Assembly (NCBI GenBank): GCA_012838615.1
Contig: DUOV01000200.1
Span: 1-51,844 of the forward strand
Direction of reading: 5' to 3'
DNA: 51,844 nucleotides
DNA from: Clostridia bacterium
Lineage (GTDB): Bacteria > Bacillota > DUOV01 > Zhaonellaceae
Below are positions 1 through 51,844 of the stretch, piece after piece. The translations under genes were made by a program, and so were the position numbers. A model generated the notes under the pieces. The model was not told the origin of the DNA. It did not search any database and was given only the letters and a program-made list of their open reading frames with translations. Within the stretch, counting starts at the first letter, position 1, and every line of letters starts with the position of its first letter.

Positions 1-576
1 AAAGGAAAATCAGTTTTTTCCGGAAAAGTTGGAAAAAAGGTTTCTTCAACAGCAATCACGATAATTGATGATGGTGCCTTACCAGGAGCTATTTTGTCAT
101 CTCCTTTCGACGGAGAAGGAGTAAGAACTCAAGAAACAATTCTAATTGAGGAGGGTATCCTCCAGGGATTTTTACACAATAGTTATACAGCAGCAAAAGA
201 AGGAGTGTCGTCGACGGGAAATGGCATAAGAGGTTCTTTTAAAGGAACACCAGAAGTGGGAACAACAAACTTTTATATTAAACCTGGAAGTATTACCCAG
301 GAAGAATTAATTAAGGATATTTCCAAAGGATTATATGTAACTGAAGTAATGGGTATTCATACAGCCAACCCAATTTCCGGTGATTTTTCCGTGGGGGCTG
401 CTGGACTATTAATCGAAAACGGTGTTTTAACTACACCGGTCAGAGGAATAGCTATAGCGGGTAACATTATCGAGCTTTTAGAATCTGTTGACTTAGCTGC
501 TAACGACTTAACTTTTTTTGTAGGTAGAGGCTCACCAACACTTAGAATTGCTAAAATGACTATTAGTGGCAGCTAA
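1..576 (+). CDS. TldD/PmbA-family metalloprotease-like protein, C-terminal part
   Basis: The frame is open from base 1, so the gene begins upstream of the window; 191 residues are visible. The segment with DDG and then SSPFDGEGV, followed by a conserved run ending in GSPTLRI, matches the C-terminal barrel of TldD/PmbA proteins. Members of this family act as a TldD-TldE/PmbA heterodimer that degrades unfolded peptides and matures some peptide natural products. The metal-binding half normally lies in the N-terminal region of TldD, which is not visible, so the two subunit types cannot be told apart. The gene ends about 75 bases before aroQ. The family call is firm; the exact subunit is not. Confidence 0.8.
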   Translation, partial: KGKSVFSGKVGKKVSSTAITIIDDGALPGAILSSPFDGEGVRTQETILIEEGILQGFLHNSYTAAKEGVSSTGNGIRGSFKGTPEVGTTNFYIKPGSITQEELIKDISKGLYVTEVMGIHTANPISGDFSVGAAGLLIENGVLTTPVRGIAIAGNIIELLESVDLAANDLTFFVGRGSPTLRIAKMTISGS

Positions 577-650
577 AAATAATTAAATGTCTATGCTGCA
601 AAGAAAAATTGTGGTAAAATTCTACCAGATGTGCTAAAAAGGTGATACAC

Positions 651-1106
651 TTGAAAGTATTAGTCTTAAATGGCCCAAACTTAAATCGGCTAGGAAAGCG
701 AGAACCGGATATTTACGGTACAACAACTTTAACTGAGCTTGAAGAGCAGTTAAAAGAGTTAGCCTTAAAAAACCATGTTGAATTAGATTTTGCTCAAACT
801 AATTCGGAAGGTAAGTTAATAGATTTGATACATGCTGCTGAGGGTTCCTACGATTATATCATATTAAACCCAGGAGCTTTTTCCCATTATAGTATTGCCA
901 TCCGCGATGCAATATGTTCCGTGCAAGTTCCGGTAATTGAAGTACATATTTCAAATATCTACGCCAGGGAAGAATTTCGCCACAAGTCAATACTTGCGCC
1001 TGTTACAGTCGGGCAAATTTCGGGTTTTGGCATTTATAGCTATACTTTAGCTTTGCTAGCTGCCATCCAATTAAACGGGGGTGGCCTATCAAATGCAAAA
1101 TATTAG
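651..1106 (+). CDS. aroQ: 3-dehydroquinate dehydratase, type II
   Basis: Third step of the shikimate pathway: trans-dehydration of 3-dehydroquinate to 3-dehydroshikimate in the cytosol. The start MKVLVLNGPNLNRLG is the family signature, the catalytic Tyr lies in DIYG, and the conserved EVHISNIYAREEFRHKS block carries the catalytic His and substrate-binding residues. I chose TTG at 651 because AAGGTGAT lies directly in front and the protein then begins as in the family; GTG at 642 would use part of that SD as coding sequence. The length of 151 residues is normal. The 3' end overlaps the next gene by 14 bases, so the two are probably translationally coupled. Confidence 0.93.
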   Translation: MKVLVLNGPNLNRLGKREPDIYGTTTLTELEEQLKELALKNHVELDFAQTNSEGKLIDLIHAAEGSYDYIILNPGAFSHYSIAIRDAICSVQVPVIEVHISNIYAREEFRHKSILAPVTVGQISGFGIYSYTLALLAAIQLNGGGLSNAKY

Positions 1107-2166
1107 ACTTCGTAAAATACAGAATAAAATTAAATCATCAGAAGGAGATGCTTTGCTAATTGTCAAGCCGGAAAACAGATTATATGTATCTGGTTTTACC
1201 GGCACTTCTGCTTTTATTGTGATTACACCTTTGGAGAGCTATTTAATAACGGACTTTCGCTATGTTGAACAGGCTAATAAGCAAGCTCCCGAGTATACAA
1301 TCGTAGATTATGGTTCAGATTTTTTAGCCTGTCTAAAAAAGTGTTTAACAGAACACAATGTGAAATCACTTTTGTTTGAAGAAGATTATATTACTTATGC
1401 CCAATTTCAAAGCTGGCAGAATAGTCTACAGCCAATTCAACTAAAACCAGCTAAAAATATAGTTGAAAATTTGAGAGTAGTAAAAGATAAAGACGAAATA
1501 GAATTGCTACATAAAGCAACAGATATTGCGGAGCAAAGTTTTAGAAAGGTACTTAATATTATTAAGCCTGGTATAAGAGAAAATGAGGTTGCTCTGGAAT
1601 TAGAATATCAAATGCGTAGATTAGGAGCAACCGGACCCTCCTTCGAAACTATAGTTGCTTCTGGAATTAGATCGAGTATGCCACATGGTGTAGCTTCTGA
1701 CAAAATATTACAGCCCTGTGAATTTATTATAATTGATTTTGGGGCAGTATATGGTGGATATCATTCTGATCTAACCAGGACTATTATTATCGGCAAAGCA
1801 AATACAGAACAAAGGAAAGTTTATAGGGCAGTTCTTGAAGCCCAATGTAAAGCTTTAGATGCTGTTAAACCAGGAATTACCTGCCATGATCTAGATGATA
1901 TCGCTCGTAAGCATTTGGCCAAGTATGGATATGATAAATTTTTTGGGCATAGTTTAGGACATGGAGTAGGCTTGGCTATCCATGAGAAGCCAAAAGTTTC
2001 TTTCGGGTCCGAAGAAATTTTGCTTACAGGTATGGCTATAACCGTCGAACCAGGTGTATATATAAGCCAAATTGGCGGAGTACGCATTGAAGACTTGGTA
2101 ATTGTCACAGATCATGGTTGTATAAATTTAACCCATCTCAACAAGGATTTAATTGAATTAAATTAA
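1093..2166 (+). CDS. pepP: Xaa-Pro aminopeptidase (M24 family)
   Basis: A dinuclear metallopeptidase that removes residues preceding proline from peptides. The N-terminal creatinase-like domain (about residues 1-125) is followed by the pita-bread M24 domain with all five metal ligands visible: D215 and D226 (IIDFG...HSDLTRT), H290 (LGHGVG), E319 (VEPGVY) and E333 (RIEDL). ATG at 1093 is preceded by GGGGGTGG at a good spacing; GTG at 1081 is a weaker upstream choice. The aroQ-pepP-efp order is common in Firmicutes. PepQ (Xaa-Pro dipeptidase) is the alternative label; the two are hard to separate by sequence. Confidence 0.88.
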   Translation: MQNIRLRKIQNKIKSSEGDALLIVKPENRLYVSGFTGTSAFIVITPLESYLITDFRYVEQANKQAPEYTIVDYGSDFLACLKKCLTEHNVKSLLFEEDYITYAQFQSWQNSLQPIQLKPAKNIVENLRVVKDKDEIELLHKATDIAEQSFRKVLNIIKPGIRENEVALELEYQMRRLGATGPSFETIVASGIRSSMPHGVASDKILQPCEFIIIDFGAVYGGYHSDLTRTIIIGKANTEQRKVYRAVLEAQCKALDAVKPGITCHDLDDIARKHLAKYGYDKFFGHSLGHGVGLAIHEKPKVSFGSEEILLTGMAITVEPGVYISQIGGVRIEDLVIVTDHGCINLTHLNKDLIELN

Positions 2167-2194
2167 AATGATGATATGCGGGAGGTTATGACTT

Positions 2195-2752
2195 ATGATT
2201 TCTACTAATGATTTTAGGACTGGTATAACGATCGAATTGGATGGAGACGTTTATACTGTAGTTGAATTTCAACATGTAAAACCGGGTAAAGGTTCCGCTT
2301 TTGTAAGAACTAAGCTTAAAAATCGTCGTACAGGCGGAGTTATAGAACGTACATTCAGAGCTGGAGAAAAAGTTCCTAAAGCTCATATTGAAAAGCGACA
2401 AATGCAATACTTATATAGCGATGGCAATATGTATACATTTATGGATACTGAAAATTACGAACAAATAACTTTAAATGAAGAACAACTTGACGATGCAATT
2501 AAATATTTAAAAGAAAATATGAACATAGATATTATGTTTTACCAAGGGCAGCCAATGGGTGTTGAGTTGCCTAATACTGTTATTTTAAAAGTTATTGAAA
2601 CGGAGCCTGGTGTCAGAGGTGATACAGCAACAGGAGCAACTAAAAGTGCCAAACTTGAAACGGGTGCAGTTGTTCAAGTTCCTTTATTTGTAAATGTTGA
2701 TGATGATTTAGTAATTGACACCCGATCCGGCCAATACGTCCAAAGAGCCTAG
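2195..2752 (+). CDS. efp: Elongation factor P
   Basis: Binds between the P and E sites of the ribosome and rescues stalling at polyproline stretches. The 185 residues have the three-barrel EF-P architecture: the KOW-like N-terminal domain with the loop VKPGKGSAF carrying the lysine that is modified in many bacteria, the central OB domain, and the C-terminal domain with the family signature [16 protein letters not shown]. The start follows a GGGAGG-type SD at about 2180. It is closely linked to pepP, 28 bases upstream, as in many Firmicutes. Confidence 0.96.
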
Positions 2753-2759
2753 TTTATGC

Positions 2760-2797
2760 TAGTATTATGTTTAAATCTCCTTATGTAGGTAATACTA
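2760..2797. repeat. 8-bp inverted repeat between efp and the zinc-ribbon gene
   Basis: TAGTATTA at 2760-2767 is repeated as TAATACTA at 2790-2797, 22 bases apart, in the short gap upstream of the next gene. No T-run follows, so it does not look like a standard terminator. It could be an operator or a weak mRNA hairpin. There is no direct evidence for either. Confidence 0.35.
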
Positions 2798-2835
2798 TTA
2801 TGGGAAAACTAAAGCCTATATAAGGGGGTATTGAA

Positions 2836-3267
2836 ATGCACGATCTACACAAAAAGGTAGCTTATTTACAAGGTTTAATGGCTGGTTTAGAAATCACAAG
2901 TTCGACTAACGAAGGTAAAATTCTTACTGAAATGTTAACAATATTGGACTGCATTGCAGATAATTTACAAGAATTACAAGATACACAGACAGAGTTGGAA
3001 AGCTATATTCAAGCCGTAGATGAGGATTTGCTGGACTTGGAAGATGAAGTATACTATGTTGATTCCGATGACGAACTGGAAGAAGATGAGCTAATAGAAA
3101 TACAGTGTCCTGAATGTAAAGACATAGTTTACTTTGATGCAGATTTGTTAGACGATGATGATATTATCCAAGTCACTTGTCCTAACTGTGATGCTATTGT
3201 TTACAGTAATGAAGATGAACAGCAGCATGATTACGACAACCATGAAAATTATGCCCAAGATATTTAA
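2836..3267 (+). CDS. CD1247-like acidic zinc-ribbon protein of unknown function
   Basis: A 143-residue protein that fits the Clostridia family named after the CD1247 N-terminal domain. Residues 1-60 form a helical segment (HDLHKKVAYLQGLMAGL), residues 60-90 are very acidic, and the C-terminal part holds two CxxC knuckles (CPECK and CPNCD) spaced to bind one zinc. The many Asp/Glu residues give a strongly negative charge. No catalytic motif is seen. It has a good SD (AAGGGGG) and its own terminator, so it is probably monocistronic or the end of the efp unit. The function is unknown; binding to RNA polymerase or to basic proteins would be speculation. Confidence 0.75.
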   Translation: MHDLHKKVAYLQGLMAGLEITSSTNEGKILTEMLTILDCIADNLQELQDTQTELESYIQAVDEDLLDLEDEVYYVDSDDELEEDELIEIQCPECKDIVYFDADLLDDDDIIQVTCPNCDAIVYSNEDEQQHDYDNHENYAQDI

Positions 3268-3284
3268 TAAAGTTGTAACCTGTA

Positions 3285-3320
3285 GAGTACAAGTTTTTCA
3301 AAACTTGTACTCTTTTTTTT
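3285..3320 (+). terminator. Intrinsic terminator after the zinc-ribbon gene
   Basis: A 13-bp perfect stem (GAGTACAAGTTTT pairing with AAAACTTGTACTC) with a 2-3 base loop is followed by eight T residues. It closes the aroQ-efp side and separates it from the sporulation operon. Confidence 0.9.
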
Positions 3321-3350
3321 GCATATTTTAAGTTAACTCCTAATATCTAT
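3321..3350 (+). promoter_or_regulatory. Possible SigE-type promoter of the spoIIIA operon
   Basis: GCATATT at 3321-3327 matches the SigE -35 consensus (kmATATT). After 14 bases, AATATCTA keeps only the ATA core of the -10 consensus (CATACAnT). In Bacillus the spoIIIA operon is SigE-dependent, so a site is expected here, but the -10 match is weak. Confidence 0.35.
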
Positions 3351-3375
3351 CTTAGTAGAGAAGGGAGGGACAACT

Positions 3376-4440
3376 TTGGTTAAATTGATTCAAGCAAGGG
3401 AGCAGAAAATGCACCAAATCACAAGTGCTGAACAGCTCAAGTTTAAGGAGTTAATAACTAAATTTCTTCCACTAAGTATTAGGCAAATTCTGGACAACCT
3501 TTCCTTAGAATCTATACAATCACTAGAAGAAATTCGTCTAAGGAAAGGTAAACCTTTATTTCTTAGATTTCATGAACGCGAAAGTATGGTCAATAGTGTA
3601 GGCCAATCTGTAAGTTGTTTATCTCAAGCTTACCATGTTACCGAGGATGACATAGAGCGCACTCTTCATCTTATTAGTCAATCTTCTCTTTATGCGTTAG
3701 AAGAGGAAATACGTAACGGTTATATTACGATCCCAGGGGGTCATCGAATTGGATTTGTTGGCCAAGCAGTTTTAGATGGATTAAAGGTTAAAACTATTAA
3801 GTATATTTCTAGTTTAAATATCCGGTTAGCTAGACAAGTAGTTGGGTGTGCAACGAAAATAATACCTTTTCTATATAACAATACTGAGCAAAGACCTTAT
3901 AATATCTTGATTGTGTCACCGCCAAAGTGTGGAAAAACAACTTTGCTTAGAGATGTTATTAGGCTGTTTAGTTCAGGTTTTTATTGTTCCACTAAACGAG
4001 AAAAAATAAAGTTTAATGTAGGTTTGGTCGACGAACGCTCGGAAATCGCAGGTTGTTATTTAGGTATACCACAAAATGATATAGGCCCCAGAACTGATGT
4101 TTTAGATGGCTGCCCAAAAGCCGAGGGGATGATAATGTTAGTTCGCTCAATGGCACCTCAAATTGTTGCTACTGATGAAATTGGTCGACCGGAAGATGTA
4201 GGAGCTATTGAGGAAATGTTAAATTGTGGAATTTCACTAATAACTACAGCCCACGGTGCTACGTTAGCTGATTTAGAGAATCGTCCCATCCTAAAGCAAC
4301 TTATAAATTCAAATATTTTTGACAGATACGTTTTTCTTGGTAGAACGTTAGGTCCAGGTACGGTAGAAACAATATTAGATGGTAAGACAAAACAAAATAT
4401 TCTTCTCCAACCGATTCAAACTTTAAAAAGGGGGTTCTAA
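3376..4440 (+). CDS. spoIIIAA: Stage III sporulation protein AA, ATPase of the SpoIIIA channel
   Basis: A secretion-type AAA ATPase thought to power the SpoIIIA-SpoIIQ channel between mother cell and forespore. The 354 residues include a Walker A (PPKCGKTT, around 182-189), a Walker B region (VATDEIG, around 264-270) and the family segment IRLRKGKPL near the N terminus. TTG at 3376 is chosen because GGAGGG lies 6 bases upstream. It is the first gene of a complete eight-gene operon. The N terminus is slightly longer than in B. subtilis, and an internal ATG at about codon 12 is a possible alternative start. Confidence 0.95.
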   Translation: MVKLIQAREQKMHQITSAEQLKFKELITKFLPLSIRQILDNLSLESIQSLEEIRLRKGKPLFLRFHERESMVNSVGQSVSCLSQAYHVTEDDIERTLHLISQSSLYALEEEIRNGYITIPGGHRIGFVGQAVLDGLKVKTIKYISSLNIRLARQVVGCATKIIPFLYNNTEQRPYNILIVSPPKCGKTTLLRDVIRLFSSGFYCSTKREKIKFNVGLVDERSEIAGCYLGIPQNDIGPRTDVLDGCPKAEGMIMLVRSMAPQIVATDEIGRPEDVGAIEEMLNCGISLITTAHGATLADLENRPILKQLINSNIFDRYVFLGRTLGPGTVETILDGKTKQNILLQPIQTLKRGF

Positions 4441-4441
4441 C

Positions 4442-4960
4442 TTGCTAAGATTTTTTGGAGGGATATTGGTTGTTGTGGTGTGCACTTTGTGGGGCTTACT
4501 TATTGCAAATAACTATAAACAGCGTCCTCTGGAGTTAAGGAATTTGCGTAGTATGCTTAATCTACTGGAAACAGAGATTATATACGCTTCAACTCCGCTC
4601 CCAATAGCATTAGATAAAATTGCCAAGCATGCTGATAATAATATTTCTAAACTGTTTTACAAAGCTCGGGATTACTTAATAAGCGGAAACGGCATTACAG
4701 CCGATGAGGCCTGGCAGAAAGCTTTAAATGATATCCTAAACAACAGTTACCTATTAGAGGAAGATACGGGTATTTTAAAAAATTTTGGTATAGGTTTAGG
4801 TTGCTCCGGTAAAAACGAACAGTTAAAAAATATCCAATTGACTAAGGAACTACTAAAAAAACAAGAGCTTAAAGCTGAACAGGATAAAAGCCAAAACGAA
4901 AGATTATGGAAAACTATGGGTTTTTTATCGGGCATAGCAATTGTATTATTGATTTTTTAG
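4442..4960 (+). CDS. spoIIIAB: Stage III sporulation protein AB
   Basis: A membrane protein of the SpoIIIA complex, with similarity to the GspF platform proteins of type II secretion. The 172 residues begin with one transmembrane segment (residues 3-21), followed by the family motif RPLELRNLRSMLNLLETEI and a long helical region. A second hydrophobic helix (FLSGIAIVLLIF) ends the protein. The TTG start lies one base after the spoIIIAA stop, behind an AAAGGGGG SD, which points to coupling. Confidence 0.93.
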   Translation: MLRFFGGILVVVVCTLWGLLIANNYKQRPLELRNLRSMLNLLETEIIYASTPLPIALDKIAKHADNNISKLFYKARDYLISGNGITADEAWQKALNDILNNSYLLEEDTGILKNFGIGLGCSGKNEQLKNIQLTKELLKKQELKAEQDKSQNERLWKTMGFLSGIAIVLLIF

Positions 4961-4973
4961 GAGGAGTGCTAAA

Positions 4974-5183
4974 ATGATAAGCTTAAGTGATATTAGCTTA
5001 ATATTTCAAATTGCAGGGTTGGCAATAATTACAACAATTTTTTACACATTTTTAAAACAAGTTGGTCGAGAGGAATATGGTTTTTTAGCAGTTGTAGTAG
5101 CAATCGCTATAGTCCTGATGCAAGTAGTTCCAGTAATAAGAGATTTGTTCAGATCTGTGGAAGAAGTTTTTCGGATTTATTAA
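4974..5183 (+). CDS. spoIIIAC: Stage III sporulation protein AC
   Basis: A very small membrane protein (69 residues) of the SpoIIIA complex with two predicted transmembrane helices (about 8-27 and 37-55) joined by a short polar loop (KQVGREEYG). Its size and sequence fit SpoIIIAC. It follows spoIIIAB by 13 bases with an AGGAGG SD. Its role is structural; the exact job in the channel is not settled for the family. Confidence 0.92.
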   Translation: MISLSDISLIFQIAGLAIITTIFYTFLKQVGREEYGFLAVVVAIAIVLMQVVPVIRDLFRSVEEVFRIY

Positions 5184-5198
5184 GGAGAGATTCTAATT

Positions 5199-5588
5199 AT
5201 GAACATTGTTCAAATCGTGGCACTAGGATTGTTAACTACAATAATAATTGTTTTATTAAAACAAAATAACGCTAATACTTATGCTTTATTACTCAGCACA
5301 ACAGCAGGTGTAATTATTTTTGTTGCTATGATCAACAAAATTGGTTATGTGATCCAAGTCTTTAATGATTTAGCTAGAAGAGCAAATGTTAATCAGTTTT
5401 ATTTAGGCACTATACTTAAAATAGTGGGCATTGCTTACATTGCTGAATTTGGCGCCCAAGTTTGTAAAGATGCAGGTGAAAGTTCTATTGCCGGCCGTAT
5501 AGAATTGGCGGGAAAAATTTTTATTATGGTTTTGGCCATGCCTATTGTTGCAGCTGTACTTGAAAGTATTATCAGGCTTCTTCCTTAA
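5199..5588 (+). CDS. spoIIIAD: Stage III sporulation protein AD
   Basis: A 129-residue membrane protein with about four hydrophobic helices, matching SpoIIIAD in size and in the segment LARRANVNQFYLGTILKIVG. It is paralogous to SpoIIIAC at its N-terminal half. Together they are thought to form the inner-membrane part of the SpoIIIA machine. The SD AAGGAGAG precedes the ATG. The stop codon is followed almost at once by the spoIIIAE start. Confidence 0.93.
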   Translation: MNIVQIVALGLLTTIIIVLLKQNNANTYALLLSTTAGVIIFVAMINKIGYVIQVFNDLARRANVNQFYLGTILKIVGIAYIAEFGAQVCKDAGESSIAGRIELAGKIFIMVLAMPIVAAVLESIIRLLP

Positions 5589-5599
5589 TGAGGTGCTTT

Positions 5600-6763
5600 A
5601 TGAAAAAAAAATGGATAAATGCCTTATTTATTTTCATTATTTTATTTTCTCTGGGTACATCGGCAGCATCTGCCCAAAGTTCACAGTCAGATCTAATTCA
5701 AACCCAGCTAGATAATGTAGATTTCTCAGAGATTCAAGTTTACCTTGACCAGATTGATCGGGACATAGGAGAGTATTTACCAAACCTGGATTTTAAAAAC
5801 ATTTTTCATGATATACGTAGGGGAAATGTTGACCTTAGCTTTGAAGGAGTTGTTAGTGGTATTGGAAAGTACATGTTCCGTGAGATTTTAATTCATTCTC
5901 GTTTGTTAGGTACTTTATTAATTTTGGCTGTCTTATATGCAGTTCTGGAAAATATTCATTCAAGCTTTGAAGGTAATAACTTACGCAAGATAACCTTTTG
6001 GGTATGCGGTCTAGCTCTTTACACTATAGCTTTTGGGAGTTTTACTTTATCCATCGGGATTGCCCGAGACACTATTGATAAACTAGTTTCCTTTTTTAAT
6101 TCCTTATTACCTGTTCTAGTAACATTAATTGTAGGAGTAGGTCATGTAACAAGTGCTGCTCTTTTAAGTCCTTTAACATTAGCCACAACCGGTTTTTTCG
6201 CAAATATAATTAATCAAGTTGTCATGCCCTTAATATATGTTTGTACAGTTTTGTACATTTTAGATCACATCAGCCTAGATTTTAAAGTTGGTCATTTAGC
6301 CAAACTTTGTCGTGATATAGCAATAGGCATTATAGGCGTATCATTAACGATTTACATAGCGGTACTAAACATCCAAGGTGTAGCTGGTAACGTTTCGGAT
6401 GGGGTGGCTTTGGAAACAGCAAAATTTGCTACGGGTTCTTTCATCCCTGTAGTGGGGAAGTTATTATCTGATGCACTAGAAGTTGTGGTGGGGACATCTT
6501 TATTAATAAAGGGCGCTGTATCAATGGTAGGGATAATCATAATTGCTTTGTTATGCATATTCCCCTTGCTAAAAATTTTGTCGCTCGTAATTATTTATCG
6601 AGTTGCTGCTGCCCTTGTTCAACCTTTTGGAGCAAAACCTATAGCAGATACATTAAATACCATTGGCAACTGCCTTTTGTTAGTATTCGGTGCAGTATCA
6701 TCTGTTGGAGTGATGCTATTTGTTGGTATTAGTATTTTGATTAAAGTTGGAAAACCCTTTTAA
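5600..6763 (+). CDS. spoIIIAE: Stage III sporulation protein AE
   Basis: The largest membrane subunit of the SpoIIIA channel, 387 residues from ATG 5600. I prefer this start over ATG 5588 because GAGGTG sits 4-5 bases before it and the protein then opens with a clean signal peptide (MKKKW, a hydrophobic stretch, then SAASAQS). After an extracytoplasmic segment (residues 25-90) come several transmembrane helices. The sequence GGxxxxV/PVVGxxLSDA-type block (here SFIPVVGKLLSDALEVVVG) is characteristic. SpoIIIAE may resemble a permease-like component. Confidence 0.94.
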   Translation: MKKKWINALFIFIILFSLGTSAASAQSSQSDLIQTQLDNVDFSEIQVYLDQIDRDIGEYLPNLDFKNIFHDIRRGNVDLSFEGVVSGIGKYMFREILIHSRLLGTLLILAVLYAVLENIHSSFEGNNLRKITFWVCGLALYTIAFGSFTLSIGIARDTIDKLVSFFNSLLPVLVTLIVGVGHVTSAALLSPLTLATTGFFANIINQVVMPLIYVCTVLYILDHISLDFKVGHLAKLCRDIAIGIIGVSLTIYIAVLNIQGVAGNVSDGVALETAKFATGSFIPVVGKLLSDALEVVVGTSLLIKGAVSMVGIIIIALLCIFPLLKILSLVIIYRVAAALVQPFGAKPIADTLNTIGNCLLLVFGAVSSVGVMLFVGISILIKVGKPF

Positions 6764-6780
6764 CTACTGAGGTGATTCAG

Positions 6781-7374
6781 ATGGAAATAATTGCCTCCAC
6801 AATTAAAAATGTCGTATTGATCGTTTTTTTTGCAAGTGTAATAGAAATGTTTTTACCCAGATCCTCTATAAGTAGATATGTTCAACTAATTATGGGGCTT
6901 TTCGTAATAGTGTCAATTTTAAACCCTATTGCTAATATAAAAGCCAACGATCTTCAACTCAAGATTTTATCCCCAAGTAAAACTGAACAAAGTCAGATAA
7001 CAAAAGGAATAAATAATGGACTGAATTTTAAAGAAATTAATTTAGTCTTTGCCCAGGATACAGTAATATCTAACTTGGAAAAACAAGTAGAAGCTCTTGT
7101 TACTATAGTACCTGGGGTTAAAGAGGCAAAAGTTAAGATTGTAACTGATCCAGAATTTATTAATAATGGTGAAATTGACAAGATACTAATTGAAATAAAA
7201 TCAAATTTAGAAAAGGAAAATGATTCATCAGTTGAGATAGTACAAATTGATACTTTAATAGAACATAAAAATATTATTGAATTATTTCCAGAAGAATCAA
7301 AACAGCAAATAAAAACAACGGTATCTAACTTCTACGGCCTTGATGAGAATTTGATTGAGGTAATAACAAACTAA
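6781..7374 (+). CDS. spoIIIAF: Stage III sporulation protein AF
   Basis: A 197-residue SpoIIIA subunit. Two N-terminal transmembrane segments (about 5-22 and 33-52, containing the family motif LIMGLFVIVSILNPI) are followed by a soluble domain that ends with a ring-building-like segment (residues 95-195). ATG 6781 is chosen over GTG 6772 because the GTG is part of the GAGGTGAT SD. It sits between spoIIIAE and spoIIIAG in the canonical order. Confidence 0.92.
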   Translation: MEIIASTIKNVVLIVFFASVIEMFLPRSSISRYVQLIMGLFVIVSILNPIANIKANDLQLKILSPSKTEQSQITKGINNGLNFKEINLVFAQDTVISNLEKQVEALVTIVPGVKEAKVKIVTDPEFINNGEIDKILIEIKSNLEKENDSSVEIVQIDTLIEHKNIIELFPEESKQQIKTTVSNFYGLDENLIEVITN

Positions 7375-7393
7375 TTTAAGGAGAGGAAAAGGG

Positions 7394-7972
7394 ATGAAAT
7401 TTCTATTAAGAAAAAAGGATTTTAAATATTTACCGGCCTTAATTGCAATTTTACTTATAGGTATTGCGTTAATAATTCCTTGGCAAGGTAATGAAGATAA
7501 ACAAGTAACTACTGATTTTTATGAGGATGAAACAGATAGGACGCTAGAACATATAAATACCGACGGACTTAATGGAATTGAGCTAAACTTAGAACAAAGA
7601 TTAAAAAATATTTTGAGTCAAATAAAAGGAGTGGGGGAGGTTGAGGTTACTGTCTTACTGGCAAGCGGCCCTAGGTTTGATTATGCAGTAAATGTTAGTA
7701 CCATTGAAAAGCAGATAGACGAAAAAGACCAAAGTGGCGGCATTAGAACTACTACGGAGATTACTGAGGATGGTCAACTAGTAATTGTAAGATCAGATAG
7801 AGCAGGGGGAGAAGAACCTGTCGTAACTCAAGAATACAAACCGGATATACAGGGGGTGTTAGTGGTAGCACAGGGAGCAGATAATCCAAAAATTAAGGCC
7901 AATTTGTTAAATGCCATCACTACTATTCTTGATTTGGAAGCCCATAAAGTTGACATACAAAGTAAAGAGTAG
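7394..7972 (+). CDS. spoIIIAG: Stage III sporulation protein AG
   Basis: A ring-forming protein of the mother-cell membrane whose soluble domain, in the family, assembles into a large oligomeric ring in the intermembrane space. The 192 residues have a single transmembrane helix (13-32) and then a ring-building motif domain with the conserved LEQRLKNILSQIKGVGEVEVTV at about residues 60-82. It is followed by the family's variable insertion and a C-terminal GVLVVAQGADNP segment. The SD is AAGGAGAGG. Confidence 0.95.
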   Translation: MKFLLRKKDFKYLPALIAILLIGIALIIPWQGNEDKQVTTDFYEDETDRTLEHINTDGLNGIELNLEQRLKNILSQIKGVGEVEVTVLLASGPRFDYAVNVSTIEKQIDEKDQSGGIRTTTEITEDGQLVIVRSDRAGGEEPVVTQEYKPDIQGVLVVAQGADNPKIKANLLNAITTILDLEAHKVDIQSKE

Positions 7973-7982
7973 GAGGAACAAA

Positions 7983-8543
7983 ATGACTATTGTTACTGAT
8001 AAAAAAGTTGTGGCAAGTTTGTTGTTTGTCTTATTGGTAGCTTTTATTTACATTGGGTATTATAGTGAAAGCGGGGAGCATATGCAAAGCTCTACTGAGG
8101 AAATGGAAGCAGTAAATGAAGTAATTTCAGGTCAAGTTGATGTGGAAATTAATAGCAACATAGAAGAAACTAGCCAAAGAGAAAAGTTACCTACAGAAGA
8201 GTATTTTATTGAATACCGTCTAGATAGAGATCGCACTCAAAGTCGCCAAATAGAATTGCTACAAAATATTGTTAACAATCCTAATTCCTCCGCCACCGAA
8301 AGACAACAAGCCCAGCAAAAAATACTTGCTATTACCAATACATTAGAACAAGAACTTAAACTTGAAAGCATCATAAAAGCTAAAGGATACGAAGATGCTA
8401 TCTTATTTATACAGCCTTCTTCTGTAGTGGTAATTGTAAAAGGCCATAATTTCAACTCTACAGATGCTACTATCATTGCTGATCTTGTAGCCAAAACTAC
8501 GGGCCATAGTCTGGAGCAAATTACTATTATACCCAAAGTTTAA
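7983..8543 (+). CDS. spoIIIAH: Stage III sporulation protein AH
   Basis: The partner of the forespore protein SpoIIQ, forming the zipper that links the two membranes during engulfment. The 186 residues have one N-terminal transmembrane helix (about 10-27), a linker rich in Glu and Ser, and a C-terminal ring-building/YscJ-like domain (about 65-185). ATG 7983 follows AGGAGG by 6 bases; an upstream in-frame ATG at 7911 would overlap spoIIIAG by 62 bases and lacks an SD. No spoIIQ is seen in this window. Confidence 0.94.
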   Translation: MTIVTDKKVVASLLFVLLVAFIYIGYYSESGEHMQSSTEEMEAVNEVISGQVDVEINSNIEETSQREKLPTEEYFIEYRLDRDRTQSRQIELLQNIVNNPNSSATERQQAQQKILAITNTLEQELKLESIIKAKGYEDAILFIQPSSVVVIVKGHNFNSTDATIIADLVAKTTGHSLEQITIIPKV

Positions 8544-8604
8544 ATTAGCAAAACATAATTTTCCAGCTAATTTGAATCAAATTTTAAAAGACTTATTTAG
8601 TTAT

Positions 8605-8646
8605 GAATACTAATACCTCTACAAAAAGAGGAAAGTATTCTTTTTT
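8605..8646 (+). terminator. Terminator of the spoIIIA operon
   Basis: A two-part stem (GAATACT with AGTATTC, and CCTCT with AGAGG inside) is followed by six T residues. It lies 62 bases after the spoIIIAH stop and ends the operon. Confidence 0.85.
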
Positions 8647-8651
8647 CTTTT

Positions 8652-8679
8652 TTGCCATAAATTAATTGTATATTATAAT
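8652..8679 (+). promoter_or_regulatory. Possible SigA promoter of the pyruvate carboxylase genes
   Basis: TTGCCA at 8652-8657 and TATAAT at 8674-8679 are 16 bases apart, directly after the spoIIIA terminator and about 110 bases before the first gene of the carboxylase pair. The AT-rich context makes chance matches likely, so this is only a candidate. Confidence 0.45.
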
Positions 8680-8788
8680 GTATACTTGTTTTAAATTGTT
8701 GCTTATCACACTTTGATATGAATATAATTAAAAATATGTAATCATTTAGCTTCTTCCCTTTTATATATATTTTTAAGGAGGACAAAAG

Positions 8789-10669
8789 GTGCAACCAATT
8801 AAGGTTACTGATACCACACTTCGCGATGCTCACCAAAGCCTTTGGGCAACGAGAATGCATACAGAAGACATGATCCCAATTGCAAAACAATTAGATAATA
8901 TCGGATACCACTCACTAGAAGTATGGGGTGGTGCTACTTTTGATGTTTGTTTGCGTTATTTAGGTGAAAATCCCTGGAATCGTTTAAGAACTTTAAAAAA
9001 ACATATTAAGAAAACACCGCTTCAAATGCTTTTAAGAGGTCAGTCATTAGTAGGGTATCAACATTATCCAGACGATGTTGTAGATGCTTTTATCACACGA
9101 GCAGTAGCCAACGGCATTGACATCATACGTATCTTTGATGCACTAAATGATTTACGTAACATGGAGTTTCCAATAAAAGTAGCCAAAAGAGAAGGGGCTC
9201 ATGTTCAAGGTTCTGTTGTTTATACAATTAGCCCTGTACATACTGTCGACCACTATTTAGAAACAGCCATAGAACTTGAAAATATGGGCGTAGATTCAAT
9301 TTGTATCAAAGATATGGCTGGCCTCCTAGCGCCGTTTAAAGCTTACGAATTAGTTAAATTGTTTAAAGAAAATTTACATGTTCCTATTCAACTTCATAGC
9401 CACTATATTGGCGGTTTAGCTGTTGGAGCATACTTAATGGCTGCCCAGGCAGGAGTAGATATAATTGATACTGCTTCCATACCTTTAGCTTTTGGTTCAT
9501 CTCAGCCACCGGTTGAAACTATTGTAAGAGCATTAGCTGATACCCCTTACGATTCAGGTTTGAAAATGAATGAGTTGTTTAATTTGGCTAAGTACTTTGA
9601 AGAACTGCGTAAACGATTAGGTTACGAGAGGGGAGTTACCCGTATAACAGATATGTGGGTATTTCAGCACCAAGTACCTGGCGGTATGATTACTAATTTG
9701 GTTAATCAATTAAGAGAACAAAAAGCTGCTCACCGCTTGGAAGAAGTTTTACGTGAAATACCAAGGGTCAGGAAAGATTTAGGTTATCCACCTTTGGTAA
9801 CACCCACAAGTCAGATTGTGGGAACCCAAGCTGTTTTAAATGTGTTGACAGGAGAACGTTATAAACTTGTCCCAGGAGAAGTTAAAGCTTATGTGAAAGG
9901 ATTATACGGTAAGCCACCTGGGCCAGTTAACAAGGAGATTCAAAAATTAATCATCGGAGACGAAGAACCAATTAAAGAACGACCTGCAGATTTGTTAGAA
10001 CCAAAAATGGATAGTGTAAAAGAAGAGATTGCACATTTAACAAATGATATTGATGATATTATTTCTTACGCTTTATTTCCTCAAGTAGCTAAAAAATTTT
10101 TTGAAAATAGGCAAAAAGGCATAGTTGTTAGAGAATCAGATATAGATGAGAAAAAGGCAGTTAAAAAAGCAAGAGAAGAGGATATTAAAAATATTGGTAA
10201 CGAGAAAGGAGCCTTTGATATGGAAGTAAGAGATATTAAGGAGTTGATAAAATCCGTTGACTCCTCAAACATATCTGAATTAAAAATCGAAGTAGATGGT
10301 CTTAAACTTCAAATCAAGCGAGGAGGAACTGAGCAAAATTTAGCCAAAGAGATTAGAAATCCTTCTAATAACGAAACCAGCATTAAGGAGGAAGTGCCAA
10401 TAAAAAAAGTGGAAGTTGCAGAAGAAAAAGGTTATGTAGTTAAATCACCCATGGTAGGCACTTTCTATGCTGCACCTTCCCCCGATGCTCAACCTTTTGT
10501 TCAAGTAGGGGATATGGTTGAAAAAGGACAAACTCTTTGTATAATAGAAGCAATGAAATTAATGAATGAAATAGAGGCAGAGGTCAGCGGTAAAGTTGTA
10601 AAAGTATTAGTAGATAATGCAGAACCTGTAGAATATGGACAAGATTTGTTCGTGATAGCAGAGGTGTAA
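8789..10669 (+). CDS. pycB: Pyruvate carboxylase subunit B-like: carboxyltransferase fused to biotin carrier protein
   Basis: Transfers CO2 from carboxybiotin to pyruvate to give oxaloacetate (or the reverse). The 626 residues contain a TIM-barrel carboxyltransferase domain with [11 protein letters not shown] at 7-17 and the metal-binding HSHYIGG segment, the conserved PYC/OadA domain, and a C-terminal biotinyl domain with EAMKLMNE (biotin on K590). The last 149 residues look like a complete AccB-type carrier, including its N-terminal helix and linker. An SD and ATG within the gene precede this part. The GTG start has an AAGGAGG SD. No oadB or other membrane subunit follows, so pyruvate carboxylase fits better than a sodium-pumping decarboxylase. 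The 5S transcarboxylase subunit is the other alternative. Confidence 0.88.
10205..10222 (+). promoter_or_regulatory. Internal SD and in-frame ATG at the biotin-carrier junction
   Basis: AAAGGAG at 10205-10211 is followed after 8 bases by ATG at 10220, in frame with the carboxyltransferase fusion (codon 478). Translation from here would give a 149-residue protein starting [11 protein letters not shown], the usual start of AccB-type biotin carriers. Whether it is used is an inference. Confidence 0.5.
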
Positions 10670-10670
10670 A

Positions 10671-12017
10671 ATGTTTAATAAAGTACTAATTGCCAATAGA
10701 GGGGAAATAGCTTTACGAGTTATTCGTGCTTGTAAGGAAATGGGAATAAAGACTGTAGCAATCTTCTCGGAAGCTGATAAGGAAAGTACCCATGTAAGAT
10801 TAGCTGATGAAGCAATTTGCATTGGTCCTGCCCCTTCAAATCGTAGCTACTTAAACATACCTAATATTATTAGCGCAGCAACAGTAAGTGGAGCCGAAGC
10901 AATTCACCCAGGCTATGGATTTTTAGCTGAAAACCCTAACTTTGCTGAGATGTGTGATGATGCCGGTATTGTTTTTATTGGTCCATCAGCCCAGGCAATG
11001 GAAACTATGGGTTCGAAAGCAAAAGCTCGTGAAACAATGATTAGAGCCGGGATTCCTGTAGTTCCTGGCTCAGAGGGAGTCATTACAAGTGAAGAAGAGG
11101 CCCTCGAAATAGCGCAAAAAATAGGCTATCCAGTTATTGTTAAAGCATCAGCTGGTGGCGGCGGGAGGGGAATGAGAGTTGCTAAAAATGATTTAGCCCT
11201 CAAGCAAGCCATCCAGATGGCAAAAAGTGAAGCCGAATCAGCTTTTGGAGACTCCCGTGTTTACTTGGAAAAATTTATAGAAGAACCAAGGCATATTGAA
11301 ATTCAAATTTTAGCAGACAAATATGGCAATGCTGTTTACTTAGGTGAAAGGGACTGTTCCCTACAACGTAGACACCAAAAAATTTTAGAGGAAGCACCTT
11401 CTACAGCAATTAATCCTGAATTAAGACGCAAGATGGGTGAAATTGCAGTTCGCGCAGCTCACGCAGTAAATTACTATAGTGCCGGAACAATTGAATACCT
11501 GGTTGATAAACATGGAAACTTTTACTTTATGGAAATGAACACAAGGATACAAGTAGAGCATCCAGTAACTGAAATGATCACAGGCATTGATCTGGTAAAA
11601 GAACAGATACGAATCGCAGCAGGAGAAAAGCTTTTTCTAAAACAGGAAGACATAAAAATAAATGGTTGGGCCATAGAATGCCGTATTAACGCAGAGGATC
11701 CTGAGTATAATTTTAGGCCTTCTCCAGGCCGTATTTCTTCCTATCAAGCACCAGGTGGGTTTGGTGTACGTGTGGAAAGTGCTGTATACCAGGGTTATAC
11801 CATTCCACCCTACTACGATTCAATGATTGGAAAACTTATTGTCTGGGCTCCTACCCGTCAGGAAGCAATTCAAAAAATGAAATGTGCTTTACTCGAATAT
11901 AAAATTGAAGGTGTTAAAACAACAATTCCTTTTCATTTAAATGTCTTAGATAACGAATACTTCCAAAAAGGCGAAGTATTTACGAATTTCATAGCTACTA
12001 AAATGGGCATTGAGTAA
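10671..12017 (+). CDS. accC: Biotin carboxylase subunit
   Basis: ATP-dependent carboxylation of the biotin on a carrier protein. The 448 residues have the N-terminal fold [21 protein letters not shown], the ATP-grasp glycine loop [13 protein letters not shown] (about 159-171), the catalytic [14 protein letters not shown] (about 288-301) and a C-terminal barrel. The start lies one base after the stop of the carboxyltransferase-biotin fusion, so the two form one enzyme unit, a two-subunit pyruvate carboxylase. It could also serve acetyl-CoA carboxylase, since no other acc genes are in view. Confidence 0.92.
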
Positions 12018-12038
12018 CTTTAAAAATTCTTAGTTGCG

Positions 12039-12067
12039 TTGTTTAAAAATAGTTGATTTGGTATAAT
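12039..12067 (+). promoter_or_regulatory. SigA promoter of the asp23 operon
   Basis: TTGTTT at 12039-12044, a 17-base spacer and a perfect TATAAT at 12062-12067. Transcription would start at about 12074, exactly where the next hairpin begins, 50 bases before the asp23 ATG. Confidence 0.6.
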
Positions 12068-12072
12068 ATACT

Positions 12073-12110
12073 AGGTAGTTTGTATAATAATAAAAACTAC
12101 CTTTATTTTT
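12073..12110 (+). terminator. Hairpin with T-rich tail before asp23
   Basis: AGGTAGTTT and AAAACTACCT can pair across an AT-rich loop and are followed by TTTATTTTTT. It may terminate read-through from accC. Because it starts at the predicted transcription start of asp23, it could instead be a 5' stabilising hairpin or attenuator of the asp23 message. Confidence 0.5.
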
Positions 12111-12125
12111 TAGGGAGGAGAAAAT

Positions 12126-12527
12126 ATGAGCGAACATAATTTAGAAACAAACCAAGCGCAAATCGGCTCAATACGTATTGCTGATGAAGTAGTTGCAATC
12201 ATTGCTGGATTAGCTGCTACCGAGGTAAAAGGCGTGGCCGGCATGAGTGGCGGCATAGCTGGAGGCATTGCCGAAATGCTTGGCAGAAAAAACCTTTCCA
12301 AGGGTGTAAAAGTACAAGTAGGCGAAAAAGAAGCAGCTATAGATTTATTTTTAGCAATTGAGTATGGGACAAATATTCCGGAAATTGCAACTGAGGTACA
12401 AGAAAACGTAAAAAAAGCAATAGAAAATATGACTGGGCTAACTGTAGTCGAAGTCAATGTTCATGTCCAAGGTGTTATCTTTAGCAATATGGAGACACAT
12501 TCTGAAGAAGACAGCAGAGTAAAATAA
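12126..12527 (+). CDS. Asp23/Gls24-family envelope stress protein
   Basis: A small soluble protein (133 residues) of the Asp23 (DUF322) family, which in Staphylococcus is tethered at the membrane by AmaP. The conserved N-terminal block (GSIRIADEVVAIIAGLAATEVKGV) and C-terminal block (MTGLTVVEVNVHVQGV) are both present. The SD is AGGGAGG. The next gene encodes the probable membrane anchor, so the local order asp23-amaP-DUF2273 mirrors the usual cell-envelope operon. Confidence 0.9.
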   Translation: MSEHNLETNQAQIGSIRIADEVVAIIAGLAATEVKGVAGMSGGIAGGIAEMLGRKNLSKGVKVQVGEKEAAIDLFLAIEYGTNIPEIATEVQENVKKAIENMTGLTVVEVNVHVQGVIFSNMETHSEEDSRVK

Positions 12528-12539
12528 GGGTTGGTGTGT

Positions 12540-13073
12540 ATGAATACATTGGAAAGAGCACTTATAGCGTTATACTCTGTATTTATTATAGTTATTGCAA
12601 TTTGTATTATGGCCATTTCTTTTCAACCTTATTTTTTACATTTAACCTCAAATTATCTAGCTTCAGATACAGGTAAAATAATAACAATTGTCATAGGTTT
12701 ATTATTATTAATTTTAGGGTTTAAAACTTTAGTTGATTCATTTAGCAGAAAAAAGCCTGTATTAGCTTTAATTCAGACTACCGACTTGGGAGCCGTAAAT
12801 ATTACCATAACTGCCTTGGAGCATTTAGTTTCAAAAGCGGCAAAACAAGTGAAAGAGGTTAAAGAGATTAAACCTAATGTTAAACCCTTACCAGCCGGAA
12901 TTGCTATTCACCTGAATGCTAGTGTAAGTACTGAAAGCAATTTGCCTTTTGTAACCCGAGAGTTGCAAGACACAGTAAAAGGCTATGTTGAGCAAATAGC
13001 AGGTATAAGTGTTTTAGAAGTAAAGGTCCTTGTAAATTACATTAGCCAGGAAACAAAGCTTCGGGTTGAATAA
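12540..13073 (+). CDS. amaP: Alkaline shock response membrane anchor protein AmaP
   Basis: A membrane protein of 177 residues with two N-terminal transmembrane helices (about 8-30 and 44-63) and a cytoplasmic Asp23-like domain ending LVNYISQETKLRVE. It is predicted to hold Asp23-family proteins at the membrane. ATG 12540 is preferred to GTG 12531, which would leave no SD; the spacing to the weak AAGGGTTGG SD is acceptable. It lies 12 bases after asp23 and 14 bases before the next gene. Confidence 0.85.
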   Translation: MNTLERALIALYSVFIIVIAICIMAISFQPYFLHLTSNYLASDTGKIITIVIGLLLLILGFKTLVDSFSRKKPVLALIQTTDLGAVNITITALEHLVSKAAKQVKEVKEIKPNVKPLPAGIAIHLNASVSTESNLPFVTRELQDTVKGYVEQIAGISVLEVKVLVNYISQETKLRVE

Positions 13074-13087
13074 CAGGGGTGAAAGCT

Positions 13088-13306
13088 ATGGAGTGGGAAA
13101 AACTAATAAGCGAACTTCTTAAATACCACCGAGGAAAATTAATCGGAATTTTTCTTGGTCTAGTTTTTGGTTTATTAACAGCATTTTTTGGGTTTTGGCG
13201 AGCTGTATTTATTGCTATTTGTATTATCGTTGGATACGTTATAGGGAAAAAAATAGATGAGCACAAAAGCTTTAAAAATTTGTTGGAGAAATTTTTTGAA
13301 GACTAA
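13088..13306 (+). CDS. DUF2273 small membrane protein
   Basis: A 72-residue protein with two hydrophobic helices (about 19-37 and 42-58) and a charged C terminus, typical of DUF2273 proteins found next to amaP and asp23. ATG 13088 follows AGGGGTGA by 6 bases; GTG 13079 lies inside that SD. The function is unknown beyond its consistent place in the envelope-stress operon. Confidence 0.82.
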   Translation: MEWEKLISELLKYHRGKLIGIFLGLVFGLLTAFFGFWRAVFIAICIIVGYVIGKKIDEHKSFKNLLEKFFED

Positions 13307-13324
13307 ACTGAGGTGGCTAAAAAA

Positions 13325-13747
13325 TTGAGTAGAAGGTTAGCCCGGGAAAAAGCAATGCAAATTCTGTTCCAGATTGATGTCGGTAAAAATGATAAGGATT
13401 TTGCAATTCAAAGTGTATTAGATGAAGCAGTTAGCCTTTCCAAAAAAGATGAAACCTATATCTACGGACTGGTAAATGGGGTATGTTATTATCTTGACGA
13501 GATAGATGAGCATATACGTGGGTTCGCCTTAGATTGGGATTTGGAAAGATTAGCCAATGTAGATCGTAACATTTTACGCATTGCTATTTATGAGATGAAG
13601 TTTTTAAACGAGGAAATTCCTTGGGTTGTTTCTATTAACGAAGCAGTTGAGCTAGCTAAAAAATTTAGTACAATAGAAAGCAGCAAATATGTAAATGGTA
13701 TTTTAGATCGTTTTAAGAAACAACTTGAACTAAAAGCCGGTGAATAA
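13325..13747 (+). CDS. nusB: Transcription antitermination factor NusB
   Basis: Binds boxA RNA with NusE (S10) to allow processive rRNA transcription. The 140 residues start MSRRLAREKAMQILFQIDV, the classic NusB opening, and hold the conserved WDLERLANVDRNILRIAIYEM and SINEAVELAKKFS blocks. I chose TTG 13325 because GAGGTGG lies 8 bases before it; GTG 13313 is inside that SD. The asp23-nusB neighbourhood is common in Firmicutes. Confidence 0.94.
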   Translation: MSRRLAREKAMQILFQIDVGKNDKDFAIQSVLDEAVSLSKKDETYIYGLVNGVCYYLDEIDEHIRGFALDWDLERLANVDRNILRIAIYEMKFLNEEIPWVVSINEAVELAKKFSTIESSKYVNGILDRFKKQLELKAGE

Positions 13748-13749
13748 GA

Positions 13750-14706
13750 ATGTCATTATTTCTAGGAATCGATACTAGTTGTTATACCACTTCTGTTGCA
13801 GTAGTAAACCATTATAAGAAGTTAATTAAGGAACACCGTCAATTGTTGCATGTACCTTCCAATAAAACAGGTTTGCAACAATCTTCGGCGGTGTTTCAAC
13901 ATGTTCAAATCCTTCCTATTTTACTTGAAAAAGTACTGAAGGAAATTGACCTAAGCGGTTTAGAAGCTATTATCTGTTCGACTCGACCAAGACCGCAGGA
14001 AAATTCATATATGCCAGTTTTTACAGTTGGAGCTGGTTTTGGTAGAACATTAGCTAATAGTTTAAAAATCCCACTTATCACTACTTCTCATCAAGAAGGC
14101 CATTTAATAGCAGGTATTTGGTCTAGTAGAAAAAATCTTCCTGAACAGTTTTTAGCTGTCCATCTTTCGGGTGGAACTTCTGAGCTTCTTTTAGTTAAGC
14201 GGGGTAAGGATAAAAATGTCTTTTTTGAAGTAAAATTATTAGGAGGAACTACCGATTTACATGCAGGTCAACTCATTGATAGAATAGGAGTAGCCTTAAA
14301 CCAGCCTTTTCCCACAGGGCCATATCTTGAAGCGTTAGCAAAGAATTCGACTAGAAGTTTAACCATACCCTCCTACGTTAATAAGTACGATTTTAGTTTT
14401 TCTGGCGCAGAAACTAGGCTTAAGAAATTGATAGCTGCTAAGGTGGATCCAGGTGAAATAGCTCATGCAGTTGAAAATTGTATTGCTAAAACTGTAGAAA
14501 AAGTTTTGCGCAGAGCAGTACAGGAATTTAACGTTTATGATGTTTTAATAGTAGGGGGAGTAGCTAAAAACGAATATATTCGCTATAGATTAAAGACTAG
14601 ATTAGAACACCCTGCTGTTAATGCTAGACTATTTTTTGCAGATGCTAAATACAGTTCTGATAATGCTGTTGGAGTCGCATTATTAGGCTCATTCTACACA
14701 AATTAG
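13750..14706 (+). CDS. TsaD/Kae1-family paralogue (Gcp-like protein)
   Basis: A 318-residue ASKHA-fold protein related to TsaD, which makes the threonylcarbamoyl adenosine of tRNAs. It keeps the metal motif HQEGH (about residue 115) and the phosphate loop GVAKNEYIR and D-rich end SSDNAVG. It is shorter than normal TsaD and diverges early (QLLHVPSNKTGLQQSSAVFQH). Clostridia often carry such a second copy next to nusB besides the true tsaD in the tsaB-tsaE cluster. The role of this paralogue is not known. It follows nusB by 2 bases. Confidence 0.8.
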   Translation: MSLFLGIDTSCYTTSVAVVNHYKKLIKEHRQLLHVPSNKTGLQQSSAVFQHVQILPILLEKVLKEIDLSGLEAIICSTRPRPQENSYMPVFTVGAGFGRTLANSLKIPLITTSHQEGHLIAGIWSSRKNLPEQFLAVHLSGGTSELLLVKRGKDKNVFFEVKLLGGTTDLHAGQLIDRIGVALNQPFPTGPYLEALAKNSTRSLTIPSYVNKYDFSFSGAETRLKKLIAAKVDPGEIAHAVENCIAKTVEKVLRRAVQEFNVYDVLIVGGVAKNEYIRYRLKTRLEHPAVNARLFFADAKYSSDNAVGVALLGSFYTN

Positions 14707-14772
14707 CAAAGACTTTTGGTGAAATAAAAATCAAGTTTAATTTTTGTTTAAAAAATTAAATAAAAACACAAA

Positions 14773-14805
14773 TTTTACATCCAACGCAGGATTCTCGATG
14801 TAAAA
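14773..14805. other. Inverted repeat in the gap before nfnA
   Basis: TTTTACATC (14773-14781) and GATGTAAAA (14797-14805) form a 9-bp stem with a 15-base loop, 60 bases before the nfnA start. Only A residues follow on the + strand, so it is not a forward terminator. It may be an operator or a 5' leader hairpin of the nfn operon. Confidence 0.45.
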
Positions 14806-14864
14806 AAACGAATATCTTCTACAAATACTTTAGATAACTTATTTTCATTTTGGGAGGTCTTAGT

Positions 14865-15707
14865 GTGTACAGGATTGTTAACAAGCAAGAATTAGCTCCC
14901 AGCATTCTTCTAATGGACGTTGAAGCACCCAAAGTAGCAGCTAAAGCCAAGGCTGGGCAATTTATTATTTTGCGCGTTGATGAGGAAGGTGAAAGAATAC
15001 CTTTAACCATTGCTGATTGCGACACACACCGTGGTCATGTAACAATAATTTTTCAAGAAGTCGGTTACTCCACCAGGAAACTGGCTCAACTAAAAACAGG
15101 CGACTACCTTTTAGATTTTGTGGGCCCTCTTGGACAAGCTTCTGAAATTGAGAACTACGGGACAGTAGTATGTGTTGGCGGTGGTGTTGGAGTAGCACCT
15201 GTTCTTCCAATTGCTAAAGCTTTAAAAGAAGCTGGTAATGAAGTTATTTCTATTATCGGAGCAAGGAACAAAGAGCTTCTAATCCTAGAAAATGAAATGA
15301 AAAATGTAAGCTCTGAGTTGCTAATAGCCACAGATGATGGTTCATACGGACATAAAGGTTTTGTAACTGACTTACTTAAACAAGTTTTAGAGACTAGAGA
15401 AGATATAGCTAGAGTATGGGGAATTGGCCCTGTAGTTATGATGCGTGCCGTAGCAAATACCACCAAACCTTTTGGAATTAAAACAATTGTTAGTATGAAC
15501 CCAATCATGGTTGATGGAACAGGTATGTGCGGAGCTTGTAGGGTTAGTGTAGGCGAGGAGACTAAATTTGCATGTGTTGATGGTCCAGAGTTTGATGGAC
15601 ATTTAGTTGATTGGGACCTAGCACAAAGACGGATGGCAATGTTTAAGGAAGAGGAAACAATTGCTAATAAAATCCATGGATGTGGAGGCGAGTGCACATG
15701 CCACTAG
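14865..15707 (+). CDS. nfnA: NfnA-like ferredoxin-NADP reductase subunit (FAD, [2Fe-2S])
   Basis: Small subunit of the electron-bifurcating transhydrogenase NfnAB, which couples NADH and reduced ferredoxin to NADP reduction; sulfide dehydrogenase is an older name for the family. The 280 residues have an FAD domain (about 1-95, RIPLTIAD), an NAD domain (GGGVGVAPVLPIAKAL, about 105-120) and a C-terminal cysteine cluster (GMCGACRVSVGEETKFAC) for a [2Fe-2S] centre. GTG 14865 follows GGGAGG by 7 bases. It overlaps the next gene, its partner, by 10 bases. Confidence 0.88.
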   Translation: MYRIVNKQELAPSILLMDVEAPKVAAKAKAGQFIILRVDEEGERIPLTIADCDTHRGHVTIIFQEVGYSTRKLAQLKTGDYLLDFVGPLGQASEIENYGTVVCVGGGVGVAPVLPIAKALKEAGNEVISIIGARNKELLILENEMKNVSSELLIATDDGSYGHKGFVTDLLKQVLETREDIARVWGIGPVVMMRAVANTTKPFGIKTIVSMNPIMVDGTGMCGACRVSVGEETKFACVDGPEFDGHLVDWDLAQRRMAMFKEEETIANKIHGCGGECTCH

Positions 15708-17083
15708 ATTTAAATAAAGTATCAATGCCTACTCAAGAACCAGATAAAAGAGTAAAAAATTTTAAAGAAGTAGCATTAGGCTTTAATGAAGAAATGGCAG
15801 TTAAAGAAGCAAGCAGATGTATTCAATGTAAAAAACCGGGTTGTGTTGCTGGTTGCCCGGTAAATATTGATATTCCTGCTTTTATTAAGTTGATAACAGA
15901 AAAAGACTTTATGGGGGCCGCTAATAAAATTAAAGAAAAAAACAACCTTCCTGCAATTTGCGGACGAGTTTGTCCACAAGAAAATCAATGTGAAAAGCGA
16001 TGTGTTCTAGCCAAAAAAGGCGCCCCAGTCGGAATTGGACGATTAGAACGCTTTGCAGCAGACTACCAGCTAAATAGTTCTTGCGAAAATCCCTTAAAAG
16101 CAAAAAGTACCGGTCGAAAAGTGGCTGTAATTGGCGCCGGGCCAGCAGGTTTAACTTGTGCAGCTGATTTGGCTAAAATGGGTCACGAGGTAACAATTTT
16201 TGAAGCTTTACATGTCCCGGGAGGCGTATTAATGTATGGAATTCCTGAGTTTCGTCTTCCTAAAAAAATAGTTCAAGCTGAAATTGACCTTATTAAACAA
16301 TTAGGTGTAACAATCGAAGTTAACTCTGTAGTTGGAAAACTTGTTTCAGTTGACGAATTGTTAGAACAGGGTTTTGACGCAGTATTTATCGGCACCGGTG
16401 CAGGGCTTCCATATTTCATGAATATTCCAGGGGAAAACCTAAACGGAGTATACTCAGCTAACGAATTCCTAACCAGAACTAATCTAATGAAAGCCTATGA
16501 TTTTCCAAATGCTGCAACTCCGATTCGGGTCGGTGAAAAGGTTGCTGTTATTGGTGCAGGGAATGTGGCGATGGATGCGGCCAGAACTGCTTTAAGGTTA
16601 GGAGCAAAAGAGTCTTACATTGTTTACCGCCGTTCAAAAGACGAAATTCCAGCCCGACTTGAAGAATTGGAACACGCTGTAGAAGAAGGCGTTCAGTTAA
16701 AGCTTTTAACCAGCCCCATAGAAATATTAGGCAACGAACAAGGGTGGGTTACTGCCTTGAAGTGTTTGCGCTATGAGCTTGGCGAACCTGATGAAAGTGG
16801 CAGAAGAAGACCTATTCCAATTAAAGGGTCAGAGTATTTGTTTGAGGTTGATACAGTTATTATGGCTATCGGGCAGGGGCCAAACCCTTTAGTCCTTCAG
16901 ACTACTCCCGGTCTAGACCTCAATAAACGAGGCAATATAGTGGCCGACGAAGACGGTGTAACCTCTAAGCCAGGTGTTTTTGCAGGTGGAGACATCGTTA
17001 CTGGCGCGGCTACAGTTATACTTGCCATGGGCGCAGGGAAAAAGGCTGCCAAAGCTATAGACGATTATTTGGCAACTAAATAA
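15698..17083 (+). CDS. nfnB: NfnB-like glutamate-synthase-small-chain flavoprotein
   Basis: Large subunit of the NfnAB transhydrogenase, annotated in many genomes as glutamate synthase small subunit (gltA/gltD). The 461 residues show an N-terminal double [4Fe-4S] domain with CIQCKKPGCVAGCPV (about 40-55) and CGRVCPQENQCEKRC, an FAD Rossmann loop (AVIGAGPAGLTCAADL, about 143-158), an NADP loop (VAVIGAGNVAMDAART) and a C-terminal GGDIVTGAATV. ATG 15698 follows GGAGG by 9 bases. There is no glutamate synthase large chain next to it, and nfnA is directly coupled, which supports the Nfn role. Confidence 0.88.
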   Translation: MPLDLNKVSMPTQEPDKRVKNFKEVALGFNEEMAVKEASRCIQCKKPGCVAGCPVNIDIPAFIKLITEKDFMGAANKIKEKNNLPAICGRVCPQENQCEKRCVLAKKGAPVGIGRLERFAADYQLNSSCENPLKAKSTGRKVAVIGAGPAGLTCAADLAKMGHEVTIFEALHVPGGVLMYGIPEFRLPKKIVQAEIDLIKQLGVTIEVNSVVGKLVSVDELLEQGFDAVFIGTGAGLPYFMNIPGENLNGVYSANEFLTRTNLMKAYDFPNAATPIRVGEKVAVIGAGNVAMDAARTALRLGAKESYIVYRRSKDEIPARLEELEHAVEEGVQLKLLTSPIEILGNEQGWVTALKCLRYELGEPDESGRRRPIPIKGSEYLFEVDTVIMAIGQGPNPLVLQTTPGLDLNKRGNIVADEDGVTSKPGVFAGGDIVTGAATVILAMGAGKKAAKAIDDYLATK

Positions 17084-17174
17084 GAATTAGTTAATATGAA
17101 AAATGCCTACTGTATAAGGAATCTTTATGCAGTCACGGCAATTCATTATAAAAATGAGAAGGAGATGATGAAAA

Positions 17175-18023
17175 ATGGCAAAATTAATTGACGGAAAAGC
17201 TATCGCAGCACAAATCAGAGAAGAAGTTAAAGTGGAAGCAGAAAAGTTTCGTAGTGAAGGAGTAATTCCTAAACTTGCAGTTATACTAGTTGGTGACGAT
17301 CCTGCTTCAGTTGTTTATGCACAATCTAAACAAAAAGCAGCTAATAAGCTTTCTATCGATTTTGAACTGTTTAAAATGGATGCTTCTACGCCAGAAGCAG
17401 ATGTTTTATCCTTAATTGAAAAACTAAATAATGATCCAAGTGTACATGGGATTATGGTAGAACTGCCCTTACCTAAGCATATTTCTAAAGAAAATGTTAT
17501 GAGTGCTGTTAACCCTAAAAAAGACGTTGACGGTGTACACCCCATTAACAGAGGTTATATACTAAGCGGGGAAGAAGGACTATTCCCTGCAACACCGGAA
17601 AGCTGTATTGAAATCATGTTAAGAAGTGGTATCGAAATAGAAGGAAAACATGCCGTTATAGTTGGTCGTGGGGAAACTGTTGGCAAACCGCTAGTATTTC
17701 TTTTACTAAAGCATAATCCAACAATTACCGTTTGTCACTCCAGAACACCGGATTTAGGCCAGTTTACCCGTCAGGCTGATATCGTCATTGCAGCAGTAGG
17801 TAAGGCTAAACTCATTACCGGAGATATGATTAAACCTGGCGCGGTTGTAATAGACGCTGGAATTAATGAATGCGATGGCGGCATTTGTGGCGATGTTGAT
17901 TTCGAATCAGCTAAAGAAGTTGCTGGTGCTATATCCCCAGTTCCTGGCGGAGTCGGATCCTTAACTACGGCTTTGTTGTTTAGAAATGTTCTAAAGGGAC
18001 TAAAAATGCAGCTTAAAAAATAG
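17175..18023 (+). CDS. folD: Bifunctional methylene-THF dehydrogenase/methenyl-THF cyclohydrolase
   Basis: Interconverts 5,10-methylene-, methenyl- and 10-formyl-tetrahydrofolate, usually with NADP. The 282 residues include the YxxxK-type catalytic region (VYAQSKQKAANKL), the substrate motif GIMVELPLPKH, the DVDG(V)HP block, the nucleotide loop GRGETVGKP (about 160-168) and PGGVGSLTTALL near the end. The SD is AAGGAGATGATG. With fchA next door it points to an active one-carbon folate route. Confidence 0.96.
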   Translation: MAKLIDGKAIAAQIREEVKVEAEKFRSEGVIPKLAVILVGDDPASVVYAQSKQKAANKLSIDFELFKMDASTPEADVLSLIEKLNNDPSVHGIMVELPLPKHISKENVMSAVNPKKDVDGVHPINRGYILSGEEGLFPATPESCIEIMLRSGIEIEGKHAVIVGRGETVGKPLVFLLLKHNPTITVCHSRTPDLGQFTRQADIVIAAVGKAKLITGDMIKPGAVVIDAGINECDGGICGDVDFESAKEVAGAISPVPGGVGSLTTALLFRNVLKGLKMQLKK

Positions 18024-18044
18024 GGAGTTTAGGAGGGTTTTATT

Positions 18045-18677
18045 ATGAGCAAAATGTTTGATTTATCATATAGAAAAATCTTAGAAGATTCCGCTTCTAG
18101 TTCTCCGACACCTGGGGGCGGTAGCGTATCTGCTATGGTAGGGTGTTTGGGAGCTGCTATGGTTGCAATGGTTGGAAACTTGACTGTTGGCAAAGAAAAA
18201 TATAAAGAATATGAATCGCAAGTTAAAGTAATCTTAGAAAAAGCTTATGATATCATAAGCAAATTAGAGAACTTAGTTGATGAAGATATGGCCGCATTCG
18301 ATGGTTTTATGAGCGTATTAAGAATGCCTAAAGATACAGATGAACAAAAGAAGACCAGAGCTGAAAAAATGCAAGAAGCATTAAAAAAAGCTACTGATAC
18401 ACCGCTAGAAATTGCCCGGGTTTGCCTTGAATCCTTAAAAATTGCTGAGGAACTGTCTGCTTTTGGCAATAAAACTGCAATTAGCGACGTTGGAGTTGGT
18501 GCCTATGTTGCTGAAGCTGCTTTAAATAGTGTTTTATTAAGTGTCGATATTAATATTCCTAGTATCAAAGACATAGCTTACGTTGAAAAAGCAAACGCAG
18601 AAAAAGAACGTTTAATGGCTGAAGCCAAAGAACTAAAAGAGAAAGCTGTAAGCCAAGTTTTAGAAAGGATGAAATAA
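18045..18677 (+). CDS. fchA: Formimidoyl-THF cyclodeaminase-like protein
   Basis: Predicted to convert 5-formimino-THF to 5,10-methenyl-THF plus ammonia, or to act as a methenyl-THF cyclohydrolase (FchA) in acetogens and purinolytic anaerobes. The 210 residues match the FTCD_C family: TPGGGSVSAMVGCLGAAMVAMV (about residues 22-43) and the region KTAISDVGVGAYVAEAAL with the conserved acidic pocket. The gene directly follows folD by 21 bases with AGGAGG as SD and overlaps xseA by one base. The substrate is inferred from family and neighbour. Confidence 0.88.
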   Translation: MSKMFDLSYRKILEDSASSSPTPGGGSVSAMVGCLGAAMVAMVGNLTVGKEKYKEYESQVKVILEKAYDIISKLENLVDEDMAAFDGFMSVLRMPKDTDEQKKTRAEKMQEALKKATDTPLEIARVCLESLKIAEELSAFGNKTAISDVGVGAYVAEAALNSVLLSVDINIPSIKDIAYVEKANAEKERLMAEAKELKEKAVSQVLERMK

Positions 18678-19888
18678 TGTTTCCTACTGTTCGTTGTTTG
18701 ACAGTTACAGAACTAAATTCTTATATTAAGAATTTAATGGATAGTGATGAATTGTTAAGCAACGTATGGGTAAAAGGTGAAATTACAAATTTTAAGGAAG
18801 CAATATCAGGACACCTATATTTTGGCCTAAAAGATAGTAGTGCTGTCTTAAAATGCGTTATGTTTAGTTCTGCTGCTAGAAAACTATTGTTTAAACCAGA
18901 GAATGGTATGAAAGTAATGGTGCAAGGATATGTATCCATTTATACCAGAAATGGTGAGTATCAATTATATATTAGAGAATTACATACCATGGGGCTAGGT
19001 GATCTGCATATTGCTTTTGAACAGTTGAAAAAAAAGCTTGAGCTTAAAGGCTTATTTGAAATGAGCCACAAAAGAACAATACCGATTTTGCCAAGCAAAA
19101 TCGGTATTGTTACATCAATAACCGGCGCAGTATTACATGATATTATTACAGTAGCAAGACGAAGAAATCCTAATATTGAGCTTATAATCGCTCCTGCCTC
19201 AGTACAAGGAGCAGAAGCACCTGAGGAGATAGCAAAAGCCATAAATAGGTTAAATCAGCTTACTGCTTTAGATGTAATTATTGTTGCTCGGGGTGGAGGC
19301 TCTTTAGAGGAATTATGGGCTTTTAATACTGAGAAAGTTGCTCACGCCATTTACGATTCTGTAGTCCCGGTTGTTTCTGCTGTTGGTCATGAAACTGATG
19401 TAACAATAGCGGATTTAGTAGCTGATATGAGAGCTCCGACCCCCTCTGCCGCCGCTGAAATGTTAGTCCCTAGTCTACAACAATTAAAGGAGAAATTGCA
19501 CAAACAGATAGTTAAACTCCAGCATAATATGAATGCTATAATTGAAACAAACAAGTTAAAAATAGGCTACATTGCCAAAAGCAAAGTAATGCGTAACCCT
19601 ATAGTTAACCTCGACCAATTTAAACAATTTTTAGATTATGCAAGTAATCGTCTGGAAAATAGGATGCAAAACCTGGTTGCCCAATATCAAAAAGAACTGC
19701 AAAAATATGCAAAACAATTACATGCTTTAAGCCCTTTAGCTATCCTGCAAAGAGGTTATGCTATTTGTAAAACCCATGATGACAAATATATTTATGAAAC
19801 ATCTCAGGTAGAAATAGGCAATGTGATAAAAGTTATATTAAAAGAAGATTCCCTTGTGTGTAAGGTAATGGGGAAGGAGCGGTGTTAA
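18677..19888 (+). CDS. xseA: Exodeoxyribonuclease VII large subunit
   Basis: Catalytic subunit of the single-strand-specific exonuclease VII. The 403 residues have an N-terminal OB domain (about 5-100), the nuclease core with PSKIGIVTS (about 135-143) and RGGGSLEELWAFN (about 205-217) and VGHETDVTI, followed by coiled-coil segments and the C-terminal LQRGYAI block. The ATG overlaps the fchA stop (ATAATG), so the genes are coupled. A perfect 17-bp inverted repeat lies inside the conserved core at 19075-19111 (listed separately). Confidence 0.95.
   Translation: MFPTVRCLTVTELNSYIKNLMDSDELLSNVWVKGEITNFKEAISGHLYFGLKDSSAVLKCVMFSSAARKLLFKPENGMKVMVQGYVSIYTRNGEYQLYIRELHTMGLGDLHIAFEQLKKKLELKGLFEMSHKRTIPILPSKIGIVTSITGAVLHDIITVARRRNPNIELIIAPASVQGAEAPEEIAKAINRLNQLTALDVIIVARGGGSLEELWAFNTEKVAHAIYDSVVPVVSAVGHETDVTIADLVADMRAPTPSAAAEMLVPSLQQLKEKLHKQIVKLQHNMNAIIETNKLKIGYIAKSKVMRNPIVNLDQFKQFLDYASNRLENRMQNLVAQYQKELQKYAKQLHALSPLAILQRGYAICKTHDDKYIYETSQVEIGNVIKVILKEDSLVCKVMGKERC
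19075..19111. repeat. Perfect 17-bp palindrome inside xseA
   Basis: Arms 19075-19091 and 19095-19111 are exact reverse complements with a 3-base loop (CAA). They encode part of the conserved core (around IPILPSKIGIV). Such a long perfect stem is rare in coding DNA and may fold in the mRNA or extrude in DNA. Confidence 0.9.
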
Positions 19889-19889
19889 A

Positions 19890-20147
19890 GTGAGCGACCA
19901 AACAAATTCCCAGGCTGGACAAATCTCCTTTGAGGAGGCAATAAATAAATTAGAAGGTATAGTTCAATCTTTAGAAACCGGAAATATTAGTTTGGATGAA
20001 TCTTTAAGACTATTCCAAGAAGGAGTTCAACTAATAGATTTTTGTCAAAAAAAATTAACTATGGCTGAACAAAAAGTTTCTGTCTTAGTTCAAAAAAATG
20101 AAGAAATTTTTTTAGAACCATTTACAAATGAGGATTATAAAGAATGA
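19890..20147 (+). CDS. xseB: Exodeoxyribonuclease VII small subunit
   Basis: Regulatory subunit of exonuclease VII; several copies bind the helical part of XseA. The 85 residues contain the family signature FEEAINKLEGIVQSLETGNISLDESLRLFQEGVQL in the middle. GTG start behind AAGGAGCGG, one base after the xseA stop. Its stop overlaps the ispA start (ATGA), an arrangement of tight coupling. Confidence 0.95.
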   Translation: MSDQTNSQAGQISFEEAINKLEGIVQSLETGNISLDESLRLFQEGVQLIDFCQKKLTMAEQKVSVLVQKNEEIFLEPFTNEDYKE

Positions 20148-21034
20148 ATATAACTGACTATTTAAGCACAAGAAGAAAGCTAGTTGAGCAAGCTTTAGAT
20201 GAATTTTTACCTGGTGCGGATGAATATCCAAACAAGATACATAAAGCTATGCGGCACAGCATTTTTGCAGGAGGTAAAAGACTAAGACCTATATTGGTTA
20301 TTGCTTCTTGTGAGATTGTTGGAGGGACTATTAAACAAGCAATACCAACAGCATGTGCCGTTGAGTGTATTCACACTTATTCCCTTATCCATGATGATCT
20401 TCCCTGTATGGACGACGATGACTTAAGAAGGGGAATTCCGGCTTGTCACAAAGTATTCGGTGAAGGTATTGCTGTTTTAGCCGGAGATGCTTTATTAACT
20501 TTTGCTTTTCAGTTGCTGGCAAATAATTGCAAGTTGTCAGAGGTTTCAGAACATAATGCCTTAAAAGTGATAGCTGAAATCAGTAAAGCTTGCGGGACTT
20601 ATGGGTTAATTGGTGGACAAGTTATGGATCTGGAGTCTGAAAATCAGACAACCGATTTAAATACATTGAAATATATACATCAACATAAAACTGGAGCTTT
20701 AATAACAACCTCAATCCGTTCAGGCGCAATCTTAGCTAGCGCAAGCACCCAAGAGCTTGATATCTTAACGGAATTTGGGAATCTTCTTGGTTTAGCTTTT
20801 CAGATTACAGATGATATATTAGATGTTGAAGGTGCTTTAGAAAAACTAGGAAAAACTCCTGGTAAAGACAAGCAAAAAAACAAAGCTACTTTTCCTGCAC
20901 TTTATGGTTTACATGAATCTAAAATAATGGCTGAGAAATGTATCAACGAAGCAATTGGTTTAGTTAGACCCTTAGGCGAAAAAGGGCAAATACTGATTAA
21001 TATTGCAAATTATATATTAAAAAGGAACATGTAA
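20144..21034 (+). CDS. ispA: Farnesyl diphosphate synthase (polyprenyl synthetase family)
   Basis: Condenses IPP with DMAPP and GPP to give farnesyl diphosphate, the precursor of undecaprenyl carriers and quinones. The 296 residues show the first aspartate-rich motif DDLPCMDDDDLRRG (about 85-98), the GGKRLRP block before it, and the second motif ITDDILD (about 224-230). The start overlaps xseB by 4 bases. The gene is followed by the OLE RNA, oapA and dxs, a gene order typical of OLE-bearing Firmicutes. Confidence 0.95.
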   Translation: MNITDYLSTRRKLVEQALDEFLPGADEYPNKIHKAMRHSIFAGGKRLRPILVIASCEIVGGTIKQAIPTACAVECIHTYSLIHDDLPCMDDDDLRRGIPACHKVFGEGIAVLAGDALLTFAFQLLANNCKLSEVSEHNALKVIAEISKACGTYGLIGGQVMDLESENQTTDLNTLKYIHQHKTGALITTSIRSGAILASASTQELDILTEFGNLLGLAFQITDDILDVEGALEKLGKTPGKDKQKNKATFPALYGLHESKIMAEKCINEAIGLVRPLGEKGQILINIANYILKRNM

Positions 21035-21062
21035 TTTAATTATCAGGGTGAAGTTTTTTTGC

Positions 21063-21091
21063 TTGATATTTATTCTGATAGGGTATATAAT
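21063..21091 (+). promoter_or_regulatory. SigA promoter in front of the OLE RNA
   Basis: TTGATA at 21063-21068 and a perfect TATAAT at 21086-21091 are separated by exactly 17 bases. Predicted start is about 21097-21100, just before the OLE-like sequence. This would let the RNA and the downstream oapA-dxs genes be transcribed apart from xseA-ispA. Confidence 0.7.
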
Positions 21092-21097
21092 ATATTG

Positions 21098-21695
21098 TTG
21101 CATAGTTTATGGTGGCGCAGTATTCTAGTCAGAGCAATTAATTTTGAAGGCGGGCCTAAAAATCCGTCAAGGGCACAGCGATGAAGTTCCTGGTAATGGC
21201 TTTTGACGCCCAGTCGAGGGCTGTTGCTGGGAGTTAAGGGGGATAGGGCAATCTACAATGGCATGTAGGCGTTGACCCTACCCCCGTGGAGACCCATGTA
21301 CGTGAATAAGCTGCGGAAGTGAAATTACGGCATGGGATAGAAACCTGCAAGTTGGTACTAAGGCGTGCTAGCTGCAGTGTAGCCTGCCTTGAGTGGCCTT
21401 GGTGAATCTTAGCATAATTACCCAAAGGTTTAAGGCCAAAAACTTTTGGGTAAGCTAGTGAAACCAACGCTGCAAAAGAGGCTAGAAATTAAGCTGCTCT
21501 GCTGAGGAAAACTCCTAGACTGTTTTGCAAAGGCTTATATAGGATTAAAGTGTGAACTAAGTGGTAATCTAGCCCTGAATGCGGTGACGATTCAGAATAA
21601 TTTTTAAAGGGAAACCGCTGTTCTGGTGACAGACAGTAAATTATTGGGAAATCCTGCTAGACCTAAGTCACAAAGTTTACTATATAAGCTGCCAC
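21098..21695 (+). ncRNA. ole: OLE RNA (ornate large extremophilic RNA)
   Basis: About 600 bases with no plausible protein, GC-richer than the neighbouring genes and full of complementary segments, between ispA and a small membrane-protein gene followed by dxs. This is the standard place and size of OLE RNA, a large structured RNA of anaerobic and extremophilic Firmicutes that localises to the membrane with OapA and helps with stress such as alcohols and cold. Visible stems include GGGGGATAGGG (21238-21248) with CCCTACCCCC (21276-21285) enclosing CTACA/TGTAG, and TTACCCAAA with TTTGGGTAA at 21418-21453. The 5' end is set from the promoter at 21063-21091; the 3' end is approximate, just before the oapA SD. 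I could not run a covariance model, so identity rests on context, size and recognised sequence segments. Confidence 0.88.
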
Positions 21696-21724
21696 CAACC
21701 CTACTATTTGGAGGACTAAAGCAA

Positions 21725-22327
21725 TTGAGATATTCTAATAATGGTTTTACTGCAGTTAAGCGTGCAATTACAATAGGTTTAATTGCTTTTTTTTTAGCAA
21801 CCAGTATTGGAATAGGTTCCCAAAGTTTATTGGAAAGAATGTCTATAACACTTATAGCTTTTTCATTACTTGTTATAATTATACTGATAGGCATAATTTT
21901 TGATATAGTAGGAACTGCTGTAACAGCTGCTGATGAAACGCCCTTTCATGCTAAGGCAGCATGTAAGATACCTGGTGCTAAACATGCTATTTTACTTGTA
22001 AAGAATGCCGATAAAGTTGCCAACTTTTGCAATGATGTTGTTGGCGACGTAAGTGCTTCATTAAGCGGAGCTATCGGCGCAACTATTGTTAGTAACATTG
22101 CAAGTAATGGCACGGGAAATGGAGTTGTGTTAGGTAGCACAATCATGACTGGGTTTATTGCTGCCTTAACTGTAGGCGGAAAAGCCCTTGGAAAACATAT
22201 GGCTATCAACGAAAGCAATGAGATTATTTTCCATGTAGGAAAAATTTTTTATTTGATAGAGTATAAATTTGGATTGAAAATTTTAAAAGCTCCACCTAGA
22301 AAGGGAAGAAAAAATGCCAAATCTTAA
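21725..22327 (+). CDS. oapA: OLE-associated membrane protein OapA
   Basis: A 200-residue membrane protein encoded right after the OLE RNA. OapA binds OLE RNA and brings it to the membrane. Hydrophobic segments lie at about 14-32 and 40-64 and again in the glycine-rich middle (about 108-152). The stretch [18 protein letters not shown] just after the second segment looks conserved for the family. The TTG at 21725 is chosen because GGAGG at 21710-21714 lies 10 bases upstream; a GTG at 21626 would run through the conserved 3' domain of the RNA. The gene overlaps dxs by 14 bases. It resembles CNNM-type membrane domains, which fits proposed links to magnesium balance. Confidence 0.85.
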
Positions 22328-24191
22328 TATTTGCCCTGAATCATTACATAAAGCGTCACCAAAGGAACTGGAAAGATTAGCAGTTGAAATCAGAAGGAAA
22401 ATTATTGAAACAGTTGCTAAATCAGGGGGACATTTGGCTCCCAGCCTTGGAGTAATAGAGTTAACCCTGGCTTTACATAGTGTGTTTCATTCACCTCAAG
22501 ATAAAATAATTTGGGACGTTGGCCATCAAACTTATGCTCATAAAATTATTACTGGTAGGGGTAAACAGTTTAATACTTTACGTCAATACGGTGGTTTAAG
22601 TGGATTTCCTAAACGTTCGGAAAGTGTTCATGACGTGTTTGAAACCGGCCATAGCAGCACTTCCATATCTGCTGCCTTAGGAATGGCTCTAGCCAGAGAT
22701 TTAAAAAAAGAAAAACACGAAGTTATTGCAGTAATTGGCGATGGAGCTTTAACCGGAGGAATGGCCCTTGAAGCTTTAAATCATGCAGGCCACCTAGGTA
22801 CCCATCTGATTGTAGTTTTAAATGATAATGAAATGTCCATAGCCCCTAATGTAGGAGCTATGTCAGACTATCTAAGTAGAATCCGGACAGAACCTATATA
22901 CTCAAAGGGCAAAGAAGAGATAGAATTACTCCTAAAAAAGTTACCGACCATAGGTGATAAAGTATTTAAAATAGCTGATAAATTAAAAGATAGTTTAAAA
23001 TACTTAATTATACCTGGGATTTTATTTGAAGAGCTAGGATTTACATATTTAGGACCTATAGACGGTCATAATATCCAACTGATGAAAAGAGTACTAGAAC
23101 GAGCAAGAAGAACCAAAGGGCCTGTCTTAATTCATGTTGTTACCAAAAAAGGCAAGGGGTATAAACCTGCTGAGGAAAATCCAAATCGATTTCATGGTGT
23201 AGGGCCTTTTGATGTTCTTACAGGAAAAATCCAGACCAAATCTCCAGTTCCAACCTATACTGAAGTTTTTGGAAAAAAATTGGTAGAATTAGGCTATAAC
23301 GACAAAAATATTATTGCCATTACAGCAGCCATGCCTGATGGTACAGGTTTAAATTATTTTGCCAAGGAATTTCCGGACCGGTTTTTTGATGTGGGCATTG
23401 CTGAACAGCATGCAGTCACTTTAGGCGCTGGTTTTGCGGCTTCCGGTTATAAACCAGTTGTGGCTATTTACTCTACTTTTTTGCAAAGAGCTTTTGATCA
23501 GGTGTTACACGATGTTTGTATGCAAAATCTTCCGGTTTTACTAGTTATTGACCGAGCTGGTTTAGTTGGTGAAGATGGAGAAACACACCAAGGTATTTTT
23601 GATATATCATTTTTACGACCAATCCCTAATTTAACAATTATTGCCCCTAAAGATGAAGCTGAATTAGAAAAAGCATTGGAATATGGTATAAATTTAAATG
23701 CCCCCGTAGCTATTCGTTATCCAAGAGGAACCGGAATAGGCTCAGGCAAAATAATAAGTAACTTCACAACAAAATCTGAAGTCTTAAAAAATGGACAAGA
23801 TATTACTGTTTTTGCTATTGGTCCCATTACTTATAATTGTTTGCAGGCAGCTGAAATACTAAAAGACAAGAAAATTAATATAACAGTTATTAACGGTAGG
23901 TTTATCAAACCCCTTGATAAGGAAACCATTATCCAAATGTCCAGGCAAGCGAAATTAATCGTAACTGTTGAAGAACATATTGTAGCCGGAGGATATGGTT
24001 GTGGGGTACAAGAGGTTATAAATGAAGAAGGCATATGGACACCGGTTTTACAAATAGGTGTTCCTGACAAGTTCGTTACTCACGGATCCCCAAATTTACT
24101 TCGTCAACACTTAGGGTTTACTCCTGAAGGAATAGCAAATAAAATCTATCAATATTGGCAACAAATACTAAAAAAGAAAGCGGCAAACTAA
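22314..24191 (+). CDS. dxs: 1-deoxy-D-xylulose-5-phosphate synthase
   Basis: First enzyme of the MEP isoprenoid pathway: thiamine-diphosphate-dependent condensation of pyruvate and glyceraldehyde 3-phosphate. The 625 residues hold [12 protein letters not shown] (about 63-74), the ThDP motif [15 protein letters not shown] (about 143-157), the catalytic Glu region [12 protein letters not shown] and the C-terminal transketolase domain. It overlaps oapA, and with ispA upstream makes the isoprenoid part of this operon. The stop codon lies in the loop of a terminator hairpin. Confidence 0.97.
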
Positions 24192-24205
24192 AGACCGCTT
24201 TTTTT
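24177..24205 (+). terminator. Terminator overlapping the dxs stop
   Basis: AAAGCGG (24177-24183) pairs with CCGCTTT (24195-24201), loop of 11 bases containing the dxs stop, then a T-run to 24205. tlyA therefore probably has a further promoter or depends on read-through. Confidence 0.8.
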
Positions 24206-24241
24206 ACAATTCTAACCACCTAAAGAAAGAGAAGGATAAAA

Positions 24242-25057
24242 ATGGCAAAAAAAAGATTAGATTTGTTACTTGTTGAAAAAGGAATATTTGCCAGCAGAGA
24301 AAAAGCAAGAGCAGCTATTATGGAGGGCAGGATACAAGTTGATGGCAAAGTAATTGATAAAGCAGGTACAAATGTGGACGTTGAAGCCCAAATTGTAAAA
24401 ACCGGTAAAGAACATCCTTATGTCAGTAGAGGTGGCCTGAAATTAGAAAAAGCCATCAAATTTTTTAAGATAAATCTAAATAATAAAGTAGTTTTAGATG
24501 TAGGTGCCTCAACAGGAGGATTTACCCATTGTGTCTTGTTAAATGGTGCCAGTAAAGTATTTGCAGTTGATGTAGGGTATGGTCAATTAGCTTGGGAGCT
24601 TCGTCAAGATCCGAGGGTCGTGTCGTTAGAAAGATTTAATGTTAGATATTTAACTCCTGATAAATTAGGACAACTGGTCGATATTAGTACAATTGATGTA
24701 TCCTTTATCTCACTAAAAAAGGTTTTACCAGCTGTAATTAGCTGTTTAAAAACTGATGGAGAAATTATTGCCTTAATTAAACCTCAATTTGAAGCGGGTA
24801 AAGATAAAATAGGTAAAAAAGGAGTTGTGAGAGATCCAGAAGTACATAAAGATGTGCTTAACTCCATAATTACAGACTGCCAAAAATTTAAACTTTATCC
24901 GGCTGGCTTAACTTACTCGCCAATCAAAGGTCCAGAGGGCAATATTGAATACTTGATTTGGTTGAAAAAAAGTTTTTTAGAAAGTATACAGCTTATCGAT
25001 CTTGTACCTAAAGTTGTGGAAGAAGCACATATGCAGTTAGCCAAAAAGCGAGCTTAA
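24242..25057 (+). CDS. tlyA: TlyA-family rRNA (cytidine-2'-O)-methyltransferase
   Basis: Methylates ribose 2'-OH of cytidines in 16S and/or 23S rRNA in the family; related proteins are sometimes called haemolysins. The 271 residues have an N-terminal S4 RNA-binding domain (RLDLLLVEKGIFASREKAR, about 4-22) and a FtsJ-like SAM domain with VLDVGASTGGFTHCVL (about 84-99). The catalytic K-D-K-E tetrad is plausible (K66-like, D in DVSFISLKK, K in LIKPQFEAG). The SD AAGGAT is moderate. The neighbours nadK, argR and recN are the usual Firmicutes context. Confidence 0.93.
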   Translation: MAKKRLDLLLVEKGIFASREKARAAIMEGRIQVDGKVIDKAGTNVDVEAQIVKTGKEHPYVSRGGLKLEKAIKFFKINLNNKVVLDVGASTGGFTHCVLLNGASKVFAVDVGYGQLAWELRQDPRVVSLERFNVRYLTPDKLGQLVDISTIDVSFISLKKVLPAVISCLKTDGEIIALIKPQFEAGKDKIGKKGVVRDPEVHKDVLNSIITDCQKFKLYPAGLTYSPIKGPEGNIEYLIWLKKSFLESIQLIDLVPKVVEEAHMQLAKKRA

Positions 25058-25104
25058 AGAGGATTTAGTTGAATTTGGTAGAATAAACGGTAGGAGGGAT
25101 ATTT

Positions 25105-25623
25105 ATGCAAAGTATTGACTTTTTTGTTTTGGGTGCGATTCTAGGCATATATTTATTCTATAAAATATCCCGGTTCTACCAGCACAAAAAAAGGCAAATT
25201 ATACTCTATAAAGCAAAACGAGCAGAGAGTCAAGCTGTTAAAGTTTTGCAAAATGCCGGATTTAAAATTGTCGATGTGCAAAAAAGAATCAAAGTTAAAA
25301 CAAAGATTAATGGCAGGGAATTTTTTAATACTATAATTGCTGATATGATAGTTAAAAAAGGCCATAAAACTTTTTTAGTAGAAATAAAAACCGGTAAACA
25401 AACCGAAAAGAGCATACCACCTCAGGTACGAAGGCAATTATTAGAATATTATTTGGTGTTTAAACCTGATGGTGTGATTTTACTAGATATGGAAATCGGT
25501 AAATTATATAATGTCAGTTTCGATTTAGGACATAATTATAAATATAAAATATACTTAAGATACTTATTTGCATTTTTAGCTGGAGCTACTTTAGTAAGCT
25601 TGTATTTATCGTTCAAATGGTAA
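25105..25623 (+). CDS. Membrane-anchored PD-(D/E)XK nuclease-like protein
   Basis: I do not know a named gene for this 172-residue protein. It has a short N-terminal transmembrane helix (about 5-21), a basic linker, a soluble domain (about 30-145) and a C-terminal transmembrane helix (about 151-169). The middle carries a PD-(D/E)XK-like pattern: D in IIADMIVKKGHK followed by FLVEIKTGK (E-x-K), and a helix with QVRRQLLEYY, as in Holliday-junction or RecB-type nucleases. The SD is AGGAGGG. It lies between tlyA and nadK and overlaps the nadK leader. The fold is inferred by eye; substrate and activity are unknown. Confidence 0.7.
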   Translation: MQSIDFFVLGAILGIYLFYKISRFYQHKKRQIILYKAKRAESQAVKVLQNAGFKIVDVQKRIKVKTKINGREFFNTIIADMIVKKGHKTFLVEIKTGKQTEKSIPPQVRRQLLEYYLVFKPDGVILLDMEIGKLYNVSFDLGHNYKYKIYLRYLFAFLAGATLVSLYLSFKW

Positions 25624-25637
25624 GGAGCGTAATAAAA

Positions 25638-26492
25638 TTGCAGAACATTGGATTAGTAGTTAATTGGAGCAAGAGTGAAGCAATCAAGGTAGCAAATGAG
25701 TTAGTAAATTGGTTTTTGACTAAGGGTATCAAAGTTAGTTTACAACAAAATAAAGTTAATATGATAAGCAATACCTTACCCTTAAACCATTCAACAGTAT
25801 CAAGTGTTGATTGTATTTTAGTTCTTGGCGGGGATGGCACCCTTTTGAATACTGCTGGAGAATACGTAGATAGCTCCGTTCCATTATTAGGTATTAATTT
25901 CGGACAACTTGGATTTTTGACGTCATTGGAACTCTCTGATTTATATAATGGCCTTGAAGAATTGGTGAAGGGTAATTATACGGTTGAAAAAAGAATGATG
26001 CTAGAAGCTCAAGTTATTCGTAACAATAAGAGTATCAGAAGCTTTTATGCTTTAAACGACATTGTTGTTACAAAAGGCGCTTTTTCTAGAATTATACAAT
26101 TAGAAATGTACCTTTCTGATAAATATATTGAAACTTACCCTGCAGATGGTCTAATTATTTCTACCCCTACAGGTTCAACGGCTTACTCTCTATCTGCAGG
26201 TGGGCCTATAGTAGCTCCAAATTTAGAAGTTATAATCATTACCCCTATTTGTCCTCATAATTTATACTCTAGGCCTATGGTTATTTCACCTAATCAAGAC
26301 GTGGTTATTTCATTAGTTTCAAAAAACGCAGAAGTTATGTTGACTGTTGATGGGCAGCAAGGATTTCAGCTTGATTTTAAAGATAAAATCAGTATTAAGA
26401 AAGCACCTTTTCATACCCACATTATTAGGTTCCCTGAACGAAATTTCTTCGATGTGTTGAGGGAAAAAATGCGAGATGGTGGAAGTAAATGA
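25638..26492 (+). CDS. nadK: NAD kinase
   Basis: Phosphorylates NAD to NADP. The 284 residues have the signature GGDGTLL (about 64-70) with the catalytic Asp, the NE/D block (ALNDIVVTKG), the GlyGly-rich STPTGSTAYSLSAGGPI (about 175-191) and a C-terminal barrel strand. TTG 25638 is preceded by AAGGAG at 10 bases and avoids overlap with the previous gene; ATG 25617 would add seven residues. The stop overlaps the next ATG by 4 bases. The product supplies NADP for FolD and NfnAB in the same window. Confidence 0.95.
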   Translation: MQNIGLVVNWSKSEAIKVANELVNWFLTKGIKVSLQQNKVNMISNTLPLNHSTVSSVDCILVLGGDGTLLNTAGEYVDSSVPLLGINFGQLGFLTSLELSDLYNGLEELVKGNYTVEKRMMLEAQVIRNNKSIRSFYALNDIVVTKGAFSRIIQLEMYLSDKYIETYPADGLIISTPTGSTAYSLSAGGPIVAPNLEVIIITPICPHNLYSRPMVISPNQDVVISLVSKNAEVMLTVDGQQGFQLDFKDKISIKKAPFHTHIIRFPERNFFDVLREKMRDGGSK

Positions 26493-27061
26493 AGCTAGCA
26501 CCAAATGCTGTCTCAATTTCTCATATGCTAGCCAGACAAATTGTTGAAATTGGTGATACCGTAGTAGACGCTACCGCGGGTAACGGACACGATACAGTTT
26601 ATTTGGCTCAATTAGTCGGCCCATCAGGACAGATATATGCTTTCGATATCCAGGAAGAAGCTATTCTTTCTACTCACCAAAGAGTAGTTTTAGCCAACCT
26701 AGAGTCAAGGGTAAATATAATTCATGATGGACATCAAAACATAGATAAATATGTCAATCAACCTATAAAACTAGTAATGTTTAACTTAGGATATTTACCT
26801 GGGGGAGACAAAAAAATCATAACTAAACCAACAACAACCTTGGAAGCAATAAAAAAATCTCTAAAACTATTAGAATCTGATGGTGTAGTTTTATTGACCG
26901 TCTATACAGGGCATCCTGGTGGACAAGAAGAATGGGAAAAAATTCAACCATATCTTACAGAATTGCCAAAAGAACAATATGACGTAGTCATGTATAAACA
27001 TTTAAATAGAAGTTTGTCTCACCCATTTACAATTATGGTTCAATATATAGGTAATTCCTGA
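26489..27061 (+). CDS. mnmM: tRNA-modifying SAM methyltransferase, MnmM (YtqB) family
   Basis: A class I SAM methyltransferase of 190 residues that matches the YtqB family, shown in Bacillus to methylate nm5s2U34 of tRNA (MnmM). Motif I is VVDATAGNGHDTVYLA (about 23-38), with DIQ at the end of strand 2 and NLGYLPGGDK (about 97-106) as the typical catalytic loop. The ATG overlaps the nadK stop (ATGA). Older annotations call it a putative rRNA methylase. The family assignment is strong; the tRNA role is transferred. Confidence 0.85.
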   Translation: MKLAPNAVSISHMLARQIVEIGDTVVDATAGNGHDTVYLAQLVGPSGQIYAFDIQEEAILSTHQRVVLANLESRVNIIHDGHQNIDKYVNQPIKLVMFNLGYLPGGDKKIITKPTTTLEAIKKSLKLLESDGVVLLTVYTGHPGGQEEWEKIQPYLTELPKEQYDVVMYKHLNRSLSHPFTIMVQYIGNS

Positions 27062-27079
27062 CTAGGAAGGAGTTCGGAT

Positions 27080-27532
27080 ATGAAGGTAGGGCGGCATCGA
27101 CAGATAATTGACATAATAAACAGTAAAGTTATAGAAACCCAGGAAGACTTAGCATTTGAACTTCAAAAAAGAGGATATAAAGTAACTCAGGCTACAGTAT
27201 CAAGAGATATTAAAGAGCTAGGCTTAGTTAAAATACCTACTGGAGAAAATCACTATCGCTATGCTCAACCCCAAGCAAATAGATTAGTGAATGTTCACCA
27301 ACGCTTAAAACGTATGTTTCAAGATTCAGTTGTTAATCTTGATTATAGTGAAAATCTCATTCTTATACGAACCTTGCCGGGAACTGCCCATGCAGTAGCC
27401 TCATGTATTGATCAAATAGAATGGAAGGAAATTATTGGTACTGTTGCAGGAGATGACACAATTATGGTTATTGTAAAACCAAAAAAGGCCACACTTAAAG
27501 TAATGAAAGACTTTAATAAGCTAATGGAATAA
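27080..27532 (+). CDS. argR: Arginine repressor ArgR/AhrC
   Basis: A hexameric repressor/activator of arginine metabolism. The 150 residues contain an N-terminal winged helix (KVGRHRQIIDIINSKVIETQ then TQATVSRDIKELGL, about 1-50) and a C-terminal oligomerisation and arginine-binding domain with GTAHAVASCIDQ and GTVAGDDTIMVIV. The SD AAGGAG lies 10 bases before the ATG. The argR-recN neighbour pair is widely conserved in Firmicutes. No clear ARG box was looked for. Confidence 0.95.
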   Translation: MKVGRHRQIIDIINSKVIETQEDLAFELQKRGYKVTQATVSRDIKELGLVKIPTGENHYRYAQPQANRLVNVHQRLKRMFQDSVVNLDYSENLILIRTLPGTAHAVASCIDQIEWKEIIGTVAGDDTIMVIVKPKKATLKVMKDFNKLME

Positions 27533-27553
27533 TTTTAACTTGGGGGAAAACTT

Positions 27554-29242
27554 ATGCTTAAGCAATTAACAATTAAGAATTTTGCCTTAATTGATCACAT
27601 AACTATTGATTTTGCAAATTCCTTTAATGTGTTGACTGGTGAGACAGGTGCAGGAAAATCCCTTATCGTCGAAGCTATTGGTTTATTAATCGGACATAGG
27701 GCTTCTAGTGACTTTATTAGAGAAGGATCTGACAAAGCTTTTATTGAAGGTTACTTCGAACTATCTGATGACAAAGTCATTACCGAACTGGAAGATTTGG
27801 GCTTAGAAGTTAATGATGGTTTAATCCTCGCTAGAGAACTACTGAGAAACGGAAGAAACTCCTGCAGAATTAATGGCAGGTTAGTTCCCCTTAGTTATTA
27901 TAACGAAGTTGGAACTAAACTAGTTGACATTCATGGTCAGAGTCAGGAATCGGATTTGCTTTCTCTTAATAAGCAAATGAACCTTTTAGATGATTTTGCC
28001 GGAACCCAGGCTTTGAAAAGCAAAAATAGGATTCATCTTCTCTACAATGACATAAAAGAGCTCAAAACTAAAATTAATGATTATCAGTCATTCATGGAAA
28101 ACAGAGAAGCTAAACTAGACTTTTTAAAACATCAGATATCTGAAATTGAAAATGCCTGTTTACGTAGTGGAGAAGAAGAAGAGCTTCAACAGGAAAAAAA
28201 CATTCTTTTAAATTATGAAAGATTTGTGGTTTGTACAAATAACGCTTATAATCACTTGTTTAAGGGGGAAATTGGAAGTAATTCTGCTTATGATCTAGTA
28301 AGCTATGCCTTACAGGAACTAGAGAAAATAAAGGATATCGATTCTACTTTTAATACAATTGCTGAAAAGTTACATACTTTGATATTTGAGCTAGAGGAAT
28401 TTGCAAGAGAAATTAAAAAACATGCAGATGATATAGAATACGATCCTTATCGTTTAGAAGTTATAGAACAAAGATTGAATGTGATTCGAGATCTAAAGAG
28501 AAAATATAATGGAAATGTTGAAGAAATAATTCAAAAATTGTCCGTACTAAAGGAAGAACATACTGATCTGCAACAATCCATCACAAATTTGGAATCCTAC
28601 GAAAAAAAATTATCTGAATTAGAAGTTGAAATTAAAAAAGAGTGTGAGCTCCTCCATGAAATGCGATTAAAGGCTGCAAGAGACTTAGAAAATTTAGTTA
28701 ACCAAGCTTTAGAAGAGTTAGATTTACCTCAGGCTCAGTTTTCAATTCACGTAGATTTACGTGATACCTATGAGTCATTTGGCATGGATAAGGTTGAATT
28801 TTTCTTTAGTCCTAATAAAGGTGAAAGTTCCAAACCACTTGCCAAGATTGCATCCGGCGGTGAAATATCAAGAGTCATGTTAGCTTTAAAGAGCATTTTA
28901 AACCAATATGACAATGTTTCCACCATTATTTTTGATGAAATTGATACTGGAGTTGGTGGTGAAACTATAATCAATTTAAGTAAAAAAATATCTAAATTAG
29001 CTACAAAAAGCCAAGTCATCTGCGTAACACATTCTCCCGCCCTGGCTAGTTTTGCAGATTTACATTATTTAATTTTTAAGGTTTTTAAAAATAAAAGAAC
29101 AGTAACTAGAATCCTTAAACTTGATTACAATGAGAGGATTAAGGAACTTAGCAGAATGCTTGGCGGCGCCGAACAAATTGATACGGCTCTAAAACATGCT
29201 AAAGAAATGCTAAAATTTGCCCGTAAAGAGAAATGCGTTTAA
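27554..29242 (+). CDS. recN: DNA repair protein RecN
   Basis: An SMC-like ATPase acting early in double-strand break repair. The 562 residues have the N-terminal Walker A GETGAGKS (about 31-38), a long coiled coil interrupted by a short hinge (about 155-375), and the C-terminal ABC part with KIASGGEISRVMLALK (signature) and FDEIDTGVGG (Walker B). The SD TTGGGGG lies before the ATG. The stop codon is in the loop of the terminator that ends the operon begun at folD/xseA. Confidence 0.96.
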   Translation: MLKQLTIKNFALIDHITIDFANSFNVLTGETGAGKSLIVEAIGLLIGHRASSDFIREGSDKAFIEGYFELSDDKVITELEDLGLEVNDGLILARELLRNGRNSCRINGRLVPLSYYNEVGTKLVDIHGQSQESDLLSLNKQMNLLDDFAGTQALKSKNRIHLLYNDIKELKTKINDYQSFMENREAKLDFLKHQISEIENACLRSGEEEELQQEKNILLNYERFVVCTNNAYNHLFKGEIGSNSAYDLVSYALQELEKIKDIDSTFNTIAEKLHTLIFELEEFAREIKKHADDIEYDPYRLEVIEQRLNVIRDLKRKYNGNVEEIIQKLSVLKEEHTDLQQSITNLESYEKKLSELEVEIKKECELLHEMRLKAARDLENLVNQALEELDLPQAQFSIHVDLRDTYESFGMDKVEFFFSPNKGESSKPLAKIASGGEISRVMLALKSILNQYDNVSTIIFDEIDTGVGGETIINLSKKISKLATKSQVICVTHSPALASFADLHYLIFKVFKNKRTVTRILKLDYNERIKELSRMLGGAEQIDTALKHAKEMLKFARKEKCV

Positions 29243-29256
29243 ACAACGCATTTTTT
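29231..29256 (+). terminator. Terminator overlapping the recN stop
   Basis: AAATGCGTT (29231-29239) pairs with AACGCATTT (29245-29253) around a 5-base loop that contains the recN stop codon; T residues continue to 29256. It ends the long operon. Confidence 0.9.
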
Positions 29257-29354
29257 GTTTTATAACACAAAAAATACAAAGTAGCTCTAATAGTAGCAAG
29301 CTTAACGATTAATTTAATTGCCAAAGAAACCCACTTTGCGATGCCTAAAAATGA

Positions 29355-29384
29355 GCATAATTAAAATCTAGACGGGACATTTTA
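29355..29384 (+). promoter_or_regulatory. Candidate SigG promoter of spoIVB
   Basis: GCATA at 29355-29359 fits the SigG -35 (gnATR), and CATTTTA at 29378-29384 fits the -10 (CATnnTA), with the usual 18-base spacer. Start would be about 29391. spoIVB is SigG (and SigF) controlled in Bacillus, which agrees. Confidence 0.5.
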
Positions 29385-29486
29385 AAATTAGACTCGAGTT
29401 GAATTTTAAAATGAACCTTGTGACTTGCCCACCAGCTGAGGAGAAATGTGGTTTGGGACATGCGGGGAGGCAAGGGAGTGACACAA

Positions 29487-30869
29487 ATGCAGCAACGGTT
29501 TAGGCACCTAATTGGGGTTTCTTTGGCTATTTTGGTTATACTCTTAAGTTTTTCTCCAGCTGCTAGAAGCTATTTTCAAATGCCTACCACTCAAAGATTT
29601 ACTGTTGGTGATGAATTAAAATTAAACCTTAACTTTCCAGATCAGTTTCTGCAAAAAATTAGTTTTTATGTACAATCAGAGGATGGTAATAAATTCCTAC
29701 ATCAAGAAAAATTAACCGAACAAGAATCAATTCAATATAAACATGGTTGGCCAATTGCAGTCGAGCCTGGAAAATATAATATTGATATGAAGTTGTTCGG
29801 TTTAATACCATTAAAAAGCGTTTCTATTGATGTAGTTCCCAAAGTACATGTTGTACCTGGTGGACATTCTATTGGGGTTTTAATGAGATCGAAAGGTGTT
29901 ATGGTTGTAGGATATTCTCCAATAATTACTGAGAACGGTGAAAAAAAATACCCTGCTAAAGAAGCAGGTATAGAAATCGGAGATATAATTATTTCAATTA
30001 ACGACGAGATTGTAACAACCGATGGAGAAGCTGCTAATTTAATCGATAAGCTAGGTGCTGAAAATAAACCTATGAACTTAAAAATTAAAAGACAAGAAAA
30101 GTATTTTACCTTAACATTAAATCCCCAATACTGTTCTGAAACTAAGCGCAATAGAGTTGGCTTATATATTCGTGATAGCGCAGCAGGCGTTGGTACTTTA
30201 ACTTTTTATGAACCTAAATCTGGTATGTATGGCGCATTAGGACATATTATTGCAGATCCGGAAACAAGCAACCAAATTAAGTTAGGTGAGGGGAGAATTA
30301 TTAATGCCTCAATCCAGGGTATTAATCAAGGTGAAAGAGGACGACCAGGAGAAAAAATTGGCACCTTCATCGACAATACGAATTTAAGCGGTAATATACA
30401 AAAAAATACTCCACTTGGGATCTTTGGCAAACTAGATGTGCCTATAAAAAATTCTTATTATCCTGATTTAATTCCCGTGGCATTTGCCAATCTAGTTAAA
30501 GAGGGACCAGCAGAAATTTTAACCGTCGTTGAAGATGAGAAAATCGAAAAATTTGAGATAATCATTGAAAAAGTGAATACACAACAAAGACCAGATACTA
30601 AAGGTTTAATTATTCGCATTACGGACCCTAAGTTATTAGAAATTACGGGTGGCATTATTCAAGGTATGAGTGGTAGTCCCATAATTCAAAATGGCCAACT
30701 AGTTGGAGCTGTTACCCACGTTTTTGTTAATGATCCTACAAGAGGTTATGGAGTGCTAGCAGAATGGATGCTAATTGAAGCAGGTATTTCTCAATATTTG
30801 GAAACCGAGGTTAATAAAGGAGCCTATGCTCCTTTTTATTTTTTTGTCGAATTTAGGAAAAAAAGATAA
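29487..30869 (+). CDS. spoIVB: Stage IV sporulation protein B (PDZ serine peptidase)
   Basis: A forespore protease secreted into the intermembrane space; it cleaves SpoIVFA to trigger pro-SigK processing. The 460 residues have an N-terminal membrane segment (about 7-27), a PDZ domain (about 120-215, KEAGIEIGDIIISIN) and an S55 peptidase domain with H253 (ALGHIIAD) and the nucleophile S397 (GMSGSPII). ATG 29487 has AAGGGAG 8 bases before it; GTG 29478 behind GGGGAGG is nearly as good. The next gene is spo0A, the conserved order. Confidence 0.95.
   Translation: MQQRFRHLIGVSLAILVILLSFSPAARSYFQMPTTQRFTVGDELKLNLNFPDQFLQKISFYVQSEDGNKFLHQEKLTEQESIQYKHGWPIAVEPGKYNIDMKLFGLIPLKSVSIDVVPKVHVVPGGHSIGVLMRSKGVMVVGYSPIITENGEKKYPAKEAGIEIGDIIISINDEIVTTDGEAANLIDKLGAENKPMNLKIKRQEKYFTLTLNPQYCSETKRNRVGLYIRDSAAGVGTLTFYEPKSGMYGALGHIIADPETSNQIKLGEGRIINASIQGINQGERGRPGEKIGTFIDNTNLSGNIQKNTPLGIFGKLDVPIKNSYYPDLIPVAFANLVKEGPAEILTVVEDEKIEKFEIIIEKVNTQQRPDTKGLIIRITDPKLLEITGGIIQGMSGSPIIQNGQLVGAVTHVFVNDPTRGYGVLAEWMLIEAGISQYLETEVNKGAYAPFYFFVEFRKKR
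30843..30851 (+). promoter_or_regulatory. Spo0A box (upstream) before spo0A
   Basis: TTTGTCGAA is an exact match to the 0A-box consensus. It lies inside the last codons of spoIVB, about 55 bases upstream of the SigH -35 element. Confidence 0.6.
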
Positions 30870-30904
30870 TAATTTAAGAAGTTTTAAGGAATTATCTCAT
30901 TAGG

Positions 30905-30933
30905 GAAGGATTACACTTATTTTCGTCGAATTG
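30905..30933 (+). promoter_or_regulatory. SigH promoter of spo0A with an overlapping 0A box
   Basis: GAAGGATTA at 30905-30913 matches the SigH -35 (RnAGGAwwW) fully, and after 11 bases GTCGAATTG at 30925-30933 matches the -10 (RnnGAATww) except the last base. TTCGTCGAA at 30922-30930, one mismatch from the 0A box, covers the -10. This suggests SigH-driven spo0A with Spo0A acting at its own promoter. Confidence 0.65.
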
Positions 30934-30984
30934 CTATTTACCTAAAAATTTACAGTAATACACATAGGAGGCGGAAAGTTTAAA

Positions 30985-31758
30985 ATGAGGGATAAAATTA
31001 ATATCTTAATTGCAGATGATAACAGAGAATTTTGCGAAATATTACAAGAATATATAAGTACACAAGATGACTTTAACATGTTAGGAGTAGCCTACAATGG
31101 CGTTGAGGCTTTAAAAATGATCCAGGATTTAAATCCTGATGTGGTAGTTTTAGATATTATTATGCCTCATTTAGATGGAATAGGCGTTTTGGAGAAACTC
31201 AGTAGTATGAATTTGACCAATCGTCCCAAAGTAATTATTTTAACAACCTTAGGTCAAGAGTTTATGACTCAACGTTCGGTTGAACTAGGTGCCGATTACT
31301 ATATATTAAAACCTTTTGATCTAGATGTGTTAGGTACTAGAATTAAACAAATGTTTAGTACTTCTAGTGTAAATAATATGAATCAACAAGCCCCAGTAAA
31401 AAATCGCAATTTAGATGTTGAAGTAACCAAAATTATCCACCAAATGGGTGTTCCAGCTCATATTAAAGGTTACCAGTATCTTAGAGATGCAATTTTATTT
31501 GTTATAGAGGAAGTTAATCTTTTAGGCGCAGTAACTAAAGAGTTATATCCCATGATTGCTCAAAAATATTTGACTACTCCTAGCCGAGTTGAAAGAGCTA
31601 TTAGACATGCAATTGAACTAGCATGGGATCGAGGCAACGTAGACATGATGAATAAATTTTTTGGCTATACTATTAATGTAGAAAGAGGAAAACCCACTAA
31701 TTCCGAATTTATTGCTATGGTTGCTGATAAGTTAAGAATTGATTCTAAAGTAAGTTAA
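30985..31758 (+). CDS. spo0A: Sporulation master regulator Spo0A
   Basis: A response regulator that starts sporulation when phosphorylated. The 257 residues have the receiver domain with the acidic pair (ADDN, 10-13), phospho-acceptor D57 ([12 protein letters not shown]) and K in YILKPFD, a short Gln/Asn-rich linker (about 125-140), and the C-terminal DNA-binding domain (about 145-257) with [21 protein letters not shown]. It follows spoIVB as in most spore formers. AGGAGG is 13 bases before the ATG, which is long. Regulated by the SigH/0A-box region listed separately. Confidence 0.98.
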
Positions 31759-31986
31759 CAGAAAAACTTTTGTTAAGTTAATATAGCTAAACTAACCGCC
31801 ACTTGTTAATATTTTGTTATTAGAAAACTCTGGCTTACGCAAATCCTTTAGGCGAAGGCAGAAGCCTTGTTACTGTTATTTAAAATTAGAAAGCTGATAC
31901 TTTCTGATTTTTCAAGAAACACCACGTTTCAATACTGTTATTCCTCAACACTTTGCCAAATGGAAAGTCATATAATTTTCTACCAC
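31759..31986 (+). other. Gene-free stretch after spo0A
   Basis: Part of a gap of about 395 bases between spo0A and steA. I see no credible gene. It contains GGCTT/AAGCC (31832-31836 and 31862-31866) around CCTTTAGG, and AGAAAG/CTTTCT (31888-31905) followed by GATTTTTC, a weak terminator. It may be the spo0A 3' UTR or a small RNA; no known RNA class is recognised. Confidence 0.4.
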
Positions 31987-32038
31987 AAAAGGTACACCTT
32001 CAAAAAGTTTTTTACTTTGTGAAGGTGCACCTTTTTTT
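31987..32038 (+). terminator. Terminator between spo0A and steA
   Basis: Arms 31987-32002 and 32020-32035 pair at 15 of 16 positions across a 17-base loop, with T residues continuing to 32038. A strong intrinsic terminator, 230 bases after spo0A. Confidence 0.85.
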
Positions 32039-32153
32039 GTATCGCTTTTGTCTTTTGAGAAAACCCTCTTTATTTTTTACTAAAGAAAGTATTAATAAAA
32101 GTACTGTAAACCATACTATTAATGCCAAATGTTGTAATAAGCAGAGGTAGTTA

Positions 32154-33275
32154 ATGGTGATTATTAAAGGGAAGATCAAAGCAGATAGAAAAACAAAAGA
32201 GTTAGTCCAAAGATTAAAACCACATGATATTGCTGTAATTAAGCATCGGGATCTTGATGAAGTTGCAGCATTTTCCCTAATTAAAATTAAACCGAAATTA
32301 ATTATTAACTGTGAGCAATCGATTTCAGGAAAATACCCTAATTTAGGACCATTACATCTTGTTAAGGCCAATATTCCTCTTTTAGAAATATGTAGACAAA
32401 ATTTTTTTGATTGTGTCCAAGATGGCGATCAAATTCTTGTCAAAAACAATCTAGTATTCTGTAAAGGAAAAATTTTTGAGGGATGTCTTCTTAACGAACA
32501 ATTAATAATTTCTAAAATCAAGTATGCTGAACAAAATTACGAGCAAGAATTAACTAAGTTTGTAAGCAACACATTGAAATTTGCTTCAAAAGAAATAGAT
32601 ATTATTACCAAAAGTATTGATATACCAAAGTTAAAAACTAAGATTAAAAACCGTCATTTGTTGATTGTAGTTCGTGGACATAATTTTAAAGAAGATCTTC
32701 AAACTCTTCGTTCCTATATAACAGAGGTGAAGCCAGTTACAATTGGAGTAGATGGTGGTGCTGATGCTTTATTAGACTTTGGATATACACCGGACATTAT
32801 CTTAGGAGATATGGACAGTATAACTGACAAAGCCTTGCGGTGTGGAGCCGAACTAATCGTACATGCTTATCCAGATGGTCGCGCACCTGGCTTAGAGCGC
32901 GTACGTTCTTTAAATTTAACCGCTCATGTACTGCCTTCTCTTGGAACAAGTGAAGATGTTGCCATGCTGCTAGGTTATGAAGAAGGTGCAGATCTAATAG
33001 TAGCAGTAGGTACTCACTCCAATTTCATAGATTTTTTGGAAAAGGGTAGGAAAGGGATGGCCAGTACTTTTTTAGTAAGACTTAAAATTGGCGCAAAGTT
33101 AGTTGATGCTAAGGGTGTAAGTAAACTTTATAGACATCCAATTCGGTTTAAAGAAATGGCTAAAATAGTTATCTCAGCTTTAATACCTTTGTTCATAGTA
33201 ATTATGGCCTCCCCTAAAACCTACCAATTTGTTAGACTTTTATATATGCAGATCCGCTTATTTTTTAATATTTAA
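32154..33275 (+). CDS. steA: SteA-like protein (thiamine-pyrophosphokinase-like fold)
   Basis: A 373-residue protein similar to those annotated as putative cytokinetic ring protein SteA. The segment VTIGVDGGADALLDFGYTPDIILGDMDSITD (about 195-225; DGGAD and GDMDS) is shared with thiamine-pyrophosphokinase-type folds. A hydrophobic C-terminal helix (about 338-356) suggests a membrane anchor. In actinobacteria SteA affects cell separation with SteB; here the partner is absent and envelope-glycan genes follow. ATG 32154 has an AGAGGT SD. The name is from similarity; no function is shown in Clostridia. Confidence 0.75.
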   Translation: MVIIKGKIKADRKTKELVQRLKPHDIAVIKHRDLDEVAAFSLIKIKPKLIINCEQSISGKYPNLGPLHLVKANIPLLEICRQNFFDCVQDGDQILVKNNLVFCKGKIFEGCLLNEQLIISKIKYAEQNYEQELTKFVSNTLKFASKEIDIITKSIDIPKLKTKIKNRHLLIVVRGHNFKEDLQTLRSYITEVKPVTIGVDGGADALLDFGYTPDIILGDMDSITDKALRCGAELIVHAYPDGRAPGLERVRSLNLTAHVLPSLGTSEDVAMLLGYEEGADLIVAVGTHSNFIDFLEKGRKGMASTFLVRLKIGAKLVDAKGVSKLYRHPIRFKEMAKIVISALIPLFIVIMASPKTYQFVRLLYMQIRLFFNI

Positions 33276-33301
33276 ACAGCAGGGAGATTGGTAGAATTAC
33301 T

Positions 33302-33970
33302 ATGGATTTGGTAACAGTTTTAATTCCAGCTTATAACGAAGCCGATAATATTGAAAAAACTATAAAAGCTTTGCAGGATACTGTGCCTTTACCCAGGCAG
33401 ATAATCGTTGTCGACGATGGTTCAACAGATGCCACTTTTGAAATTGCTAGAAGTCTCAAGGTTGAAGTGTACAGGTTTGAAAAAAATATTGGTAAAGGTG
33501 GAGCATTGAACCGAATATTACCCATGATTAAAGGTTCTATAATTCTGCTCGTAGACGCTGATCTGGGCAATTCCGCCAGAGAAGTAAGCAGATTACTAGA
33601 ACCTGTAATGAGAGGGGATACGGATGTAGCAATAGCTAAATTCCAAAATTCAAAGATTAAAGGCTTTGGATTAGTTAAAATGCTAGCTAAAATAGGTGTG
33701 TATTTTTATTCCGGCAAAACATTGGAAAGTGTACTTTCAGGCCAAAGAGCAATGACCAGAAAGGTATTTGAGCGTATTACTCCGTTTACAGATGGTTATA
33801 GTATAGAGGTTGCTTCTACTATCAGAATGGTCAATTGGGGGTTTAAAGTTACTGAAATACCAGTTACAATGACTCATCGGATTACAGGAAGGAATATTAA
33901 AGGTTTCTACCATAGGGGAAAACAATTTTGGCATATTTTTAAATTCTTGGTACAAAAGGGGTTCACCTAA
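33302..33970 (+). CDS. Glycosyltransferase family 2
   Basis: A 222-residue GT-A enzyme. The start LVTVLIPAYNEADNIEKTI, the nucleotide-binding DDGSTDAT (about 38-45), the DxD-like DADLGN (about 82-87) and the acceptor-site segment SGQRAMTRKVFE are typical of dolichyl-phosphate-mannose-synthase-like and GtrB-like transferases. No C-terminal membrane helix is present. It stands right before a MraY/WecA-like membrane transferase, starting together a probable lipid-linked glycan step. The sugar and acceptor are unknown. Confidence 0.85.
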   Translation: MDLVTVLIPAYNEADNIEKTIKALQDTVPLPRQIIVVDDGSTDATFEIARSLKVEVYRFEKNIGKGGALNRILPMIKGSIILLVDADLGNSAREVSRLLEPVMRGDTDVAIAKFQNSKIKGFGLVKMLAKIGVYFYSGKTLESVLSGQRAMTRKVFERITPFTDGYSIEVASTIRMVNWGFKVTEIPVTMTHRITGRNIKGFYHRGKQFWHIFKFLVQKGFT

Positions 33971-34789
33971 ATGTATATTTATGCTGCCATATTACTTTTA
34001 CAAGGATACCTTGTAAACAAGTATATAAGTCCGCAACTTATGCAGTACTTGATAAAAAATAATATGATACGCAAAAATTACCTAGATCAGGATACTATCG
34101 TAGGAATGGGATTAGCGATTTTTGCGTCATTAATTATAACTTACTCTGCTTTTTCCTTATTTATTAGTATTGAACCACCAGTAGTTCTTATGTTTGGTTG
34201 CGCAATTATAACTTTAGTTGGTTTTTTAGATGATATATGGGGAAATAGTCTTAATAAAGGTTTAAAAGGGCATTTTAAAGCCTTACTTCAAGGCACAATA
34301 ACAACCGGATGCATTAAAGCAATTGCTGCTTTATTATCTTCTGTTTTAATAAGTCAATTTTTAAGCTCAAATCTAGCCCAACTTTTTATAAATATGGGCC
34401 TTATTGCCTTAAATACTAATTCTATTAATTTATTTGATTTGCGACCAGGCAGAGCAATAAAGTACTTTTTATTTTGTATAACTATTGTGGCTTTAATGCT
34501 TGGAATAAATAATGAAACAATTTGGTTGTTCGGTTTATTAGGTATAATTGCTTTTTATATTCCTTTAGATTTAAAAGGACAAGTAATGCTTGGCGATACC
34601 GGGTCAAACTTACTAGGATTTATTTTAGGATATTATATGGCCCTAATTCCATTTAATTGGTTTAAATTTATTTATCTGATTTTCTTAATCATTGTTCATT
34701 GGTATAGTGAAAAAAATTCAATTTCAAGTTTAATTTCAAGAGTCAGGTTCTTATGGTATTTGGATTTGTTAGGCAGGCCAAAAGCTTAG
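33971..34789 (+). CDS. MraY/WecA-like phosphoglycosyl transferase, divergent
   Basis: A polytopic membrane protein (272 residues, about eight helices) of the UDP-sugar:polyprenyl-phosphate sugar-1-phosphate transferase family. It keeps the DD of the first motif (GFLDDIWG, about 81-88) and the MLGDTGSN loop (about 205-212). The central loop, normally NxxNxxDGLDGLA, is NSINLFDLRPGRAIK here. It is shorter than MraY (about 320-360). ATG 33971 comes directly after the glycosyltransferase stop. Its product is unknown; a role in a sporulation- or division-linked glycan is a guess. Confidence 0.8.
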   Translation: MYIYAAILLLQGYLVNKYISPQLMQYLIKNNMIRKNYLDQDTIVGMGLAIFASLIITYSAFSLFISIEPPVVLMFGCAIITLVGFLDDIWGNSLNKGLKGHFKALLQGTITTGCIKAIAALLSSVLISQFLSSNLAQLFINMGLIALNTNSINLFDLRPGRAIKYFLFCITIVALMLGINNETIWLFGLLGIIAFYIPLDLKGQVMLGDTGSNLLGFILGYYMALIPFNWFKFIYLIFLIIVHWYSEKNSISSLISRVRFLWYLDLLGRPKA

Positions 34790-34801
34790 TAGGTGCTTTT
34801 T

Positions 34802-35908
34802 ATGCTCAGTTATAGACAGGGAACAGTTAAAAAAATAACTAAGCAGTATCCAGGGTACACAGAGGTTATAGTAAAAAATGTTGATGATAAGGTGTCGTGT
34901 GCAATTAATTATGATAACCTGACTGGACCTATATCAGTAGGTGATACTGTAATTATTAATACGACAGCAACCGAACTTGGGCTAGGAACAGGTGGGTATG
35001 ATTTTGTGATCAGCAATCTAAACAGGCAAAAGAAAGAGCTTACTGGCCTGGGTCATATAATGAAATTGCGTTATACCCCTTTCCAATTTAAAACATTAAG
35101 TGTTGAAGAAGAGGAAAGTCCATATCATAAAATTATCAGGGAAAAAGACTCCTTAGACGGTGCAGTAGTGATAATCGGCACTCTACATAGTATGCTATCA
35201 CCTATAGCTTTTGCTATTAACGGAATAAGCAGGAAAAAGTCACGGGTAATCTATGTCATGACTGATGGGGCTTCCCTCCCACTCATGTTTAGCAATAGTG
35301 TACGTCAATTAACCAACAATAATTATATTCAAGGAAGTATAACTGCTGGCCATGCATTTGGAGGAGATTTGGAAGCTATAAATATATATTCTGCTTTGCT
35401 AGCTGCCAAATGGGTTTTAAAAGCCGATTGTATTATTGTTTGTATGGGACCCGGAATAGTCGGAACAGGAACTAAATGGGGATTTACAGGAATCGAACAA
35501 GGTCAAATTATTAATGCAGTTGCCAGTTTGAAAGGGATTCCAATTGCTGTACCTCGGGTTAGCTTCGCAGATCCTAGAACAAGACACAGAGGGTTAAGCC
35601 ACCATACTATAACTGTTTTAAAACATGTAGCATTAGCACCAGCTATAGTACCTTTTGGACTGTCAGATAAAGCCAAAATGGAAGTAATAATAAGGCAGTG
35701 GACAGAAAATAAACTTAACAAACACAAATTAATAATCAAAGATACTAGTAAAGAGATAAAAAAATTGGCTAACTCTGATTTAAATCTAAAAACTATGGGT
35801 AGAGGTTTAGAAAGAGAAATAGATTATTTTTCATGCTGTTTGGCAGCTGGAGTGCAAGCCAGGGAGTTAATCAATGAAGAACAAGTTTTAAATAATCCTT
35901 TACTGTAA
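34802..35908 (+). CDS. DUF3866 family protein
   Basis: A 368-residue protein matching the uncharacterised DUF3866 family. It starts with a beta-rich segment (about 1-85) and continues with a Rossmann-like region containing GTLHSMLSPIAFAI and VCMGPGIVGTGTKWGFTGIEQG and the motif SFADPRTRHRGLSHHT with several His/Arg residues. No transmembrane helix is seen. ATG 34802 behind TAGGTG is preferred to GTG 34793. No function is known. It is the fourth gene in the steA-glycan group. Confidence 0.8.
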   Translation: MLSYRQGTVKKITKQYPGYTEVIVKNVDDKVSCAINYDNLTGPISVGDTVIINTTATELGLGTGGYDFVISNLNRQKKELTGLGHIMKLRYTPFQFKTLSVEEEESPYHKIIREKDSLDGAVVIIGTLHSMLSPIAFAINGISRKKSRVIYVMTDGASLPLMFSNSVRQLTNNNYIQGSITAGHAFGGDLEAINIYSALLAAKWVLKADCIIVCMGPGIVGTGTKWGFTGIEQGQIINAVASLKGIPIAVPRVSFADPRTRHRGLSHHTITVLKHVALAPAIVPFGLSDKAKMEVIIRQWTENKLNKHKLIIKDTSKEIKKLANSDLNLKTMGRGLEREIDYFSCCLAAGVQARELINEEQVLNNPLL

Positions 35909-36061
35909 TTTCTTTAGGAAGTGTTTCTAGAAAATTTCTCAGTTGCCATACCTTTCCCTTAAAACAGAAAAAATGACTACTATAAATTAACTCCATTTTA
36001 TTACCTCCTATGAATTGTTATAATTTGGCTATAATATATGTTTTTTCAGGGAGGAATATGC

Positions 36062-36604
36062 GTGAAAGAGTTAACTACGAAAAGTAAGTATTTATATAGG
36101 GGCAAAATTATCAATCTTCGTCTAGATGAAGTATCTTTACCTAATGGTAAAAAATCCACAAGAGAAGTTGTAGAACATCCCGGTGCGGTTGTAATAATTC
36201 CACTACTTCACGATGGAAGAGTTGCTGTTATTAAACAATATCGAAAACCGGCAGATGAAATACTTATTGAATTTCCGGCAGGGAAAATCGAACAAAACGA
36301 AGATCCTTTAAATTGCGCTAAACGGGAATTACTTGAAGAAACAGGTTACAAAGCTAATACTTTTACAAAGTTGAGTTCTTTTTATACAACTCCTGGATTT
36401 AGTAATGAATTTATATATCTTTATTTAGCAGAAGGATTAATTAAGGAACAACAGCAGTTAGAACAAGATGAATTTTTAGAAGTAGAGTTTTATTGCATTG
36501 AGGAACTTATGAAAATGGTTTTAAATAATAAAATCAAAGACGGAAAGACTATTATCGGTTTATTATGGTTGAAATTACTCAAACAGGGAGTGTTCCATGT
36601 CTAG
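36062..36604 (+). CDS. nudF: NUDIX hydrolase, ADP-ribose pyrophosphatase type
   Basis: Hydrolyses ADP-ribose to AMP and ribose 5-phosphate, cleaning up a reactive nucleotide sugar. The 180 residues carry a complete Nudix box (G-x5-E-x7-RELLEETGY, about residues 75-97). Upstream, EHPGAVVIIPLL and YRKPADEILIEFPAG are typical of ADP-ribose pyrophosphatases (NudF/YqkG). GTG 36062 follows GGGAGG by 7 bases; an ATG at 36038 has no SD. It overlaps the next gene by 8 bases. Confidence 0.9.
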   Translation: MKELTTKSKYLYRGKIINLRLDEVSLPNGKKSTREVVEHPGAVVIIPLLHDGRVAVIKQYRKPADEILIEFPAGKIEQNEDPLNCAKRELLEETGYKANTFTKLSSFYTTPGFSNEFIYLYLAEGLIKEQQQLEQDEFLEVEFYCIEELMKMVLNNKIKDGKTIIGLLWLKLLKQGVFHV

Positions 36605-37271
36605 TATATTTTGCCCTCAAGTACGTATGTCTGCGGACACTTCAGGTGCTTACTATGCTGGAAAAGACGGAGATATTGTTCTGATAGTTGATGTTATCGA
36701 TATGTCTACTACAATCGAATGTGCCATAGAAGCTGGATGTACAGGATTTTATGGTGCGGCGCCTGATCATGTCAATCCCCCTGTTCCTGTCAATCCGGAG
36801 AAGATTGGCTATAAAGTTGGTATAGAATCAATACAAAAAAAGAGTCCAATTTTAATAGTATCTGAACCTAGATGGGGTACGGAAAAAGATCTGCAAAGAA
36901 ATACTAAAAAAGTAGTTATGGGTATTATAAATGCTGGTGGAGTAATTGAAGGTTTTGTGCCAAATCTAGGACGTTCTACTGTAGAATTATGCGACTTTAG
37001 AAATAGGTTAGTCATTGGAGTTACTGATTCCGGGGGTACAGCTTTCGATGCTGCCTTTAATTCCGGCGGTATTGTTTTAACTGGAACTGTTGCTAGAACC
37101 ATAAACAAAAAGGGAGTGTTACCGGCCTTAATAGCTGCTAAAAGAGCAATAGAGGTTGCTGTGAAGAAAAAAAAGAACATTACTGTTATTGCAGCAAGCG
37201 CTAACTCTTTGGAGGATATATTAGCTGCTCAATACATCACCCAAAAAATTCTAGAGCAGACTAGAAGATAG
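36597..37271 (+). CDS. ComB-like (2-phosphosulfolactate phosphatase family) protein, divergent
   Basis: A 224-residue protein with a ComB-like core: VLIVDVIDMSTTIECAIEAG (the DVxxxSTT pattern, cf. DVLRATTT), FVPNLGRSTVELCDF and GVTDSGGTAFDAA. The true ComB enzyme works in coenzyme M synthesis, which is not expected here, so the Firmicutes members likely have another role. It overlaps the NUDIX gene by 8 bases and precedes spoIIM, an order I recall from other Clostridia. Without a search the family call stays tentative. Confidence 0.5.
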   Translation: MSSIFCPQVRMSADTSGAYYAGKDGDIVLIVDVIDMSTTIECAIEAGCTGFYGAAPDHVNPPVPVNPEKIGYKVGIESIQKKSPILIVSEPRWGTEKDLQRNTKKVVMGIINAGGVIEGFVPNLGRSTVELCDFRNRLVIGVTDSGGTAFDAAFNSGGIVLTGTVARTINKKGVLPALIAAKRAIEVAVKKKKNITVIAASANSLEDILAAQYITQKILEQTRR

Positions 37272-37283
37272 ACATAATACTCG

Positions 37284-37320
37284 TCCTAAAGCATATAGAT
37301 TAAAAAGAAACGCTTTAGGA
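37284..37320 (+). promoter_or_regulatory. Inverted repeat covering part of the spoIIM SD
   Basis: TCCTAAAGC (37284-37292) and GCTTTAGGA (37312-37320) are perfect 9-bp arms. The right arm overlaps the SD AGGAGG (37317-37322). A long transcript from upstream could hide the SD; a CATATAG-like SigE -10 lies at 37292, so a transcript starting from it would lack the left arm. Confidence 0.5.
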
Positions 37321-37329
37321 GGAAATTTT

Positions 37330-37959
37330 ATGGGGAAAGCAATCTTACGTGCTCTCGTAAGTCATTTCCGGGACAACCTTATCCTATATTTTCTAGTTAA
37401 TATTTTTTTGGTCTTAGGTATTTTACTTGGCGCAACAAGTGTTAAATCCTTAGATCCCGAACAAACAGTTTCCTTAGGTGATTATCTTAATAATTTTGTT
37501 ACTGCCTTTCCAAATCTTAAGATCAGACCAGAAGTATTAACTACCGCATCCTTTGCATCCAACGTAAAACTATTATTACTAATTTGGTTTTTAGGCCTTA
37601 CTGTGTTAGGTGTGCCGATCATTTTTTTAGCAATTGCCATAAAAGGTTTTTATTTAGGTTTTACGGCGGGCTTTATAATCCAAGAAAGAGGCCTGCAAGG
37701 TATTTTATTTACAGCAATTGCTTTGCTCCCGCAAAACATTTTGAATATACCGGCCCTAGTCATAGCCGGCGTAGTGGCAGCTTCTTTTTCTATCTGGCTT
37801 TTACGGGGGAGAATTAAAAACCCCAATAATAAGCTTTCCCAATTATTTATCTCCTACACTTTAGTTTTTTGTATTCTAGGTGTGGTTACAATTTGCGGTT
37901 CTTTCTTAGAGGGTTATGTAACACCTTGGCTAATTCAGGCAGCGTTAGCATATTTTTAG
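37330..37959 (+). CDS. spoIIM: Stage II sporulation protein M
   Basis: Membrane subunit of the SpoIIDMP machine that thins septal peptidoglycan and drives engulfment. The 209 residues have five hydrophobic helices (about 18-37, 77-98, 105-118, 132-155, 171-193) and the family pattern FLGLTVLGVPIIFLAIAIKG and LLPQNILNIPALVIAG. The SD AGGAGG lies within an inverted repeat. It is separated from spoIID and spoIIP, which are not in the window. Expected to be SigE-dependent. Confidence 0.94.
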   Translation: MGKAILRALVSHFRDNLILYFLVNIFLVLGILLGATSVKSLDPEQTVSLGDYLNNFVTAFPNLKIRPEVLTTASFASNVKLLLLIWFLGLTVLGVPIIFLAIAIKGFYLGFTAGFIIQERGLQGILFTAIALLPQNILNIPALVIAGVVAASFSIWLLRGRIKNPNNKLSQLFISYTLVFCILGVVTICGSFLEGYVTPWLIQAALAYF

Positions 37960-37984
37960 CGCTTGTTAAGGGCGCTTTTTTTTT
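37958..37984 (+). terminator. Terminator overlapping the spoIIM stop
   Basis: AGCGC (37958-37962, within the stop codon) pairs with GCGCT (37972-37976), followed by T residues to 37984. Short but GC-rich stem. Confidence 0.75.
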
Positions 37985-38152
37985 GAAATTAATTAAATAA
38001 AGGATATTTTACTCAAAACAGGATAGAGCTAATAATAAATTTCAAGATAAAAGAAGCTTAGCATAATTAAACTATAACTAGTAAAGTAATGAAGGAATTA
38101 AATATGAAGTGTGGAATAACTTAGGAAAGACTTACCAATAGTGGAGAAAGCT

Positions 38153-39052
38153 ATGCAAAGTAAAAAAGCTACAATTGAAGAGTTTATTAGTTACATTTCT
38201 ATTGAACGTGGCTTAGCTGAAAACACCGTAGAGTCATATTTACATGATTTAAATAGTTTTAACAATTACATTTTTGAAGAATTAACCCTATCCTACTACC
38301 AGGATGTAACAGAAAGCAATATTGTTAGTTATTTAGTATTTTTACAGAAAACCGGCAAAGCAACTTCAACTATTGCCAGACATATTGCTACCTTAAAATC
38401 TTTTTTTAACTACTTATTAAGAGAAAATATTATTTCCACCGACCCAACCAGTAACTTGGAAACTCCAAAATTAAGCCGCAAATTGCCTAAAATCTTGACA
38501 GTTGCCGAAGTAGAACAGCTGTTACAACAGCCAGACACCTCTACGCCAGCAGGCCTAAGGGATAAATGTATGCTTGAAGTATTATACGCTACAGGATTAA
38601 GAGTAACAGAATTGATTTCCTTAAGAATTAATCAGGTCAACTATGAGACAGGTTACGTACGCTGCTTCGGCAAAGGCTCCAAAGAAAGAATTGTTCCTTT
38701 AGGCAGGATTGCCAAGAAATATTTAGATTTATATCTGAGAAATGGAAGAGGAAAACTAGCCAAAATTCCATCAGAAGATGCAATCTTTATAAACCATTTC
38801 GGAAAGAAACTTACCAGGCAAGGATTTTGGAAAATTTTAAAAAAATACGTTCGAAAAGCAGGTATAAAAAAAGAAATTACTCCCCACACTCTGAGACATT
38901 CTTTTGCCACCCATTTATTAGAAAATGGAGCTGATTTACGGGTAGTTCAAGAGATGCTTGGTCATGCAGATATTGGGACTACGCAAATTTATACCCATCT
39001 AACAAATAAACATATACGCAACATTTACGATAAGACACATCCAAGAGCGTAA
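38153..39052 (+). CDS. xerD: Tyrosine recombinase XerD
   Basis: A site-specific recombinase that with XerC resolves chromosome dimers at dif. The 299 residues have an N-terminal SAM-like core-binding domain (about 1-85) and a catalytic domain with R in ATGLRVTEL (about 145-153), K in GKGSKERIVP, HTLRHSFATHLL, LGHADIGTTQIYTH and the nucleophile Y in this last motif. ATG 38153 is preceded by GGAG at 6 bases; GTG 38141 overlaps it. It lies before deoB and punA, the standard Firmicutes order. Confidence 0.93.
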   Translation: MQSKKATIEEFISYISIERGLAENTVESYLHDLNSFNNYIFEELTLSYYQDVTESNIVSYLVFLQKTGKATSTIARHIATLKSFFNYLLRENIISTDPTSNLETPKLSRKLPKILTVAEVEQLLQQPDTSTPAGLRDKCMLEVLYATGLRVTELISLRINQVNYETGYVRCFGKGSKERIVPLGRIAKKYLDLYLRNGRGKLAKIPSEDAIFINHFGKKLTRQGFWKILKKYVRKAGIKKEITPHTLRHSFATHLLENGADLRVVQEMLGHADIGTTQIYTHLTNKHIRNIYDKTHPRA

Positions 39053-39064
39053 GGAGTTATAGCC

Positions 39065-40237
39065 ATGATTGAGAGGGTTTTTTTAATCGTTTTAGATAGT
39101 GCCGGTATTGGTGCAATGCCTGATGCAAAACTTTATGGTGATGAAGGTAGTAATACTCTAGGAAATATTGCCCTACAAGTAGGATTGCATATTCCCAATA
39201 TGCAAAAAATGGGCTTGGGAAATATTACAGAGCTTCATGGAATTAATCCGGTAAAAAAGCCTACAGCAGCATGGGGGAAAATGGCTGAGCTTTCCCCTGG
39301 CAAAGATACAATTACAGGTCATTGGGAAATTGCGGGTGTCGTTTTAGAAAAACCGTTTAAAACTTTTCCTCAAGGATTTCCCCAGAAAATGATTGAACAA
39401 TTTGAAAAAGAAATTGGTAGGAAAATTTTAGGTAATGTAGTAGCTTCAGGAACTGAAATTATTAAACAATTGGGTCAGGAACATATGGAAACCGGAAAGC
39501 CAATTGTTTATACTTCGGCTGATAGTGTCTTCCAAATTGCTGCCCATGAAAAAATAATTCCCCTTGATGAGTTGTATGGTATTTGCCAAACTGCACGTAA
39601 TATATCTCAAGATGATTGGATGGTAGCTAGGGTTATAGCTAGACCATTTATAGGTTCAAAGGGTAATTTTACGAGAACTACGAATAGAAAAGATTTTTCT
39701 ATAGAACCTCCGTCGCCAACTTTATTAGAAAATATTAAGTTTGCCGGGTACGAAGTTGTTGGTATCGGCAAAATTTCGGATATTTTTACAGGAAAAGGTA
39801 TAACAAAGAGCATTTCCACAGAAAGTAATATAGACGGTGTACATAAAATAAGTAAAGCCATAGAAACAACTGGGAAAGGACTGGTCTTTGCCAATCTAGT
39901 TGACTACGATTCCAAATATGGGCATCGTAATGATCCGGAAGGTTATGCAAAGGCTTTAGAAGAATTTGACGAACAAATCCCCTTTTTAATAAACAAATTA
40001 AATGACAAAGACGTTTTAATAATTACTGCTGATCATGGTTGTGACCCGACTACTAAGAGTACTGATCATTCCAGAGAATACGTACCATTACTAATCTACG
40101 GCCATAATATTAATCCAGTTAACCTTGGCATAAGAAGCAGTTTTTCCGATTTAGGAGCCACTATTGCAGATTTTCTTTCAGTAAAACAATTACGCCATGG
40201 AAAAAGCATGTTTAGTTTAATTGTTAGAAATGAATAA
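39065..40237 (+). CDS. deoB: Phosphopentomutase
   Basis: Interconverts (deoxy)ribose 1- and 5-phosphate in nucleoside salvage. The 390 residues are of the alkaline-phosphatase superfamily with the metal-binding VLDSAGIGAMPDA at the start (about 6-18), the Thr nucleophile region GKDTITGHWE (about 83-92) and the C-terminal TADHGCDPT (about 321-329) with further metal ligands. The SD AAGGAG is clear. It is next to punA, which makes its substrate. Confidence 0.96.
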   Translation: MIERVFLIVLDSAGIGAMPDAKLYGDEGSNTLGNIALQVGLHIPNMQKMGLGNITELHGINPVKKPTAAWGKMAELSPGKDTITGHWEIAGVVLEKPFKTFPQGFPQKMIEQFEKEIGRKILGNVVASGTEIIKQLGQEHMETGKPIVYTSADSVFQIAAHEKIIPLDELYGICQTARNISQDDWMVARVIARPFIGSKGNFTRTTNRKDFSIEPPSPTLLENIKFAGYEVVGIGKISDIFTGKGITKSISTESNIDGVHKISKAIETTGKGLVFANLVDYDSKYGHRNDPEGYAKALEEFDEQIPFLINKLNDKDVLIITADHGCDPTTKSTDHSREYVPLLIYGHNINPVNLGIRSSFSDLGATIADFLSVKQLRHGKSMFSLIVRNE

Positions 40238-40247
40238 GGAGGAACAG

Positions 40248-41075
40248 ATGCATAGTATAAGGAGAAAACTTGATGAAAGTTTAAGTTACATAAAAGCTGA
40301 AGCTGAAAATAAACAACCTCAGGTTGGGTTAGTCCTAGGTTCTGGATTGGGGCCGCTAGGTAATGAAATAAGTAAGGCTAGCATTATAGATTATAAAAAT
40401 ATTCCCTATTTTCCAGTTTCAACAGTTGAAGGTCATGCCGGAAAGTTAATAATTGGAAATTTGGAAGGAAAGGAAGTAATTGCCTGCCAGGGAAGATTCC
40501 ACTATTATGAAGGTTATGACTTAACTGAAGTAACTTATCCAATTAGAATTATGCAAGCTTTAGGCGTTCACACATTGATTGTAACAAACGCTGCAGGTGG
40601 CATAAACAAATCCTTTAAGCCCGGAGATATTATGCTCATTGAAGATCATATAAACCTATTAGGCAGCAACCCACTCCGAGGTAAAAATGAACCTGAGCTG
40701 GGACCTAGATTTCCCGATATGACTGAAGCGTACGCAAAAGAGTTGAAAAATTTAGCTACTAAGGCAGCTAATGAATTAGGTATCACTCTAAAGAAAGGTG
40801 TCTATGCGGCCTTTTCTGGCCCTAGCTATGAAACACCTGCGGAAATTCGTTTCCTAAGATTAGTCGGGGCCGATTCAGTAGGTATGTCTACAGTTCCTGA
40901 AGTTATTGTTGCTAACCATGCCAATATTAAAGTCCTTGGTATTTCATGTATTACCAATATGGCTAGTGGCGTACTAGATAGAAAACTCAGTCATGATGAA
41001 GTTGTAGATACGGCTAATAAAGTTCAAGCCTCTTTTATAAAGTTAGTAAAAAAAATAATAGCTTTACTCCCCTAA
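40248..41075 (+). CDS. punA: Purine-nucleoside phosphorylase
   Basis: Cleaves purine nucleosides with phosphate to base and ribose 1-phosphate. The 275 residues show GSGLGPLG (phosphate loop, about 28-35), VEGHAGKLIIG, TNAAGGI (about 110-116) and the base pocket GMSTVPEVIVA. ATG 40248 follows AAGGAGG by 5 bases; an upstream in-frame TTG lies in deoB. Its terminator is split by an insertion sequence: TCCCCTAA at 41068-41075 includes the stop codon, and the matching arm is at 42646-42653, beyond the element. Confidence 0.94.
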   Translation: MHSIRRKLDESLSYIKAEAENKQPQVGLVLGSGLGPLGNEISKASIIDYKNIPYFPVSTVEGHAGKLIIGNLEGKEVIACQGRFHYYEGYDLTEVTYPIRIMQALGVHTLIVTNAAGGINKSFKPGDIMLIEDHINLLGSNPLRGKNEPELGPRFPDMTEAYAKELKNLATKAANELGITLKKGVYAAFSGPSYETPAEIRFLRLVGADSVGMSTVPEVIVANHANIKVLGISCITNMASGVLDRKLSHDEVVDTANKVQASFIKLVKKIIALLP

Positions 41076-41080
41076 CCTTT

Positions 41081-41104
41081 TGATCTGACCCCCTAAACTT
41101 GGAC
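41081..41104 (+). repeat. Left terminal inverted repeat of the IS
   Basis: Begins TGATCTGACCCCCTAAAC. It matches the complement of 42617-42640 at 17 of 24 positions, with a solid TGACCCC core. Confidence 0.8.
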
Positions 41105-41132
41105 CAAGAAAATCCAAGTTTAGGGGGTTTTT
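41089..41132 (+). terminator. Perfect 15-bp hairpin at the IS left end
   Basis: Arms 41089-41103 and 41113-41127 pair perfectly over a 9-base loop, followed by TTTTT to 41132. It can stop transcription entering from outside. The right arm also contains the transposase SD (AGGGGG), so read-through mRNA would have its SD hidden. Confidence 0.85.
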
Positions 41133-41134
41133 AT

Positions 41135-41704
41135 ATGGCAAAGTATAGTTTGAAATTTAAATTGAAAGTCGTAATAGCCTATATAAATGGCGAAGGTGGT
41201 TACGATACACTTGCTAAAAAATATGGTGTTCCATCAAGTAAAGACATTAGGCAATGGGTCAAAATGTATAAACAATATGGAGAGGACGGCTTAAAGAGAG
41301 CTCGTAAAAACAGAAGCTACAGTATAGAATTTAAATTAGATGCAACAGCACTATATGAATCTAGCGAGATGTCCTATGCTGAAGTAGCTATCCATTTCGG
41401 ATTGAACAATCCTTCTTTAATTCCCAATTGGCGACGTCAGTTTCGCGAAGAAGGCATCGGTGGACTCTCGAAAAGAAAAGGGAGGCCACCAATGGTCAAT
41501 AAGGATGAACTTTCTATGCCTAAGACGCAAGATACTAAACTATCACTAGATGAAGCAAACAAGCGCATTCAAGAATTAGAATACGAACTTCACTTGGCGA
41601 CAATCAAAAATGAGTACTTGGAACAATTAAGGAGTTTGGGGCATCAGAAAGCAATGAAGACAAAGCAAGAATCATCCACAAACTCCGAGAAAAATACAGA
41701 TTGA
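41135..41704 (+). CDS. IS3-family transposase OrfA
   Basis: A 189-residue DNA-binding protein with two helix-turn-helix parts (KFKLKVVIAYINGEGGYDTLAKKYGV at about 7-32, and a similar unit at about 60-85, DATALYESSEMSYAEVAIHF) and a C-terminal leucine-zipper-like helix (LDEANKRIQELEYELHLATIKNEYLEQL). It binds the IS ends and can be fused to OrfB by frameshifting. ATG 41135 follows AGGGGG by 7 bases; an upstream TTG at 41099 would read through the left-end hairpin. Confidence 0.9.
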   Translation: MAKYSLKFKLKVVIAYINGEGGYDTLAKKYGVPSSKDIRQWVKMYKQYGEDGLKRARKNRSYSIEFKLDATALYESSEMSYAEVAIHFGLNNPSLIPNWRRQFREEGIGGLSKRKGRPPMVNKDELSMPKTQDTKLSLDEANKRIQELEYELHLATIKNEYLEQLRSLGHQKAMKTKQESSTNSEKNTD

Positions 41705-42546
41705 CTGAGATTCTTGCAGCAGTTGATTTCCCTAAATCAACCTATATGTATTGGCAGGCACGTTTTGACATTGAGGATCCGGACCAAGAACTAAAGGATG
41801 AGATTTTAGCTATTCGCGAACAACATAAAAATTATGGTTACCGACGAATAACTGCGGAACTTCGTCGTAGAGATTGGAAAGTCAACAAAAAGAAAGTCCA
41901 ACGTTTATGCCAGAAACTCGGTATCCAAGTGACAGCTTTTGGGCGAAAATATCGCAAATATAGTAGTTACAAAGGCGTAGTTGGTAACATCGTGCCTAAT
42001 CGTTTGAATCGAAGATTTGCTACCAGGATGATTCACCAAAAGATAACGACCGACACCACAGAGTTCAGATACTATACAGAAGATGAGAATAGAAAACTAC
42101 AAATCCAAAAACTGTATCTCGATCCTTTTATGGATCTAAGTAACTTAGAGATCATTAGTTATCGCATTTCACCGCAGCCGAACAAAGGAACTATGTTAGA
42201 AGCTTTAAAAGAAGCCATTGAAAATACCAATGATTGTATTTATCGACGCACCTTCCATTCAGATCGTGGTTGGGCTTACCAAATGAAAGAATATCAGCAA
42301 TTACTGAAAGACAATAGGATCTTTCAAAGTATGTCTCGTAAAGGGAATTGCCTAGATAATGCACCGATGGAGAACTATTTCGGATTACTTAAGCAAGAAA
42401 TATATTATGGTCGCATCTTTAAAAGCTATGGGGAATTAAAGAAAGCTACAGAAGACTACATAAAATATTACAATGAAGTTCGAATTAAAGAAAATCTAGG
42501 CTGGTTAAGTCCAGTAGAATACCGGCAAGAAGTTCTTGCGGCATAG
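41614..42546 (+). CDS. IS3-family transposase OrfB (DDE integrase), reading frame
   Basis: Catalytic part of the transposase. The frame lies -1 relative to orfA and is open from 41614; the possible own start is TTG at 41701, overlapping the orfA stop. The in-frame sequence upstream (ARIIHKLREKYRLTEILAA) looks coding, which favours an OrfAB fusion by -1 slippage. The region HTH_21 (YGYRRITAELRRR) is followed by the rve core with the DDE triad: D in TTDTTEF, D in FHSDRGWAYQ and E in APMENYFGLLKQE. The frame is intact, so the element may be active. Confidence 0.9.
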   Translation, partial: VLGTIKEFGASESNEDKARIIHKLREKYRLTEILAAVDFPKSTYMYWQARFDIEDPDQELKDEILAIREQHKNYGYRRITAELRRRDWKVNKKKVQRLCQKLGIQVTAFGRKYRKYSSYKGVVGNIVPNRLNRRFATRMIHQKITTDTTEFRYYTEDENRKLQIQKLYLDPFMDLSNLEIISYRISPQPNKGTMLEALKEAIENTNDCIYRRTFHSDRGWAYQMKEYQQLLKDNRIFQSMSRKGNCLDNAPMENYFGLLKQEIYYGRIFKSYGELKKATEDYIKYYNEVRIKENLGWLSPVEYRQEVLAA

Positions 42547-42616
42547 AAAAATGATTGTATCATGCAGAAACAAGAAAAAAAGAAGAGCAAACAAAACAAA
42601 TTTGTTCACTCTTCTG

Positions 42617-42640
42617 GTTCAATTTTATGGGGTCACTCTA
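42617..42640 (-). repeat. Right terminal inverted repeat of the IS
   Basis: On the reverse strand reads TAGAGTGACCCCATAAAATT, the partner of 41081-41104. The expected end CA/TG is not kept at this end (it reads TA). Confidence 0.75.
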
Positions 42641-42645
42641 TTTTA

Positions 42646-42659
42646 TTAGGGGATTTTTT
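42646..42659 (+). terminator. Displaced right half of the punA terminator
   Basis: TTAGGGGA (42646-42653) is the exact complement of TCCCCTAA at 41068-41075, followed by TTTTTTG. Removing the IS and one target copy restores a stem-loop whose loop was CCTTTTA. Confidence 0.8.
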
Positions 42660-42690
42660 GTTAATTAGATAAGTTTAACTGTTTTTTTCT

Positions 42691-42720
42691 GAATGAGGAA
42701 ACCTAAAAAGTATAATACTA
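42691..42720 (+). promoter_or_regulatory. Candidate SigG/SigF-type promoter of dacF
   Basis: GAATG at 42691-42695 (gnATR) and AATACTA at 42714-42720 (close to CATnnTA) are 18 bases apart. A TATAAT at 42711 could also be a SigA -10. DacF in Bacillus is forespore-controlled, so the first reading is plausible. Confidence 0.4.
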
Positions 42721-42742
42721 CTAAAAAAGGAGGTAATGTTTA

Positions 42743-43897
42743 ATGAAAAAGCTATCTTCTTTTATACTTTTTTTAAGCATTTTACTTAGTATCTTTCCAA
42801 TTGGAAATAATTTGGTTTATGCAGAAGAATTTAAACTTAATGCTAAGGGCGCAATCTTAATTGACGCTGAGTCAGGGCAAGTTCTATTTGAACAAAATGC
42901 CCATGAACCATGGTATCCTGCAAGTGTAACTAAAATAATGACTATGGCTTTAGCGTTGGAAGCTGTTGATAAGGGTAAAGTAAGCCTTAATGACATTATA
43001 AGACCAAGCGAAAATGCATGTAGCTATGGAGGTTCTCAAGTTTGGTTAGATCCAAGGGATGAATTTACTCTTGAGGAAATGCTTATAGCTATTGCTGTCG
43101 GTTCTGCAAACGATGCAAGCGTAGCAGTAGCCGAGTTCATAAGTGGTACAGAAGAAAACTTTGTTAAAATGATGAATAACAAAGCAAAAGAAATTGGAGC
43201 CACAAACACGAACTTTGTTAATTCACACGGCCTTCACGATGATAACCATTATACAACGCCAGCTGACATGGCTAAAATTGCTCGTTATGCTTTGTCTTAT
43301 CCAAAACTTCTTGAACTTACTTCAATTAAACATTATAAATTTAGAGACGAACCAAAAGAATTGATTCTTCATAATACAAATAAGTTACTCTGGCGCTATC
43401 CAGGAACTGACGGACTTAAGACTGGGACTACCTCTAAAGCCTTGAGAAATCTTGTTTCTACCGTACAAAAAGACAATCTCCGTTTGATTGGAGTAGTAAT
43501 GGGTGTGGAGCAAACAGGAGGACACTTTTCTGAATCTATAAAGTTATATAATTGGGGTTTTGCTCTGTTTAAATATGAACAATTGTTTTCCGAGGGACAA
43601 ATAGTAACAACAACTAAGGTTAGTAAAGGAAAAACTCAAGAAGTACCTTTAGTAGCTGCCAAGAAAATTGGTACCATTGTTAAAAAAGACAATGGCGAAA
43701 TTAAAATTGAACCTATAATAAAAGTACCTTCATATATACCTGCGCCAATTAAAAAAGGAGATAAAGTTGGCTTAGTTGAAATTCTGGCTAATGGTAAACT
43801 TGTAAATACAATAGATCTGTTAGCCGGTGATTCTGTTGAAAAAGCATCCTTTTTAAATATTTTTGATCGAACCTTTAGAAATATATTCTGTTACTAA
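42743..43897 (+). CDS. dacF: D-alanyl-D-alanine carboxypeptidase DacF
   Basis: A sporulation-linked PBP5-type enzyme that trims cortex and cell-wall peptides. The 384 residues have a signal peptide (about 1-27, cut near VYA), the catalytic SVTK (S-x-x-K, about 62-65), SAN (about 118-120) and KTGT (about 229-232), and a C-terminal beta-rich domain. AGGAGG precedes the ATG. It sits directly before spoIIAA, the same order as in Bacillus. The stop codon overlaps a terminator stem. Confidence 0.93.
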   Translation: MKKLSSFILFLSILLSIFPIGNNLVYAEEFKLNAKGAILIDAESGQVLFEQNAHEPWYPASVTKIMTMALALEAVDKGKVSLNDIIRPSENACSYGGSQVWLDPRDEFTLEEMLIAIAVGSANDASVAVAEFISGTEENFVKMMNNKAKEIGATNTNFVNSHGLHDDNHYTTPADMAKIARYALSYPKLLELTSIKHYKFRDEPKELILHNTNKLLWRYPGTDGLKTGTTSKALRNLVSTVQKDNLRLIGVVMGVEQTGGHFSESIKLYNWGFALFKYEQLFSEGQIVTTTKVSKGKTQEVPLVAAKKIGTIVKKDNGEIKIEPIIKVPSYIPAPIKKGDKVGLVEILANGKLVNTIDLLAGDSVEKASFLNIFDRTFRNIFCY

Positions 43898-43923
43898 GCT
43901 CCTTATTCAAAAGGAGCTTTTTA
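43896..43923 (+). terminator. Terminator overlapping the dacF stop
   Basis: AAGCTCCTT (43896-43904) and AAGGAGCTT (43911-43919) form a perfect 9-bp stem with a 6-base loop and a T-run to 43923. The stem starts within the stop codon. Confidence 0.9.
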
Positions 43924-43968
43924 TATTTAAGACTAACATAGAACCCCTTACCCTTTTAAGGTTAAAAT

Positions 43969-43977
43969 TTCGACAAT
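43969..43977 (-). promoter_or_regulatory. Spo0A box upstream of spoIIAA
   Basis: On the reverse strand ATTGTCGAA, one base from the 0A-box consensus TTTGTCGAA, 16 bases upstream of the SigH -35. Bacillus spoIIA also carries 0A boxes here. Confidence 0.55.
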
Positions 43978-43993
43978 ATATTATTTAATTAGA

Positions 43994-44023
43994 GCAGGAA
44001 TAAAATACCAATCTGTAGAATAG
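43994..44023 (+). promoter_or_regulatory. SigH promoter of the spoIIA operon
   Basis: GCAGGAATA at 43994-44002 matches RnAGGAwwW exactly; 12 bases later GTAGAATAG at 44015-44023 matches RnnGAATww except the last base. Start about 44030, just before the spoIIAA leader. Confidence 0.7.
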
Positions 44024-44062
44024 GATGAACACTTGACTTTGGGGTCGCAAGGAGGTTCTGTA

Positions 44063-44398
44063 ATGAATATTAAGACTAGAGTTGAACAAAATGCACTTAT
44101 TGTAACAGTTTTTGGAGAATTGGATCTGGTTATTGCCGAACAATTTAAAGCGGTTATTGAAAAGGAATTAGAAAATTTAAAAATAAATACTTTGATCTTA
44201 GATTTAAAAGAAGTGACCTTTATTGACAGCTCAGGTCTTGGAGCTATTTTGAGCAGGTATAAAATGTTAAGTGAAAAACATGGAAGAATGGCGTTAATCA
44301 ACCCTCAACCGGCAGTAAAAAGGATTTTGGAGTTATCAGGTATCTTGCGGATAATCAACATTTACGAAGATCTAAATAGAGCTTTAGCTGCCATATAA
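44063..44398 (+). CDS. spoIIAA: Anti-sigma F factor antagonist SpoIIAA
   Basis: A STAS-domain protein (111 residues) that, when unphosphorylated, removes SpoIIAB from SigF. The phosphorylated serine lies in FIDSSGLGAIL (DSSG at about 55-58). GELDLV near the start is also typical. ATG 44063 follows AAGGAGG by about 6 bases; an upstream in-frame TTG at 44033 has no SD. First gene of the three-gene spoIIA operon with SigH/Spo0A control. Confidence 0.96.
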   Translation: MNIKTRVEQNALIVTVFGELDLVIAEQFKAVIEKELENLKINTLILDLKEVTFIDSSGLGAILSRYKMLSEKHGRMALINPQPAVKRILELSGILRIINIYEDLNRALAAI

Positions 44399-44410
44399 GA
44401 GGTGATTTTA

Positions 44411-44860
44411 ATGGAGAATACTCAAAATTGGCAAAACTACATACGGCTAGAACTGGCAAGTATTCCGGAAAATGTCGGTTTAGCAAGGATTACTATTGCT
44501 TCTTTTGTTTCTCAAGTAGACTTAACTTTAAATGATTTAGAAGAGATCAAGGTTGCTACATCAGAAGCTGTTTCCAACGCAATTATTCATGGTTATGAAA
44601 ACAACAAAAACGGCAAAGTTATAATTGAAGCGATACGCCAAGATGACAGGTTGATCTTAACTGTTGAAGATTATGGAAAAGGCATTGAAGACATCGAAAA
44701 AGCAATGGAGCCAGCATATTCCACAGATCCAGAACGCATGGGTCTTGGTTTTGTCTTCATGAAGTCCTTCATGGATCAAGTTCATGTTAATTCTACTGTT
44801 GGACAAGGCACCAAAGTTACAATGGAAAAAATATTAAAACCTGTAAAAGCTATCAATTAA
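44411..44860 (+). CDS. spoIIAB: Anti-sigma F factor and serine kinase SpoIIAB
   Basis: Binds and inhibits SigF and phosphorylates SpoIIAA. The 149 residues form a GHKL ATPase with N box EAVSNAIIHGY (about 53-63), G1 box EDYGKGI (about 92-98) and G2 box GLGFVFMKSFMD. ATG 44411 is preceded by AGAGGTGAT; GTG 44402 lies within that SD. The gap to spoIIAA is 12 bases. Confidence 0.96.
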   Translation: MENTQNWQNYIRLELASIPENVGLARITIASFVSQVDLTLNDLEEIKVATSEAVSNAIIHGYENNKNGKVIIEAIRQDDRLILTVEDYGKGIEDIEKAMEPAYSTDPERMGLGFVFMKSFMDQVHVNSTVGQGTKVTMEKILKPVKAIN

Positions 44861-44873
44861 GGTGGCGTAAGTT

Positions 44874-45671
44874 ATGGTGACACGCCTATCTGAAATGAAT
44901 CTACCAAGATTTCCTTTGCTTACAGATGAGGAGATGGTAGATTTATTAACTAAATCTAAACAAGGTGATCAAGAGGCTAGGGAAAAACTAATAAACTGTA
45001 ATTTAAAACTTGTATTTAATTTAGTTCAACGATTTGATAATCGAGGTTATGAATTAGAAGACCTTTTTCAAATCGGTACAATCGGCTTAATGAAGGCAAT
45101 AGATAAATTTGATTTCTCTTACAATGTTAAATTTTCTACATATGCTGTTCCTATGATAATTGGAGAGATTCGAAGATTTTTGCGAGACGACAGTCCTGTG
45201 AAAGTAAGCCGTTTTTTAAAAGAAACTGCTTATAAAATACATAGAACCAGAGAAGAGTTAACTAAAGATTTGGGTAGAGAACCAACTTTAAATGAAATTG
45301 CTGAAGAACTAGAAATGCCTAGAGAAGAAATTGTTAATGCAATGGAAGCTGTTCAATTACCCACCTCTATTCATGAAACACTATATCAAGATGAAGGAGA
45401 TCCAATTTATATTCTGGATCAGCTTAGCGATGAAAAAGAAGAAGAAAAGTGGTTTGATAAGATAGCCTTGAAGGAAGTTTTAAACAAACTTCCAGAAAAA
45501 CACAAACAGGTAATTCTCATGAGATTCTTTCAAGATAAAACCCAAGTTGAAGTAGCTCGTATAATCGGATTATCTCAAGTTCAGGTTTCTCGAATAGAAA
45601 GACAAGCTCTTAAAAATATTAAAGAATTATTTATTCATGAACCAAAGTTTAAGCAAAAGCAGGCTAAATAG
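44874..45671 (+). CDS. sigF: RNA polymerase sporulation sigma factor SigF
   Basis: The first forespore-specific sigma factor. The 265 residues contain region 2 (YELEDLFQIGTIGLMKAIDKF, about 57-77), region 3 (about 110-160) and the region 4 helix-turn-helix (QVEVARIIGLSQVQVSRIERQALKNI, about 222-247). The SD AAGGTGGCG precedes ATG 44874. Released from SpoIIAB after septation. The stop is inside the terminator loop. Confidence 0.96.
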   Translation: MVTRLSEMNLPRFPLLTDEEMVDLLTKSKQGDQEAREKLINCNLKLVFNLVQRFDNRGYELEDLFQIGTIGLMKAIDKFDFSYNVKFSTYAVPMIIGEIRRFLRDDSPVKVSRFLKETAYKIHRTREELTKDLGREPTLNEIAEELEMPREEIVNAMEAVQLPTSIHETLYQDEGDPIYILDQLSDEKEEEKWFDKIALKEVLNKLPEKHKQVILMRFFQDKTQVEVARIIGLSQVQVSRIERQALKNIKELFIHEPKFKQKQAK

Positions 45672-45684
45672 CTTTTGCTTTTTT
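45651..45684 (+). terminator. Terminator overlapping the sigF stop
   Basis: AAGCAAAAGC (45651-45660) pairs perfectly with GCTTTTGCTT (45671-45680), the loop holding the stop codon region, then T residues to 45684. It isolates spoIIA from the spoVA-type genes. Confidence 0.9.
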
Positions 45685-45764
45685 ACATAACTAGGCTATT
45701 AAAAGAAATAATAAACAAAGATACATTTAATTTTGTTATCACTTCTATAACTCAGGAGATAATG

Positions 45765-46349
45765 ATGCAACAAAAAAAGCGCAAAGTAATAGTTGTAACT
45801 GATGGAGATAAAGTAGCAAAAAAAGCTGTAGAACTTATCGCAAAAAAAATAGGTGGAAGATGTATTTCTGCATCAGCTGGTAATCCAACACCTTTAAACG
45901 GGCCTCAAATTTTGGAACTAGTAAAAAAAGCTCCTTTTGATCCTATTTTTATAATGATTGATGATAAAGGTCATAGTGGTAAAGGTCAAGGGGAGAAAGT
46001 TCTGGAATATCTTCTTAAATCCCCGGAAATTGAAATATTGGGAGTAGTGGCTGTAGCCTCAGATACACAGGGCACACAAGGAGTTAAGGTAGACATTTCT
46101 ATAACTAAAGAAGGACAAGTTGTAAAACAAGCAGTAGATAAACTAGGAAATTTAAAGGTAACAAAACCAAAAATCTTAGAAGGAGATACTGTAGATGTAA
46201 TCAACAATGCTGATATACCTGTAATAGTTGGAGTAGGGGACATAGGCAAAATGGAGGGGTATGACTCTGTTTATAAACAATCACCTGTAACTGAGAAAGC
46301 AATTAAAGAAATATTAATTAGGAGCGGTTACATACATGACTATATCTAA
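45765..46349 (+). CDS. spoVAEa: Stage V sporulation protein AEa-like
   Basis: A soluble protein (194 residues) matching SpoVAEa, one product of the spoVA operon that moves dipicolinic acid into spores. The N-terminal VIVVTDGDKVAKKAVELIAKKIG, then SASAGNPTPLNG and MIDDKGHSGKGQGE (about 65-78) are typical, as is GVGDIGKMEGYD near the end. Of the two adjacent ATG codons I prefer 45765, since AGGAGA is then 5 bases away. The channel genes spoVAC, spoVAD and spoVAEb are not present here. Confidence 0.85.
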   Translation: MQQKKRKVIVVTDGDKVAKKAVELIAKKIGGRCISASAGNPTPLNGPQILELVKKAPFDPIFIMIDDKGHSGKGQGEKVLEYLLKSPEIEILGVVAVASDTQGTQGVKVDISITKEGQVVKQAVDKLGNLKVTKPKILEGDTVDVINNADIPVIVGVGDIGKMEGYDSVYKQSPVTEKAIKEILIRSGYIHDYI

Positions 46350-47841
46350 TGTGAAAGTTTCTAAAAACCTTGAACAAAACATAAAATGGTTAAAGGAAAA
46401 ACTTGGTGTTGGAAAAAGTTTTGATGTAGTTTGTCGAGAGATAACTTTTGCAGGGAAAAATGGTGCTTTATTCTTTGTAGATGGATTTGCTAAAGATGAA
46501 ATAATGCTATATATTATGCAAAGACTCACAAGTATAAATAAAGATGATTTAATTATTAACCCTTTACCAAAATTAGTAAAACAATACGTTAATTACATAG
46601 AAGTAACAACTAGCGATGATTTAAATGATGTCGTTGATAAAATATTATCCGGACCAGTAGCTTTGATAGTCGAAAATGTTAGTGAAGCAATTATAATTGA
46701 TGCCAGAGAATATCCTGTTCGGAGTCCACAAGAACCTGATTTGGAAAGAGTAGTACGAGGTTCTAGAGACGGTTTTGTTGAAACAATAGTTTTTAATACT
46801 TCCCTAATTAGAAGGAGAATTAGAGATCCCAAACTGAGAACTGTCTTAGTACAAGCTGGACAACGTTCAAAAACAGATATTTGTATTGTTTATATTGAGG
46901 ATATTGCTAACCCCGAGCTGGTAAATCAGGTAAAAAGTAGCATTGAAAATATTAAGGTCGATGGACTACCGATGGCTGAAAAATCTGTAGAGGAATTTAT
47001 CTCACCTAACAGTATTTGGAACCCTTATCCCACAGTTCGCTATACTGAACGGGCAGATGTGGCAGCAGTACACCTTTTAGAAGGACATGTATTAGTTATA
47101 GTAGATACTTCACCAAGTGTGATGATACTACCAGCTACCTTTTTTCATCATCTACAGCATGCAGAGGAATTTAGACAAAGTCCGCCAATCGGCTTCTTTC
47201 AACGTTGGGTACGTTATTTAGGGATTGTTTTAGCACTTTTGGGTATACCTTTATATTTGTTGTTTACTATAGAACCTCAACTTTTACCAAAGAGTTTATC
47301 ATTTTTAGGCCCCACAAAAGTAGGTAGAATACCTTTAATGTGGCAGTTTTTAATTGGGGAATTTGGCATTAATTTAATGAGAATGGCCGCTATTCATACC
47401 CCATCATCTTTAGCAACTGCCTTAGGTTTAATTGCAGCTGTACTAATTGGGCAGGTAGCTATTGATATTGGGCTCTTTGCTCCCGAAACAGTATTGTATT
47501 TTTCTGTTGCTGCTGTGGGCACTTTTGCCACACCTAGTTTTGAATTAGGAATGGCTAATACATTAACAAGAATAATTTTGATTTTGACTACAGGTATTTT
47601 CGGTCTCACAGGGTTTATTGTTTCTACGCTGATTGTAATCATATTTCTTGCTAAGACAAAATCATTTGGAATTCCTTACTTATGGCCATTTTTACCCTTT
47701 AATCTTTCTGCAATTAAATCAATTCTGCTTAGGCCCCCAGTTCCCATTCAAAATACTCGTCCTAGCTTTCTAAAACCTATTGATCGTTCCAGACAACCAA
47801 CTCCTGCCTTAAAGCGTCTAAACAAAAAAACAAATAAATAA
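46336..47841 (+). CDS. spoVAF: Stage V sporulation protein AF (GerA family)
   Basis: A GerA-family A-subunit paralogue in the spore inner membrane that modulates germination. The 501 residues have a large N-terminal soluble domain (about 1-285), then membrane helices between about 290 and 450. The segment NSIWNPYPTVRYTERADVAAVHLLEG and the block FLIGEFGINLMRMAAIHTPSSLATALG are family features. The start overlaps the spoVAEa end by 14 bases, so they are coupled. The basic C terminus is cytosolic. Confidence 0.92.
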   Translation: MTISNVKVSKNLEQNIKWLKEKLGVGKSFDVVCREITFAGKNGALFFVDGFAKDEIMLYIMQRLTSINKDDLIINPLPKLVKQYVNYIEVTTSDDLNDVVDKILSGPVALIVENVSEAIIIDAREYPVRSPQEPDLERVVRGSRDGFVETIVFNTSLIRRRIRDPKLRTVLVQAGQRSKTDICIVYIEDIANPELVNQVKSSIENIKVDGLPMAEKSVEEFISPNSIWNPYPTVRYTERADVAAVHLLEGHVLVIVDTSPSVMILPATFFHHLQHAEEFRQSPPIGFFQRWVRYLGIVLALLGIPLYLLFTIEPQLLPKSLSFLGPTKVGRIPLMWQFLIGEFGINLMRMAAIHTPSSLATALGLIAAVLIGQVAIDIGLFAPETVLYFSVAAVGTFATPSFELGMANTLTRIILILTTGIFGLTGFIVSTLIVIIFLAKTKSFGIPYLWPFLPFNLSAIKSILLRPPVPIQNTRPSFLKPIDRSRQPTPALKRLNKKTNK

Positions 47842-47846
47842 TATGT

Positions 47847-47878
47847 ATCAAATGCCGGATAACTTAACGGCATTTGAT
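47847..47878 (+). terminator. Hairpin after spoVAF
   Basis: ATCAAATGCCG (47847-47857) pairs perfectly with CGGCATTTGAT (47868-47878). Only CTGTTTCC follows, so the T-run is poor and termination may be weak. Confidence 0.6.
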
Positions 47879-47951
47879 CTGTTTCCATGTAAAATTACGT
47901 TTTAAAATATGGTACTATAATTTTAGAGTATTCTTATAAGGGGGTCTTACG

Positions 47952-48617
47952 GTGGAATTAACAACTATTGAAATTTTCGGGAGACTGTTTTTAGCTACTG
48001 TTCTTGGAGGTGTTATTGGTCACGAAAGAGAAATCAGACACCACAATGCAGGTCTTAGAACCCATATGCTAGTTTCAGTCAGTTCTGCACTAATAGGGTT
48101 GGGCTCCCTTATTATTTTTGAACAATATAAAAACACAACTACTATGGACCCCTTGAGAGTTGGTGCTCAGGTAATCTCCGGAATTGGTTTTTTAGGTGCA
48201 GGTGCTATCTTAAAAGACGGCTCAACTGTTAAGGGACTAACTACTGCTGCCAGTCTTTGGGGGGTTGCAGCAATTGGGCTATTTGTTGGATTTGGTCTAA
48301 TAATTCCAACGTTAATTGCTACTTTTATTATTTACTTATCCTTAGATGTGCTAAAGTATTATTCAGATTACTTAATAAAAAAGAAATCATTCATTGCCAT
48401 AGATATTTATGCTAAAGATGTTATAGGTCAAATAGGGGAAATTGGGGCCATTTTATTTAATCATGGGATAAGCATAAAAAAAATTAACATTGAAAGCCTT
48501 GAGGGGGATGATATTATCATTCATTTAATGGTCGAAACCCCTAAAAACAAACGACTTGAAATTATAGGAGCCGAACTACAAAAAGTTAGTGGAGTAACTG
48601 GAGTTAATCTTTATTAA
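47952..48617 (+). CDS. MgtC/SapB-family membrane protein
   Basis: A 221-residue protein with four or five transmembrane helices (about 8-25, 37-53, 70-85, 92-112, 115-130) and a C-terminal ACT-like domain (about 145-221). The pattern IFGRLFLATVLGGVIGHERE (residues 5-24) and LRTHMLVSVSSALIGLG is typical. MgtC proteins are linked to magnesium limitation and F-ATPase control in pathogens; the role in Clostridia is unclear. GTG start with AAGGGGG upstream. No magnesium riboswitch is seen. An OLE/OapA system, also linked to magnesium, is in the same window. Confidence 0.9.
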   Translation: MELTTIEIFGRLFLATVLGGVIGHEREIRHHNAGLRTHMLVSVSSALIGLGSLIIFEQYKNTTTMDPLRVGAQVISGIGFLGAGAILKDGSTVKGLTTAASLWGVAAIGLFVGFGLIIPTLIATFIIYLSLDVLKYYSDYLIKKKSFIAIDIYAKDVIGQIGEIGAILFNHGISIKKINIESLEGDDIIIHLMVETPKNKRLEIIGAELQKVSGVTGVNLY

Positions 48618-48627
48618 CTCTCCTGAT

Positions 48628-48661
48628 GAAAGACCCTGTTCATTAAAGAACCGGGTCTTTC
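48628..48661. terminator. Hairpin between convergent mgtC-like and cotJC genes
   Basis: GAAAGACCC (48628-48636) pairs with GGGTCTTTC (48653-48661), with an inner GTTC/GAAC pair. It is symmetric and may serve both strands, but neither side has a long T-run. Confidence 0.65.
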
Positions 48662-48674
48662 GCATTTTAAATAG

Positions 48675-49247
48675 TTAAAAATATTTTTTGCTATTAAGGT
48701 ATTCATGGACATGATCCAAGGTTTCTCCAAAACGCTGAAAATGGACTACTTCACGTTCCCGCAAGAATCGTAACGCTTCAATGACACCTGGATCATCTGT
48801 TAGATGAATTAGGTGCTCATATGTTGCCCTTGCCTTTTCCTCTGCAGCCATATCTTCATGCAAATCGGCAATAGGGTCTCCTAAGGCAGCAATATATTTT
48901 GCAGACCAGGGCACACCATTGGCATCTACCCAGAATAAGGCGTGATCATGTTGGGCATAATGTCCACCTAATCCTGCCCTTTTCATTTCTTCCGGAGAAG
49001 CATCTTTTACCAGTTTATAAACCATTGTGGCAATTATCTCCATATGGGCAAGCTCTTCAGTACCTATATCTGTTAAAATTGCTTTTGCCTTGTTAGTAGG
49101 CATACTATACCTTTGATTAAGATAACGAAGGGAAGCAGACAATTCACCGTCAGGACCGCCGTACTGGGTAATCAAGTATTTTGCCATTTGAACATCTGGT
49201 TTTGTAACTCGAACTGGGAATTCCAGTTTTTTTTCATATATCCACAT
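48675..49247 (-). CDS. cotJC: Spore coat protein CotJC (manganese-catalase-like)
   Basis: A coat-associated ferritin-like protein of the manganese catalase family. The 190 residues include the metal motifs GTEELAHMEIIATMV (E-x2-H, about 62-76) and REVVHFQRFGETL (E-x3-H, about 163-175). Other ligands are probably E36-like residues. Last gene of the cotJA-B-C operon on the reverse strand. The SD is AGGAGG-like (rc of CCTCCTAATATT). Confidence 0.95.
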   Translation of the reverse strand: MWIYEKKLEFPVRVTKPDVQMAKYLITQYGGPDGELSASLRYLNQRYSMPTNKAKAILTDIGTEELAHMEIIATMVYKLVKDASPEEMKRAGLGGHYAQHDHALFWVDANGVPWSAKYIAALGDPIADLHEDMAAEEKARATYEHLIHLTDDPGVIEALRFLREREVVHFQRFGETLDHVHEYLNSKKYF

Positions 49248-49259
49248 TGTTTAATCCTC

Positions 49260-49517
49260 CTAATATTCAATTTCCCAAGGCCAAGGACCATTTATCCATT
49301 GCCATGGATATTGGCTTGGTGAATGGCCAAAAACCATTAGTGGACCATACCGGTCTTCATAAGTTCTTTTTAAATTATTAAACTGTTGGCTTACTCTGTT
49401 ATATTCCATTAGTGGTTCTTTTTCATCAGGATGAGTATCCAGATATAGATTCAATTCAATTGCAGTAAACTGTAACTCTTGAAGTCTTCGTAATAACATA
49501 AGTTGATCTCTATTCAT
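49260..49517 (-). CDS. cotJB: Spore coat protein CotJB
   Basis: An 85-residue coat protein with the CotJB signature: MNRDQLMLLRRLQELQFTAIELNLYLDTHPDE at the N terminus and YGPLMVFGHSPSQYPWQWINGPWPWEIEY at the end. An AGGAGG SD precedes the start. It lies 12 bases before cotJC and 13 bases after cotJA. SigE control is expected in this family; no clear site was found. Confidence 0.95.
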   Translation of the reverse strand: MNRDQLMLLRRLQELQFTAIELNLYLDTHPDEKEPLMEYNRVSQQFNNLKRTYEDRYGPLMVFGHSPSQYPWQWINGPWPWEIEY

Positions 49518-49530
49518 TTTCTAACCTCCT

Positions 49531-49671
49531 TCATGCAGGATAAGGACTCCACAAATCGGGAAATAATGTTCCCTTCATCAAAGCTTCTTCAGGGGTAAAA
49601 ATCCGGCCAAATTGCTGAAGCGGCACATAGGCTCTTGCCAATTTTTTATTGACATAGTTGGCATATACCAT
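49531..49671 (-). CDS. cotJA: Spore coat associated protein CotJA
   Basis: A 46-residue frame on the reverse strand, ATG at 49671 behind GGAGGAAATCCC, ending TGA at 49531. The product begins MVYANYVNKKLARAYVPLQQ and contains FTPEEALMKGTLFPDLWSPY, the CotJA core. Short but certain from its content and from the complete cotJA-cotJB-cotJC order. It is shorter than CotJA of Bacillus (about 80). Confidence 0.92.
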   Translation of the reverse strand: MVYANYVNKKLARAYVPLQQFGRIFTPEEALMKGTLFPDLWSPYPA

Positions 49672-49813
49672 GGGATTTCCTCCTTTTTTGATTTCTTACT
49701 CTATATTATTGGGAAAAGCGACAATAGGTTACTAAATTCGGAATATAAATGATGGTTAGAAATGGGTCCAAAGTGCAATACTAGTAATTGTCGTAAGTAA
49801 TAGGGGGGATAAG

Positions 49814-50824
49814 ATGATAATAGGTATACCGAGAGCGTTATTTTACTACTACTATTCACCTTTATGGAAGACATTTTTTGAAGAGCTTGGATTAGAGGTT
49901 ATTTTTTCTCCTCCTACATCAAAAGACATCATTCAACGAGGAGTAGGACTAGCCGTAGACGAAGCTTGCTTACCTGTTAAAACTTTTTATGGACATGTTG
50001 ACCTGTTAAAGAAGCAAGTTGACATTTTATTTCTCCCACGACTAATAAGCGTTGCCCCAAAGGAATATATTTGTCCAAAATTTATGGGTCTACCAGATAT
50101 GATAAAGCAAAAAATTTTAGATTTACCTGAAATCTTGGATCCTGTAATTGATTGTAGCAAGTCAGCTAATCAAATGGAGAAAACATTTCTATCTTTGGGG
50201 GAAAGCATTTCTTCACAGCGGTTATTAATAAAAAATGCCTGGCAAAGAGCTATGGCAAATTATTTAAACTTCCAAAAAAAAGTCAAAAGTGGTCATAAAT
50301 ATTTCCAAGCATTAACGGAAGAAAGCTTAAAATCAACTAGCAAACAAACTAATGCTAAAGCAGGTTTACAAGTAGGGTTAATTGGTCATGGCTATAACAT
50401 TTATGACTATAGCATTAGCATGGGATTAATAGAACGTTTGGAAAAACTGGGAGCTAATGTTATAACAGCAGAAAACTTACCAGACAACCTGATAAATCTA
50501 CAAGCTATGACTCTTCCAAAACCTATGTTTTGGACATTAGGCAAAAGAGCGCTAGGAGCTGCTATGCATTGGGTAAATCAAGGCGGAATTGATGGAATAA
50601 TCTATTTTTCAGCCTTTGGTTGCGGACCAGACTCTCTGGTTGGTGATTTAATCGAAAGATATTGCAGAAAAAGAAACTATCCAATTCTCCATTTGACGGT
50701 AGATGAGCATACTGGTGAAGCTGGTATGGACACAAGAATCGAAGCTTTTATAGATTTGTTAGAGAGGCGAAAATATCATGAAAGTAACATATCCACATAT
50801 GGGCAATCTTTTTCTAGTTGCTAA
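49814..50824 (+). CDS. Acyl-CoA dehydratase activase-related protein (first copy)
   Basis: A 336-residue protein related to the activase-associated D-component family (DUF2229-type) of 2-hydroxyacyl-CoA dehydratases. It starts MIIGIPRALFYYYYSPLWK, has several cysteines (DEACLPVK, YICPKFMG, FGCGPDSL) that could bind an iron-sulfur cluster, and ends LTVDEHTGEAGMDTRIEAF. The ATG follows AGGGGGG. It overlaps the next gene by 47 bases. The ATPase activase (BadF/HgdC type) is not seen. No substrate can be named. Confidence 0.85.
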   Translation: MIIGIPRALFYYYYSPLWKTFFEELGLEVIFSPPTSKDIIQRGVGLAVDEACLPVKTFYGHVDLLKKQVDILFLPRLISVAPKEYICPKFMGLPDMIKQKILDLPEILDPVIDCSKSANQMEKTFLSLGESISSQRLLIKNAWQRAMANYLNFQKKVKSGHKYFQALTEESLKSTSKQTNAKAGLQVGLIGHGYNIYDYSISMGLIERLEKLGANVITAENLPDNLINLQAMTLPKPMFWTLGKRALGAAMHWVNQGGIDGIIYFSAFGCGPDSLVGDLIERYCRKRNYPILHLTVDEHTGEAGMDTRIEAFIDLLERRKYHESNISTYGQSFSSC

Positions 50825-51844
50825 TGCTTTTTTAAGAGGATTAGGATGTGAGATTGTACAGGCACCTTTTTCTACTATAAGAACTTTATCAATAGGAACA
50901 CAATATGCTCCAGAATCAGCCTGTCTTCCCCTAAAGATCAATCTTGGAAACTATATAGAAGCTTATAAACAAGGAGCAGATACTTTAGTAATGGTTGGTG
51001 GGGTAGGCCCCTGCCGAATTGGATACTATAGTCAAGTACAAAAACAAATACTTGAAGACTTAGGGCTTAAATTTGACATGATCGTTTTAGAACCGCCTGA
51101 TGCACATTTCAAAGAAGTTTGGCAGAAAATAATGACTTTAAAACAAAACAGCTGGTTAAGTGTAATAAAAGGTCTTGTGCTGGGATGGCAAAAAATCTAT
51201 TATGCCGACGAATTAGAAAAGTTGTTATCATACTTAATGCCACGAACAAAAAATACTTTACAATTGGAAAAAATTTATACGGAAACTATCGGGGAATTAG
51301 AGCGGGCTGAAGATTATAAAAGAATAAAAATCATTGCTTCAAATGCTATTAAGAAAATGAAGCAATTACCGCAAAGACATGTGTCTCCTATAAGAATAGG
51401 ACTTGTTGGTGAAGTTTTTACCGTTCTCGAACCTTTTTCAAATCTATATATAGAAAAAAAACTTGGCAAAATGGGAGTTGAAGTAACACGCTCAATATAC
51501 TTGAGCCAGTGGATTAACGAGCATCTTTTGGGTGGATTATTGAACCTAAAAAGGTTAGCCAATTATTCGGAACTTGCTAAACCTTTTTTGAATCACTTCG
51601 TAGGTGGCCATGGTAGAGAAACTGTAGGTGGTGTTGTAGACTTTGCTAAGCAAGGATTTGATGGAGTAATTCAAATCGGACCTCTAACTTGTATGCCAGA
51701 AATCGTAGCTCAATCAATTTTACCATCAGTAAGCGAAGCATACGGGATTCCGGTTATGACAATTTATCTCGATGAACAATCAGGTGAAGCCGGTTTAGTT
51801 ACACGTCTGGAAGCCTTTGTTGATATGATTCGCTATAAGAAAGA
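50778..51844 (+). CDS. Acyl-CoA dehydratase activase-related protein (second copy, cut by window end)
   Basis: The frame is open to the last base: 355 complete codons without a stop, so the gene continues. It begins MKVTYPHMGNLFLVANAFLR and contains SACLPLKIN, GGVGPCRIGYY, IGPLTCMPEI with cysteines, and DEQSGEAGLVTRLEAF near the visible end, closely matching the end of the previous protein. The two are tandem paralogues. ATG 50778 has GAGAGGCG upstream and lies inside the end of the first copy. Both are probably parts of one iron-sulfur complex. Confidence 0.88.
   Translation, partial: MKVTYPHMGNLFLVANAFLRGLGCEIVQAPFSTIRTLSIGTQYAPESACLPLKINLGNYIEAYKQGADTLVMVGGVGPCRIGYYSQVQKQILEDLGLKFDMIVLEPPDAHFKEVWQKIMTLKQNSWLSVIKGLVLGWQKIYYADELEKLLSYLMPRTKNTLQLEKIYTETIGELERAEDYKRIKIIASNAIKKMKQLPQRHVSPIRIGLVGEVFTVLEPFSNLYIEKKLGKMGVEVTRSIYLSQWINEHLLGGLLNLKRLANYSELAKPFLNHFVGGHGRETVGGVVDFAKQGFDGVIQIGPLTCMPEIVAQSILPSVSEAYGIPVMTIYLDEQSGEAGLVTRLEAFVDMIRYKK

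Follow-up and report, generated by a model that had tools for sequence, protein, structure and literature searches.

Directly behind punA, which ends at 41075, five bases ahead of the element, the window (the whole analysed stretch of DNA, 51,844 nucleotides) carries an IS3-family element that is present as a single copy in its own genome according to a genome search. The element, its target duplication, its ends and its genes are arranged as follows:

41081-42640, plus strand: IS3-family element, 1560 bp, defined by its ends, the duplication and the OrfB profile match
41078-41080: left copy of the 3-bp target duplication TTT
42641-42643: right copy of the 3-bp target duplication TTT
41081-41105, plus strand: left terminal repeat (IRL), matched by eye to the right end and conserved in the alignment of relatives (alignment A1)
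42616-42640, minus strand: right terminal repeat (IRR), matched by eye
41135-41704, plus strand: orfA, encoding a helix-turn-helix protein of 189 aa, with its ATG at 41135
41701-42546, plus strand: orfB, encoding an integrase-type DDE transposase of 281 aa from a TTG, in the -1 frame of orfA

The repeats match each other and lie inside the 3-bp duplication TTT, with a left tip that reads TG, the 5'-TG start of repeats in this family, but a right tip that reads TA, where the relatives have CA or TA. OrfB matches the IS3 transposase profile NF033516 with 252.5 bits (cut-off 160), while rve, rve_2 and HTH_21 all score above their cut-offs, giving the integrase-type DDE core of the IS3 family, and the overlap of orfA with an orfB in the -1 frame is likewise the arrangement of this family. 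Upstream of the TTG, the orfB frame remains open through the orfA overlap (41600-41704), forming an open frame of 310 aa, as expected for a putative -1 frameshift fusion. A DNA search of 61 genomes (its own and those of relatives) matched three, one being its own and the other two matching in part only, and a plasmid search returned no record covering 80% of the query.

The element appears to have interrupted a terminator, the two halves of which flank it:

41068-41075, plus strand: left arm of the likely punA terminator; it overlaps the stop codon of punA
42646-42659, plus strand: right arm of the likely punA terminator, with a T6 run

Brought together, the flanks read TCCCCTAA-CC-TTT-TA-TTAGGGGA-TTTTTT, which is likely the terminator of punA, and the insertion point falls in its loop. 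A preliminary description of this DNA is silent on the split terminator, as well as on the inward-facing hairpin at the right end of the element (see below), and dealt with the hairpin at the left end, which consists of the following parts:

41087-41103, plus strand: left arm of the hairpin, inside IRL
41104-41112, plus strand: loop of 9 nt
41113-41129, plus strand: right arm of the hairpin
41122-41127, plus strand: Shine-Dalgarno sequence (SD) AGGGGG within the right arm, 7 nt ahead of the ATG
41128-41132, plus strand: T5 run after the stem, between SD and ATG, terminator-like

The arms contain an inverted repeat of 16 nt with 100% complementarity (41088-41103 and 41113-41128), and a G·U pair between 41087 and 41129 lengthens the stem to 17 pairs. 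The perfect 15-bp stem that had been described is real and represents the inner part of this helix; also borne out are the statements that the stem is partly made from the terminal repeat, the left arm lying within IRL of the element, and that the right arm holds the SD and is followed by five T. The end coordinate given for the feature at that time, 41137, is the final base of the orfA ATG. Folding of the left-end region, which had been proposed as a check, gave -32.3 kcal/mol for 41060-41160 as compared with a shuffled mean of -19.2 (z -3.8), and none of 200 shuffles folded as well. A terminator pattern scan of 40950-42800 does not have the left-end hairpin among its listings, the stated loop limit being 8 nt and the loop here 9 nt; the stable stem followed by a T run that defines an intrinsic terminator is present at this hairpin. 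In Rfam, the region 40900-42800 yielded no match at the gathering score, the four listed matches being far below it.

Relatives were obtained by a scan of genome contigs for OrfB, which gave 80 loci, and the collection comprises 87 loci, 62 of them with a usable left end and 50 of these distinct; loci lacking an orfA match or the left motif (L020, L064, L071 (N), L075, L076 and L078) are omitted from the left-end set. In all 50 distinct left ends the terminal repeat forms a hairpin with the sequence ahead of the orfA start, with z values of -3.3 or below against shuffles of the right part, and in a second small set from other genomes the hairpin recurs in all eight elements with both ends readable. 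When 48 of the 50 left ends were aligned (L014 and L065 omitted), giving 47 distinct rows, pairing was seen in 83.8% of the cells as opposed to at most 54.3% when slid by one to three columns. Two-sided changes occur at 10 of 21 pairs and amount to 55 cells, compared with a shuffled mean of 23.7 (55 is reached in 0 of 500 shuffles). Columns 6-53 covary between UA (17 rows) and CG (11 rows) and columns 21-36 between AU (26) and GC (15), while columns 14-45 hold several pair types (AU 9, UA 9, GC 5, out of the same 47 rows). Since relatedness persists in the shuffle control, more weight is given to the slid control and to the multiple pair types per place. Furthermore, G·U pairs are retained at columns 7-52 (12), 18-39 (7), 21-36 (5) and 22-35 (3), and their occurrence at several positions points to RNA. 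The pair count, that is the 83.8% and the two-sided changes, used a structure specified by us; RNAalifold kept 7 pairs in the same alignment, probably because the arms are one column out of step in some rows, and the IS150-like rows L049, L051, L052, L054 and L055 do appear one column off register, which lowers their pairing score. Judging from the alignment, the left-end hairpin is a conserved trait of the related elements. At columns 11-48 the pair is absent in 27 of the 47 rows, and many rows spell GGAGG there, so that the SD looks to have been preserved at the expense of the stem. Within columns 46-56 of alignment A1 two types are seen, one with a G-run SD without extension, to which the window's element belongs, and one with GGAGGTCRG, in which the pairing bridges a mismatch and runs on to the terminal repeat's tip.

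The consequence of this pairing for the SD was estimated by folding transcripts with different starts. With starts at 40900 or 41060, about 19.6 kcal/mol is needed to open the six SD bases, as compared with 6.1 kcal/mol at 41093, 1.9 kcal/mol at 41095 and 2.1-5.2 kcal/mol for later starts, the SD being still partly paired with downstream sequence (2-5 kcal/mol) when the outer arm is missing. Because the cost drops for starts from 41093 on, the lock would be the C run of the left arm, and a start behind the C run would open the SD. The spacer between SD and ATG is also distinctive, with T at 67% and A at 11% across 47 elements, whereas in 79 further genes of the same loci and the window that have a comparable SD, T makes up 35% and A 40%, and only 8 of these genes reach the median T fraction of the elements. 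At least five T follow within 8 nt past the stem in 43 of 48 elements. The left-end hairpin and the T-rich spacer therefore have the form of an intrinsic terminator, at which transcription would presumably end. With respect to transcription entering from punA, which according to the preliminary description would either stop or give an mRNA with a blocked SD, the masking of the SD is well supported by folding and comparison, and the stop agrees with the T-rich spacer, from which it may be presumed. The notion that the element in this way avoids activation from outside stands in its core, the shielding, but has found less backing as to an own promoter starting inside the hairpin, for which the scans gave weak candidates, one of them in the window:

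41085-41113, plus strand: weak candidate own promoter CTGACC-17-GAAAAT, 7.2 bits against a shuffled mean of 3.6 (sd 2.3)

This candidate would begin transcription in the right arm. A consensus promoter scan of 40950-42800 found no plus-strand promoter, and across the family the left-end promoter scores average 3.9 bits as against 3.6 for shuffles, with nothing convincing within the hairpin; the scoring employed an approximate SigA matrix. A circle-junction promoter, such as the Pjunc reported for the IS2 type in the excerpted source (PMC3299598), was considered as a way to start inside the left arm and was rejected, the junction scoring 3.4 bits with the approximate SigA matrix, below its shuffles (4.5). 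An own start point inside the stem is a candidate that we infer.

At the other end of the element a separate hairpin was found by the terminator pattern scan:

42581-42615, minus strand: right-end hairpin of 15 pairs, followed on this strand by a T run, an inward-facing terminator-like site

In most relatives the stretch between orfB and the right repeat contains a further hairpin, for which at least five of the eight bases ahead of the stem are A in 37 of 44 cases and at least five of the eight after it are T in 1 of 44; for the window's element the scoring of the relatives chose another stem (3 A of 8) and not the 15-pair hairpin. The right-end hairpin thus looks like a minus-strand terminator facing inward, and since both hairpins are terminator-like and face inward, the element appears to be shielded from both sides.

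The insertion sites of the relatives were analysed for 42 insertions with both flanks, 13 loci with short flanks and loci without a right end being omitted. With 1722 flank pairs obtained by swapping as the control, a hairpin spanning the site is found at p <= 0.05 in 27 of the 42 (about 2 expected) and at p <= 0.01 in 23; the mean site hairpin score is reached by 0 of 300 permutations, and at 21 sites no more than 1% of the nearby positions (within 300 bp) score equally well. The hairpin test failed at 15 of the 42 sites, and 2 of 5 sites pass it in the second small set, while an exact 3-bp duplication accompanies 31 of the 42 related insertions. The window's site on its own is modest, with p 0.03 and 3.9% of nearby positions equalling it. 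When the longest frame within 300 bp was taken as the neighbour by a mechanical rule, the left neighbour is directed towards the element in 30 of 42 cases, away from it in 5 and was not found in 7, and the right neighbour points back at the element in 23 of 42. Converging gene pairs often have a common two-way terminator. A fixed orientation of the element relative to the terminator was considered and dropped, as many sites lie between converging genes and, where both neighbours of a hairpin site were found and are parallel, five elements face with them and two against. Judged from these predicted hairpins, the preference for terminator loops holds for the clade beyond the window's element, and its precision with respect to the loop would favour a transposase that seeks hairpins over a selective loss of insertions elsewhere.

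Taken together, the left-end hairpin is probably a conserved device of a Firmicutes IS3-family clade, which would shield the transposase genes from outside transcription. This reading is built on features visible in the sequences, namely the stem and its maintenance through two-sided changes, the SD with the T run behind it, the location in terminator-like loops and the right-end hairpin, to which it adds termination, a block of translation and an own start inside the stem as predicted steps. Insertion would favour the loops of intrinsic terminators, just behind a gene, so that a polymerase coming from the upstream gene (punA here) would read the terminal repeat first, and the repeat would pair with the right arm a few bases later. 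Hairpin and T run should then end most transcripts, standing in for the terminator that was split by the insertion, and in transcripts that escape termination the SD of orfA would be kept shut in the stem. A transcript that starts within the left arm or the loop would lack the pairing C run and expose the SD, and because an internal start would free the SD, it is proposed that transposase is made from the element's own transcription only. Transcription arriving from the other side should be halted by the right-end hairpin with its minus-strand T run. The broader proposition, to which we give a slightly better than even chance, is that this clade lives in intrinsic terminators, inserting into the loop with a 3-bp duplication and carrying an inward terminator at each end, such that the transcript ends of the neighbours are kept and the transposase remains silent, with the left end serving at once as the transposase-binding terminal repeat, as the terminator of the upstream gene and as the SD lock. 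If true, this would account for the tolerance of such insertions, and for the ability of the elements to persist right behind active genes that neither suffer from them nor activate them. The hairpin would then be a natural RNA switch whose state is set solely by the position of the transcription start, and it becomes testable how the transposase recognises a terminator, be it as a DNA cruciform, by its transcription state or by its sequence.

The same hairpin could also be read at the level of DNA, the right arm being a second, inverted binding site of the transposase or part of a cruciform, with the bound transposase repressing transcription or holding the end and the RNA pairing as a by-product. 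Similarity is seen between the right arm and the inner part of IRR, and a site evolving together with the transposase would covary with the left arm too; however, G·U pairs are kept, the SD column leaves the pairing in 27 of 47 rows, and the T run is given no role, so that we consider this explanation unlikely. The loss of pairing at columns 11-48 also bears on the possibility that the hairpin is a terminator only, in which the G run at the stem base acts as SD as the ATG is close, and masking has no separate importance. Such a terminator would account for the strong stem and for the T run in 43 of 48 elements, and an element that splits a terminator benefits by supplying another, but a pure terminator would retain the pair that these 27 rows have lost, many of them with GGAGG in its place, which makes this reading quite improbable.

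That the stem is a functionless chance palindrome or a remnant of the punA terminator is scarcely credible. The element does occupy the likely punA terminator, yet the stem lies inside the element and not in the host, and it is found in 50 of 50 distinct left ends at unrelated insertion sites; a chance or remnant origin is refuted by this presence in all left ends together with the pairing kept through two-sided changes. The shielding device thus remains the preferred reading, and its parts can be compared with known systems.

In IS10 and IS50, an mRNA structure that forms only upon read-through hides the transposase start, and the element's own promoter starts within the structure. We know of no terminator role for these structures; both elements belong to other families, and the window's element has a weak promoter candidate only. 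IS150 of Escherichia coli K-12 is a member of the IS3 family with a similar terminal repeat and the same order of two genes, a likeness to the IS150 group that is judged from ends and gene order alone. However, its left end forms a weak hairpin of -8.2 kcal/mol over 57 nt, which is not comparable with those of the clade, and its left-end duplex has -7.2 kcal/mol as compared with -16.9 to -31.5 kcal/mol in the clade. A parallel in function is IS200 of Salmonella (IS200/IS605), for which the sections of the source used here describe a terminator-like stem-loop against impinging transcripts and a second stem-loop that occludes the ribosome-binding site of the transposase, terminal inverted repeats being absent (PMC3196728). 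SD masking and a terminator against outside transcription would thus be common to both, as far as that account goes, but here one hairpin would serve both tasks, with the terminal repeat as its left arm, and the element encodes a transposase of the integrase/DDE type, whereas IS200/IS605 elements have an HUH tyrosine transposase and no terminal inverted repeats.

With regard to target choice, IS1397, ISKpn1 and ISPsy8 of the IS3 family are described, in the excerpt of the source, as choosing palindromic intergenic sequences, the REP repeats (PMC1525189), whereas the clade of the window's element appears to favour terminators. IS1272 and TnSha1 (IS1182 family) target hairpins without a sequence consensus, several of which are confirmed terminators; in the part of the paper drawn on, IS1272 inserts bluntly with deletion of part of the stem and without duplication, in contrast to the loop insertion with 3-bp duplication seen here (PMC4923244). 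IS1447, of a Firmicutes IS3 group, was dismissed as a parallel, its stem-loop being part of a slippage site in the excerpted source and a different matter (PMC6211511). Titles and the beginnings of abstracts in the open-licence literature contained no IS3-family elements in terminators with such ends, which is weak evidence of novelty as the search was limited to open-licence papers. That masking and termination are merged with the terminal repeat, and this in an IS3 clade that seems to seek out terminators, looks like a new variation, and the wider pattern, in which the clade would dwell in terminators, carry an inward terminator at either end and build the lock out of its terminal repeat, is the more interesting part. 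Among the relatives, the element at L047 (about 1837-1932, Helcococcus sueciensis) has bases of its own left end in tandem immediately ahead of the complete left end, as would result from insertion of one copy into the left-end hairpin of another, and the right flank of L063 past 3504 (Anaerococcus ihuae) resembles the reverse complement of a related left-end hairpin, which suggests insertion of a copy at the base of another copy's hairpin.
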